Below, one piece after another: positions 1 through 30,614 of a stretch of 30,614 bases of DNA. The stretch spans positions 1-30,614 of the IMG/VR virus record IMGVR_UViG_3300022698_000057. One strand, written 5' to 3'. Numbering within the stretch: position 1 is the first letter of the stretch; each line of letters opens with the position of its first letter. Origin of the DNA: a virus. A model generated the notes under the pieces. The model was not told where the DNA came from. It was given only the letters and a program-made list of their open reading frames with translations, and did no database searches. The position numbers were made by a program, and so were the translations under genes.

Positions 1-1158
1 GCTGACACCTGACTTGCTCGAACCGAGGAAGTCGGTAAGGTACTCTGTCTGGATCGCGTACCATGCGCGATCTTCCTGCGACAGACTCAGCACGCTTCCG
101 ACCCCGGTCTCCAGAGTCAGGGGTCGCTTGTTCAAAACGTACATGTACGTTCGCGGAACGAGCAGATAGGCGTATCCCTGAGTGACGCCGGGGAACGAAA
201 GCTCTTCCTTGCCCCAGGTCATTCCATCGGTTGCGCCCTGATCGTATTCAACGATCTGGTTGATCGGCAGTGCCGCACGGTTGTACCCGCGAGCTGCGCC
301 GCCGCTTCCACCGAGCGCTCCGTTGATCACCCGCATGATGTCCCAGGAGTCCTGGGAATTGCAGAGGCAAGTGATCCCCGCAGACGTGCTGATCGGACGA
401 TCGGTGAGATTGTCTTTCAGTGCCCGCAGCTTTTTGATGCCCCACCGGAATGCATCGTACAGATTCTCATCGTACGTCTTGTTCGAGTCGGCAACGAAGC
501 TGACTTTTTGCGTGTCGTGATACGTGGCATCAACGATCTGGCCGATGGTGCGCGAGTTGCGCATATCGACATACGCTTCCGCAACAGCGTCGTTGACCTT
601 CTGCAAGGTGTGGACACTGTTGTAGAGAATGTTCGCAAGCGTGGTGCTCCAACCGAGAGCACGAATGACCATCGTCACCGAGTCGGTTGTCCCAAGCGCC
701 TGTTCGACGAGCGGTACCGCATCACCGTTTCCGCTGATCGTCTCGAACTTGCCCACGTACTTGTAGAAATCCTGCAACGTGATGCTCTTCGGGAAGTTCG
801 GATCCGTCATCTCCGTTGCGAGGACGCCAGTGAAGTCGCCCTTCTCCTGGTATCGCCGCGTGATGTCGATGAACAGCTTTCCGACCAACGCCTCAAGCGT
901 GGCCGATGCCGGCGCCTCTGCCGCATTGCGAATCTTTGTTTGCAGGTTGCGGATCTCTCCGAGAAGCCGCGCCTCGCCTTCGCTCCCGCTGTACTCCGCA
1001 TTGGTTACCGGAACAATGATTTCCGGGCCAATGGTCTGAGCTTCGACCGCTTCAAGGTTCATTCGACGATCGCCCTGGTAGATTCTGGCGATGTTTGACA
1101 CCTTCTTTGCGGCGAGCTGTTCAGCGAGGGTCCTTGTATTCAGTACTTCTTTGACCAT
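1..1158 (-). CDS. Major capsid protein, partial (C-terminus beyond window start)
   Basis: The frame is open from an ATG at 1158 to base 1, giving 386 visible residues with no stop. The start follows a clean TAAGGAGGG ribosome site. The protein starts MVKEVLNTRTLAEQL and contains a helix-rich N-terminal stretch (about residues 60-100) followed by mixed alpha/beta sequence, with no signal peptide or membrane segment. I recognise it by position: it is the large gene directly after the protease/scaffold and decoration genes, which is where tailed phages put the HK97-fold shell protein. Sequence alone does not show a family signature, so the call rests on gene order and size. The gene for the adjacent decoration protein ends 13 bases upstream. 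Confidence 0.7.
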   Translation of the reverse strand, partial: MVKEVLNTRTLAEQLAAKKVSNIARIYQGDRRMNLEAVEAQTIGPEIIVPVTNAEYSGSEGEARLLGEIRNLQTKIRNAAEAPASATLEALVGKLFIDITRRYQEKGDFTGVLATEMTDPNFPKSITLQDFYKYVGKFETISGNGDAVPLVEQALGTTDSVTMVIRALGWSTTLANILYNSVHTLQKVNDAVAEAYVDMRNSRTIGQIVDATYHDTQKVSFVADSNKTYDENLYDAFRWGIKKLRALKDNLTDRPISTSAGITCLCNSQDSWDIMRVINGALGGSGGAARGYNRAALPINQIVEYDQGATDGMTWGKEELSFPGVTQGYAYLLVPRTYMYVLNKRPLTLETGVGSVLSLSQEDRAWYAIQTEYLTDFLGSSKSGVS

Positions 1159-1171
1159 CTATTTACCCTCC

Positions 1172-1561
1172 TTAGGTCTCGTCGCTCTCGATCTCGTTCG
1201 CCCAGCGCCGCTTGATGAACTCGATCACGCCGTCTGAATCCTTTGCCGTCACGAGCACTCCGATGTCGTAGTACCCAACGGTCGCCGTGTCGGAAAACTC
1301 CCCGCCCGTCGGGTCGAAGTACACCTTCTGCCCAACCGTCCCGAATGTGTTTTCCCCAGTCTTCAGGTCGTCTGCCTGGATGACCTCGCCATCTTCGGTG
1401 TCGAACCCGCCAACAGCCGCAGCTGTTACGGCTTCGCTCGCAACTGCGACAATACCGCCAATGACCGTCAACTCATCCTGAGCCAGATCCGATCCGGTAT
1501 CGTTCGTCAGCCTGTGCGACTTGGCCCCAGGGTTTTTGATGTAAACAGAATTGTTCGCCAT
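1172..1561 (-). CDS. Capsid decoration/cement protein, DUF2190-like
   Basis: This 129-residue protein (start MANNSVYIKNPGAK, ATG with AAGGGGGCG upstream) has the DUF2190 outline: an N-terminal strand, then a segment like LAQDELTVIGGIVAVASEA, then a GQKVYFDPTGGEF turn and a strand with GYYDIGVLVTA near the end. Members of that family sit between the protease/scaffold and capsid genes and stud the outside of the head, stabilising it. The position here is exactly that. The usual GVF motif after the second strand is not clear, so it is a divergent member. It is small, soluble and rich in Gly, Asp and Thr, as decoration proteins often are. Confidence 0.72.
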   Translation of the reverse strand: MANNSVYIKNPGAKSHRLTNDTGSDLAQDELTVIGGIVAVASEAVTAAAVGGFDTEDGEVIQADDLKTGENTFGTVGQKVYFDPTGGEFSDTATVGYYDIGVLVTAKDSDGVIEFIKRRWANEIESDET

Positions 1562-1572
1562 CTTGCGCCCCC

Positions 1573-3021
1573 TTAGTATTCAGCAACGATGGGCGCGTTC
1601 GGATCAACGGCCTCACCCTGCTTCTCGACTACGCCGATCTTGTTCTCGTTCGACGTGAAGTCTGCCTTTTGACCGGAAAGCTGTTTCGCTACCGGATCCT
1701 CGCGAAGCGATTCGATCTGTTTGTCCAGATCCTTCGCATTGGTGATCTGCGTACCGGCGTACCGGCGAAGCGCATTCACCTTTCCGTCCTGAGTCTGTTC
1801 AGGGCCGAACTCCGCTGTCAAACGGTTGGCGATCCGGTCAGACTCACCCTTCGCAACTTCTTCGCGAAGTGCGGTGATTTCCTTCACCGGATCCTCGATC
1901 CCCATCTCCTTCAGCGCATTCACAACCTTGAGCGCGTTCGCGTGTTCGTCGGTGGCGATCCTCGCCTCCTGCCCCATCGCATTCGCAACCTCGTCGATCG
2001 GGATACCTTTGTTGACTCGCAGGAACTCCAGCACTTCTTCCTTGGTGTCCATGAGACCCCTCCTCTGATTTTTCGTGTTTTCTTTCTCGTTGATCAGATC
2101 AATCAGCCTCGATGCGGCACTCGATACGTTCGGGAGGTTTTGCTGTGAAGCTCGGGCTGCGGCTGACCGCAGAGCAGACTTCAGAACAACCCGGCCATCG
2201 CCGTATGGGTATCCGTATCTCGCCTGTGTTTCCTCCTCGGCACTTCCGTGCTCAACGAGATGCCATGACTTGTATTGCTTCCAATTGTTGCCGCCAAGCA
2301 TCCGGCGCTTGACCGATGCGTTGTAGCTCCACTTCTTGTTCGCGTCGTATTCCCCGGCGTTGATCATCTGCCGAGCTTTCTTCACCGACGCCCCAAGCAG
2401 CTTGTCGCCCTCGGCGTTCTCTACAACGTCCTCTTCATCGCCATCTGAGTTCACGGTCTGCGCCATCGCGCCCTGTGGTACCGCCTCGTTTCGCTCGCCG
2501 CCCCGCGTCTTCAGGATCCGCACTTCCTGTGTCTCCTGGTTCACGCTGTACTCAACTGCGGCTTCGATGCTGAACTCCACGATCCCTGCGCGGTTATCCC
2601 GGATGAATCCACGGTTGGATGTCTCGTCACCCTCAGGTGGTATGTACACCTTGAAGTGCGCCACACCACGATCGCCGTTCTCGACCACCTTGCCGCCAAC
2701 CGTATAGAAGTCGCTATTCGGCCGGCTCTTGAATTCGTGGCCTCGTTTGCTTCCCGGTATCGGTCGGCTGTTCATGACCTCGACGAAGCTTGCAAAAAAC
2801 TCTTTGCCATAGATTGCGGGTTTCATCCCGACGGGGTTGTCGCCCTCTGCCGGAAACTCAATCGACTGGATACGGAAGTACGGGTCAGGATCACCAGCGG
2901 TCAATTCGTTCATCGCTTTCTCAGGGATAAGCGTAGGAACTTGATCTACCGGTAGCGGATTCGCTCGATTCTCGATGAAGCGAACACCGAACGTTTTCTC
3001 GGTCGCCCTATTCCTGGTCAT
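1573..3021 (-). CDS. Prohead protease fused to scaffold
   Basis: The 482-residue product seems to have three parts. Residues 45-200 resemble a phage prohead (S78-like) protease; GHE at 94-96 and the serine of VEFSIEA (about 151) are the likely catalytic His and Ser, by inference. Residues 205-310 hold a module with WKQYKSWHLVEHG and YGYPYGDGRVV followed by an Ala/Arg-rich helix, which I have seen in other phage head proteins. Residues 320-470 are charged and helical, ending TSNENKIGVVEKQGEAVDP, as in scaffolds. Protease-scaffold fusions cut the scaffold out of the prohead before packaging. It lies immediately before the decoration and capsid genes. The ribosome site is weak, and 56 bases separate it from the LexA-like gene. 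Confidence 0.65.
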   Translation of the reverse strand: MTRNRATEKTFGVRFIENRANPLPVDQVPTLIPEKAMNELTAGDPDPYFRIQSIEFPAEGDNPVGMKPAIYGKEFFASFVEVMNSRPIPGSKRGHEFKSRPNSDFYTVGGKVVENGDRGVAHFKVYIPPEGDETSNRGFIRDNRAGIVEFSIEAAVEYSVNQETQEVRILKTRGGERNEAVPQGAMAQTVNSDGDEEDVVENAEGDKLLGASVKKARQMINAGEYDANKKWSYNASVKRRMLGGNNWKQYKSWHLVEHGSAEEETQARYGYPYGDGRVVLKSALRSAAARASQQNLPNVSSAASRLIDLINEKENTKNQRRGLMDTKEEVLEFLRVNKGIPIDEVANAMGQEARIATDEHANALKVVNALKEMGIEDPVKEITALREEVAKGESDRIANRLTAEFGPEQTQDGKVNALRRYAGTQITNAKDLDKQIESLREDPVAKQLSGQKADFTSNENKIGVVEKQGEAVDPNAPIVAEY

Positions 3022-3077
3022 GTGCTAAAGGATACCGCCATGGGAACAACTGCGAAAGGTAGAACTGTGTATAGTGG

Positions 3078-3299
3078 TTACTCGCGCCCGCCAGTTTCAA
3101 TCACAATCGACCGCGCTACGCCGTTTGTCCGCCGAATCGCACCCTTGCGTTCAAGCGCTTGAAGATGGTCACTCACCGCCCGAAGTGCAATACCAAACTC
3201 AACGCTGATCTCACGGATACTCGGTGAGTACCCAAGCGCTTGTCGGTACCGCCGCAGGAACAACAGCACCTCTGCCTGTCTCGCGGTCAGCTTTTTCAC
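3078..3299 (-). CDS. Stand-alone LexA-type winged-helix DNA-binding protein
   Basis: The 73 residues match only the N-terminal DNA-binding domain of LexA: MKKLTARQAEVLLFLRRY, then GYSPSIREISVEFG, then a recognition helix ALRAVSDHLQALERKGAI and a wing ending RSIVIE. The peptidase half of LexA (Ser/Lys dyad and cleavage site) is absent, so it cannot be inactivated by self-cleavage. It starts at a GTG that overlaps the sulfotransferase stop (GTGA), with GAGG five bases upstream, so it is translationally coupled to that gene. A DNA-binding regulator in the middle of a head operon is unexpected. It could set late-gene levels or compete at host SOS boxes; neither can be decided from sequence. Confidence 0.75.
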   Translation of the reverse strand: MKKLTARQAEVLLFLRRYRQALGYSPSIREISVEFGIALRAVSDHLQALERKGAIRRTNGVARSIVIETGGRE

Positions 3300-3913
3300 T
3301 TCAACCTCAACGCGATACTCGACGCGAATCGTTCCTCCGCTTCAAGCCGTTCGACGACCGCCGCGTGAACCGAGCTCGCCTTAACTGTCGATGCATTTTT
3401 CGCACCAGCACAGATTTTCATTTCGCCGCTTATCTGCTCTTTGCTCGCCCCGAGCGACAGGCAAAGTGCGGTCAGTTCATCCGTGAGCCGGGCGAAGCTC
3501 ATAAGCTGTACTCCCGGCCAAAATACATACTTTCCAAAAGTCAGCGACACAAACCCCGGTCGATTGTCCAGCGTCCAGACAAGAAACTTCTCAAAGCTCG
3601 CCCGCACAGATCTCGGCGTACCGTTCAGTGGCATAAACGGGTGCCACCACGCATCTTTTATGGCGGGCCATCGCCGCCAATTCACCGTCTCTTGATATGC
3701 CCACACACTACGCATCCATGATAGCGGGTCGCGCACAAAACAGCGGTAGACAATTCCCGTTCCCTGGCCGATGACTATAGGCGGGTCGTGCTTATGCCCT
3801 ACCGTGTACCGCACAAGTCCAAGGGCTTTGAGTATCGCCGTCACGAACGTTCCCCCGGTCCTTGGAACATGAAGAAATGCAGATCCGTCACACAGTATCA
3901 ATGCCACAATCAC
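3296..3913 (-). CDS. Sulfotransferase-like protein
   Basis: This 205-residue protein carries the two PAPS-binding signatures of sulfotransferases. The first is a 5'-phosphosulfate loop near the N-terminus, FLHVPRTGGTFV (residues 13-24). The second is a 3'-phosphate site, CFVRDPLSWMRSVWAY (58-73), with Arg61 and Ser69 in the expected spacing. Such enzymes move sulfate from PAPS to a hydroxyl, often on a sugar. The protein is shorter than most family members (about 250-300). It starts at a GTG overlapping the MuF stop (GTGA). With the glycosyltransferase, dehydrogenase and methyltransferases nearby it suggests modification of a glycan or of the virion surface. Substrate unknown. Confidence 0.68.
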   Translation of the reverse strand: MIVALILCDGSAFLHVPRTGGTFVTAILKALGLVRYTVGHKHDPPIVIGQGTGIVYRCFVRDPLSWMRSVWAYQETVNWRRWPAIKDAWWHPFMPLNGTPRSVRASFEKFLVWTLDNRPGFVSLTFGKYVFWPGVQLMSFARLTDELTALCLSLGASKEQISGEMKICAGAKNASTVKASSVHAAVVERLEAEERFASSIALRLK

Positions 3914-4884
3914 ACCGCCGGAAGGTAGACTTCATTGTACCACTGGTCCAATCCCGCATCTGGACCACCCTGATCCCACGCTCGCAACCGATTCTCGAAG
4001 TCCTTCAGGTTTTCCATCCGGGGCACCACAGCACACTGACAGTTTGCATGAGGCGCGGAGGGAACGTGCTCCAACCGATACGGCCCTGCCTCTTCAAACT
4101 CCGGGCAATCGCACCCCCAGTCTGTCGTGCTCTGCCGTACCCAATCGTAGAGCTTCGTACATGCAGGATTGATAATCCCCTGCTGGATCCCCGCGTCTCT
4201 GAGCGAGTTGTACAGTTCGGTTCGTACCAGCCTTGTCGCCCGCCAGTCTACCGCCTTCGGGATTCTCCGGGCAAACTCCCGTGTTCCCCTCCGCAGCTCC
4301 CCGTACCGATTCATCAGCCGCACCCTGCCGTCTGCCGTGTACACCTGGATATCCTGTGCAATCGCAAACACGTCCCGACCCTGCGCCAACCCCGCGCTCA
4401 AAACGTTTCGAATGTCGTCTCGGTATCGTCGGCCAACTCGCCAGACACGATCGCTGAACGTGTAGCCGTCCTGCCAGATCCGATTCACCACAGACTCGAC
4501 TACCTTGGTGTTGACCCCACTTACAATCTGCCCTATCACAACAGTATCGACTCGGGTCACCCCGGCGCGATTGAACACCTCGCTCATGTACGTGTCATTG
4601 ATCGTCCCGATCTTCGCGGCGCTTGCCTCGATCCCGATAACCCCATTTCGCGAAATCGCCGCAGAGATATCGCCGGCGGCTCGTTCAAGCTGCTTACTGA
4701 TTGACGCAAGACTTGTCTGTGTGATCTCCGCAGCCCCCGCCATCTCAGCCGCCTGTACCGCAGCGGCCACACTCTCGGACGCCGTGACATAGGCTGCATG
4801 GACTCGCCGCATGACCTGTCGCGTCATAGTCGCCAGCGAGTCCCGCGCCCTGAGAATCAATCTGCGGTACTCGTTATTGGTCAC
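3910..4884 (-). CDS. MuF-like minor capsid (head morphogenesis) protein
   Basis: The 324-residue protein has the MuF/SPP1 gp7 pattern: a long helical N-terminal half, an arginine-rich segment ending ATRLVRTELYNSLRDAG (about residues 210-226), and a Cys/His C-terminal signature with WGCDCPEFEEAGPY, then HVPSAPHANCQCAVVP. The WVRQSTTDWGCDCP...PHANCQC spacing is diagnostic for the family. These proteins bind the portal and enter the head, and some are ejected with the DNA. The start is a GTG one base after the previous stop, with GAGG upstream. It keeps the usual order portal, MuF, protease, capsid, except that five extra genes separate it from the portal. Confidence 0.85.
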   Translation of the reverse strand: MTNNEYRRLILRARDSLATMTRQVMRRVHAAYVTASESVAAAVQAAEMAGAAEITQTSLASISKQLERAAGDISAAISRNGVIGIEASAAKIGTINDTYMSEVFNRAGVTRVDTVVIGQIVSGVNTKVVESVVNRIWQDGYTFSDRVWRVGRRYRDDIRNVLSAGLAQGRDVFAIAQDIQVYTADGRVRLMNRYGELRRGTREFARRIPKAVDWRATRLVRTELYNSLRDAGIQQGIINPACTKLYDWVRQSTTDWGCDCPEFEEAGPYRLEHVPSAPHANCQCAVVPRMENLKDFENRLRAWDQGGPDAGLDQWYNEVYLPAV

Positions 4885-4885
4885 C

Positions 4886-5440
4886 CTACCTCAGCCTCAC
4901 GAACCACGTATGATCTTCGTCGATCTCGATCGTCGACTCGTTGAAGACTTCATCAACTGCCCGCTTGACCTCGCCATTTTTGTTCGCATAGTCGTGCCCA
5001 CCGATCCACGCAGCTCCCCGATCTATTGCAAGCTCCAACCACGCGTCCAGGTCACCCATCACGCCATCGTAGCTATGGTCACTGTCGATGAATACGAAAT
5101 CAATCTTGACTCCGCGCCGCTTGATCTCTTTCGCGCCGTCAGCACTATCCATTTCCAGAATCTTTGCACGGCGACCGAATTGCTCTGCGATTCCTTCCAC
5201 CTGGCGCTTCGCCATGTCGAAATCATCTTGTGGATACTCGGCCATTTCCGCGCCGCTTTCCGCGAAACTTGTTCCTGGTTCAGCCGCCTTCCACGGATCA
5301 ACCAAGTACAGCGTCAAATTGTGCCGTGCAGTCAAAAGCCGCTGAGCATTCTTGCCCTTCCACACGCCAACCTCGACGCCGACAACCCGCTCGTCAGCAG
5401 CGATCCGATCGAGTATCGCATCCCATCTTCGCCTCTTCAT
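4886..5440 (-). CDS. SAM-dependent methyltransferase (Methyltransf_24-like)
   Basis: The 184-residue product is a class I methyltransferase. Motif I is VVGVEVGVWKGKNAQRLL (residues 19-36). It is followed by LTLYLVDPWKA with the acidic residue that holds the SAM ribose, and then by the FVFIDSDHSYDGVMGDL block and GGHDYANKNGEVKRAVDEVF near the end, typical of the Methyltransf_24 group often linked to sugar and natural-product O-methylation. I chose the ATG at 5440 because it has AGGAGGAA just upstream and overlaps the previous stop by four bases; the frame is open 18 codons further. It is the gene before MuF and one of two methyltransferases in this cassette. Confidence 0.8.
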   Translation of the reverse strand: MKRRRWDAILDRIAADERVVGVEVGVWKGKNAQRLLTARHNLTLYLVDPWKAAEPGTSFAESGAEMAEYPQDDFDMAKRQVEGIAEQFGRRAKILEMDSADGAKEIKRRGVKIDFVFIDSDHSYDGVMGDLDAWLELAIDRGAAWIGGHDYANKNGEVKRAVDEVFNESTIEIDEDHTWFVRLR

Positions 5441-5619
5441 TTCTTCCTCCTCTTGTGACTTGTTCCTATATGCCAGAGCCCGCAGTATGAACACCGATAC
5501 ACTTTCAACGCCAGCTTCGTATTATGCCGCCGCATCATCTCGCGCCGCACCTTTTCAGCCATCGCCTTTGTCTCGAATCCCTGTTTGCTCTCACACCCTG
5601 CCGCCTGGTGTTCATTCAC
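5437..5619 (-). CDS. Small zinc-ribbon-like protein
   Basis: A 60-residue basic protein ending in VYRCSYCGLWHIGTSHKR. The CxxC...H...H pattern with a preceding CESKQGFETKAMAE segment is common in tiny phage and actinobacterial proteins and probably binds one zinc ion; the function of that group is not known. I place the start at a GTG (5619), which overlaps the upstream stop by eight bases and has GGAG in front. A GTG at 5658 would add 13 residues but overlap the upstream gene by 47 bases. Its stop overlaps the methyltransferase start (ATGA), so the two are likely co-translated. Confidence 0.65.
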   Translation of the reverse strand: MNEHQAAGCESKQGFETKAMAEKVRREMMRRHNTKLALKVYRCSYCGLWHIGTSHKRRKK

Positions 5620-6532
5620 TCCACGGCTCTCCACCAGTATAGCCAAATGCGCGAGCACTTGTTCCCGGCATTCGCTCCATCACATCCTCAAAGCAATCGT
5701 CGTGCGCTCGCATCCAATCTCGCTGAAACGTGAGCCCCTTCACTGTCGGCTTGCGCTCGAAGTACCAAAAGTCCATGAGTACAATGATCGTCTGCCCGGC
5801 AACGAAGTGCGGCCCGAACTTTCGCAGTGCTCCAAGAAACTGCTTCTCGCGTTTACACGCATCGTCGACGTACAGCCCGATATGCCCGCCATCGTAGGAC
5901 AAGTCGGGGATCTCGCCTTTGTGCAGCATAACCCATCTATCCAGCCCTGCGGCCTTCAGCGCTCGACGGACCCACAATGACGTATCGCCCTCAATCTTGA
6001 TTCCAACCGCCGCCGCTTTATCCCGTTCGCTGCGATTCGCATTGAATCGATCATATACGTGGACATCACCACCGTTTCCTTCGCGACAGCCAAGAGCAAT
6101 CTGAGCTGTCCCAGCGCCGAGCCATGCTCCAAGCTCCACAGCATCGAATCCTTTTGGCATATTGCGAGCCCATTTTCTGAGGTACCGCCCGATCTCACGC
6201 CCACCCATCGAAGGTATCCGACGAATCTCGTCTGGCATTTCATCGAGCGCAAGGTAGTCCGTCGCAATACGGCGGTTCAAGTCAGTTTCGTAGTCAGCAT
6301 TCTCGGCCCACCAACCGCTATCGTATTCCTTGTTGTAATCCTTCAGGGCAAGATCCATGCGCTTTGCCATATCCACGGCTTCGCGCACGAGCCCGCGAGT
6401 GGTGATATCCGTCTGCGTGTCGCCCTGGTGAAGATCGTTGATTTCACGCAAGACCTCACACACTGTCCGTTTCGGGCTTGCGTTCTGTAGCTCCTGACCC
6501 TGCCGATTCCGAATCACTGGGCGCATACTCAT
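5612..6532 (-). CDS. Class I SAM methyltransferase, larger type
   Basis: This 306-residue protein has a helical N-terminal part (about 1-120) rich in acidic and aromatic residues, followed by a Rossmann methyltransferase domain. Motif I is FDAVELGAWLGAGTAQIA. Further on come VHVYDRF, with the ribose-binding acid, and then GGHIGLYVDDACKREKQFL and a late FVAGQTIIVLMDFWYF strand. The layout recalls TylF/MycF-type sugar O-methyltransferases, though the residues that bind metal in that family are not clear. The ATG at 6532 overlaps the previous stop by four bases; the open frame extends 38 codons upstream, into the preceding gene, and is ignored. Likely target: a sugar or small molecule made by the cassette. 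Confidence 0.7.
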   Translation of the reverse strand: MSMRPVIRNRQGQELQNASPKRTVCEVLREINDLHQGDTQTDITTRGLVREAVDMAKRMDLALKDYNKEYDSGWWAENADYETDLNRRIATDYLALDEMPDEIRRIPSMGGREIGRYLRKWARNMPKGFDAVELGAWLGAGTAQIALGCREGNGGDVHVYDRFNANRSERDKAAAVGIKIEGDTSLWVRRALKAAGLDRWVMLHKGEIPDLSYDGGHIGLYVDDACKREKQFLGALRKFGPHFVAGQTIIVLMDFWYFERKPTVKGLTFQRDWMRAHDDCFEDVMERMPGTSARAFGYTGGEPWSE

Positions 6533-6780
6533 GGCCGCTTCCTCCGCAGACGCTTTGCATTCTTCGCAGCCTTTCGAGCCGCAGCGTGGACACGGGCAAT
6601 GATCTTCGGATCTTCGCGCCACTTCGGTTTGCCCTCTGCTACCCACTGGTCATACAATCGCTTGTCGTCGTTTTCCAGGACACCGCCAGCAGCTACGATC
6701 TTGTCAAATACCAAACACTTTGCCTCGCGCCGATCCAGCTCTTCGGCAAATGCCGCCATCGCCTTTTGTGTTCCGCTCAT
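6529..6780 (-). CDS. Small helical, basic hypothetical protein
   Basis: An 83-residue protein that starts MSGTQKAMAAFAEELDRRE and ends in a strongly basic tail (RKAAKNAKRLRRKRP). It is predicted to be helical, with a central YDQWVAEGKPKWREDPK segment. I do not recognise a family. The ATG at 6780 overlaps the glycosyltransferase stop by four bases, and the stop overlaps the larger methyltransferase start by four, so it is translated as a bridge between two sugar-related enzymes. The Arg/Lys tail could bind nucleic acid or a partner protein; this is inference only. Confidence 0.6.
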   Translation of the reverse strand: MSGTQKAMAAFAEELDRREAKCLVFDKIVAAGGVLENDDKRLYDQWVAEGKPKWREDPKIIARVHAAARKAAKNAKRLRRKRP

Positions 6781-7562
6781 CTTTTTAGCTCTGACACTTT
6801 GATACCCGCTTCCGCATACCACGCCTTCATCGCCGGAGCCCTCCGCAGGGCCTTGCTCCTGTGCGGCGATCCCTCCGAACGTGTCAGCTCCCCAGGTATC
6901 GTGCGGGTCAACACCGCTTTCCTCAGGTCGCTCTTGATATGGATGAACACCGTCTTGGATCCGACATGCGGCCAATCGTAGTTGACCGCGTTGTAGTGAA
7001 GCGTCGGCAGCTCCTTGAGTCTCGCGCCCTGTTGCTCTTCCGGCTTTTCCAGCAGATATCCGAAGCTCGCCTGGTTCATGCCGCCGTACCGAATGCGCCA
7101 TTCCGCATGTAGATTCCAATCGTAATAGAACTGCTGATCAAGTTCTGTCCATCGCTGAAAGAAATGCCGCGTTGCCTCGGTCGGTCGCACGTACACCACC
7201 CCTCCATTTACCGAGAGGTTGGTGTGATCGTTTCGCACTGTGTATGCAATGTCGAAGTCGTTTTCGTCAAAGACATGAGACGCATCCCCGACACATACCA
7301 TGTCGCAGTCAGCCAGGATAAGGTCTACTCCGTCATCGACAGCTTGCTGCGCCTCCCGAGCCCATACCTGAAGTTTCTCCATGTTCGATAGAAACGACAG
7401 CTTCCGGACTCCGCTGTGATCCGGTGGGTCCATTTTGATCGAGCGGACTTCGCAGTGTGGCATGTGATGGTGAATGGATTTCTCGAATACTTCGAGCAGC
7501 TTTGCATAGTCGGGGCGCTTCAGCCTCGGCGGGTAGTTGAACGAAACGGTTACGAGCCTCAT
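6777..7562 (-). CDS. Glycosyltransferase, GT-A fold
   Basis: The 261-residue protein has the features of a nucleotide-sugar glycosyltransferase. A first strand (MRLVTVSFNY) leads to LILADCDMVCVGD (residues 81-93), whose DxD (85-87) would hold the metal and sugar nucleotide. SVNGGVVYVRP (117-127) follows, as in GT8/GT77-like enzymes, and FIHIKSD near residue 215 supplies the late His. No membrane segment is seen, so the enzyme should be cytoplasmic. It overlaps the dehydrogenase-like gene by four bases (ATGA), which suggests a joint pathway: one enzyme prepares or oxidises a UDP-sugar and the other transfers it. The acceptor cannot be told; virion proteins or host surface glycans are the obvious options. 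Confidence 0.75.
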   Translation of the reverse strand: MRLVTVSFNYPPRLKRPDYAKLLEVFEKSIHHHMPHCEVRSIKMDPPDHSGVRKLSFLSNMEKLQVWAREAQQAVDDGVDLILADCDMVCVGDASHVFDENDFDIAYTVRNDHTNLSVNGGVVYVRPTEATRHFFQRWTELDQQFYYDWNLHAEWRIRYGGMNQASFGYLLEKPEEQQGARLKELPTLHYNAVNYDWPHVGSKTVFIHIKSDLRKAVLTRTIPGELTRSEGSPHRSKALRRAPAMKAWYAEAGIKVSELKR

Positions 7563-8362
7563 GCGTGATCCCTCTTCGCTTCATCATTTGCTGCCACGAC
7601 AGCCGATAGCAGCGGCATTGAAACCAGCCGATTGTCGGCCTCTCTCAGGATCGCCGGAATGTCTTTGTTCAGGCAGTGAGAATCGTAGTAGGGATGATTT
7701 CGGTAGGTGAAACTGTGACTGCGCCCGATCCGTTCATCATTCAGTAGCAGCTCGCGCCATTCGTCAACGTCCACGCCACAGGCAGTGCACAGCCGATAGA
7801 ACTCCGCAAAGAACGTCACCTTTGTCGCGAGAAAAGCATTCTCAGCGTACTTGACCAGCTCTGCCGTGACTGCCGTTGTCTTTAGAATCCGAAACGAAGC
7901 CGGCGCGATTTCCTTGTACTTCTCTGCAACGATAGACGCTGCTTCCCACGGTACGCACATCGGCCTTCCAAGGATCACGAAATCATGATCAACGGCATTC
8001 GCGTGCTGCGTACCACCCCAGAACTCCGGGCTGAATATCGTACGCTTTCCGGTCTCATGAGCCAGCCGATCGGTTGATCCTGGGGGAACCGTGCTCTTGA
8101 TCACGAATACGTCAGCGTGATTGTCCCGAATCGCCTCCATGACGATCGAGGTATTGGCCGATCCATCCTCCCGCATTTCTGTCGGCACACAGACAAACGC
8201 TACCCGATATCGGTGGGCCCCGGGTCCGTCCACGAACGATGGCTTCGGATACTGACTCGCGAACTTCTTCGGATCCACCACCCGTGCCTGAGGAAATAGC
8301 AGCCGTTTGACGTTCTGCCCGACCGTCCCGAAACCGATGATTCCAATGTCCTCTTGTTGCAT
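7559..8362 (-). CDS. UDP-glucose/GDP-mannose dehydrogenase homologue lacking the C-terminal domain
   Basis: The 267 residues match the first two domains of UDP-sugar dehydrogenases. They include an NAD-binding loop IGIIGFGTVGQNV (6-18), KSTVPPGSTDRL (89-100) and SPEFWGG (111-117). The catalytic helix is VKYAENAFLATKVTFFAEF, with Lys171 and Asn175. The motif DSHCLNKDIPAIL has Cys230 and Asp234. The Lys/Asn and Cys/Asp spacings equal those of active enzymes, so the active centre looks whole. The third, nucleotide-sugar-binding domain (about 120-150 residues) is missing, and the gene ends naturally in an overlap with the next. I prefer the second of two adjacent ATGs because AGGAGG sits at a better distance. 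Confidence 0.8.
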   Translation of the reverse strand: MQQEDIGIIGFGTVGQNVKRLLFPQARVVDPKKFASQYPKPSFVDGPGAHRYRVAFVCVPTEMREDGSANTSIVMEAIRDNHADVFVIKSTVPPGSTDRLAHETGKRTIFSPEFWGGTQHANAVDHDFVILGRPMCVPWEAASIVAEKYKEIAPASFRILKTTAVTAELVKYAENAFLATKVTFFAEFYRLCTACGVDVDEWRELLLNDERIGRSHSFTYRNHPYYDSHCLNKDIPAILREADNRLVSMPLLSAVVAANDEAKRDHA

Positions 8363-8370
8363 CATGCCTC

Positions 8371-9840
8371 CTATCCGAGCGCTGACAGTACGTCCTCCGC
8401 GCTCTCGTCTTGCTGTCCGTCGCCGCCATCTTCCATCGGTGCCGCGACATCAAAAGCATCTCCGAGCGATGCTTGCGACCACTGCCGGAACCTGGCCGCA
8501 CGGTTCATCCCAGTTACGAACTCTTCATAGTCCTCTTCGGTCGCCTCCGGAAAGTTCTGCTTCCACAGCGCGTGAAGCTGCTGGTCGGTGACTGCCGCGT
8601 AGTTCATGGCAAATCCAATGCCCTGCGTGAAGTTCTTGAATATCTCGCTCCGCACCTTGTCACTGATCGCATCCAGCCGGTTCCACTCTACCTGGAAGTC
8701 TGCGACCTGTCGCATTCTCGCCATTCCGAGCAACCGCAGCGATCCCGCGAACAGCTTATGATACGCCCCGTTCTTCTGGGTGCGCTTATCGTCAGCATAG
8801 GCCACAAGCGTTCCCATCTGCTCTTCTGCGGAGGCGTGATTGCCCTCGGTCTTCAAGCCCCATGCGATCTCGGGGATCCCCGACCCCTCGACGATCTTGC
8901 GGAACGTGTATTTGAGTTTCGCCTCATACGCTTCGGTAAACGGTGGCTCGATCAACTCGATCGATTCTTCATTCGACGTGTTTTTGAAGAAGAGGTCTGC
9001 AGTTGCTACATCCACAGCATCGACAGTAGCGAAGCCGTTGTCTGCAAGCCACTTATCGACATCTCTGACCCCGATCACCAGCTTGGCGCGAAACTTCGCC
9101 AGTAGCAGTGTCCATGCATGGTCGATATCGTGATAGCTTTTCAGGTCCGGCAGGATCCGCGAGTAGTCACTTATGCCCCGCGTTTCATTCGGCTCTTTGT
9201 TGTTCGCAAACGCAACGGGAAGCTCGCCCGATGGATTTACATATTCGACGCTCTCAAGCCCAGGCACTGAAGACGACTCGTAGAAGATCGCCACCCGTTC
9301 GCGAGTGAACGTCTTTTTCCGTCGAACCCGTCGTATATCGTTTGGCCCGACTGACACTGAAAGATACTCGTCGGTCCGGATCTCTTTTACCTCTCCGGTC
9401 ACGACATCTTTGATGATATCCGTAACTGAGCTGTCGGGAATGAACTCCCAGCGCAACCCCGTATCCGACGAGTACGCTGGCCACACCCAGCACGTTCCGT
9501 CCCGGTGGCACGTCTTGTGAATTTGCCAGCACAGCTCGTGCACCGAGTCCACAATATCCGTCAGGATCTCCTGCGTCCGTTCATCCTCGCTCGTCGGCAC
9601 GGGAACGCCCATCAGCGTGACCGGCACAAAGATCGGTGCGAACGCCAGTGATCCCGCCAACCTCATTGACGGATACGTGTTACGCCACAGGCCCCTGGTC
9701 AGGTCGTCATTGATTGTCAGTCCTTCTGTCATATCGACAGTCTTCGGTCTTCGTGGCGCTCTCTGTATTGGATTCTCTGTCGAGGATTCTTGCGTCTCCC
9801 GGCTCTTGAACCAGTCCATCACCGTATCGAGTATGCTCAT
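8371..9840 (-). CDS. Portal protein
   Basis: The 489-residue protein lies directly after the terminase large subunit and overlaps it by four bases (ATGA), the standard portal position. The sequence fits the portal family: a charged N-terminal segment, an early GLWRNTYPSMRLAGSL region, a central beta/alpha body with a LPVAFANNKEP turn, an IPEIAWGLKTEGNHASAEEQ segment (about 325-345) of the kind that precedes the long stem helix, and an acidic C-terminal tail (DGGDGQQDESAEDVLSALG). It would form the dodecameric ring at the vertex through which DNA is pumped, binding the terminase and MuF. I cannot assign it more closely than SPP1/HK97-like portals. Confidence 0.82.
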   Translation of the reverse strand: MSILDTVMDWFKSRETQESSTENPIQRAPRRPKTVDMTEGLTINDDLTRGLWRNTYPSMRLAGSLAFAPIFVPVTLMGVPVPTSEDERTQEILTDIVDSVHELCWQIHKTCHRDGTCWVWPAYSSDTGLRWEFIPDSSVTDIIKDVVTGEVKEIRTDEYLSVSVGPNDIRRVRRKKTFTRERVAIFYESSSVPGLESVEYVNPSGELPVAFANNKEPNETRGISDYSRILPDLKSYHDIDHAWTLLLAKFRAKLVIGVRDVDKWLADNGFATVDAVDVATADLFFKNTSNEESIELIEPPFTEAYEAKLKYTFRKIVEGSGIPEIAWGLKTEGNHASAEEQMGTLVAYADDKRTQKNGAYHKLFAGSLRLLGMARMRQVADFQVEWNRLDAISDKVRSEIFKNFTQGIGFAMNYAAVTDQQLHALWKQNFPEATEEDYEEFVTGMNRAARFRQWSQASLGDAFDVAAPMEDGGDGQQDESAEDVLSALG

Positions 9841-11276
9841 CGTCTCCCCCTCCGCGCCCGCAATGCTGCGCGGGTTTCGTCACTCATTGTAACGCGCTTT
9901 CGCTCGGAATAGAAGCACAACCCAAGCGCGTCGGCCCGGTCCGGCGAGACAAGCCCGCGTCTGCGCATATCGTCTTTGCTTTCGATCTTCACCCGCCCAT
10001 CCTGCATCACACGATATTTCCGCGTCGTGAGCTGTGCTACCGTGTCATCGTCATCTGGCAAGCTCGCAAATTCAAGCGCTTCTTTCACGCCCCATAGCAA
10101 CGCCGTTGCCGTATCCCAGCATTCGTCGTTCCCCGCGCCGCCAAAATTGACTTCCTCGACTTCTATCCACGCCTCGTTACCTGAACGTATGTGCTCGGCA
10201 AGCGTATCAACGACACCGGCTCCGAGTCCTGTTAGATCCACGTTCACAACAATCTTGTCCCGGTACTCTAAGTCGACGTGCAATCGCTTGGCAAGGCGTA
10301 TGATCTCTCCTGCGGTCCATACGGTATCAATCCCGTTGCGCACAATCGGCTCGTATACTTCGTAGCCAGCACGCCAATAGATCACCGTCTCCGCATCTCC
10401 CGAACGCGCCGGGTCACAACCAATCACCACCGTTCCGGCAGTCGACACGTCCTCCCTGCCTATCGCCGCCTCGACAAGATCAAGCCCGATCAATACGTCC
10501 GGCTCGCCACGCGGGAACAGCCCTAAAACACGTACCCGATATACGTTACTGTCCCGCCCGTACTTTGCCGCCAACTTCTCGTAATACTGCCGATCAACAA
10601 CCGACGATTCCTCGCTGCTCAGCGTCAGCGTCGTGTAGAACGCCCGTAGTTTATGGAACGCATCATGAAACATTCCCGAGAGTTGTGTCGGGTTGCCGGC
10701 CATGGCGACTTTTGAATTGCCTGTCGTCATGACGCCCTCGATTGCTTCCATCGTCGGTTGTGGGATACCGCTCGCCTCATCAATCAGCACAAGCAAATGC
10801 TCTGCATGAAAGCCTTGCATATTCTCTGGCTTATTCGACGTGCGGGCAGTTGCGAACCATATTTCATCGTGTCCGGCAACAGATACGCGCGTTGCATGCC
10901 ACTTGATTTTGTTTTCCAGCCGTGGCGCCTGGTCGAGCCACTTACGGATCTCTGGCCATAGAACGTCAAGGAGCTGCCGTTGCGTCGGGGCCGTGGCTAC
11001 TACTCGGGAGTATTTCCACACCGTCAAAAACCACAGCACGAGCCACGCAAGCACAGCGGTCTTCCCAACACCGTGCCCGCTCTTTACCGCTACCGAACGG
11101 GAAACAGCAACACCCATGAGAAATCGCTTTTGTTGTGGGTCCGGAGAAGCACGAAGCTCTTTCTTAACGAACGCAACAACGTTCCACCGATACCGTTTGA
11201 TTTCGTCCGGTGTGAATTCTCGGCGTCTATTTGCCGTTACCGTTTCCACCCGACCCGTTCCCGTTACCAGAAGCAA
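9837..11276 (-). CDS. terL: Terminase large subunit
   Basis: The packaging motor is clear from its motifs. They are Walker A SGHGVGKT (66-73), Walker B LLVLIDEAS (161-169) with its catalytic Glu, and the coupling motif AMAGNPTQ (191-198). The RNase H-like nuclease acids are in VIGCDPARSGD (Asp288), VVNVDLTGLGAG (Asp347) and SPDRADAL (Asp446/449). At 479 residues the length is normal. It pumps DNA into the prohead through the portal and cuts it at the ends. The start is uncertain. TTG at 11276 overlaps the preceding gene by 50 bases, and GTG at 11249 overlaps it by 23. The protein core begins around RRREFTPDEI in either case. Confidence 0.93.
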   Translation of the reverse strand: MLLVTGTGRVETVTANRRREFTPDEIKRYRWNVVAFVKKELRASPDPQQKRFLMGVAVSRSVAVKSGHGVGKTAVLAWLVLWFLTVWKYSRVVATAPTQRQLLDVLWPEIRKWLDQAPRLENKIKWHATRVSVAGHDEIWFATARTSNKPENMQGFHAEHLLVLIDEASGIPQPTMEAIEGVMTTGNSKVAMAGNPTQLSGMFHDAFHKLRAFYTTLTLSSEESSVVDRQYYEKLAAKYGRDSNVYRVRVLGLFPRGEPDVLIGLDLVEAAIGREDVSTAGTVVIGCDPARSGDAETVIYWRAGYEVYEPIVRNGIDTVWTAGEIIRLAKRLHVDLEYRDKIVVNVDLTGLGAGVVDTLAEHIRSGNEAWIEVEEVNFGGAGNDECWDTATALLWGVKEALEFASLPDDDDTVAQLTTRKYRVMQDGRVKIESKDDMRRRGLVSPDRADALGLCFYSERKRVTMSDETRAALRARRGRR

Positions 11277-11688
11277 TAATCTCTTTGATGTACTGCAGCG
11301 CTTCTGAGTCTTGTTCCGCTTCGTCTGCCGCGTCCAGGGCCTCTACCAAATCGTCTACGCTGGCTGCCGCCTGATCGGAAGACTGCGCGGGGAACCCGTA
11401 TCCGTATGAAGCAAGGAAACGAAACGCCCACCCACGACGATTCTGTATAGCCTCTTGAAACGCCGTCTTCACCAACAAAGCGATGTTCTCATAACGCTCT
11501 TTCTTGCGCTTCCCGTCGCTGCCAACAACCTCGATCTCGCTCTCACCATTCAGGTAAAACCGGATAACCTCGGCTATGCTCTCGCCCTTCCTTGGCGCAC
11601 CCTTTCGGTTTATGTGCTCTGGATGATCTTTGAAACCGCCCTTGCCGGTGGGATTGTAATTGTAGCCTGGCGTTTTCCTTTTTGGCAT
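11227..11688 (-). CDS. Putative terminase small subunit-like protein (DUF5681-type)
   Basis: This 153-residue protein starts MPKRKTPGYNYNPTGKGGF and includes HINRKGAPRKGESIAEVIRF, the Gly/Lys/Arg-rich opening seen in DUF5681 proteins, which commonly stand just before the terminase large gene. The middle has a helical AFQEAIQNRRGWAFRFLASYGYG segment. The C-terminus is a low-complexity Gly/Asn tail (GNGNGSGGNGNGK). Position and opening motif suggest the DNA-recognising partner of the terminase, but no helix-turn-helix is obvious. I use the ATG at 11688, 21 bases after the upstream stop; a TTG at 11703 is less likely. Confidence 0.6.
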   Translation of the reverse strand: MPKRKTPGYNYNPTGKGGFKDHPEHINRKGAPRKGESIAEVIRFYLNGESEIEVVGSDGKRKKERYENIALLVKTAFQEAIQNRRGWAFRFLASYGYGFPAQSSDQAAASVDDLVEALDAADEAEQDSEALQYIKEIIASGNGNGSGGNGNGK

Positions 11689-11709
11689 ATGACTAGTTCT
11701 CAAGACCCC

Positions 11710-12366
11710 TTAACGTTTCTCCGGCTCTTGGATATAGAGTAACGGATTCAACGACTTTCCGTCAGGCGCTATAATCTCGAAGTGTAGATGTGGGCTTACG
11801 CTTTGCCCTGTGTTGCCAACCCTTCCAATCGGTTCGCCCGCCCTGACTCTTGCTCCAATATGCACCACGTTCATCCGCGACGATGACAGGTGCGCGTATC
11901 TCGTACGCAAGCCGTCTTCATGTTCGATCTCGATGTACCACCCGTAGATTGGGTGCCCCTTGAATGTCTTTCCACCCCACGTACCGATCGGCCAGTGGTC
12001 CGTTACCACGCCATCGGCCACCGCTACGACCTGAGCCCGCCATACTCCCGCGATGTCGATTCCTGTGTGATACTTCTCGACGTGCAGAATCGGACTCACT
12101 CTATAGCCACTTGGCGATGTGTACCTCAGAAAGTCTTCGCTCGCAATCGGGAACAACCACCGCGCGTCTTGAACCTCTACAGGATCCGGTACCGGTACCT
12201 CAGCGCCTCCGGTAGCGTCCTCGGCTACCTCCTGCTGTTGGATCCTCAAATTGTGTACCTGGCCCCGGAGGTCCCGATTGATCAACGCGAGCGTCACCAT
12301 CCCACCAACAAGAATGAGTCCTGCGATCAGCCCTACTATCAGTCCGACTTTCAGCTCTCTCTGCAT
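11710..12366 (-). CDS. Membrane-anchored M23 metallopeptidase (lysis-type)
   Basis: The 218-residue protein has one N-terminal membrane helix (residues 8-29) after a short basic start, a linker with a short coiled coil, and an M23 (LytM/lysostaphin-like) domain. The zinc site is visible: KYHTGIDIAG gives His100 and Asp104, RYAHLS gives His159, and SVSPHLHFEI gives His193 and His195. These enzymes cut peptide cross-links of peptidoglycan. The anchor would place it on the outer face of the cytoplasmic membrane. It lies between a resolvase and the terminase genes. It may serve host lysis or local wall opening; no holin was recognised beside it. GGGAGGT precedes the ATG. Confidence 0.87.
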   Translation of the reverse strand: MQRELKVGLIVGLIAGLILVGGMVTLALINRDLRGQVHNLRIQQQEVAEDATGGAEVPVPDPVEVQDARWLFPIASEDFLRYTSPSGYRVSPILHVEKYHTGIDIAGVWRAQVVAVADGVVTDHWPIGTWGGKTFKGHPIYGWYIEIEHEDGLRTRYAHLSSSRMNVVHIGARVRAGEPIGRVGNTGQSVSPHLHFEIIAPDGKSLNPLLYIQEPEKR

Positions 12367-12368
12367 CG

Positions 12369-12929
12369 CTACCTCCCGTTCATTGCCGCATGAACAGCCT
12401 GTCGAAACGTCTGCATTCCCGGCGTAAAGCGCGATCGATCTGAAAGAATTGTCTCCGTAGCATATGCCATCAAGAGTGCGTCGGCCTCATCCACGTTGTC
12501 AACACGTACTCCGGTCAACGTTTCGGTACGATAAATGTAGTCGAGCTTCTGCTCCTTGTTCGTTTTCTTTCCAGCAAACGTTACCGATTTCCACAGAGAC
12601 GGATTCAACGCCACGACTAAGCCGTACGTTTCTACCGCGGCAAGTCGGGCGCATGTTCCGATCTCTACCAGCCGGTGGAGACCCGCGCCCCTGGCATGAG
12701 CTGGATAATCTTCAATACAGACGGTCCTTACGTCCATTCGCTTCAGCACCAGGATCAAGTCCTTCATGAATCGATATAGCGCGTGTTCTCTTCGCGACTT
12801 CTTGTCGACAACGATGGTCTGCAACTCCACTGATCCATCGCGGACTAAGCAGATCCCCGTACTCGTTGCGGCGTCGATGAACACCCAGTTATTCACTCGC
12901 TCCAAAAATCTGTTGGTTTCACTTATCAT
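12369..12929 (-). CDS. RuvC-like Holliday junction resolvase (RNase H fold)
   Basis: The 186-residue protein has the acidic signatures of RuvC-type nucleases: FIDAATSTGICLV (Asp19), VCIEDYPA (Glu73) and VRVDNVDEADALLMA (Asp147/Asp150) near the end. Such phage enzymes resolve branched DNA before packaging, which agrees with the position just ahead of the lysis and terminase genes. The length is close to cellular RuvC (about 170). The ATG overlaps the previous stop by four bases. The ribosome site is an unusual run of eight G (12933-12940 on the plus strand as C) that is also the last coding stretch of the upstream gene. Confidence 0.82.
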   Translation of the reverse strand: MISETNRFLERVNNWVFIDAATSTGICLVRDGSVELQTIVVDKKSRREHALYRFMKDLILVLKRMDVRTVCIEDYPAHARGAGLHRLVEIGTCARLAAVETYGLVVALNPSLWKSVTFAGKKTNKEQKLDYIYRTETLTGVRVDNVDEADALLMAYATETILSDRSRFTPGMQTFRQAVHAAMNGR

Positions 12930-13204
12930 TTACCCCCCCCTTCTATCTCGCGGATAAGGCGGTCAACGCGGTCAACATCGTAGCGGGCGACCACAGCAAT
13001 CTTTGCATCACCGGTCCGCAGCTCGCCTATCCATTCGCGGGTCTCCCGCAGCACCGGCAGTACCTCATCCCGTAGGTAGTCGTCCATGTCGTCAGCGAAT
13101 ACCAACTCGCAATCTGAGCCGATAAATCGACCGCCATCCTCTGTGAACAGGCCATATGACCGCTCATGCTCCATCCGTGCGAAAACTCTCGTCGGCTTAT
13201 CCAT
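12926..13204 (-). CDS. Hypothetical protein, relative of the product at 13592-13942
   Basis: The 92-residue product starts MDKPTRVFARMEHERSYGLF and has TEDGG, then ELVFADDMDDYLRDEVLPVL, then a helical tail. The same outline (FTDGG, VVLATDYDTLLEQARRL) occurs in the gene at 13592-13942, so the two look like diverged copies. The first half would form a short beta hairpin carrying the TEDGG turn; the second is an amphipathic helix. No function is recognised. It ends in a Gly-Gly-Gly-Lys tail coded by a G8 run that doubles as the ribosome site of the resolvase gene, with which it overlaps by four bases. Confidence 0.65.
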   Translation of the reverse strand: MDKPTRVFARMEHERSYGLFTEDGGRFIGSDCELVFADDMDDYLRDEVLPVLRETREWIGELRTGDAKIAVVARYDVDRVDRLIREIEGGGK

Positions 13205-13233
13205 CTGTACCCTCCGGTTCCGCCTTCGGTCGT

Positions 13234-13599
13234 TCAGGTTTCATCGCTGGGCTCCATCTCGCGTAGGAAGGCGTGGGTATCTTCAACAAGGTCCCATGAT
13301 TCGTTGCCCTGTCCGGTTGCAACGGCCAGATGTCGCCGCAGCAACTCCACGGCGCGGGCGAGGTCGGCTTTTAACGAGGCCGCGATACTTTCCCATTGCC
13401 GCAGCTCTGCGTTCTCGGCTTCCAGCTTCTCTGCCCACAGCGTAAGTTCATGCGATCCGTTCTGAGCGTGTCGCATTCGTTGTCGGTATTCCCACGCCCG
13501 GTGTCGCCAGCACCGTATCTCGTCGCGTAGCTCGGCGTTCTCAGCCATGAGTCTTGTACCAAGACTCAGTTCATCCACCATCGCGTGATTGTCATCCAT
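13234..13599 (-). CDS. Coiled-coil hypothetical protein
   Basis: A 121-residue acidic/basic helical protein. It contains repeated AENAELR-type heptads (LMAENAELRDEIR, then KLEAENAELRQWESIAA), so a dimeric coiled coil is likely. No catalytic motif is visible. The start is the ATG at 13599, with GGAGGAAG upstream and eight bases of overlap with the preceding gene. It belongs to a string of small genes with unknown roles between the DUF3102 gene and the resolvase. Confidence 0.65.
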   Translation of the reverse strand: MDDNHAMVDELSLGTRLMAENAELRDEIRCWRHRAWEYRQRMRHAQNGSHELTLWAEKLEAENAELRQWESIAASLKADLARAVELLRRHLAVATGQGNESWDLVEDTHAFLREMEPSDET

Positions 13600-13942
13600 C
13601 ACTTGCTTCCTCCATCCAGCGGGTCTCGGCAAGTAAACTTCCCAGCCCACACGTACACTCAGGCAACTGGTCGCTAGGATACCACTTGTTGCCAAACATC
13701 AATTCATAGTCTCTGCCATCTTTCGTCGGTCGACCGGCTTGCCACCGTGACCGGATACATTTGCGATCATGTTTCGCCTCTTCCACCCACTCCCGCAGCC
13801 GCCGCGCCTGTTCCAGTAGGGTGTCGTAGTCAGTGGCGAGGACGACATCAAATGCTTCGTCAGCATTCAACTTCCCACCGTCGGTAAATACAACCCCATC
13901 GCGATGAAGTAGGAATGTTCTGTACCGCTTCACGTCACTCAT
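13592..13942 (-). CDS. Hypothetical protein with DGG/TDYD motif and C-terminal Cys pair
   Basis: A 116-residue protein that starts MSDVKRYRTFLLHRDGVVFT and has DGGKLNADEAFDVVLATDYD followed by a helix, which matches the architecture of the product at 12926-13204. It then adds a C-terminal part with KCIRSRW and LPECTCGLGSLLAE, where the cysteines could hold a metal or form a disulfide. Function unknown. The ATG at 13942 overlaps the upstream stop by eight bases; a GTG one codon earlier is the other option. Confidence 0.62.
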   Translation of the reverse strand: MSDVKRYRTFLLHRDGVVFTDGGKLNADEAFDVVLATDYDTLLEQARRLREWVEEAKHDRKCIRSRWQAGRPTKDGRDYELMFGNKWYPSDQLPECTCGLGSLLAETRWMEEASDG

Positions 13943-14420
13943 CACACACCTCCCCGGTGTCTACCCAACGGTCGCGGAGTTCATGAGACGCTTTCGCGTA
14001 CCTCTTCACTGCATCCACAGGATGCGGCAGATTACCCATCTGTTCGGCGAGCCATACACCAACTCGGTGCGCGGCTTCCTTACGTATCCGCTCCTCCACA
14101 TCCACCGGCATCAGGACGCGGATGTTGGTGGCCCACGATGGGATAGAGTCGCCAAACGTCACCCCGGCACCGGGCGCGTGAAATCCATCACCGCCGTCAT
14201 ACATCACCGGCAGGTCGTCCCGGTAGCGGGGGCGGTCAAGTGCGGTCAGCAGATCATCTAAGACGTTGCTCTCGGTAGCCCCGAACGCCCGACGCCACGC
14301 CCCTCGTATCTCATCATTCGTGTGCGTTCGTTCTTCTCTCATCGTGTGCCTCCTCGATACCGGCGGCGCGGTATCAGGCGCTTGCCGCTCGTGAACTTTG
14401 TTTCGCTTTAGGTCATCCAT
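13935..14420 (-). CDS. Hypothetical protein with two plausible starts
   Basis: The 161-residue reading frame opens at an ATG (14420) with AGGAGG nine bases upstream. A second in-frame ATG at 14342 has an equally strong AGGAGG, so a 135-residue form (MREERTHTNDEIRGAW) may also be made, or be the only one. The first 26 residues are basic and look unstructured. The body has DDLLTALDRPRYRDDLPVMY, a Gly-rich DGGDGFHAPGAGVTFGD loop, and a helical C-terminus. No family recognised. It lies among small overlapping genes of the same kind. Confidence 0.6.
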   Translation of the reverse strand: MDDLKRNKVHERQAPDTAPPVSRRHTMREERTHTNDEIRGAWRRAFGATESNVLDDLLTALDRPRYRDDLPVMYDGGDGFHAPGAGVTFGDSIPSWATNIRVLMPVDVEERIRKEAAHRVGVWLAEQMGNLPHPVDAVKRYAKASHELRDRWVDTGEVCDE

Positions 14421-14423
14421 TAC

Positions 14424-14645
14424 TCACCTCCTCCTCAGTCGTCGCCACACCGACGGACGGCGGGGTTGATACCTATACCGCGCGGCAAACTCACGCACCA
14501 CCTCAAGGTGCGCCCCATTGCGGGTGATTACCCACAGCCAAAGCATGGGTAGTGGCCGCATGGGCGGCAGCTTTTCGAGTGTGCCACGGTCATTGACCAT
14601 CATGTACACGTCTGCCCCAATAATCGTAGTTTCACCAATCACCAC
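14424..14645 (-). CDS. Small basic hypothetical protein
   Basis: A 73-residue product starting at a GTG with AAGGAG just upstream (two adjacent GTG codons; the second has better spacing). The first half is hydrophobic/beta (VIGETTIIGADVYMMVND), then comes PPMRPLPMLWLWVITRNG, and the C-terminus is very basic (RYQPRRPSVWRRLRRR). No family recognised. It could be a DNA-binding or membrane-associated small protein. It is separated by three bases from the next gene. Confidence 0.55.
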   Translation of the reverse strand: MVIGETTIIGADVYMMVNDRGTLEKLPPMRPLPMLWLWVITRNGAHLEVVREFAARYRYQPRRPSVWRRLRRR

Positions 14646-14652
14646 TTTCTCC

Positions 14653-14844
14653 TTAACCTACGCCACACCACCCGTCGCGTGTGCCATCCTCAATCTCTTC
14701 GGACCAGCAGTTGTTTTTTGCTGAATCAAGGCCCCGGATCTCCATGAAGCACTTCACTTTCTCCTGTACCTCCCGCACTGATCGTCCTGCAATGACAACT
14801 GAGCCCTCCACGCCGTGCTGAAAATAATGGATCTTAAAGGTCAT
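14653..14844 (-). CDS. Small hypothetical protein
   Basis: A 63-residue protein that starts MTFKIHYFQHGVEGSVVIAG, a beta-rich opening, followed by a helix (SVREVQEKVKCFMEIRG) and an acidic, Trp/Cys-containing end. The ATG overlaps the stop of the membrane-protein gene by four bases, so it is translationally coupled. The strand-helix pattern with GRSVREVQEKV resembles small phage proteins that accompany DUF-type modules, but no function is known. The frame is open upstream of 14844, which I treat as chance. Confidence 0.6.
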   Translation of the reverse strand: MTFKIHYFQHGVEGSVVIAGRSVREVQEKVKCFMEIRGLDSAKNNCWSEEIEDGTRDGWCGVG

Positions 14845-15068
14845 TCGGCCGCCCCCCTTCCGCGAACTATGCGACGGAACCATAGCCAATATGCGGCGGC
14901 GACCGATATGCTTACAACAACCAACGGCCACCCGAAGATCATGAAAATCCACCCGAACCAACCCATGCCGAGTTTTTTCTGTGACGTGATATCTGCAATC
15001 GTAGCAGACAAAACCAACTCAGCAGCGCTCACGATTGTGCCGCTAAGGTATATCCAAAAATAGATCAT
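14841..15068 (-). CDS. Small membrane protein with two transmembrane helices
   Basis: A 75-residue protein: a first hydrophobic segment IYFWIYLSGTIVSAAELVLS (residues 2-21), a short polar loop (TSQKKLG), a second segment WFGWIFMIFGWPLVVVSISV with more hydrophobic residues after it, and a basic tail (FRRIVRGRGAAE). Both ends have the features of a small inner-membrane protein. A holin or superinfection-exclusion protein is possible, but it is far from the M23 peptidase and no evidence settles this. GGAGGGAG precedes the ATG at 15068; upstream open frame is ignored. Confidence 0.65.
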   Translation of the reverse strand: MIYFWIYLSGTIVSAAELVLSATIADITSQKKLGMGWFGWIFMIFGWPLVVVSISVAAAYWLWFRRIVRGRGAAE

Positions 15069-15078
15069 TGCTCCCTCC

Positions 15079-15150
15079 TCAAAAAACGGGGCGCGAACCA
15101 CATGGACAGCTGTTCCCGCATCCCTCCTTTGTATGCATCTCTTCACCCAT
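15079..15150 (-). CDS. Possible 23-residue cysteine-rich microprotein
   Basis: The short frame starts at an ATG overlapping the stop of the DUF3102 gene and ends just before the ribosome site of the membrane-protein gene. It reads MGEEMHTKEGCGNSCPCGS followed by RPVF. AGGGG lies about six bases upstream of the start. Three cysteines in CGNSCPCG could bind zinc. An intergenic stretch of 74 bases that happens to be fully open is weak evidence, and the segment could instead be untranslated. It also holds an imperfect hairpin followed by six T, a weak terminator-like element. Confidence 0.25.
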   Translation of the reverse strand: MGEEMHTKEGCGNSCPCGSRPVF

Positions 15151-15883
15151 TACTAGCCCCTTTTTGTAATTCTACCGCGATATTCCGACAGACCTTGATA
15201 ATGTTCTGGCACGCTTCAATGCGTCGGCTATCAGAGTCCAGCTCGTCAAGGTAGTCCATGAGAGCATCGATGAACGCATCTTTCTCCCCAGCCTGAGATA
15301 GACGTATACGCTCCTTAAATGTCTGTCTTTGCTGTTCCTTTTCAACGATCTCTTCAAGCAATAGCTCTTCAACTTCATCGAACGGGTCAGTTTCTTTCTC
15401 CCGCCGTTCCCTTTCCTCTTTCAGCTTCTTCCTGGACTCTTCGATCTTGTCTTGCCGTTTCTTTTCTGCCTCTGCCAGCTTGTCATCGGTACCGCGCCGC
15501 CAACCGTCCGGCTTCTTCCCAGTCTTCAGGTACTCCATCACCCGGACCCGAGCCTTCTTCTCTTCGGACTGTTTCTCAGCCGTCTCGATCTGGGCGACCT
15601 TCTGGTAGGCGTCCTGCAAATTCCAACTTGATTGGATTTTGTTCTGGTGTCGGAACAGCCCCATGTACTTACGGGCCGTCTCATCTGAGAACCGGCAGTT
15701 TTCCTCAATCCACGGGAGAAACTCGCCGTGATCCAGCGAGTCCTTCACGGTCGTCAGTATCTTCCCGGCACGGATCGCGTCCTGCACAGTACGCCTGAGC
15801 GATCTCTCGATCTGCTGGTGGAGCCGGTTCAGTTCAGCCGATGCGGTCTCTATCGAGACCTTTGGATAAGTGATCTCGTTCAT
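15143..15883 (-). CDS. DUF3102 family protein
   Basis: The 246-residue protein opens with the DUF3102 pattern: ELNRLHQQIERSLRRTVQDA, IRAGKILTTVKDSLDHGEFL, PWIEENCRFSDETARKYMGL (about 15-75). That family resembles a helix-turn-helix module seen near phage replication genes and in ParB/Noc-related settings. Residues 100-190 form a long highly charged helix rich in Glu, Lys and Arg, probably a coiled coil. The C-terminus is another helix with DALMDYLDELDSDSRRIE. Role unknown, probably DNA-binding. It overlaps the antirepressor gene by four bases. Confidence 0.72.
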   Translation of the reverse strand: MNEITYPKVSIETASAELNRLHQQIERSLRRTVQDAIRAGKILTTVKDSLDHGEFLPWIEENCRFSDETARKYMGLFRHQNKIQSSWNLQDAYQKVAQIETAEKQSEEKKARVRVMEYLKTGKKPDGWRRGTDDKLAEAEKKRQDKIEESRKKLKEERERREKETDPFDEVEELLLEEIVEKEQQRQTFKERIRLSQAGEKDAFIDALMDYLDELDSDSRRIEACQNIIKVCRNIAVELQKGASNG

Positions 15884-16386
15884 TCTTCAATCACCAACCG
15901 GGCATATCCAGCCCATCGTTCCATGCGGAAAAGACGGTTGTCGTCCTTGTACTTCTTCGTGAGAAGTTCCAGTCCTTTGCCGCTGAACACAACGTGATCC
16001 GTGACTCTCGTCTGTCCAGCCTTAGTCTGATAATAGTGAGATTTGGTGTGTCCATAACCGCGGTCTTGGTAGGCTTTCGACATTCGATATCCCTCGGCCC
16101 CACGGGAAACAATGATGCCCTCTGCTTCAAAAAGAAGATGGAGAATGTTTTGGCCCATTACCCTTGACTTGCCCTCGTTCTCCGGGAGATAAGGGATCTG
16201 AAGATGTTCCGCGACCCTTGCCATCGAGTAGTCATCACGATTCTCATAGATGATCGCATTCTCGCCTTTGAGTTCAGCATTCTCTCGGACAAGGACAAGC
16301 ATTTTAGTCTGTAGGTAACCTGGGTCTCTAAGCCGTCGCTCAACCTCCGCTTCAACCCTTTTTTCAATCTCTTCTTTGTCGCTCAT
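15880..16386 (-). CDS. Phage antirepressor-like protein with KilAC domain
   Basis: This 168-residue protein lacks the N-terminal Bro/ANT part and has a charged helical opening (MSDKEEIEKRVEAEVERRL), a spacer helix LVRENAELKGENA, and a C-terminal KilAC-like domain. The domain contains MARVAEHLQIPYL, a LHLLFEAEGIIVSRG helix-turn region, a beta part with YYQTKAGQTRVTDHVVFSGKGLELL, and a short end. KilAC domains occur in antirepressors and DNA-binding regulators that act on phage repressors or on late-gene promoters. GGAGGATCT precedes the ATG. A terminator-like hairpin lies just upstream (16406-16441), so this gene may start a separate expression unit. Confidence 0.65.
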   Translation of the reverse strand: MSDKEEIEKRVEAEVERRLRDPGYLQTKMLVLVRENAELKGENAIIYENRDDYSMARVAEHLQIPYLPENEGKSRVMGQNILHLLFEAEGIIVSRGAEGYRMSKAYQDRGYGHTKSHYYQTKAGQTRVTDHVVFSGKGLELLTKKYKDDNRLFRMERWAGYARLVIEE

Positions 16387-16405
16387 AGATCCTCCTTCAA
16401 AAACA

Positions 16406-16441
16406 GGCCCCTCCCCGAGGAATAACAGTTGGTTCGGGGCC
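16406..16441 (-). terminator. Terminator-like hairpin between SSB and antirepressor genes
   Basis: On the minus strand GGCCCC (16441-16436) can pair with GGGGCC (16411-16406), and the overlapping CCCCGA/TCGGGG pairing is an alternative. The stem is followed by TGTTTTTG, a short U-rich run. This fits a weak intrinsic terminator or attenuator read in the direction of the genes, placed just in front of the antirepressor ribosome site. Confidence 0.4.
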
Positions 16442-16477
16442 AAAAACTGCCGCAATCTAAGTATTCCCTACGACTTT

Positions 16478-16897
16478 TCAGAACGGCACATCGTCCTTGA
16501 AGTCTCCATCATCGATGTCGGCATTGAAGTCTGCTTCGGGATCGGCTGCGGGACTGTGGCCCCCACTGTTTCCGCCGCCAAACGACAACGACGATACGAC
16601 GAATTCAACCTTGCTGCGATTCTGCCCCTCTTGATTTTGCCACCGGTTCTGTCGCGCCTCGCACTGGAGAAAGAGCAGTTTCCCTTTGGTGAGATACTGC
16701 TGCAGCTTTTCTGCCCGTTTGCCGAACATCACGCAGTCAAAGAAGTTTGCCTTCTCTTCCCACTGATCTCTGTTCTTGCGCGAGTAATTGCTCGCAATAG
16801 CGAACTTGCAGATCGCCGCGCCACCGTTGGTGAATTTCAATTCCGCGTCTCGCGTAAGCCGGCCGCTCAATGCCACTGTGTTGATATCGTTTGCCAT
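16478..16897 (-). CDS. ssb: Single-stranded DNA-binding protein
   Basis: The 139-residue protein has the bacterial SSB OB fold: INTVALSGRLTRDAELKFTN at the start, then ICKFAIASNYSRK, FFDCVMFGKRAEKLQQYL and KGKLLFLQCEARQNRWQNQEG. The linker is Gly/Asp rich. The C-terminal tip FKDDVPF is the acidic hook that recruits repair and replication proteins. It coats single-stranded DNA at the phage fork. It lies two genes after the replication initiator and is one of two SSB genes in the window. AGGGAGAG precedes the ATG. Confidence 0.92.
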   Translation of the reverse strand: MANDINTVALSGRLTRDAELKFTNGGAAICKFAIASNYSRKNRDQWEEKANFFDCVMFGKRAEKLQQYLTKGKLLFLQCEARQNRWQNQEGQNRSKVEFVVSSLSFGGGNSGGHSPAADPEADFNADIDDGDFKDDVPF

Positions 16898-16912
16898 ACG
16901 CTCTCTCCCTCT

Positions 16913-17287
16913 CTATTCTTCGTCCAGTTCGAGCTGATCTTGCTCGTCTGGATCCATCGATAGCGTGAAGTCCAGGTGCTCGCCCAACACATGATCAAGC
17001 TTGTTGTAGCCGTTATCCACGGAACCTTCGAAGCTCACGTAGATGAACGTTCCATCTTTTGTCACGGTTGTCCTGGTTGTGCGCATTCGGCCAGTCAACA
17101 TCCCAACCTCTTTGTCTCCCGCGAATGCTCGAAGCTCTGTTTTCCCGGCTGGATGAAACTTGAACAATTCCACCACATCCACGCTGCCATCAAACAGCGG
17201 GCAGTTGATCTGTACCGTCCCGCTCAGTCCGGTAGCCTTGTCTACGCTCCGTTTCGCATGCAGAATCCCGCTAAATCTCGTCTCCAT
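16913..17287 (-). CDS. Hypothetical protein of the replication module
   Basis: A 124-residue beta-rich protein starting METRFSGILHAKRSVDKATG, with VQINCPLFDGSVDVVELFKF, FAGDKEVGMLTGRMRTTR and an acidic tail (MDPDEQDQLELDEE). The beta pattern and the acidic tail just ahead of an SSB recall proteins that bind nucleic acid through an OB-like fold, but I do not recognise a family. It starts directly after the previous stop (no gap), with AGGAGG in the end of that gene, so translation is coupled. Confidence 0.62.
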   Translation of the reverse strand: METRFSGILHAKRSVDKATGLSGTVQINCPLFDGSVDVVELFKFHPAGKTELRAFAGDKEVGMLTGRMRTTRTTVTKDGTFIYVSFEGSVDNGYNKLDHVLGEHLDFTLSMDPDEQDQLELDEE

Positions 17288-17866
17288 TCAGACCTCCTGT
17301 GCGCTCTTCGACGCACGTATGTGGCGATGGATCTCTTCTCTCACCGCCTCGTCCGCGAACGGCCCTTGCATGATGTTGACATGCTTGCCCCCGTTCTTTT
17401 CGATGCACCACAGCCAGTGTCTTTCATACACGGTTGCGTTGCCCTTCATCGCTCTCACTCGAACCCTCTCTCGTTCCGCATGGTTCAGCTCTTCATCTTG
17501 CTCAGCAAGTAGCTTGTCTGGATCCACCTTCATTGCAGATCCGACTTTCCGCAGAAACATTGCCCACGATTCTCTCGTACCGCCAGAACTCTCGGGCGGT
17601 GGCAACGCCTTCTGCTTCGGCTCTGCATATACCTCTGGCCGATCCATCTTCGATGCTGCCCGCTCGACGTCGGCAAGCTCAGGTAGGTTCCTTCCGCGAC
17701 CAGAAAAGCTCCTGGTCACCTCATCGAATAGCGCCTCCGCGTACCGATACGGAACATTGTCAAACCGATCGAGTATCGAAGCTCGCACCCGATCCGTATA
17801 CGATAGGCTTCGCTCTGTCGAGTAGTACTGTTCGAATGCCTTACAGAGATTCATCCCCTCGCTCAT
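17288..17866 (-). CDS. Possible helicase loader/inhibitor (G39P-like)
   Basis: This 192-residue protein follows the initiator and overlaps it by four bases. The first 75 residues (CKAFEQYYSTERSLSYTDRV ... PYRYAEALFDEVTRSF ... RNLPELADVERAA) are helical and resemble the N-terminal part of phage helicase loaders such as SPP1 G39P in pattern (short helices, then LPxxADV). The middle is Pro/Gly-rich and the C-terminus is helical with HWLWCIEKNGGKHVNIMQGP. No Walker motif is seen, so it is not a DnaC-type ATPase. The replication role is inferred from order and pattern only. Confidence 0.5.
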   Translation of the reverse strand: MSEGMNLCKAFEQYYSTERSLSYTDRVRASILDRFDNVPYRYAEALFDEVTRSFSGRGRNLPELADVERAASKMDRPEVYAEPKQKALPPPESSGGTRESWAMFLRKVGSAMKVDPDKLLAEQDEELNHAERERVRVRAMKGNATVYERHWLWCIEKNGGKHVNIMQGPFADEAVREEIHRHIRASKSAQEV

Positions 17867-18663
17867 CGGCGCTGCCTATTGTTCCAGTCCTCTTCGGTCT
17901 CATAGACAACACCTGTCTTCGGATCAACGGCGAACGGCTGCTTTCTTTTGTGGACCTCGACACGCATCTTCTGTTCGATGTCTCGCCAGTACCGCACAAG
18001 TCGCGACGGCAGAAACGGCTGCTCCCGCCAGAACCGATCCCCGCCTCTCTCGATCATCCACTGAAACGCCCGAACCATCGCCACAGCTTTTCCCTGCGGA
18101 TCTTCCGGATTGTCACGAATAACAAGCTGGCGAATCTTCTTCACCATCTGCCGTTCTTTCCCGAAGTTGGGATAGTCGCCAGACTCAAGAAACAGTTCAT
18201 CGATCGTCTTGTCGATTGGATGCTTCATCGGTGTGGGTGACGCCACAGGCGTATTCTCTGGTTCTATATTAGTCTGGTTCAATGGATCTGGTTCTTGGTC
18301 ATCTGGTGACCAAGGGTTGGTCATCTGGTGACCAAGGGGTTGGTCATCCTGTGACCTACCCTGTAACGATGATGCCAATCTGTAGATAGTGGACTCATAC
18401 CGCTGCGTTGTTTTGTCCCACCGACGTTCTATCGTCAACCACCCAAGTTGCTCCAATTCGACAAGCGCTTGCTTGACCTTATTCCGACTCGCCCCCGTCA
18501 GTTTTGCCAATCGCGACTGACTCGGCCATGCGAAACGCTCTTTGTTGGCATGCATAGCAATCGCGCTGAATAGTGCGATGTGATAGACGTTTGTCCGCCC
18601 ATCTTTGATCAGTTCGTCTGGCACCTGAAAGAATGGCACCTCGTAGCGCAGGGTGTCTTTCAT
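17863..18663 (-). CDS. Replication initiator (O-like, winged helix), gene carries origin iterons
   Basis: The 266-residue protein has an N-terminal winged-helix domain (about residues 20-98: FQVPDELIKDGRTNVYHIAL ... PSQSRLAKLTGASRNKVKQA ... LEQLGWLTIERRWD), a linker rich in Asn, Pro, Asp and Gln (105-150), and a helical C-terminal domain (GKERQMVKKIRQLVIRDN ...). The architecture matches phage O-like initiators that bind the origin and load the helicase through partners. Three palindromic iterons lie inside the linker coding sequence. GGGAGGGAG precedes the ATG at 18663. Its transcript should start at the promoter near 18782, with a folded leader between. The open frame upstream (to 18777) is within that leader. 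Confidence 0.77.
   Translation of the reverse strand: MKDTLRYEVPFFQVPDELIKDGRTNVYHIALFSAIAMHANKERFAWPSQSRLAKLTGASRNKVKQALVELEQLGWLTIERRWDKTTQRYESTIYRLASSLQGRSQDDQPLGHQMTNPWSPDDQEPDPLNQTNIEPENTPVASPTPMKHPIDKTIDELFLESGDYPNFGKERQMVKKIRQLVIRDNPEDPQGKAVAMVRAFQWMIERGGDRFWREQPFLPSRLVRYWRDIEQKMRVEVHKRKQPFAVDPKTGVVYETEEDWNNRQRR
18295..18358. repeat. Three palindromic iterons, probable replication origin
   Basis: Three copies of TTGGTCATCTGGTGACCAA, an inverted repeat with TTGGTCA and TGACCAA arms around TCTGG, start at 18295, 18317 and 18340. The first two are identical over 19 bases; the third is diverged at the right arm. Spacings of 22 and 23 bases put all copies on one face of the helix. They sit in the linker of the initiator gene, like the lambda ori iterons in O. 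The stretch 18250-18294 just beyond (on the downstream, low-coordinate side) is relatively AT-rich and could be the unwinding site. Confidence 0.75.
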
Positions 18664-18681
18664 GCTCCCTCCCAAAAGAAA

Positions 18682-18746
18682 GCGCCCCCGGTTGGGCACC
18701 CCGAAAGGCTGGACGTCGAAACGTTCCTTTCGGCAACCGGGAGCGC
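18682..18746 (-). promoter_or_regulatory. Long leader hairpin upstream of the initiator ribosome site
   Basis: On the minus strand GCGCTCCCGGTTG (18746-18734) pairs with CAACCGGGGGCGC (18694-18682). CCGAAAGG (18733-18726) then pairs with CCTTTCGG (18708-18701), and a small ACGT/ACGT stem encloses a UUCG loop. Six nucleotides, GGTGCC (18700-18695), bulge out on the 3' side. The single non-Watson-Crick pair is G-U in the minus-strand RNA but would be C-A on the plus strand, so the RNA reading is favoured. The stem is followed by TTTCTTTT and the ribosome site, a terminator/attenuator-like layout. Confidence 0.7.
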
Positions 18747-18781
18747 AAGTATTATCGGCTTGTCTGCGTGGTGCCAACGCA

Positions 18782-18817
18782 TGGACCCATTATACCAGCT
18801 ATCCATCTTTTTGTGAA
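18782..18817 (-). promoter_or_regulatory. Sigma70-type promoter for the replication operon
   Basis: On the minus strand a -35 box TTCACA (18817-18812, five of six consensus bases) is followed after exactly 17 bases by TATAAT (18794-18789). The predicted start is near 18782. The boxes lie over the end of the AbrB-type gene. The transcript would have a leader of about 119 nt before the initiator ATG at 18663. Confidence 0.75.
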
Positions 18818-18996
18818 TGGACTTCGCGGATCCGGGCAACCAGATTCTCACCGTCGTAAAACACGTCAGCCTCAAGATCCTGGTTGCGATCGATACCCGC
18901 TACGACGAAGAACGCCGGCGGGATTGTCAGCCTCATGGATCCGCCAGTCTTGTTGACTTTCGCTGGCTTTTCAGATACCGGCAGTTTCATGTTCAT
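18799..18996 (-). CDS. AbrB/SpoVT-type DNA-binding protein
   Basis: A 65-residue protein that fits the swapped-hairpin AbrB fold: KPAKVNKTGGSMRLTIPPAF, then GIDRNQDLEADVFYDGENLV and a short end. The SMRLTIPPAF strand is the family signature. As antitoxins or transition-state regulators these dimers bind operator DNA. No toxin gene is adjacent (the next genes are the initiator and a nuclease), so it more likely controls phage promoters, including the one that overlaps its own 3' end. The ATG at 18996 follows GGAAGGAG and is two bases after the upstream stop. Confidence 0.78.
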   Translation of the reverse strand: MNMKLPVSEKPAKVNKTGGSMRLTIPPAFFVVAGIDRNQDLEADVFYDGENLVARIREVHSQKDG

Positions 18997-18998
18997 CA

Positions 18999-19988
18999 CT
19001 ACTCCTTCCCATCGCTTCCCGCCGATAGGTACGGGTTCCCAATCTTCACGCAGATGTCTTTCAGACCACAGTATCGTTCACATCTGCGCCCGTCCCACGC
19101 CTCTTCTTTCGTGCATGGCGGTGGAGCGTTCTCAATCACCGCCTGTTCGTAATCCCGCCCAGCCTCGACGGACATTCGATATCCTTCGTACGCCGACAGT
19201 AGCGCATCGCGCTTCTTGTTGAAGTACTCCATGACCTTCTCATCATCCATCTTCGGGATCCAGAACGAATACGTGTTGTGCTCAACCCCGCGACTCCGCG
19301 CCGCCTGGGTGCCTCCGTCTCTCACCGGCACGAAGATACGCATACGAGAAATCTTCACCGGCTCACCGTCGACCTCAAGCTCTGCTTCGGCGCGGATCCG
19401 ATAGTGGTTCAGTTGCAAATCCCATTCCGGTACTTCCCGATTTCCAGGGTCCATCTCGTAGTAGGTTTCCGTTCGTGGGTCGCCCTTCTGGAAGCCGTTT
19501 CCGCTCCGTTTGTACAGCACCGGATTGCCAGCCTCATCCACCATTGGCCGCTCACGCTTCACGAGCCCTAAGCCCTTCAGCACCTTGTAAGATCCTGAGA
19601 CTTTGTAGTCGTCGAGAATGAACTTTCCCGGAGCCTGGGGATCTTCTTCCAGATGATCAGCGACTCCGCTAATCTCACCCTGATCAAAGAACGTCTCTGC
19701 AAGATCGCCCCGAAGCTTCGCTTGCCGCTCCATCTTTGAATGCCCTCGGCTCCCGATGATCCTGAACGCCTGTTGATCTGGGTCAATCGCATAGTCGACA
19801 AGGATCTCCAGGTACGCAAGCCGCGTACCGCGAATGAGCTGCGTCGTGCTCGTTGTCCCTCGCCACTCCCGATTTGACGCACATTCCATGAGGTACGGTG
19901 TCGGATACTGCTCGATCAACAATCCTTCGTTGATCACCGTCTCAGCTTCCATCAGTTCGCCGTCTGGCATAATGAACCACTTGATCAT
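18999..19988 (-). CDS. Cas4/AddB-like PD-(D/E)XK exonuclease with iron-sulfur cysteines
   Basis: The 329-residue protein has a RecB-type nuclease core: His83 (GSRGHSKMER), Asp111 (ISGVADHLEE) and FILDDYKVSG with Asp127 and Lys129. A cysteine near the N-terminus (PYLMECASNREWRG, Cys36) and three near the C-terminus (Cys292, 303, 307 and 313, of which three would ligate) reproduce the arrangement that holds a 4Fe-4S cluster in Cas4 and AddB. It lies in a recombination group with a putative annealing protein and an HNH protein. A lambda-exo-like role (making 3' tails for annealing) is plausible. No cas genes or CRISPR arrays are in the window. The ATG overlaps the previous stop by four bases. 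Confidence 0.78.
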   Translation of the reverse strand: MIKWFIMPDGELMEAETVINEGLLIEQYPTPYLMECASNREWRGTTSTTQLIRGTRLAYLEILVDYAIDPDQQAFRIIGSRGHSKMERQAKLRGDLAETFFDQGEISGVADHLEEDPQAPGKFILDDYKVSGSYKVLKGLGLVKRERPMVDEAGNPVLYKRSGNGFQKGDPRTETYYEMDPGNREVPEWDLQLNHYRIRAEAELEVDGEPVKISRMRIFVPVRDGGTQAARSRGVEHNTYSFWIPKMDDEKVMEYFNKKRDALLSAYEGYRMSVEAGRDYEQAVIENAPPPCTKEEAWDGRRCERYCGLKDICVKIGNPYLSAGSDGKE

Positions 19989-20869
19989 GTTTCCTCCATG
20001 TCTTCGTACAGGTCTTCGGGCTTCGCGATCGGATCGTAACCGAGCCGTTGTCGCGCCGTGTTGACCTTGCCAATGAGATGCGGATACGCCTCAAGCATAT
20101 CCACCCAACCTTTTGTGTGCTGCAATCCAAGGTGGATCTCAGAGGACAGGTGGAGATAATTCCACGTCTCATGACATTCACCACCCGCACCACGGCTCAC
20201 GATATGAGCCAAGTGTCCTTCTCCCGGCTCCAGGTGCCGCAGCGTTGCCTCGCAGAACGGAACTCGCTGACGGTACTCGTCAAGACTCGCATACGTTTCC
20301 TCAAGCCCATCTGTCTTCAGTTTGGACCGCCACTGCCGCCACTCGATGTAGTAGTTTTTGATCTCGTTGCTGTTCTCCATGTGCAGCCCCGCCATCGACA
20401 GCTCTCGAAACGCTCCCTCGATTACGCCCGAAAGTTCGATCGTTGTCATTTGACTCGCAGTTTTCACCACCTCCTTTTCGCGACCGTCCGGAAGGATCGC
20501 CCGCGTCCGCGGCGCGTACAATTCCAACAGCCCGTGGTAATACCCGTCGATCAATTCCTTGTCGTGCTTACCTTCTTGATGTAGTGCCATGACTTTGCAC
20601 AGCGAGAACAGAAGGGCCAATTGATCGAGCGTCTTTGATCGATACCACTTGCGAAATGCAAGCGCCATCGGTGTCTTGCGCCAAGCAGGACGATCTGTCC
20701 AATCATTGACCCATGCCCGTACATCGTCGCGTGACGACGGGTCTACCCGCACAACGAGCAATCCCGTTTTCTCTGCACGAAGATCCTCGACGTATCGTTC
20801 ACCGTCCTCTTTTCTGATCTCTACCGCCGTCGCAGCAACCATTGTCGCCTTGACGTTCTCGATCTTCAT
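19985..20869 (-). CDS. Putative HNH nuclease (HNHc_6-like) of the recombination group
   Basis: The 294-residue protein has a mostly helical N-terminal part (with LDQLALLFSLCKVMALHQEG and IEWRQWRSKLKTDG) and a C-terminal HNH-type region: Cys206, HLAHIVSRGAGGE (His219, His222), WNYLHLSSEIH (Asn237, His240, His246) and LGLQHTKGW. The pattern matches phage HNHc proteins often beside SSB and annealing genes, thought to process recombination intermediates. The N-terminal half resembles NinB-like proteins in pattern only. The ATG at 20869 has GGAGGGAG upstream and overlaps the previous stop (ATGA). Confidence 0.7.
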   Translation of the reverse strand: MKIENVKATMVAATAVEIRKEDGERYVEDLRAEKTGLLVVRVDPSSRDDVRAWVNDWTDRPAWRKTPMALAFRKWYRSKTLDQLALLFSLCKVMALHQEGKHDKELIDGYYHGLLELYAPRTRAILPDGREKEVVKTASQMTTIELSGVIEGAFRELSMAGLHMENSNEIKNYYIEWRQWRSKLKTDGLEETYASLDEYRQRVPFCEATLRHLEPGEGHLAHIVSRGAGGECHETWNYLHLSSEIHLGLQHTKGWVDMLEAYPHLIGKVNTARQRLGYDPIAKPEDLYEDMEET

Positions 20870-21072
20870 CACTCCCTCCACTCAAGACAGCCGGGAGTAT
20901 CGCACCAGCCGTGTGATTTCCACGTCCAGCCGTTGATCCCGTATCTGATCCTGCCTGTCTCGCAGACAGGACACTTCACGTATCCGTCCACGTTTCTGTG
21001 GAACTTCTTGTCCATCCGGTGTTCCCGTTTCAGCCGAGACACCAGCAGCCGTATCTCTTGGTCACGATCCAT
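20869..21072 (-). CDS. Zinc-finger-like small protein
   Basis: The 67-residue product has a basic helix, then VKCPVCETGRIRYGINGW, a short spacer, and WCDTPGCLEWRE. The CPxC...NG...C.T.GCxxW pattern is a known phage/integrative-element zinc-finger motif. It likely binds one zinc ion. The function is not known. It lies between the annealing-like and HNH genes. I use the second of two close ATGs (21072), for which AAGGG is better placed; it overlaps the upstream gene by 11 bases. Confidence 0.68.
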   Translation of the reverse strand: MDRDQEIRLLVSRLKREHRMDKKFHRNVDGYVKCPVCETGRIRYGINGWTWKSHGWCDTPGCLEWRE

Positions 21073-21874
21073 TTTCATCCCTTGTCGCAATGAGTTCGTC
21101 GACTTGATCACGAATCCTCCGACACGCCTCGTCATTGTTCACACTCTCGAACAACCGGCGCTTCCAATCGTCGAACTCCTTTTGCGTGATCAGCTTTGCA
21201 TTCCGCGCCTTTGTTAGCCATGACCCAGTGACGCGCAGAATGTCCCTGACCTCTGACGAATACTCCGGCACTGTCGCGCTATCCTCACCCGCCGAATTCT
21301 CTTTTCCTGGCGTGACGTTCCGAATCTTTTTCGCGCCCCGGATCTCAAAGCCGCCAAAAATCTCCCGGATCATCGCATTGATAATCGGCGCTCCAACCAG
21401 CTCTTCTACTCCACGCTTCAAAGCGCGAGTCTCCGATGTCGCCACGGCATCGTGATAAGCCCTCAGGTTGCCTTTCTTTCCCTTTGCTGTTGTTTCCTTC
21501 GTGGAACAGGCACCCTGGACCTCAGTCGACCTCTCTGGGCTGTTGATATCAAATATCTCGACGATCGTGTTGACAAGAACTTCGCCATCGAGTGGCGTCG
21601 TTGTTGTCCTGGTGTTCCGCTTTCCGTACTCGAATACCCGCATCGCCTTCAGTGCGAACCCGCGCTGGATATCGAAATTGCCGTTGCCGTGCTTGTCGGT
21701 GAATACGATAAAGTCCTGGTTGGCATCCCACTTGTCCATTTCGCCACGCTCGACCACCGGGCTGCGATCTGCCAGCTCGTAGAGCGTGCGATACTTCTGC
21801 CTCAGATCGTCTGTGGCAAGTAACGGGGCAACCGTACTGATAAACTCTGTCAATTCCTTGTTCTCATCGCTCAT
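21062..21874 (-). CDS. Possible single-strand annealing protein (Rad52/Erf-like)
   Basis: The 270-residue protein has an N-terminal region (MSDENKELTEFISTVAPLLA) and a VERGEMDKWDANQDFIVFTD... beta part, and then LRAYHDAVATSETRALKRGV followed by EELVGAPIINAMIREIFGG. The ATSETRALKRGVEEL helix is like the signature of Erf/Sak/Rad52-type phage annealing proteins (ATxARAlxRal). The C-terminus is helical and charged. With the Cas4-like nuclease next door it would form an exonuclease-annealing pair. The assignment rests on one motif and neighbours. The start at 21874 overlaps the upstream stop by 11 bases. Confidence 0.55.
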   Translation of the reverse strand: MSDENKELTEFISTVAPLLATDDLRQKYRTLYELADRSPVVERGEMDKWDANQDFIVFTDKHGNGNFDIQRGFALKAMRVFEYGKRNTRTTTTPLDGEVLVNTIVEIFDINSPERSTEVQGACSTKETTAKGKKGNLRAYHDAVATSETRALKRGVEELVGAPIINAMIREIFGGFEIRGAKKIRNVTPGKENSAGEDSATVPEYSSEVRDILRVTGSWLTKARNAKLITQKEFDDWKRRLFESVNNDEACRRIRDQVDELIATRDENGS

Positions 21875-22094
21875 TGCCCTTGACCTCCCGTTCCTCTTCG
21901 TAGTTCCTGCACAGAGCCATTTTCCACACAGGATCAAACAGCACTGGGTAATAGAACCACCCGTTCCTAACACCGTGTCGATCTCCGGGCATTCCCGGAT
22001 CTGGCTTTGCGCATCGAATGTGCGCATTGCCCGGAACTTTTCTTCTGTGGATACATGACCAACATTCGTTGTGCATTGTACGAGCTTCGCTCAT
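21864..22094 (-). CDS. Cysteine-rich phage protein
   Basis: A 76-residue protein with a zinc-ribbon look: NECWSCIHRRKVPGNAHIRC, then HGVRNGWFYYPVLFDPVWKM and ALCRNYEEE. The C..C...C...C spacing and the NGWFxYPxxFDPxW phrase are common in small phage proteins of unknown function. It overlaps its upstream neighbour by four bases (ATGA). The four cysteines probably bind zinc. Role unknown. Confidence 0.72.
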   Translation of the reverse strand: MSEARTMHNECWSCIHRRKVPGNAHIRCAKPDPGMPGDRHGVRNGWFYYPVLFDPVWKMALCRNYEEEREVKGNER

Positions 22095-22318
22095 CTTTCA
22101 CGCTCCTCAATCATCGCGTCAGCCGCAGCATACGCGCTCTTGGCAATGAATTCCCACGCATCGTTGTCGCCCCGAGCCACGATCCCCATGAGCGCCTGAC
22201 CCGCGAAGTAGTCTCGTAGCGACATGCCGCTCTGCGCCTCGCGCTTATGCGGGCGATCCCAATATGTATTCTCCGAATACGGCCTTGGAAAAGCCGCGCC
22301 ACCATTTTGTGTATTCAA
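22091..22318 (-). CDS. Small phage protein with a TTG start
   Basis: A 75-residue protein that reads NTQNGGAAFPRP, then REAQSGMSLRDYFAGQALMG, then a helical end KSAYAAADAMIEERER. The AFPRP...GMSLRDYFA...AYxxADAM pattern occurs in many phages and its role is unknown. The only sensible start is TTG at 22318, preceded by GAGGCAG and overlapping the previous stop by four bases (TTGA). Open frame upstream of it is ignored. Confidence 0.75.
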   Translation of the reverse strand: MNTQNGGAAFPRPYSENTYWDRPHKREAQSGMSLRDYFAGQALMGIVARGDNDAWEFIAKSAYAAADAMIEERER

Positions 22319-22533
22319 AACTGCCTCCCTCCTTCGTCCTCGATCCGCGCCGTCAGAACGTCGAGATCCCCGTCTCCGCATAGCTTTTCAATCTCCCTAC
22401 GCCGACGCCGGAATGCCTCGAACAACGTCATCGGCTCTGTTCGGACAAGCACTTCATCCGCGATTCTCTCTCTCCGCTCATCGCACCATCGGATGATCAC
22501 GACGCGATAGCGGCCACGTTCCTCGTACGACAA
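22315..22533 (-). CDS. Small basic hypothetical protein, hairpin-gated TTG start
   Basis: A 72-residue, Arg-rich protein: SYEERGRYRVVIIRWCDERR, then EPMTLFEAFRRRRREIEKLC, then an acidic end. The start is TTG at 22533 with GGGAGG upstream; a GTG at 22608 would run 28 bases into the DUF932 gene and is less likely. The ribosome site lies in the loop of a hairpin (22532-22560), so translation may be regulated. No family recognised. Confidence 0.55.
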   Translation of the reverse strand: MSYEERGRYRVVIIRWCDERRERIADEVLVRTEPMTLFEAFRRRRREIEKLCGDGDLDVLTARIEDEGGRQF

Positions 22534-22560
22534 GAGGCTGCCCCTCCCAGGCAGCCCCTT
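22532..22560 (-). promoter_or_regulatory. Hairpin presenting the ribosome site of the gene at 22315-22533
   Basis: In the minus-strand RNA AAGGGGCTGCC (22560-22550) pairs with GGCAGCCTCTT (22542-22532) through 11 pairs, including one G-U that would be C-A on the other strand. The seven-base loop TGGGAGG (22549-22543) is the ribosome site, and the TTG start begins at the foot of the stem. It is placed between the DUF932 stop (22581) and this start. Confidence 0.6.
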
Positions 22561-22580
22561 TACACCATTTCTCCGACGCA

Positions 22581-23633
22581 CTATGCGGCCTCGATGATTT
22601 GCTTCCACTCGCGGGGCGGCATATCGATAACGGCTGAACCGGCTTTCTCAAGATCGAATTGACGATCACGGTCGTCGAGCTGCTGAGCGTACCAGGTCAG
22701 GCTGTTTGCCAGTCCGTACCGTGTGTAGTTACGCTCTTCGGCCATGTTCTGGAGCATGATACCGGAAGCCTCTTCGCGAAGCCCGAACTTCTCGGTTACG
22801 TTCTTCGCTGCAAGAAGTGGATCCGCAACCTTGTCGTCCGCAGCCGTCCGCAGTTTCGCGATTCGCTGCTCGAACGCTGCTTCGTTCATGACAGTCTTGA
22901 ACACGTCCCGCATCCGCAATCGCAAACTCTCGACCTCTGCCCGGATCGTGTCGTCTTCGAAGATGTTGTAAGACTCTTCGTTGTCCAGATCGATTCTCGA
23001 TCCAACGTGATACTTCCGCATGATGCTCTGGCCGACCATTCCGTTCCCGCATTCCAGCCGCCACAACAGCTCAGCAAAATCCCACGCCCCGGCCCCGACC
23101 TCGCTGTTGGAGAACACCGCTCCGGCCTGAATTACGTCACCCGGAAGTACCTCCCCCTGGATCCGGGGAAACACGATCTGGACGTAGGTCTTAATTGGCG
23201 TGACTGAAAGGCTTGTAACCTGGACATCTGGATACTCATGCATCACCGGGAGAATCGATGACAACAGTAACATGTTGTCCATAGGGTGATACCGATCTGA
23301 CAGAAATGCCCGCACCTGCGGCTCTTCGTAGTCCAGTGCGCGAACGAATCTGCGCTCTGGTTTCTGGTGCCACATGCCGTTTACCAGATCCTCTCGCAGT
23401 CCGTCATACTCGCTGCCAAGCTGCTTCCACAACTTGCGCGGAATGCCGAGCCTGTCGGCAATCTGACCACTGGCATAGTCGGTTGTGCGAAACGTTCCGT
23501 GTTCCTTCATCGCGATTGCGTCGGGGCCGTACATCGTCAGCTCGCGGGTATCGATCACCACGTCATGTTTCGCCTTCTCGGTCTCCTCGACTTTGGCGAT
23601 CAACTCTTGCATCGTCGCAATATTTCCCTTCAT
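22581..23633 (-). CDS. DUF932 (phage/plasmid-like) protein
   Basis: The 350-residue protein has the DUF932 outline: DYASGQIADRLGIPRKLWKQ in the first third, then FLSDRYHPMDNMLLLSSI, then GAVFSNSEVGAGAWDFAELL followed by a Gly/Met-rich segment (GNGMVGQSIMRKYHVGS), which is typical of the family. The C-terminal part is helical. DUF932 proteins are frequent in phages and mobile elements and often near replication and recombination genes; a biochemical role is not established. AGGAGAAAG precedes the ATG. The gene lies in the early operon beside the GHKL ATPase, separated by a 145-base gap with a tRNA-like fold. Confidence 0.8.
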   Translation of the reverse strand: MKGNIATMQELIAKVEETEKAKHDVVIDTRELTMYGPDAIAMKEHGTFRTTDYASGQIADRLGIPRKLWKQLGSEYDGLREDLVNGMWHQKPERRFVRALDYEEPQVRAFLSDRYHPMDNMLLLSSILPVMHEYPDVQVTSLSVTPIKTYVQIVFPRIQGEVLPGDVIQAGAVFSNSEVGAGAWDFAELLWRLECGNGMVGQSIMRKYHVGSRIDLDNEESYNIFEDDTIRAEVESLRLRMRDVFKTVMNEAAFEQRIAKLRTAADDKVADPLLAAKNVTEKFGLREEASGIMLQNMAEERNYTRYGLANSLTWYAQQLDDRDRQFDLEKAGSAVIDMPPREWKQIIEAA

Positions 23634-23705
23634 GTGCTTTCTCCTGTTGAATGGTCACTCCCCGTGGAGCAGAGGCGATGCCCCCGACCGATAGAGCCCT
23701 CCTCA

Positions 23706-23772
23706 AAGCGAGGCGGGGAGTCGAACCCCGCTCACCCCGACACGTTCCGCGCAAGCACGCGCCAGCTCGCTT
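23706..23772 (-). other. tRNA-like structure, possible degenerate tRNA or attachment core
   Basis: On the minus strand AAGCGAG (23772-23766) can pair with CTCGCTT (23712-23706), closing a 67-nt segment. Just inside the 3' side lies a strong T-arm: GCGGGG (23731-23726), loop TTCGACT, CCCCGC (23718-23713). TTCGACT is a normal T-loop. A GCGC/GCGC stem could be a D-arm, but I find no 7-base anticodon loop on a 5-pair stem, no variable loop and no CCA. It is thus not a normal tRNA. It is the only clear structure in the 145-base gap between the DUF932 and GHKL genes. Confidence 0.35.
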
Positions 23773-23778
23773 GGCCGA

Positions 23779-24945
23779 TTAGAGTGTCCAGCCCTCCACT
23801 TCTGCTCGATCAATCAATTCGCCTGAAAATGCGTCCGCAAGCGTCTGCGGGAAGTACTCTCGGTGCGCCTCAAAGAAATCCCTCAGCACCGATACGGGAT
23901 CTTTCTTTTCGACCTCAGGCAAACCGGCAACCCACCGATTGAATCCCTTACTCCGAAGGATCGCCTTCATGATCACCGGTGAGACAACGACGACTTTTAC
24001 CACGCCGCCGTAGTTCATTCTGATCTCATCGGCACGAAATTCAGCATCAACCGGATACGCCTTCTCGCCGTATTGTTCGCGGAACTCCTGGTAGATAGTC
24101 TCGTTCGCCTTTTCGAGCATCGGCCCCGCGTGTTGTACAAGGTATTCGACCTCGTTACTCGCTTGCCGCATTGTTTCCAGCACGTACTTTTCAGCTTGAA
24201 GGTCAAGGCTGTTCAGCAGTTTCCCGATTTCCCAATTGGTATCGAACGAGCTCACCCGCTGCCGATCTCTGTCCAGGTGCATGCAGTCAGGATCGAAATC
24301 GTAGCCGTAGAGATACCGCTGATTCAGCGCCTGGACGAACAACCCACCGACATACAGTCGGCCCATTTCTGAGTCGTCAGTCAGCAACCAGCCGTTCTCT
24401 CCGCGCCATTCCTCTCCGCTATCGTGGAGAAACCGCACGTTCTTCTGTACGATCTCCCAATCAGACGACAACACGTTCGACACGATGAATCGCAGCGCCG
24501 TCGCCTCCGGGTTCACGTTCTCGTTGATCCAGACCCGCATCACGTCGACCATCAAAGCTTCGTGTTTCTCGAAGCTCACCGTCCAAACGTCCGGTCCATT
24601 CTCAACTATGACCTCGCGATCGCACCGAGTAAGCGCGAGAAGCGCCAACTTGTACCCCTCTCCGTGTTGCCCGATCGTATCCCCACCCTCGCTCTTCGTT
24701 CCTTCGCCAAGTAACAGCGTCCGGGGATCCAGCGTCGTGTTCGCGTTCTCGACGAGCAACACCTCGTTTTCCTCGTCGTATGAAATGGTGGCGTGGTACT
24801 TGCTCATGACCCGCATCACCGGATCACGGCCCTCTTCCGTTTCACGCTCCCGATCGAGCGCGTTCTGCACCAGCTCTCGGGCACCCTCCCACAGGCGCCA
24901 ACCGGGAACGTAGTTCTTACTGATTGTCAGATCAATGTACTTCAT
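23779..24945 (-). CDS. GHKL (HSP90/histidine-kinase fold) ATPase
   Basis: The 388-residue protein starts MKYIDLTISKNYVPGWRLWE. The ATP-binding fold is shown by the N-box, ARELVQNALDRE (Glu24, Asn28, Asp31), and the glycine-rich lid, GGDTIGQHGEGYKLALLALT (88-107). The second acidic motif (normally DxGxG) is replaced by VENANTTLDP. No phosphoacceptor His or response-regulator partner is present, so it is not a sensor kinase. The C-terminal half (about 200-388) is alpha/beta with no domain I know. Stand-alone phage GHKL proteins are of unknown function; chaperone, topoisomerase-like or defence-related roles are all possible. The start overlaps the SSB-like stop by four bases. Confidence 0.8.
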   Translation of the reverse strand: MKYIDLTISKNYVPGWRLWEGARELVQNALDRERETEEGRDPVMRVMSKYHATISYDEENEVLLVENANTTLDPRTLLLGEGTKSEGGDTIGQHGEGYKLALLALTRCDREVIVENGPDVWTVSFEKHEALMVDVMRVWINENVNPEATALRFIVSNVLSSDWEIVQKNVRFLHDSGEEWRGENGWLLTDDSEMGRLYVGGLFVQALNQRYLYGYDFDPDCMHLDRDRQRVSSFDTNWEIGKLLNSLDLQAEKYVLETMRQASNEVEYLVQHAGPMLEKANETIYQEFREQYGEKAYPVDAEFRADEIRMNYGGVVKVVVVSPVIMKAILRSKGFNRWVAGLPEVEKKDPVSVLRDFFEAHREYFPQTLADAFSGELIDRAEVEGWTL

Positions 24946-25283
24946 GCCGTTGTCTTCCCCTTTCCTCTGAACTCCACATGCTCTGCAACAATGGTGACTT
25001 TCGATCGTGGGTGCCCTTCTCTGTTTTCCCACCTGTCTTGTTTCAGGCGACCAACGACGCGCACGCCGCGCCCCTGGAAAAGCTCTTCCGAACAGCGCTT
25101 CGCAAGCTTGGCCCAAACCTCGATATCAAAGAACGAGACCTCTTTCTGAAGTTCACCGTCAACCTTGAAAGATCGGTTTGACTCAATCGTGAAGTTGCAA
25201 ACGTCCGTTCCTTTTGGCGTTTGCGCCAATACCGGATCCCGTGTGACGGTTCCTTCAACCAGGATAGAATTGAGACTGTTCAT
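24942..25283 (-). CDS. Second single-stranded DNA-binding (OB-fold) protein
   Basis: The 113 residues fit a bacterial SSB core: NSILVEGTVTRDPVLAQTPK, VCNFTIESNRSFKVDG, SFFDIEVWAKLAKRCSE, GRGVRVVGRLKQDRWENREG and SKVTIVAEHVEFRGK. Unlike the SSB at 16478-16897 it stops after the OB fold; the acidic recruiting tip is missing (it ends KGKTTA). It overlaps the GHKL gene by four bases. A version without the tip could act in recombination or be a dominant-negative partner of the other. GGAGGGAG lies upstream, inside the end of the small gene before. Confidence 0.87.
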   Translation of the reverse strand: MNSLNSILVEGTVTRDPVLAQTPKGTDVCNFTIESNRSFKVDGELQKEVSFFDIEVWAKLAKRCSEELFQGRGVRVVGRLKQDRWENREGHPRSKVTIVAEHVEFRGKGKTTA

Positions 25284-25437
25284 TGCTCCCTCCGAAAAGA
25301 TTCTCGCGTGCGGTTGCGTCCATCGATCGCAGACCCCACATCAACTCTGCCTGTGACATTCGATCCACAGGCTTGACCGCCTCAGATTCCTGAGGTACAC
25401 TCATCACGAGCTGTGTCGACATCGTTGTGTGTCCCAT
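25255..25437 (-). CDS. Small hypothetical protein
   Basis: A 60-residue product starting MGHTTMSTQLVMSVPQESEA, with a helical DRMSQAELMWGLRSMDATAR segment and an end reading FYPG. It overlaps the SSB-like gene by 29 bases and supplies that gene's ribosome site. GGAGAGAG precedes the ATG, and an 8-pair hairpin lies just upstream of it. No family recognised. The overlap is longer than the others in this operon, so the C-terminal part may be constrained by two readings. Confidence 0.55.
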   Translation of the reverse strand: MGHTTMSTQLVMSVPQESEAVKPVDRMSQAELMWGLRSMDATARENLFGGSNEQSQFYPG

Positions 25438-25450
25438 ACGCTCTCTCCTG

Positions 25451-25477
25451 CGGCCCCGTTGCTCCGGGGCCGTTTTT
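25451..25477 (+). terminator. Intrinsic terminator, readable on the plus strand
   Basis: CGGCCCCG (25451-25458) and CGGGGCCG (25465-25472) form an eight-pair stem with a six-base loop and are followed by TTTTT (25473-25477). In the plus direction this is a textbook terminator. In the minus direction the T-run is missing and the stem stands directly before the CAGGAGAG ribosome site of the gene at 25255-25437. All genes here run minus, so it would stop antisense transcription or act as a leader stem. Confidence 0.6.
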
Positions 25478-25640
25478 ATGCCCGTCGACCACCAACACTT
25501 TCATAAAGCCGGATGCCAAGCCGCGCTTCTTCAAGTTCGTTGACGATCTGATCAAGCTGTTTGCCGTGAGCTTGATCTGCGCGATGTTGCAGTTCGCGCA
25601 ACTGGCGGCGTAGTTGCCGCGCCTTCCGATCTTGCCTCAT
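25476..25640 (-). CDS. Small coiled-coil protein (54 residues)
   Basis: A frame of 54 codons with ATG at 25640 and TAA at 25476-25478. It starts MRQDRKARQLRRQLRELQHR and continues with a heptad-like helix (QLDQIVNELEEARLGIRLYE), ending GGRRA. GGGGGCAGGC precedes the start. The whole space between the RadC-like gene and the terminator-like hairpin is thereby filled. The strongly charged helix suggests a dimeric coiled coil. No function recognised. Confidence 0.6.
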   Translation of the reverse strand: MRQDRKARQLRRQLRELQHRADQAHGKQLDQIVNELEEARLGIRLYESVGGRRA

Positions 25641-25649
25641 GCCTGCCCC

Positions 25650-26087
25650 CTATAGCCGTCCTTTTTCCAAATAGCTGAAATATCCGCAGCGGGCAACGAT
25701 CACATGATCCAGCACCGGGATGCCGATGATCTCGCCAGCCTCGACGAGACGCTTTGTGATCTGATCATCTTCAGCGCTCGGCTCCACCTGACCAGATGGA
25801 TGATTGTGCGCCACGACGATCGCGACGGCGTTGTCTTTGATCGCGTTGCGAAAGACTTCCCGCGCATGTACCATCGTCCGGTTAACCAGTCCCTTCGTGA
25901 CTGTGCGAACACGAATGACTTCATGAGCGCCATCAAGCTCAATGACGTAGAACCCCTCCGTCTTTGCCTTGATCCTCTTGTCGCCCAGGACAGGAAGCGC
26001 ATCTATCGGCGTTCGTATCCTGCGAGTCTTGTCCTCGCGCTCTGCCGCCCAAACAGCTTTCCACAATTCCGACTTGCTCAGCTCCAT
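25650..26087 (-). CDS. RadC-like JAB/MPN domain protein
   Basis: The 145-residue protein matches the catalytic domain of RadC (UPF0758): FYVIELDGAHEVIRVRTVTK, then NRTMVHAREVFRNAIKDNAV, then VVAHNHPSGQVEPSAEDD (HNHPSG at 94-99, Asp107 or 108), and a final VLDHVIVARCGYFSYLEKGR. The HxH(x)nD zinc motif of JAB metalloproteases is complete. The helix-hairpin-helix part of full-length RadC is missing, as usual in the phage and plasmid versions. The role of RadC proteins is unsettled; a peptidase-like or DNA-related activity has been proposed. AGGAGAGAG precedes the ATG. Confidence 0.88.
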   Translation of the reverse strand: MELSKSELWKAVWAAEREDKTRRIRTPIDALPVLGDKRIKAKTEGFYVIELDGAHEVIRVRTVTKGLVNRTMVHAREVFRNAIKDNAVAIVVAHNHPSGQVEPSAEDDQITKRLVEAGEIIGIPVLDHVIVARCGYFSYLEKGRL

Positions 26088-26136
26088 TGCTCTCTCCTAT
26101 ATCGGTTGTTGATATTCCGATTCGCCCAATTACAGA

Positions 26137-26565
26137 TCAGCTCGCATCCGGTACCAGATCCCGCCCGAACTCCACAACAACCCGCTGCGCCCGCTTTCCT
26201 GTCCGCTCTACCCGCAGCACCTCGCGCACGCCATGAGCGTACACCGCCCAATCGTCCGTGGTGCCGCGCCAGCCGTGGTAGAGTTTGATACGCGGCTCGC
26301 TGTTGCCCGGCCACCCCTCGCCATTATCGGGGAACGAGCTCAGTATCACCGGCCGCTCGTCATTAGGCCCGACATATGCGACCTCCGCGACTATAACCCG
26401 CTCGCCGACCGATGGGGTGCGCAACTCACCCGCAGCCATGTCGATTTCCATCGCCTCGTAGTCCTCGGTGTATGGGCTACGCGGGGCGCGCTTTTCCGGT
26501 GAGAAGCGCCATTCAAATACCAGCCGCCCGTCTTTCGTCTCTCGCGCTGTGCCTGTTCGTTTCAT
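26137..26565 (-). CDS. Hypothetical beta-rich protein
   Basis: The 142-residue product starts MKRTGTARETKDGRLVFEWR and has EKRAPRSPYTEDYEAMEIDM, VGERVIVAEVAYVGPNDERP, and LYHGWRGTTDDWAVYAHGVR. The succession of short strands suggests a beta barrel or a two-sheet fold. No family recognised. It is the longest gene of the accessory string and shares the GGAGGTGGAGAG ribosome-site block with its neighbours. The SD lies within the last codons of the preceding gene, whose end overlaps the start by four bases. Confidence 0.62.
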   Translation of the reverse strand: MKRTGTARETKDGRLVFEWRFSPEKRAPRSPYTEDYEAMEIDMAAGELRTPSVGERVIVAEVAYVGPNDERPVILSSFPDNGEGWPGNSEPRIKLYHGWRGTTDDWAVYAHGVREVLRVERTGKRAQRVVVEFGRDLVPDAS

Positions 26566-26825
26566 CTCTCCACCTCCATGTGCATTTGAGCGCTCACGTC
26601 GTCGGGGAATTGGTCGCAGTACAGGTCATCCGTTGTTGTTTCCAACCGCAGCACTTTGTAATCTCCGCTCGGGAAAATACGCGATGTCTCGTTTCCGACT
26701 TGTACAACAACCGGCCGGTTCCAATCTCGACACCACGTATACGCAAGATTCCATTGCTCAAGTTCCTTGCCGGGAAACTCATCATCGAATCGATACGGCT
26801 CACTAACCGTCCCCTTACCTGTCAT
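26562..26825 (-). CDS. Hypothetical protein of the small-gene string
   Basis: A 87-residue protein starting MTGKGTVSEPYRFDDEFPGK, with LEQWNLAYTWCRDWNRPVVV and RIFPSGDYKVLRLETTTDDL. The end, MHMEVER, is coded by the ribosome site of the next gene. The ATG at 26825 follows GGAGGTGCAGAG. It is alpha/beta, with no motif I recognise. The upstream open frame to 26957 is in the preceding gene's territory and is ignored. Confidence 0.6.
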   Translation of the reverse strand: MTGKGTVSEPYRFDDEFPGKELEQWNLAYTWCRDWNRPVVVQVGNETSRIFPSGDYKVLRLETTTDDLYCDQFPDDVSAQMHMEVER

Positions 26826-26841
26826 CTCTGCACCTCCATGC

Positions 26842-27036
26842 TTACCGTGTTGGATAGCGTTCGTAACTATGCTCCATCCAACTCTGAACGCTGTCCATTT
26901 CCTTTGCCGCCCGCGCCAGAAACGCTTCTCTCTCGTCACCCTTGTGTAGGCGAGCACTTCTAAGTGCTGCGTCTACCGTGTCAATGAGTGCTTGAAGCTC
27001 GTCCAGGTCCTCGGCAAAACGCTCTGTTCTTGTCAT
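26842..27036 (-). CDS. Small helical hypothetical protein
   Basis: A 64-residue protein starting MTRTERFAEDLDELQALIDT, then a helix with DAALRSARLHKGDEREAFLA and an end reading SYERYPTR. It looks like a helical hairpin. The ATG at 27036 follows GGAGGTGCTGAG; a 16-base gap with the same block separates it from the following gene. No function recognised. Confidence 0.6.
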   Translation of the reverse strand: MTRTERFAEDLDELQALIDTVDAALRSARLHKGDEREAFLARAAKEMDSVQSWMEHSYERYPTR

Positions 27037-27037
27037 C

Positions 27038-27244
27038 TCAGCACCTCCGTGCTTTGCACGCCCTGATGGCAATGCCGCCAAGGATCTGTTCAGCTTCGTG
27101 CAAGGCTTCCCTCGCCAAGCGAGGCCGGTCCCCCAAATAGTCACCCGCCAAATCTTGGCATTCTGACATGATGGTCGTTACCATCCGTTGTAGGACAAGC
27201 GCCCGTGATTCTACAGATACCGCTTTCCTTTCTTTCTCTGTCAC
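27038..27244 (-). CDS. Small helical protein with a GTG start
   Basis: A 68-residue helical protein (VSVESRALVLQRMVTTIMSE, then ARLAREALHEAEQIL-like helix) starting at GTG 27244, which overlaps the previous stop by four bases (GTGA) and follows GGAGGTGCTGAG. It ends IRACKARRC, where the last codons contain the ribosome site of the gene after it. No family recognised; like its neighbours it is probably a short helical bundle. Confidence 0.58.
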   Translation of the reverse strand: MTEKERKAVSVESRALVLQRMVTTIMSECQDLAGDYLGDRPRLAREALHEAEQILGGIAIRACKARRC

Positions 27245-27498
27245 CTCAGCACCTCCATGCTTTCCACGAGCGCTTTTTGCGCTTCTTCCAAAGTCATGCC
27301 TTGATGTACCATCATGCCGTGCAACTTCAGCATATTATCAATGGTGTTCAACTGCGCCCGCATTTCCTTGACTGCCTGAAAACCTTGCGACACCCAATAC
27401 GCAGGCTTATCTTCCATCACCTTTTTGGTCTGCTTGGCTCGGTCGGCCAGTTGGTTCAATAGGAACGATACCTTGAACGTGTTATACCCCTCCGTCAT
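27241..27498 (-). CDS. Small helical hypothetical protein
   Basis: An 85-residue protein starting MTEGYNTFKVSFLLNQLADR, with AKQTKKVMEDKPAYWVSQGF and a last helix MTLEEAQKALVESMEVLR. All-helical by pattern. The end MEVLR is coded by the ribosome site of the next gene. The ATG follows GGAGGTGCAGAT and overlaps the previous stop by four bases. No family recognised. Confidence 0.6.
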   Translation of the reverse strand: MTEGYNTFKVSFLLNQLADRAKQTKKVMEDKPAYWVSQGFQAVKEMRAQLNTIDNMLKLHGMMVHQGMTLEEAQKALVESMEVLR

Positions 27499-27713
27499 AT
27501 CTGCACCTCCACTTCGAGAATCGTAGCGTTGCCAATCTGTTCTTTTACTTCAGCAACTGCTCTCGCCCGCGCTTCGCTATATAGCCCCGTCACATTCACG
27601 CGCTCGGTCGTGAACGCTCCCTTGCGAGTGGCCGTAACGTCAAACCACCAACTGCCAAAGCCTCGTGGCTTATGACCATACTCGGCTTCATACCTCATCG
27701 TGTTTACTCTCAT
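27495..27713 (-). CDS. Small hypothetical protein, first gene after the leader
   Basis: A 72-residue alpha/beta protein: MRVNTMRYEAEYGHKPRGFG, then SWWFDVTATRKGAFTTERVN, then LYSEARARAVAEVKEQIGNA and a final strand. The strand-helix-strand order and central Trp-Trp resemble small phage proteins of unknown role. CAGGAGAGAG precedes the ATG, right after the last leader hairpin. It is the first clear gene of the operon that starts at promoter P2. Confidence 0.62.
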   Translation of the reverse strand: MRVNTMRYEAEYGHKPRGFGSWWFDVTATRKGAFTTERVNVTGLYSEARARAVAEVKEQIGNATILEVEVQI

Positions 27714-27967
27714 CGCTCTCTCCTGTGCCCCGACTTCGGACGGGGCGTGTGGTTTAACAGGGGCCGAAGCCCCTGCCCGTCACCATGTCTCAAGTACGTT
27801 GAAATGGGGTCTCTGTAACGAACTCCGGTGATTTCCGCACCATCATCGCCCGTCCAGCGGGTCATCCATTTCGGTGAACTTTCCAACGCCCTCGCACCAC
27901 CGCAGTAGGAACCCCGTAGGGTTCGGCGTCTCGGTTCCCCGAGGTCAACGTTTTCTCTCGCTGACAT
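27714..27967 (-). ncRNA. Hairpin-rich leader RNA (or 85-residue reading frame)
   Basis: The P2 transcript would cross 254 bases with five compact hairpins in the minus-strand RNA: 27943-27930 (CTCGG-GGAA-CCGAG), 27924-27909 (GAACCC/GGGTTC), 27861-27849 (CCCG/CGGG), 27775-27758 (CAGGGGC, UUCG loop, GCCCCTG) and 27746-27727 (GCCCCG/CGGGGC). The last precedes the ribosome site at 27713. A reading frame from ATG 27967 to 27710 (MSARENVDLGEPRRRTLRGS ...) exists, but that ATG lies at or next to the predicted transcription start and has no ribosome site, so a structured leader is favoured. The frame ends in an ATGA overlap with the next gene, which keeps the coding option open. Confidence 0.5.
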
Positions 27968-28001
27968 CTATAATCATATCATAAGTGGGATTGTTTGTAT
28001 A
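27966..28001 (-). promoter_or_regulatory. Sigma70-type promoter P2 for the rightmost early operon
   Basis: On the minus strand TATACA (28001-27996, four of six -35 bases) and TATGAT (27978-27973, five of six -10 bases) are 17 bases apart, in an AT-rich stretch unlike the rest of the window. The start is predicted near 27967. A second, overlapping TATGAT lies at 27983-27978. Confidence 0.65.
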
Positions 28002-28032
28002 TAAAAAGATGAAAAAAAGTAGGATATTTGGG

Positions 28033-28341
28033 CTATTTCTTGGTGTTTTTTGCCTGAATCACGAGGGATCTCTCTCCAAAAGCTACGGCAACCCGATCCC
28101 CGGATTCTATGCCCGCAGCCCGAATGAATCTTCTCGGGAGACTCACCATCAGCTCATCTTTCTGACGCCGAACCGAGTGTAGGCGTCGCGCCTCGATGAT
28201 TGGTTCTTGCGCCCCTCTCTCGACCCATTCTGCGAGCAGCGCAGAAACGCTTAGCCCCGCAGCATGAGCCGATGCCGCGATTCGATCACGCGTCTCTTGC
28301 GGAACAACCGCACAGACTGTCGTGTACCCTTTTGGTATCAT
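28033..28341 (-). CDS. Ribbon-helix-helix plus AbrB fusion regulator
   Basis: The 102-residue protein has two DNA-binding parts. The first (TTVCAVVPQETRDRIAASAH, then LSVSALLAEWVERG) is an Arc/CopG-like ribbon-helix-helix. The second (ELMVSLPRRFIRAAGIESGD, then RVAVAFGERSLVIQ) is an AbrB/SpoVT strand pair. Both dimerise, so the protein could link two operators. It lies between two promoters, P1 driving it and P2 leading away from its end, and probably controls one or both. The end of the window's tail module and the start of the early operon meet here. GGAGGGTC precedes the ATG. No lambda-type CI/Cro pair or integrase is visible. Confidence 0.78.
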   Translation of the reverse strand: MIPKGYTTVCAVVPQETRDRIAASAHAAGLSVSALLAEWVERGAQEPIIEARRLHSVRRQKDELMVSLPRRFIRAAGIESGDRVAVAFGERSLVIQAKNTKK

Positions 28342-28406
28342 TCAGACCCTCCCCATTTTCCACTCAGGTCAGCGTCCTGTGGTTATAACTGGCCTTTGAT
28401 AAGCTG

Positions 28407-28442
28407 TGTGGGAATTATATCAAGAGAGGGTGATCGTGGAAA
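28407..28442 (-). promoter_or_regulatory. Sigma70-type promoter P1 for the fusion regulator
   Basis: On the minus strand TTTCCA (28442-28437) and a consensus TATAAT (28419-28414) are exactly 17 bases apart. The start is expected near 28407, which gives a 65-base leader before the regulator ATG. GGTTATAACTGG in the leader contains a short palindrome that could be an operator. Confidence 0.65.
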
Positions 28443-28461
28443 TATGGACGTTTTCGCAGTG

Positions 28462-28728
28462 CTACGATTCCAACTCAAACTTTGTTCGGGCTAACGAGTC
28501 GTAGGATCCTGTAGACGCCTTCGTGTCCGCGCGGTAGTAGCCTGGATCTCCGTCAGCGGGGGATTGCCACACGTAGCTGAACTCACCGTCGCCGTCATTG
28601 TCCATCGCTTGCTCGGTTAGAAGCTCAGTGCCGTCTGGATCCGTCACCGTCACCACTGCCGTGTTCACGGTACCACTTCCGTCCACCACTGTTTTGATCG
28701 CTATCTTCACCGCAGTGCCGAGAATCAT
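28462..28728 (-). CDS. Tail-associated protein, Ig-like
   Basis: An 88-residue beta-rich protein: MILGTAVKIAIKTVVDGSGT, then NTAVVTVTDPDGTELLTEQA, then GEFSYVWQSPADGDPGYYRA. The strand pattern with a VTVTDPDGT turn fits a single Ig-like or fibronectin-type domain, as in phage tail tips, fibres and connectors. It is the last gene of the tail module and lies directly ahead of the P1 promoter. It overlaps the preceding gene by four bases. GGAGGACAG precedes the ATG. Confidence 0.6.
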   Translation of the reverse strand: MILGTAVKIAIKTVVDGSGTVNTAVVTVTDPDGTELLTEQAMDNDGDGEFSYVWQSPADGDPGYYRADTKASTGSYDSLARTKFELES

Positions 28729-28961
28729 ATGCTGTCCTCCACCGTCACGATCTGTTCGATCTTCTCAGTCGCCGTCACGATCTGTTCGATCTTCTCAGTC
28801 GCCGTCACAACCTGAGTAACGTACTCGCTTGCCGAGATCACGGTGATCTTTGGGATCCCCGCAACGATCAGCTCCACGTACGCCGAAGGACTCAGCGCCC
28901 AGACGTTGCGAGCGAGTACGCTTCTCTTTGGATACGGTGCTACCGTTGGCGCTACCGTCAT
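28725..28961 (-). CDS. Small tail-module protein with a duplicated repeat
   Basis: A 78-residue protein starting MTVAPTVAPYPKRSVLARNV. The C-terminal third contains two copies of the ten residues VTATEKIEQI coded by two perfect 30-base repeats. The rest has strand-forming AYVELIVAGIPKITVISASE. Probably a short fibrous or connector element of the tail. The start at 28961 overlaps the fibre stop by four bases (ATGA); the frame is open eight codons earlier. Confidence 0.6.
   Translation of the reverse strand: MTVAPTVAPYPKRSVLARNVWALSPSAYVELIVAGIPKITVISASEYVTQVVTATEKIEQIVTATEKIEQIVTVEDSI
28742..28808. repeat. Tandem 30-base repeat, two full copies plus 7 bases
   Basis: The 30-base unit beginning CCGTCACGATCTG at 28742 is repeated exactly at 28772, and a third copy begins at 28802 (CCGTCAC) before diverging. 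The unit is a multiple of three, so copy number changes lengthen or shorten the small tail protein without a frameshift. Confidence 0.85.
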
Positions 28962-30614
28962 GGCTCCGTCTTCACAATCAGCCACTCGATGTCAGCGGTC
29001 ACGCCACCATCGAAGCGATACATGATCACGTCGCCGTTTGTATCAGCAGCATCGAATGCCACATCGTACGCACCGTTACTGATCTCACTCACGGACCCGC
29101 TAATTGCCCCGAATGCTCCACCGTCGATGGATCTGGTCACTGTTACCACGAGCCCGTCTGCCGGAGTCACATGGTCGCTCGCAAGCCGCATCACGATCGG
29201 CCAGTGCGCCACCGCAGTGTTCTTTTTCCAGCTCTCCGGTAGCTCGTCAGTCTTCGCCTTGATCGCGTCCCAGATCAGATCAAGCCGACCACCATCCAGC
29301 AGATCGTCAAGCACTGCGGCCCGCCCCGCTGTCAAGCGATCTTGCAGCGTGTCCAGGATCGAAGCACCGTTTTCTTCCAGCTCATCCTGGATCTCACCAA
29401 CAGTCGGCGGCGTTCCGGTATATGCCCCATCGGTTCCTCGCATGGCGTCACCGTCAAGATTCTCAACGTCACCGGCGATGGTTGAAAGCTGTGTACTGTT
29501 CGAGTCTATTTCCTGACGTATTTCCGCCGCTGTCGGGGCAACGCCAGCAGCATCCGGCACAACAGTATTCGCGCCGTCTGTCCCGCGCATCGCCGTACCC
29601 AGCGGCTCAGTGTCGCGCACCGCCTCCAGGCTGTCGGTCGTCTCATCGTAGGTTCCGCTTCCTGCTCCGGTCGCACGCAGCTCTGTCCGCGCCGTTGCAT
29701 CACCTGACTGTTTGCCGGCAATGATCCCGAGCCATTCGGCAAGCGACGTGATCCCGCTGAACAGCGCCGCCGTGATCCGGGACACAAGATTGCCCGTGTC
29801 AGTTTTCACCGCCGCGACATCTGTCGGGAGGTTCGCCGCATCAAGCTCGGCAAGCCTTGCCTCTGTCGCTACGCTTGCGAGTGCCGCATCGTCAGTTCCC
29901 CGCATCGCAGCGCCGTCCAGGTTCTCCACGTCTCCAGCAATCGCCGCAAGCTGCGTCGAGTTGTCGTCCATCTCGGTGCGGATTTCTTCGACGGTCGGAG
30001 CACTGCCTCCGGCTCCGGTGGTCCATGCGGCATCGCCACGATCCCGGATCGCCTCGCCGCTGTCGGTCTGCGCCGAGTAGTCGCCCGCGCCCGAACCCTC
30101 ATTGGCGTTGATCTCGCCAAGCTCGGTTGCAAGGTCGGTCTCAATCGCCGCGTCGCTCCGCGCGAGAAGCTGGACATAGGCAACGAGTTTCGCCGCTGTG
30201 GCGAGCCCGCTCTGGATCTCGGTCACCGCGTCGGCCGCGAGCCCATCAGCGGCTATCGCGTCGGTGGCGATCTTGGCGGCTGTGATTGCGTCGGCCGCGA
30301 TCTTTGCCGCAGTGATAGCACCGTCTGCCAGCCCCACGCTCGTGAGGCCCACACCTGCCGCACCGATCCGTGCAAAGTTATCACCGGTCTGTGCAGTGTG
30401 GCCGTTGAGCGCGTCCAGATATCCAGCCCGTGCTGCTGAAAGCCGCGACAAAAGCGTGTCGATATCAGCCGGGATGTTGGCTGCCCCGAGCTCGTCCAGG
30501 TACCCTGCCCGAGTAGCGGTGAGACGCGATTCAAGATCGTCGACCAGATTGTCAATTGCCAGCAGGTCCGCAGCGATACTCGCCCCCGATGGAGCCCCGA
30601 GTCGCGCATAGCTA
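28958..30614 (-). CDS. Tail fibre/baseplate protein, partial (N-terminus beyond window end)
   Basis: The frame stays open to the window edge (first complete codon at 30613), giving 551 visible residues. It opens SYARLGAPSGASIAADLLAI, then has two ARAGYLDxL units (RLTATRAGYLDELGAANIPA and RLSAARAGYLDALNG), then GAITAAKIAADAITAAKIAT. This low-complexity Ala/Asp/Thr repeat is the stalk signature of phage fibres. Two copies of a block of about 35 residues with NSTQLxxIAGDVENLDG (codons near 29990-29886 and 29525-29425) follow, and the C-terminus is beta-rich with MYRFDGGVTADIEWLIVKTE. It probably trimerises and binds the host or the baseplate. The host-specific tip domain is not recognisable. Confidence 0.75.
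   Translation of the reverse strand, partial: SYARLGAPSGASIAADLLAIDNLVDDLESRLTATRAGYLDELGAANIPADIDTLLSRLSAARAGYLDALNGHTAQTGDNFARIGAAGVGLTSVGLADGAITAAKIAADAITAAKIATDAIAADGLAADAVTEIQSGLATAAKLVAYVQLLARSDAAIETDLATELGEINANEGSGAGDYSAQTDSGEAIRDRGDAAWTTGAGGSAPTVEEIRTEMDDNSTQLAAIAGDVENLDGAAMRGTDDAALASVATEARLAELDAANLPTDVAAVKTDTGNLVSRITAALFSGITSLAEWLGIIAGKQSGDATARTELRATGAGSGTYDETTDSLEAVRDTEPLGTAMRGTDGANTVVPDAAGVAPTAAEIRQEIDSNSTQLSTIAGDVENLDGDAMRGTDGAYTGTPPTVGEIQDELEENGASILDTLQDRLTAGRAAVLDDLLDGGRLDLIWDAIKAKTDELPESWKKNTAVAHWPIVMRLASDHVTPADGLVVTVTRSIDGGAFGAISGSVSEISNGAYDVAFDAADTNGDVIMYRFDGGVTADIEWLIVKTEP

Follow-up and report, generated by a model that had tools for sequence, protein, structure and literature searches.

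A mobile set of sugar-modification genes in phage head operons and its association with Ser/Thr-ended decoration proteins

Why would a tailed phage keep a run of sugar-modifying enzymes among the genes that build its head, and what might these enzymes modify? The question is raised by a viral contig of 30,614 nucleotides (IMG/VR record IMGVR_UViG_3300022698_000057, positions 1 to 30,614; hereafter the window), in which such genes occupy the minus strand between the portal and prohead protease genes (Table 1; records compared with the window carry L numbers). A preliminary description had placed tightly overlapping modification genes in this interval, and family matches and coordinates bear it out. 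The gene order that it gave is right overall, with two corrections: the zinc-ribbon gene sits between the two methyltransferase genes, MT1 and MT2, and a LexA-type gene joins the overlapping string. Overlaps of 4 nt connect the UGDH-like mini-dehydrogenase (mini-UGDH) with the glycosyltransferase (GT), GT with the small basic protein, the latter with MT1, the zinc ribbon with MT2, MuF with the sulfotransferase-like gene (ST), and ST with the LexA-type gene; MT1 and the zinc ribbon overlap by 8 nt, and the spacing is 1 nt between MT2 and MuF and 5 nt between portal and mini-UGDH. With the exception of ST, the enzyme genes are 55-66% identical to their counterparts in L013 and/or L020, and because the open reading frames of the cassette are conserved among relatives we take them to be genuine genes rather than chance reading frames. 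Family searches gave no significant match for the small basic protein.

Table 1. Head-operon and cassette features of the window, with the matches on which each assignment rests.
Feature	Coordinates	Strand	Basis
Portal protein	8371..9840	-	phrog_64/146, E ~2e-4; 63-64% identity with L013/L020
Mini-UGDH (UDP-glucose/GDP-mannose dehydrogenase-like), 268 aa	7559..8365	-	PF00984 7e-19; PF03721 2.6e-6
Glycosyltransferase (GT), GT-A type, DxD (ADCDM), C-terminal HIKS	6777..7562	-	PF03407 2.8e-9; kept in L013, L020, L023
Small basic protein, 83 aa	6529..6780	-	L020, 38% over 56 aa
MT1, phage 'CEVLREIND' domain fused to Methyltransf_24-type O-methyltransferase	5612..6532	-	PF13578 2.4e-4, below curated cut-off; L013 62%
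Zn-ribbon protein, ~60 aa	5437..5619	-	phrog_15216 9e-7; L013/L020 43-52%
MT2, Methyltransf_24 O-methyltransferase, 184 aa	4886..5440	-	PF13578 1.7e-14
MuF-like head morphogenesis protein	3910..4884	-	phrog_1657 1.9e-44
Sulfotransferase-like protein (ST), 205 aa	3296..3913	-	PAPS-site motifs; homologs in L101/L107 cassettes
LexA-type winged HTH, 73 aa	3078..3299	-	PF01726 3.6e-21; kept in L013/L020
Prohead protease/scaffold	1573..3021	-	phrog_34096 7e-6; L013/L020 57-64%
Head decoration protein, end ...EIESDET, proposed acceptor	1172..1561	-	phrog_122 5e-7
ESDET tail codons (decoration protein C-terminus)	1175..1189	-	
Major capsid protein (MCP), truncated at contig end	1..1158	-	homology to L013 MCP

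The mini-UGDH has the NAD-binding and central domains and the catalytic residues of bacterial UDP-glucose 6-dehydrogenase (PF03721/PF00984/PF03720), with GxGxxG and our assigned catalytic residues (E, K, N, C and KD) invariant across the mini-UGDH family, but it is missing the C-terminal UDP-binding domain PF03720, which was found neither in the protein nor elsewhere in the window record nor in the 8 records searched (control positive, 14/14). UGDH-like forms of 240-300 aa are widespread in phages and bacteria. Since the part of the enzyme that would hold UDP is missing, the substrate of the mini-UGDH may be a sugar attached beforehand, and such in-place oxidation is the most speculative step of our model. 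GT scores above the curated cut-off of PF03407 (37.7 bits versus 22), with DCD conserved, as does MT2 above that of PF13578 (55 bits versus 26.3), whereas MT1 falls under the latter (22.4 bits); the N-terminal domain of MT1 exists as a standalone protein in other phages. The structure model of MT2 (pLDDT 94.6) has its best PDB match in MeT1 (6g7d, E 2e-7), which we take to be a sugar 1-O-methyltransferase, with COMTs and the calicheamicin methyltransferase CalS11 also near; its identity with this nearest solved structure is 19%, and a sugar is its putative substrate.

ST carries the motifs PRTGGT and RDPxxxxxSVWAY, legible in the sequence and conserved in its only relatives, those of L101 and L107, which are 36-37% identical. 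It gave no Pfam sulfotransferase match and no family match at all, and for its poor structure model (pLDDT 57.5) the top 20 Foldseek matches are all of SULT fold (including retinol dehydratase), at E of at least 0.067. A second type, STb, found in L023 and L105, matches PF13469 below the cut-off; both types recur among the cassettes, and profile comparison of the two found no relation. Sulfation, part of the pathway first proposed for this locus, is plausible as the function of ST, on the basis of the motifs, the low-confidence fold match and the co-occurrence of second-type sulfotransferases.

The same enzymes are borne by some 20 divergent IMG/VR contigs, which came to light only in alignment scans: viral contigs scanned with the single UGDH, portal and ST proteins gave no match. 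No host emerged when bacterial genomes were scanned with the portal. The cassette occupies at least three sites in the head operon (between portal and MuF, upstream of the portal, and after MCP), occurs once more in a lineage with an unrelated portal (L101/L107), and has undergone at least nine changes of position or presence on the portal tree. Among 12 close relatives picked by their portal only, the core of GT, MT2 and UGDH was wholly present in three and wholly absent in nine, so that these genes are co-inherited as a mobile head-operon set. Because the same enzymes recur at several sites and are all-or-none in the portal-chosen relatives, the set is, judged on sequence, a functional cassette and not scattered cargo. 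The preliminary description had inferred a decoration pathway whose genes should keep together in relatives, and this found support, since positions have been shuffled and the set retained.

A candidate acceptor was sought in the C-termini of the virion proteins, in a test conceived after the sequences had been inspected. The decoration protein ends in Ser or Thr in 14 of 15 contigs with the cassette and in none of six without it (Fisher 1.3e-4, kinship ignored), or 16/17 versus 0/6 when two decoration proteins assigned by position, ending PVDEST and PVEEAT, are counted. Acidic Ser/Thr tails are found on MCP in 12/15 phages with the cassette versus 1/7 without (p 0.007, kinship ignored), an MCP ending in Ser/Thr of any kind being present in four of the seven cassette-free phages as well; for the head-tail adaptor the figures are 10/14 versus 1/7. 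In L174, whose cassette comes without UGDH, the MCP ends in Leu. Only one independent contrast is supported, and three to four are counted on the best tree; all run in the expected direction. The association of a decoration-protein C-terminal Ser/Thr with the cassette is observed, and the C-termini of the decoration and capsid proteins would be the probable sites of glycan attachment. A Ser/Thr C-terminus on all virion proteins was considered and rejected, with portal (0/17), protease (0/18), ad1, ad3 and TAC at background (~8%). The tail tube, suggested by analogy with mycobacteriophages, is unsupported as an acceptor, having a conserved NV-like tail and Ser/Thr in 1 of 11.

The tails might instead be a structural or processing trait of short decoration proteins that only accompanies the cassette, the glycan being elsewhere on the virion. 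The small number of independent contrasts leaves room for this, as does the prevalence of long decoration variants in cassette-negative phages (four of the six decoration proteins, with non-homologous C-termini). Short decoration proteins that occur without an intact cassette, however, end in I (L026) or A (a Treponema prophage, and L100, where UGDH is interrupted), and tails are common to non-homologous proteins of one phage (DET in L013/L020, EEAT in L263), so that we consider this explanation rather unlikely, if deserving of real weight.

Other explanations place the product away from the virion proteins or deny that there is one. The cassette could build a complex sugar and attach it to phage DNA before packaging: L013 and L101 encode a TET-associated glycosyltransferase (TAGT, PF20691) directly upstream of terminase, UGDH has ParB-like genes in its vicinity in L107/L101, Microbacterium phages and the Treponema prophage, and some T4-like phages employ UGDH for arabinosyl-hmC. 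Yet TAGT is confined to two of 26 records and is not among the genes of the window, no thymidylate-synthase-family hydroxymethylase was found in 21 records (fragments; control positive) and no TET/JBP in 26 (fragments, with a silent control that makes this result weak), the cassette methyltransferases look like sugar/catechol O-methyltransferases, and the Ser/Thr-ended capsid proteins would be left unexplained; we regard DNA hypermodification as improbable. Some phages are known to carry genes for altering the polysaccharides of their hosts (for instance PMC6586298 and PMC9241936), and the enzymes might likewise change host glycans, leading to superinfection exclusion or receptor change, but the cassette lies within the head operon at each recurrence in this lineage, the cassette enzymes all look soluble, with no hydrophobic segment in any (maximum KD19 1.43), and no membrane GT, flippase or lipid-carrier enzyme was found among the window genes searched, making this very unlikely. 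We give just as little credence to an accumulation of unrelated morons at permissive gaps: the portal-MuF gap does house other cargo elsewhere, such as ThyX in Youna2, but the same enzymes occur together in different gaps with the all-or-none distribution described above. Of the targets originally named, a virion protein is favoured by the soluble enzymes, their place in the head operon and the Ser/Thr-ended decoration proteins that track the cassette; a host-surface glycan is disfavoured, and nothing speaks for an ejected protein.

We therefore favour, as a likely though not secure reading, a cassette that glycosylates, O-methylates and in some members sulfates capsid-surface proteins, probably at their C-termini. 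Soluble modifying enzymes would be made late, alongside the head proteins; in the order that we infer, GT would glycosylate capsid-surface proteins, the likeliest sites being the C-terminal Thr/Ser of the decoration protein (ESDET in the window) and that of MCP, the mini-dehydrogenase would oxidize a hexose at C6, giving a uronic acid, O-methylation of the sugar would fall to MT2 and MT1, and the sulfotransferase would add sulfate in some members, the window included. A fuller version, in which a mobile cassette of uncultured tailed phages places a uronic-acid, O-methylated, sometimes sulfated glycan on the final residue (Thr/Ser) of two or three proteins at the capsid surface, enzymes and tag being gained and lost together and UGDH oxidizing the sugar in place, is doubtful as a whole. 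We know of no earlier phage capsid bearing a sulfated glycan, and this one, if real, would be the first. Inside head operons the modifying enzymes move together, and a candidate acceptor, the Ser/Thr C-terminal tail of decoration and capsid proteins, can be read from sequence, so that the modified residue and its chemistry could be tested directly by expressing two or three genes.

Virion glycosylation has been proven mainly in actinobacterial phages, according to the work cited here, and our reading would extend it to an uncultured and diverse lineage with richer chemistry. Such a combination of genes was at first thought uncommon between portal and MuF, a view in need of correction: in Corndog-type mycobacteriophages the stretch from portal to capsid protease contains an O-methyltransferase and three glycosyltransferases (PMC4351075). 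This block, which occupies the same interval as the cassette of the window in Corndog and Firecracker (cluster O) and is seen in L329, is the closest precedent, and its O-methyltransferase matches PF13578/TylF, the former being the family that MT2 of the window matches too. It is proposed to modify the C-termini of capsid and tail tube, where Freeman et al. (2023), summarized in PMC11600133 and PMC12619734, are reported to have found glycans. The GT family of the window gave no hhalign match to Firecracker gp36, the one Firecracker GT compared, and we therefore class the cassette as working like the Corndog-type block and not as a member of it. The block has no dehydrogenase, second methyltransferase or sulfotransferase, the Firecracker MCP ends VPLVGS without a DET-type tail, and the cassette phages are of MuF type, unlike Corndog and Firecracker. 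Another partial parallel is found in Microbacterium Quhwahvirus (Honeyfin gp84-85), where a short UGDH, 32% identical to that of the window, stands beside a GT with no detectable relation to ours; this pair has ParB and AAA genes as neighbours, lies close to the genome's right end where the surrounding stretch carries no gene annotated as structural, and comes with no MT2, MT1 or ST. Compared with the Corndog-type block, the cassette phages add a mini-dehydrogenase, sulfotransferases that recur among members, acidic Ser/Thr tails on MCP and a similar C-terminal Ser/Thr on the decoration protein.

The head operon of this linear, 30.6 kb viral contig lies on the minus strand and runs from terminase and portal through the cassette string, MuF, a sulfotransferase-like protein (ST) and a LexA-type helix-turn-helix gene to the genes for protease/scaffold, the decoration protein and the major capsid protein (MCP), the last of which starts within the contig and runs off its end. 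From portal through the LexA-type gene every junction is an overlap of 4 or 8 nt or a gap of 1 or 5 nt, bearing out the stop/start overlaps that the preliminary description had reported.

Family searches give secure or nearly secure assignments for the UDP-glucose-dehydrogenase-like protein (UGDH; PF00984, 7e-19), the glycosyltransferase (GT; PF03407, 2.8e-9), the O-methyltransferase-like MT2 (PF13578, 1.7e-14) and, more weakly, MT1 (PF13578, 2.4e-4). The confident MT2 model (pLDDT 94.6) is closest among solved structures to MeT1 (6g7d, E 2e-7), which we take to be a sugar 1-O-methyltransferase; catechol O-methyltransferases come next, and CalS11 ranks below them. MT1 consists of a methyltransferase fused to a small phage domain that stands alone in many phages (Table). 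The window's ST had no match in the family search but has FLHVPRTGGT and FVRDPxxxxxSVWAY as its two co-substrate motifs, and the only two relatives found (L101 and L107) keep both; the 20 best PDB matches of its low-confidence model all have the sulfotransferase fold, yet with E values from 0.067 upward. All UGDH-like members keep the dinucleotide motif and the residues that we equate with catalytic ones. The window protein stops where the UDP-binding domain would start, and that domain is encoded nowhere in the eight records examined (control positive in 14 of 14 genomes). This mini-UGDH is not a degraded copy, because versions of 240-300 aa are common in phages and bacteria; besides phages, those lacking the UDP-binding domain are widespread in bacteria, among them Lachnospiraceae, Paenibacillus, Acidobacteria and Moranbacteria (L185-L241). 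It would either bind a UDP-sugar in another way or oxidise a sugar already attached.

Coordinates of individual features in the window and in compared contigs (L-numbers)
Sequence	Position (strand)	Size	Feature	Remarks
Window	3078-3299 (-)	73 aa	LexA-type DNA-binding domain alone	Overlaps into head operon; conserved in L013 and L020
L020	4756-5490	244 aa	Protein containing LexA-type domain	C-terminal part HNH-like by eye
Window	5612-6532 (N-terminal part)	First ~90 residues	Phage domain of MT1	Motif TICEVLREINDLHQGD...YNKEYDxGWW
L106	11427-11681	~84 aa	Free-standing MT1 N-domain	Also L175-L184; sometimes adjoins MT2
Window	11710-12366 (-)		Peptidase/endolysin-like protein	Hydrophobic stretch near N-terminus; directly precedes terminase genes; 46% homolog in L107
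Window	13234-13695 (-)		Coiled-coil-like early-region protein	Ends ...EPSDET, like decoration protein; may be chance or a further acceptor
L013	7169-8050		TET-associated glycosyltransferase (TAGT)	PF20691, 6e-34; cassette phage; just upstream of terminase genes
L101	5085-5948		TAGT	Cassette phage; just upstream of terminase genes

Relatives were gathered first with a portal profile and later with profiles of UGDH, MT1 and MT2. The closest portal relatives, L013 (63%) and L020 (64%), have the same cassette at the same location, and those at 36-47% lack it; searches of the whole records of 12 portal-chosen relatives found GT, MT2 and UGDH together in three and none of these genes in the other nine. 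The enzyme profiles recovered further contigs of the same head-gene lineage with the enzymes upstream of the portal (L023, L100, L258), split around it (L102, L105, L259, L264), after MCP (L095, L096, L103, L106, L252, L263) or in the portal-MuF gap (L174, L254), while in L101 and L107 the set, including the window-type ST, lies next to a terminase and a portal of another lineage. The portal tree implies at least nine changes in position or presence, and at least three when presence is counted alone. A second sulfotransferase-like type recurs in L023, L105, L252, L254, L258, L259 and L263 (PF13469, 0.0005-0.0014, below the cut-off). GT, MT1 and MT2 occur without UGDH in L174 and L175, which makes GT and MT2 the core, the dehydrogenase and sulfotransferases being frequent options. 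A termite-gut Treponema MAG (L189, L327-L328) contains a prophage that is a distant relative of the window (32% in portal, 37% in MuF and 35% in MCP). Upstream of its terminase lie genes for ParB, mini-UGDH, a GT8, a protein with a PAPS-reductase domain and another ParB; this prophage may hint at the host of the wider lineage.

By a test devised after inspecting the sequences, the decoration protein ends in Ser/Thr in 14 of 15 cassette-bearing contigs versus none of six without the cassette (Fisher 1.3e-4), most cassette-negative versions being longer with a different C-terminal end. Only L100 departs from this pattern, and its UGDH is interrupted by an in-frame stop; adding two decoration proteins assigned by position (PVDEST, PVEEAT) gives 16/17. 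In L014, L016, L019 and L027, all cassette-negative, an extra C-terminal part of the 230-269 aa protein stands in the place that the short Ser/Thr tail has in cassette phages. An acidic MCP tail with terminal Ser/Thr is found in 12/15 versus 1/7 (p 0.007), although MCPs ending in Ser/Thr are also frequent among cassette-negative phages, and the head-tail adaptor so ends in 10/14 versus 1/7 (p 0.024). Portal, protease, tail tube, chaperone and cassette enzymes gave no such signal (background ~8%). Decoration proteins end ...EIESDET in the window and ...ESDET in L013 and L020, and non-homologous proteins of one phage share a tail (DET in L013 and L020, EEAT in L263). Independent contrasts on the tree, one well supported and three to four on the best tree, all point in the expected direction, but are too few for significance.

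That the cassette is random cargo in the head operon is contradicted by its all-or-none presence and its shuffled-yet-together arrangement. Modification of the host surface is disfavoured: no membrane enzymes were recognised among the window genes searched, and no membrane-like segment was found in any cassette enzyme. DNA hypermodification deserves respect, given the TAGT gene preceding terminase in L013 and L101 and the ParB-like genes recurring near UGDH in several phages; however, TAGT occurs in only 2 of 26 records, a search of 21 records for a thymidylate-synthase-type enzyme found none, and the capsid tails would be left unexplained. We regard decoration of virion proteins as the probable role of the cassette, and hold a C-terminal acceptor, sulfation and in-place oxidation to be markedly less assured.

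Between portal and capsid protease, the cluster O mycobacteriophages Corndog and Firecracker (the latter's layout also examined here) encode an O-methyltransferase, two glycosyltransferases and a putative N-acetylglucosaminyltransferase, which were proposed to methylate and glycosylate the capsid (PMC4351075). As summarised in papers citing Freeman et al. (2023), such enzymes modify the capsid and the tail tube, whose C-termini bear the glycans (PMC11600133, PMC12619734). By analogy, the window would function as a system of this established type, and its cassette occupies the corresponding place in the operon. The window is not a homologous copy of the Corndog-type block, since the GT compared gives no match to that of the window, and the block lacks dehydrogenase and sulfotransferase genes; Microbacterium phages also have a GT and mini-UGDH pair, in a stretch where no structural gene is annotated. 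The cassette looks ordinary, though richer than the mycobacteriophage virion-glycosylation blocks to which it is related in kind, and the phages that bear it point to a specific residue that may carry the modification.

Follow-up and report, generated by a model that had tools for sequence, protein, structure and literature searches.

The rep locus and its surroundings

The whole IMG/VR virus record IMGVR_UViG_3300022698_000057, a phage sequence of 30,614 bases, was analysed and is the window to which all positions refer. The genes with family matches are all on the minus strand. These include a weak portal match, the terminase, a head morphogenesis gene, a RuvC-like resolvase, and an endolysin. 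Further matches on this strand are a RadC-like JAB-domain gene at 25650-26087 (PF04002, 1.9e-39) and, in the same phage, an antirepressor KilAC domain gene at 15880-16455.

The product of the gene behind the leader matches PF13730 in Pfam (5.8e-11) and, in PHROGs, phrog_270 (1.1e-15) and several O-like families. On these matches, the gene is a phage O-like replication initiator, referred to here as rep. Within it are three 22-bp repeats with inverted halves, the third copy being 73% identical, and this block is the most stable 70-nt segment of the record when segments are taken at steps of 10. The inside of the initiator gene is the usual site of a lambda-type origin, and the repeats are probably origin iterons. 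A gene at 18799-18999 had been considered AbrB/MazE-like by eye, which neither Pfam nor comparison with 28033-28341 supports.

Other elements are found elsewhere in the record. The minus strand has a twister self-cleaving ribozyme of type P5 at 27729-27784 (52.8 bits, against a gathering score of 37.6). It closes a leader that would begin at a possible promoter at 28001 and run for about 250 nt, and it ends 15 nt before the ATG of the ORF at 27495-27713. Judging from its position, it could cleave the 5' UTR of this ORF right before the ribosome site. An intergenic tRNA-like element is present at 23700-23773 on the minus strand, with acceptor-like AAGCGAG/CTCGCTT and the T-arm CGGGGTTCGACTCCCCG; ARAGORN made no call for it and the Rfam matches were all sub-threshold (mascRNA, 19.6 bits; tRNA-Sec, 17.5 bits). 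Three similar 30-bp repeats (26820-26849, 27031-27060, and 27239-27268) recur at intervals of about 210 bp, at or close to consecutive junctions of small genes, and match the middle copy at 80-90%. There is also an exact 30-bp tandem duplication at 28742-28801.

Ahead of rep, the order on the minus strand is promoter match, small hairpin, long hairpin, TTTCTTTT tract, Shine-Dalgarno sequence, and rep ATG (Table 1). The promoter has a TG one base upstream of its -10 hexamer and a predicted +1 at about 18782, and is the best of the record. Promoters of at least 11/12 occur at 0.033 per random strand (2 in 60), and those that also have the TG in none of 60. The sequence-only reading from which this work began had proposed a near-consensus promoter followed by two hairpins. 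The promoter is present, with the TG in addition, and the long hairpin with its 3' GGTGCC bulge lies where it had been placed; the small hairpin with GGCACC in its loop exists as well, although its coordinates had been given one base off. The RTCCAT half-sites are possibly an operator, this motif having been picked post hoc.

Table 1. Features found or predicted at the rep locus
Feature	Position	Strand	Remarks
Sigma-70-type extended -10 promoter, TTCACA-17-TATAAT	18789..18817	-	11/12 match; -35 TTCACA 18817-18812, spacer 17, -10 TATAAT 18794-18789
Three RTCCAT half-sites	18822-18817; 18801-18806; 18786-18781	-; +; -	Overlap promoter
Possible 40-codon leader frame	18660..18782	-	ATG at predicted +1; TGA overlaps rep ATG (ATGA)
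Small 5' hairpin, loop UGGCACC	18765..18781	-	4-5 bp, -4.5 kcal/mol; GCGT 18780-18777 / ACGC 18769-18766; loop 18776-18770; fifth pair U18781-A18765
Long hairpin	18682..18746	-	13-bp base stem, 8-bp inner stem, 3' bulge
Base stem of long hairpin, GCGCTCCCGGTTG / CAACCGGGGGCGC	18746-18734 / 18694-18682	-	13 bp, one G-U
Inner stem of long hairpin, CCGAAAGG / CCTTTCGG		-	8 bp; apex ACGU-UUCG-ACGU
Bulge of long hairpin, GGTGCC	18700-18695	-	3' side
T-tract, TTTCTTTT	18674..18681	-	Adjoins base stem
Shine-Dalgarno sequence of rep, GGGAGG	18668..18673	-	
Replication initiator gene, rep	17863..18663	-	HTH_36; phrog_270 and O-like families; ATG at 18663, downstream of Shine-Dalgarno sequence
Two more GGTGCCA copies	18619..18640	-	rep codons 8-10 and 13-15
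Three 22-bp repeats, TTGGTCAnnnnnTGACCAA type	18295..18361		Inside rep

The terminator-like hairpin between promoter and rep

The long hairpin alone has an energy of -38.1 kcal/mol and, among 70-nt segments at steps of 10, is the 2nd most stable of the record in the plus-strand reading and the 10th in the minus-strand reading. The best such segments of three random strands reach -33.4 to -35.8, thus the energy is by itself a modest signal. The fold of the leader has an energy z of -1.26, with 19 of 200 shuffles being equally good.

When long loops are allowed, a scan of the minus strand for stems adjoining a T-rich tract finds 13 bp here, 10 of them G-C. Random strands gave a maximum of 12 bp, once, and 13 bp in 0 of 60. 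The plus strand has a comparable stem with a T-rich tail at 26851-26897 (13 bp, 6 G-C). T accounts for 19.3% of the minus strand, at least 7 T in 8 bases occur at three places only, and one of these three tracts follows the 13-bp stem with no base in between. A G+C-rich stem followed by a U-rich tract, the mark of an intrinsic terminator, is therefore what 18682-18746 and TTTCTTTT provide; the standard terminator scan (loop 3-8) omitted this hairpin because its apical part is long. The T-tract is on the side of the hairpin needed to terminate transcription directed toward rep and there is none after the hairpin on the other strand. This one-sidedness points to an RNA rather than a DNA role.

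On balance, and with slightly better than even confidence, the promoter, hairpin, and T-tract are read as an intrinsic-terminator attenuator that would limit rep transcription. The strong promoter would start a leader of about 110-120 nt directly ahead of rep, which would fold into the long G+C-rich hairpin ending in TTTCTTTT. Hairpin and tract would act as an intrinsic terminator before the rep ribosome site, such that many transcripts would stop near 18675 and rep would be made through read-through only. This would be a simple attenuator holding the initiator level low. From the DNA we infer the transcription start, the termination, the read-through, and any regulation of these.

The layout from promoter to terminator is the best-supported part of the leader. 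The minus strand has no promoter match of 9/12 or better starting between the long hairpin and rep. Since the promoter feeds the terminator-like element directly and none starts after it, expression of rep from the strong promoter requires read-through. A weak second match (9/12) at 18777-18748, the start of which would fall at about 18741 within the 5' arm of the hairpin, could partly bypass the terminator. The suggestion in the sequence-only reading that the folded leader attenuates rep expression is supported in this simplest form, with the promoter leading to a terminator-like hairpin and U-tract and these to the Shine-Dalgarno sequence.

Occlusion of the rep start at the level of translation was rejected. 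Its opening energy of 14.9 kcal/mol ranks 7th of 26 gene starts, and when the leader is put in front of 25 other genes the median is 13.7 kcal/mol, so that closure of the rep start is not special. A ribozyme reading of the leader was likewise set aside, none of the Rfam 15 covariance models matching within 18600-18850 at E values up to 5. A likeness to integron attC, noted by eye, was dropped because the order of the arms is inverted.

If the terminator is real, the dose of the initiator would be set by attenuation at the RNA level, as in some plasmids. This would suggest that replication can be throttled independently of the early promoters and, speculatively, that this would perhaps serve a plasmid-like prophage state. 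The leader is compact and easily tested.

Pairing of the GGCACC strand and other readings of the leader

The two hairpins had been proposed to kiss through the loop GGCACC and the bulge GGTGCC, with a longer match able to invade the long stem. The complementarity is exact, a kiss is possible, and it is rather unlikely that such a loop/bulge pseudoknot is the functional core of the leader, tuning termination or translation. The kiss would have six exact pairs and a loop duplex of -11.0 kcal/mol, and its chance for this hairpin is about 0.1-0.6%. A random 40-nt upstream stretch has the 6-mer in 0.77% of cases and has it in a hairpin loop in 0.095%, while the rate of loop-bulge complementarity per random bulged hairpin is about 0.6% (9 matches in 25 x 61.6). 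Both strands of the real record together have one loop/bulge architecture, but one or more also turn up in 6 of 25 random strands, hence the kiss alone is not significant across the record and is suggestive at this site. Also against the kiss, the small hairpin is not the best local fold, a competing GUUGGC/GCCGAU hairpin reaching -5.8 kcal/mol, and the loop pairs better with the second of the GGTGCCA copies in rep. In the predicted fold of the leader with the start of rep, the 5' strand near-certainly pairs with this copy at codons 13-15 rather than with the bulge. This fold has a z of -1.83, with 7 of 200 shuffles equally good.

Invasion of the stem is disfavoured at equilibrium, the forced structure having -31.4 kcal/mol against -45.1 for the terminator fold (13.7 worse). 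In folds of the growing chain it is nonetheless the best structure with the RNA 3' end at 18694 and at 18690, where GUUGGCACC pairs with GGUGCCCAAC, and it is lost at 18686. A transient invasion is possible as a pre-emptor-like step, as modelled from equilibrium energies only. It is a tentative and rather unlikely proposal that the 5' GGCACC strand modulates the terminator, whether by the kiss with the bulge or by a transient antiterminator pairing.

Either of the two coding copies of GGTGCCA can pair with the loop UGGCACC over its full 7 nt. They and the 40-codon frame are new relative to the sequence-only reading, and neither is significant alone. It is improbable that the promoter and terminator are instead a small RNA gene of about 108 nt, whose UGGCACC would pair with GGTGCCA in trans at codons 8-10 and 13-15 and repress rep. 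In such a same-strand analogue of plasmid RNA control, the RNA would end transcription too. There are three GGTGCC and one GGCACC inside 156 bp, and 11 of 13 nt are complementary between 18776-18764 and 18646-18634. However, a random genome contains about 3.4 four-copy clusters of some 6-mer, the pairing with the rep start is equalled or bettered by 328 of 2000 random leaders, and among 27 gene starts rep ranks only 10th-11th for this pairing. The protein motif EVP..QVP may alone explain the repeats. A combined form, in which UUGGCACC would choose among the three GGUGCC copies (bulge, codons 8-10, and codons 13-15), deciding termination in cis and repressing rep in trans, is very improbable. 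If it were true, a phage would have a same-strand RNA circuit for copy control that runs from one promoter and uses no antisense RNA.

Little probability is also given to a leader peptide, translated leaderless from the ATG at +1, that would melt the hairpin and couple to rep through the ATGA, as happens with leader peptides in plasmids of the I-complex and in R1. The 40 codons are open from an ATG at the predicted +1 to a stop overlapping the rep start, and frame 0 has the best codon score of the three frames. This score, 0.019 per codon, is above the 95% point of off-frames but near the bottom of the range of true genes, for which the 5% point is 0.005 and the median 0.176. The frame is without a Shine-Dalgarno sequence and, by estimate, an open frame of 40 codons is common by chance at this composition.

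The inverted repeat could instead work as DNA, being a protein site, a structure for single-strand initiation close to the origin, or a means of Rep autorepression through degenerate half-iterons, and this too has a low likelihood. The two most stable 70-nt segments of the record are those of the hairpin and the iterons, and the iteron half TTGGTCACC is matched with a single mismatch by TTGGGCACC at 18692-18700. However, 13 of the 18 half-site matches with no more than one mismatch are outside the iterons in the 30.6 kb, so one at the hairpin is near chance.

Relatives and comparison with known systems

No close relative of the rep protein was found in viral_contigs, genome_contigs, or phages, or in the records that carry 25 of the 36 terminase-relative loci, the best phage match being partial (E 4e-4). 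The leader DNA had no match in phages and plasmids, and no relative was found for the neighbouring genes at 18999-19988, 19985-20881, 17288-17866, and 23779-25116. Relatives of the terminase are at best 44% identical over most of the protein in viral_contigs, with one 36-residue piece at 61%, and are distant in genomes. The pattern TTGGCACC-N50-80-GGTGCCCAA occurs in at least 119 stretches of viral_contigs; among the matches listed, none combines a 5' stem of 4 bp or more with a stem of 8 bp or longer after the bulge. Six distant phage initiators are too divergent in alignment with rep to serve as queries, and their genes have no comparable hairpin and T-tract adjoining the start, one of them (L160) having short stem-plus-T matches farther upstream. 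The collections searched hold no relative close enough for covariation, and records very near the window may be absent from them. A literature search found nothing on this leader element, and its absence from print is not claimed.

An antisense promoter is required for plasmid copy control as in pT181 or ColIb. On the plus strand, the best matches are 8/12 at 18605 and 9/12 at 18545, which are of chance grade, although another type of promoter is possible. The likeness to plasmid copy-control leaders drawn in the sequence-only reading holds for the layout, with a terminator-like element just 5' of rep, and fails for the defining countertranscript.

In pT181, a terminator-like stem shortly before the repC start is favoured by an 87-nt antisense RNA and counteracted by a pre-emptor (PMC5703833). 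The leaders of pIP501-like plasmids are about 320 nt long; their antisense promoter lies halfway along, and a poly-T terminator directly precedes rep (PMC5703833). The phage leader is similar in having a terminator-like element just 5' of the rep start, and differs from the pIP501-like leaders in being about 120 nt. Its predicted competing upstream pairing would be transient, appearing in growing-chain folds only. Unlike those plasmids, the phage has an O-like initiator with no known relatives and no strong antisense promoter was found.

I-complex plasmids depend on leader-peptide translation upstream of repA and have an antisense RNA (PMC10286972). A ColIb pseudoknot and an rUUGGCG target-loop motif are named in titles cited by another source (PMC10724649), and the phage loop region starts UUGGC. 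The phage leader resembles ColIb-P9 and the I-complex in a 5' hairpin loop complementary to a downstream element and in a possible leader frame ending at the rep start, which, unlike theirs, is only putative. It differs in that its long hairpin is terminator-like and that there is no strong plus-strand promoter for an antisense RNA to the 5' hairpin. The leader may work partly like the plasmid systems, yet it is not classed with them.

Among phages, the CI-RNA immunity of P4 involves premature termination in the leader before a replication gene and complementary leader segments. The present leader has putative termination ahead of a phage replication gene and complementary segments as well, a likeness in layout. 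The lambda-type O gene carries iterons inside its own frame. Like lambda O, the initiator gene described here holds internal repeats; unlike it, this initiator comes with a putative promoter and leader of its own.
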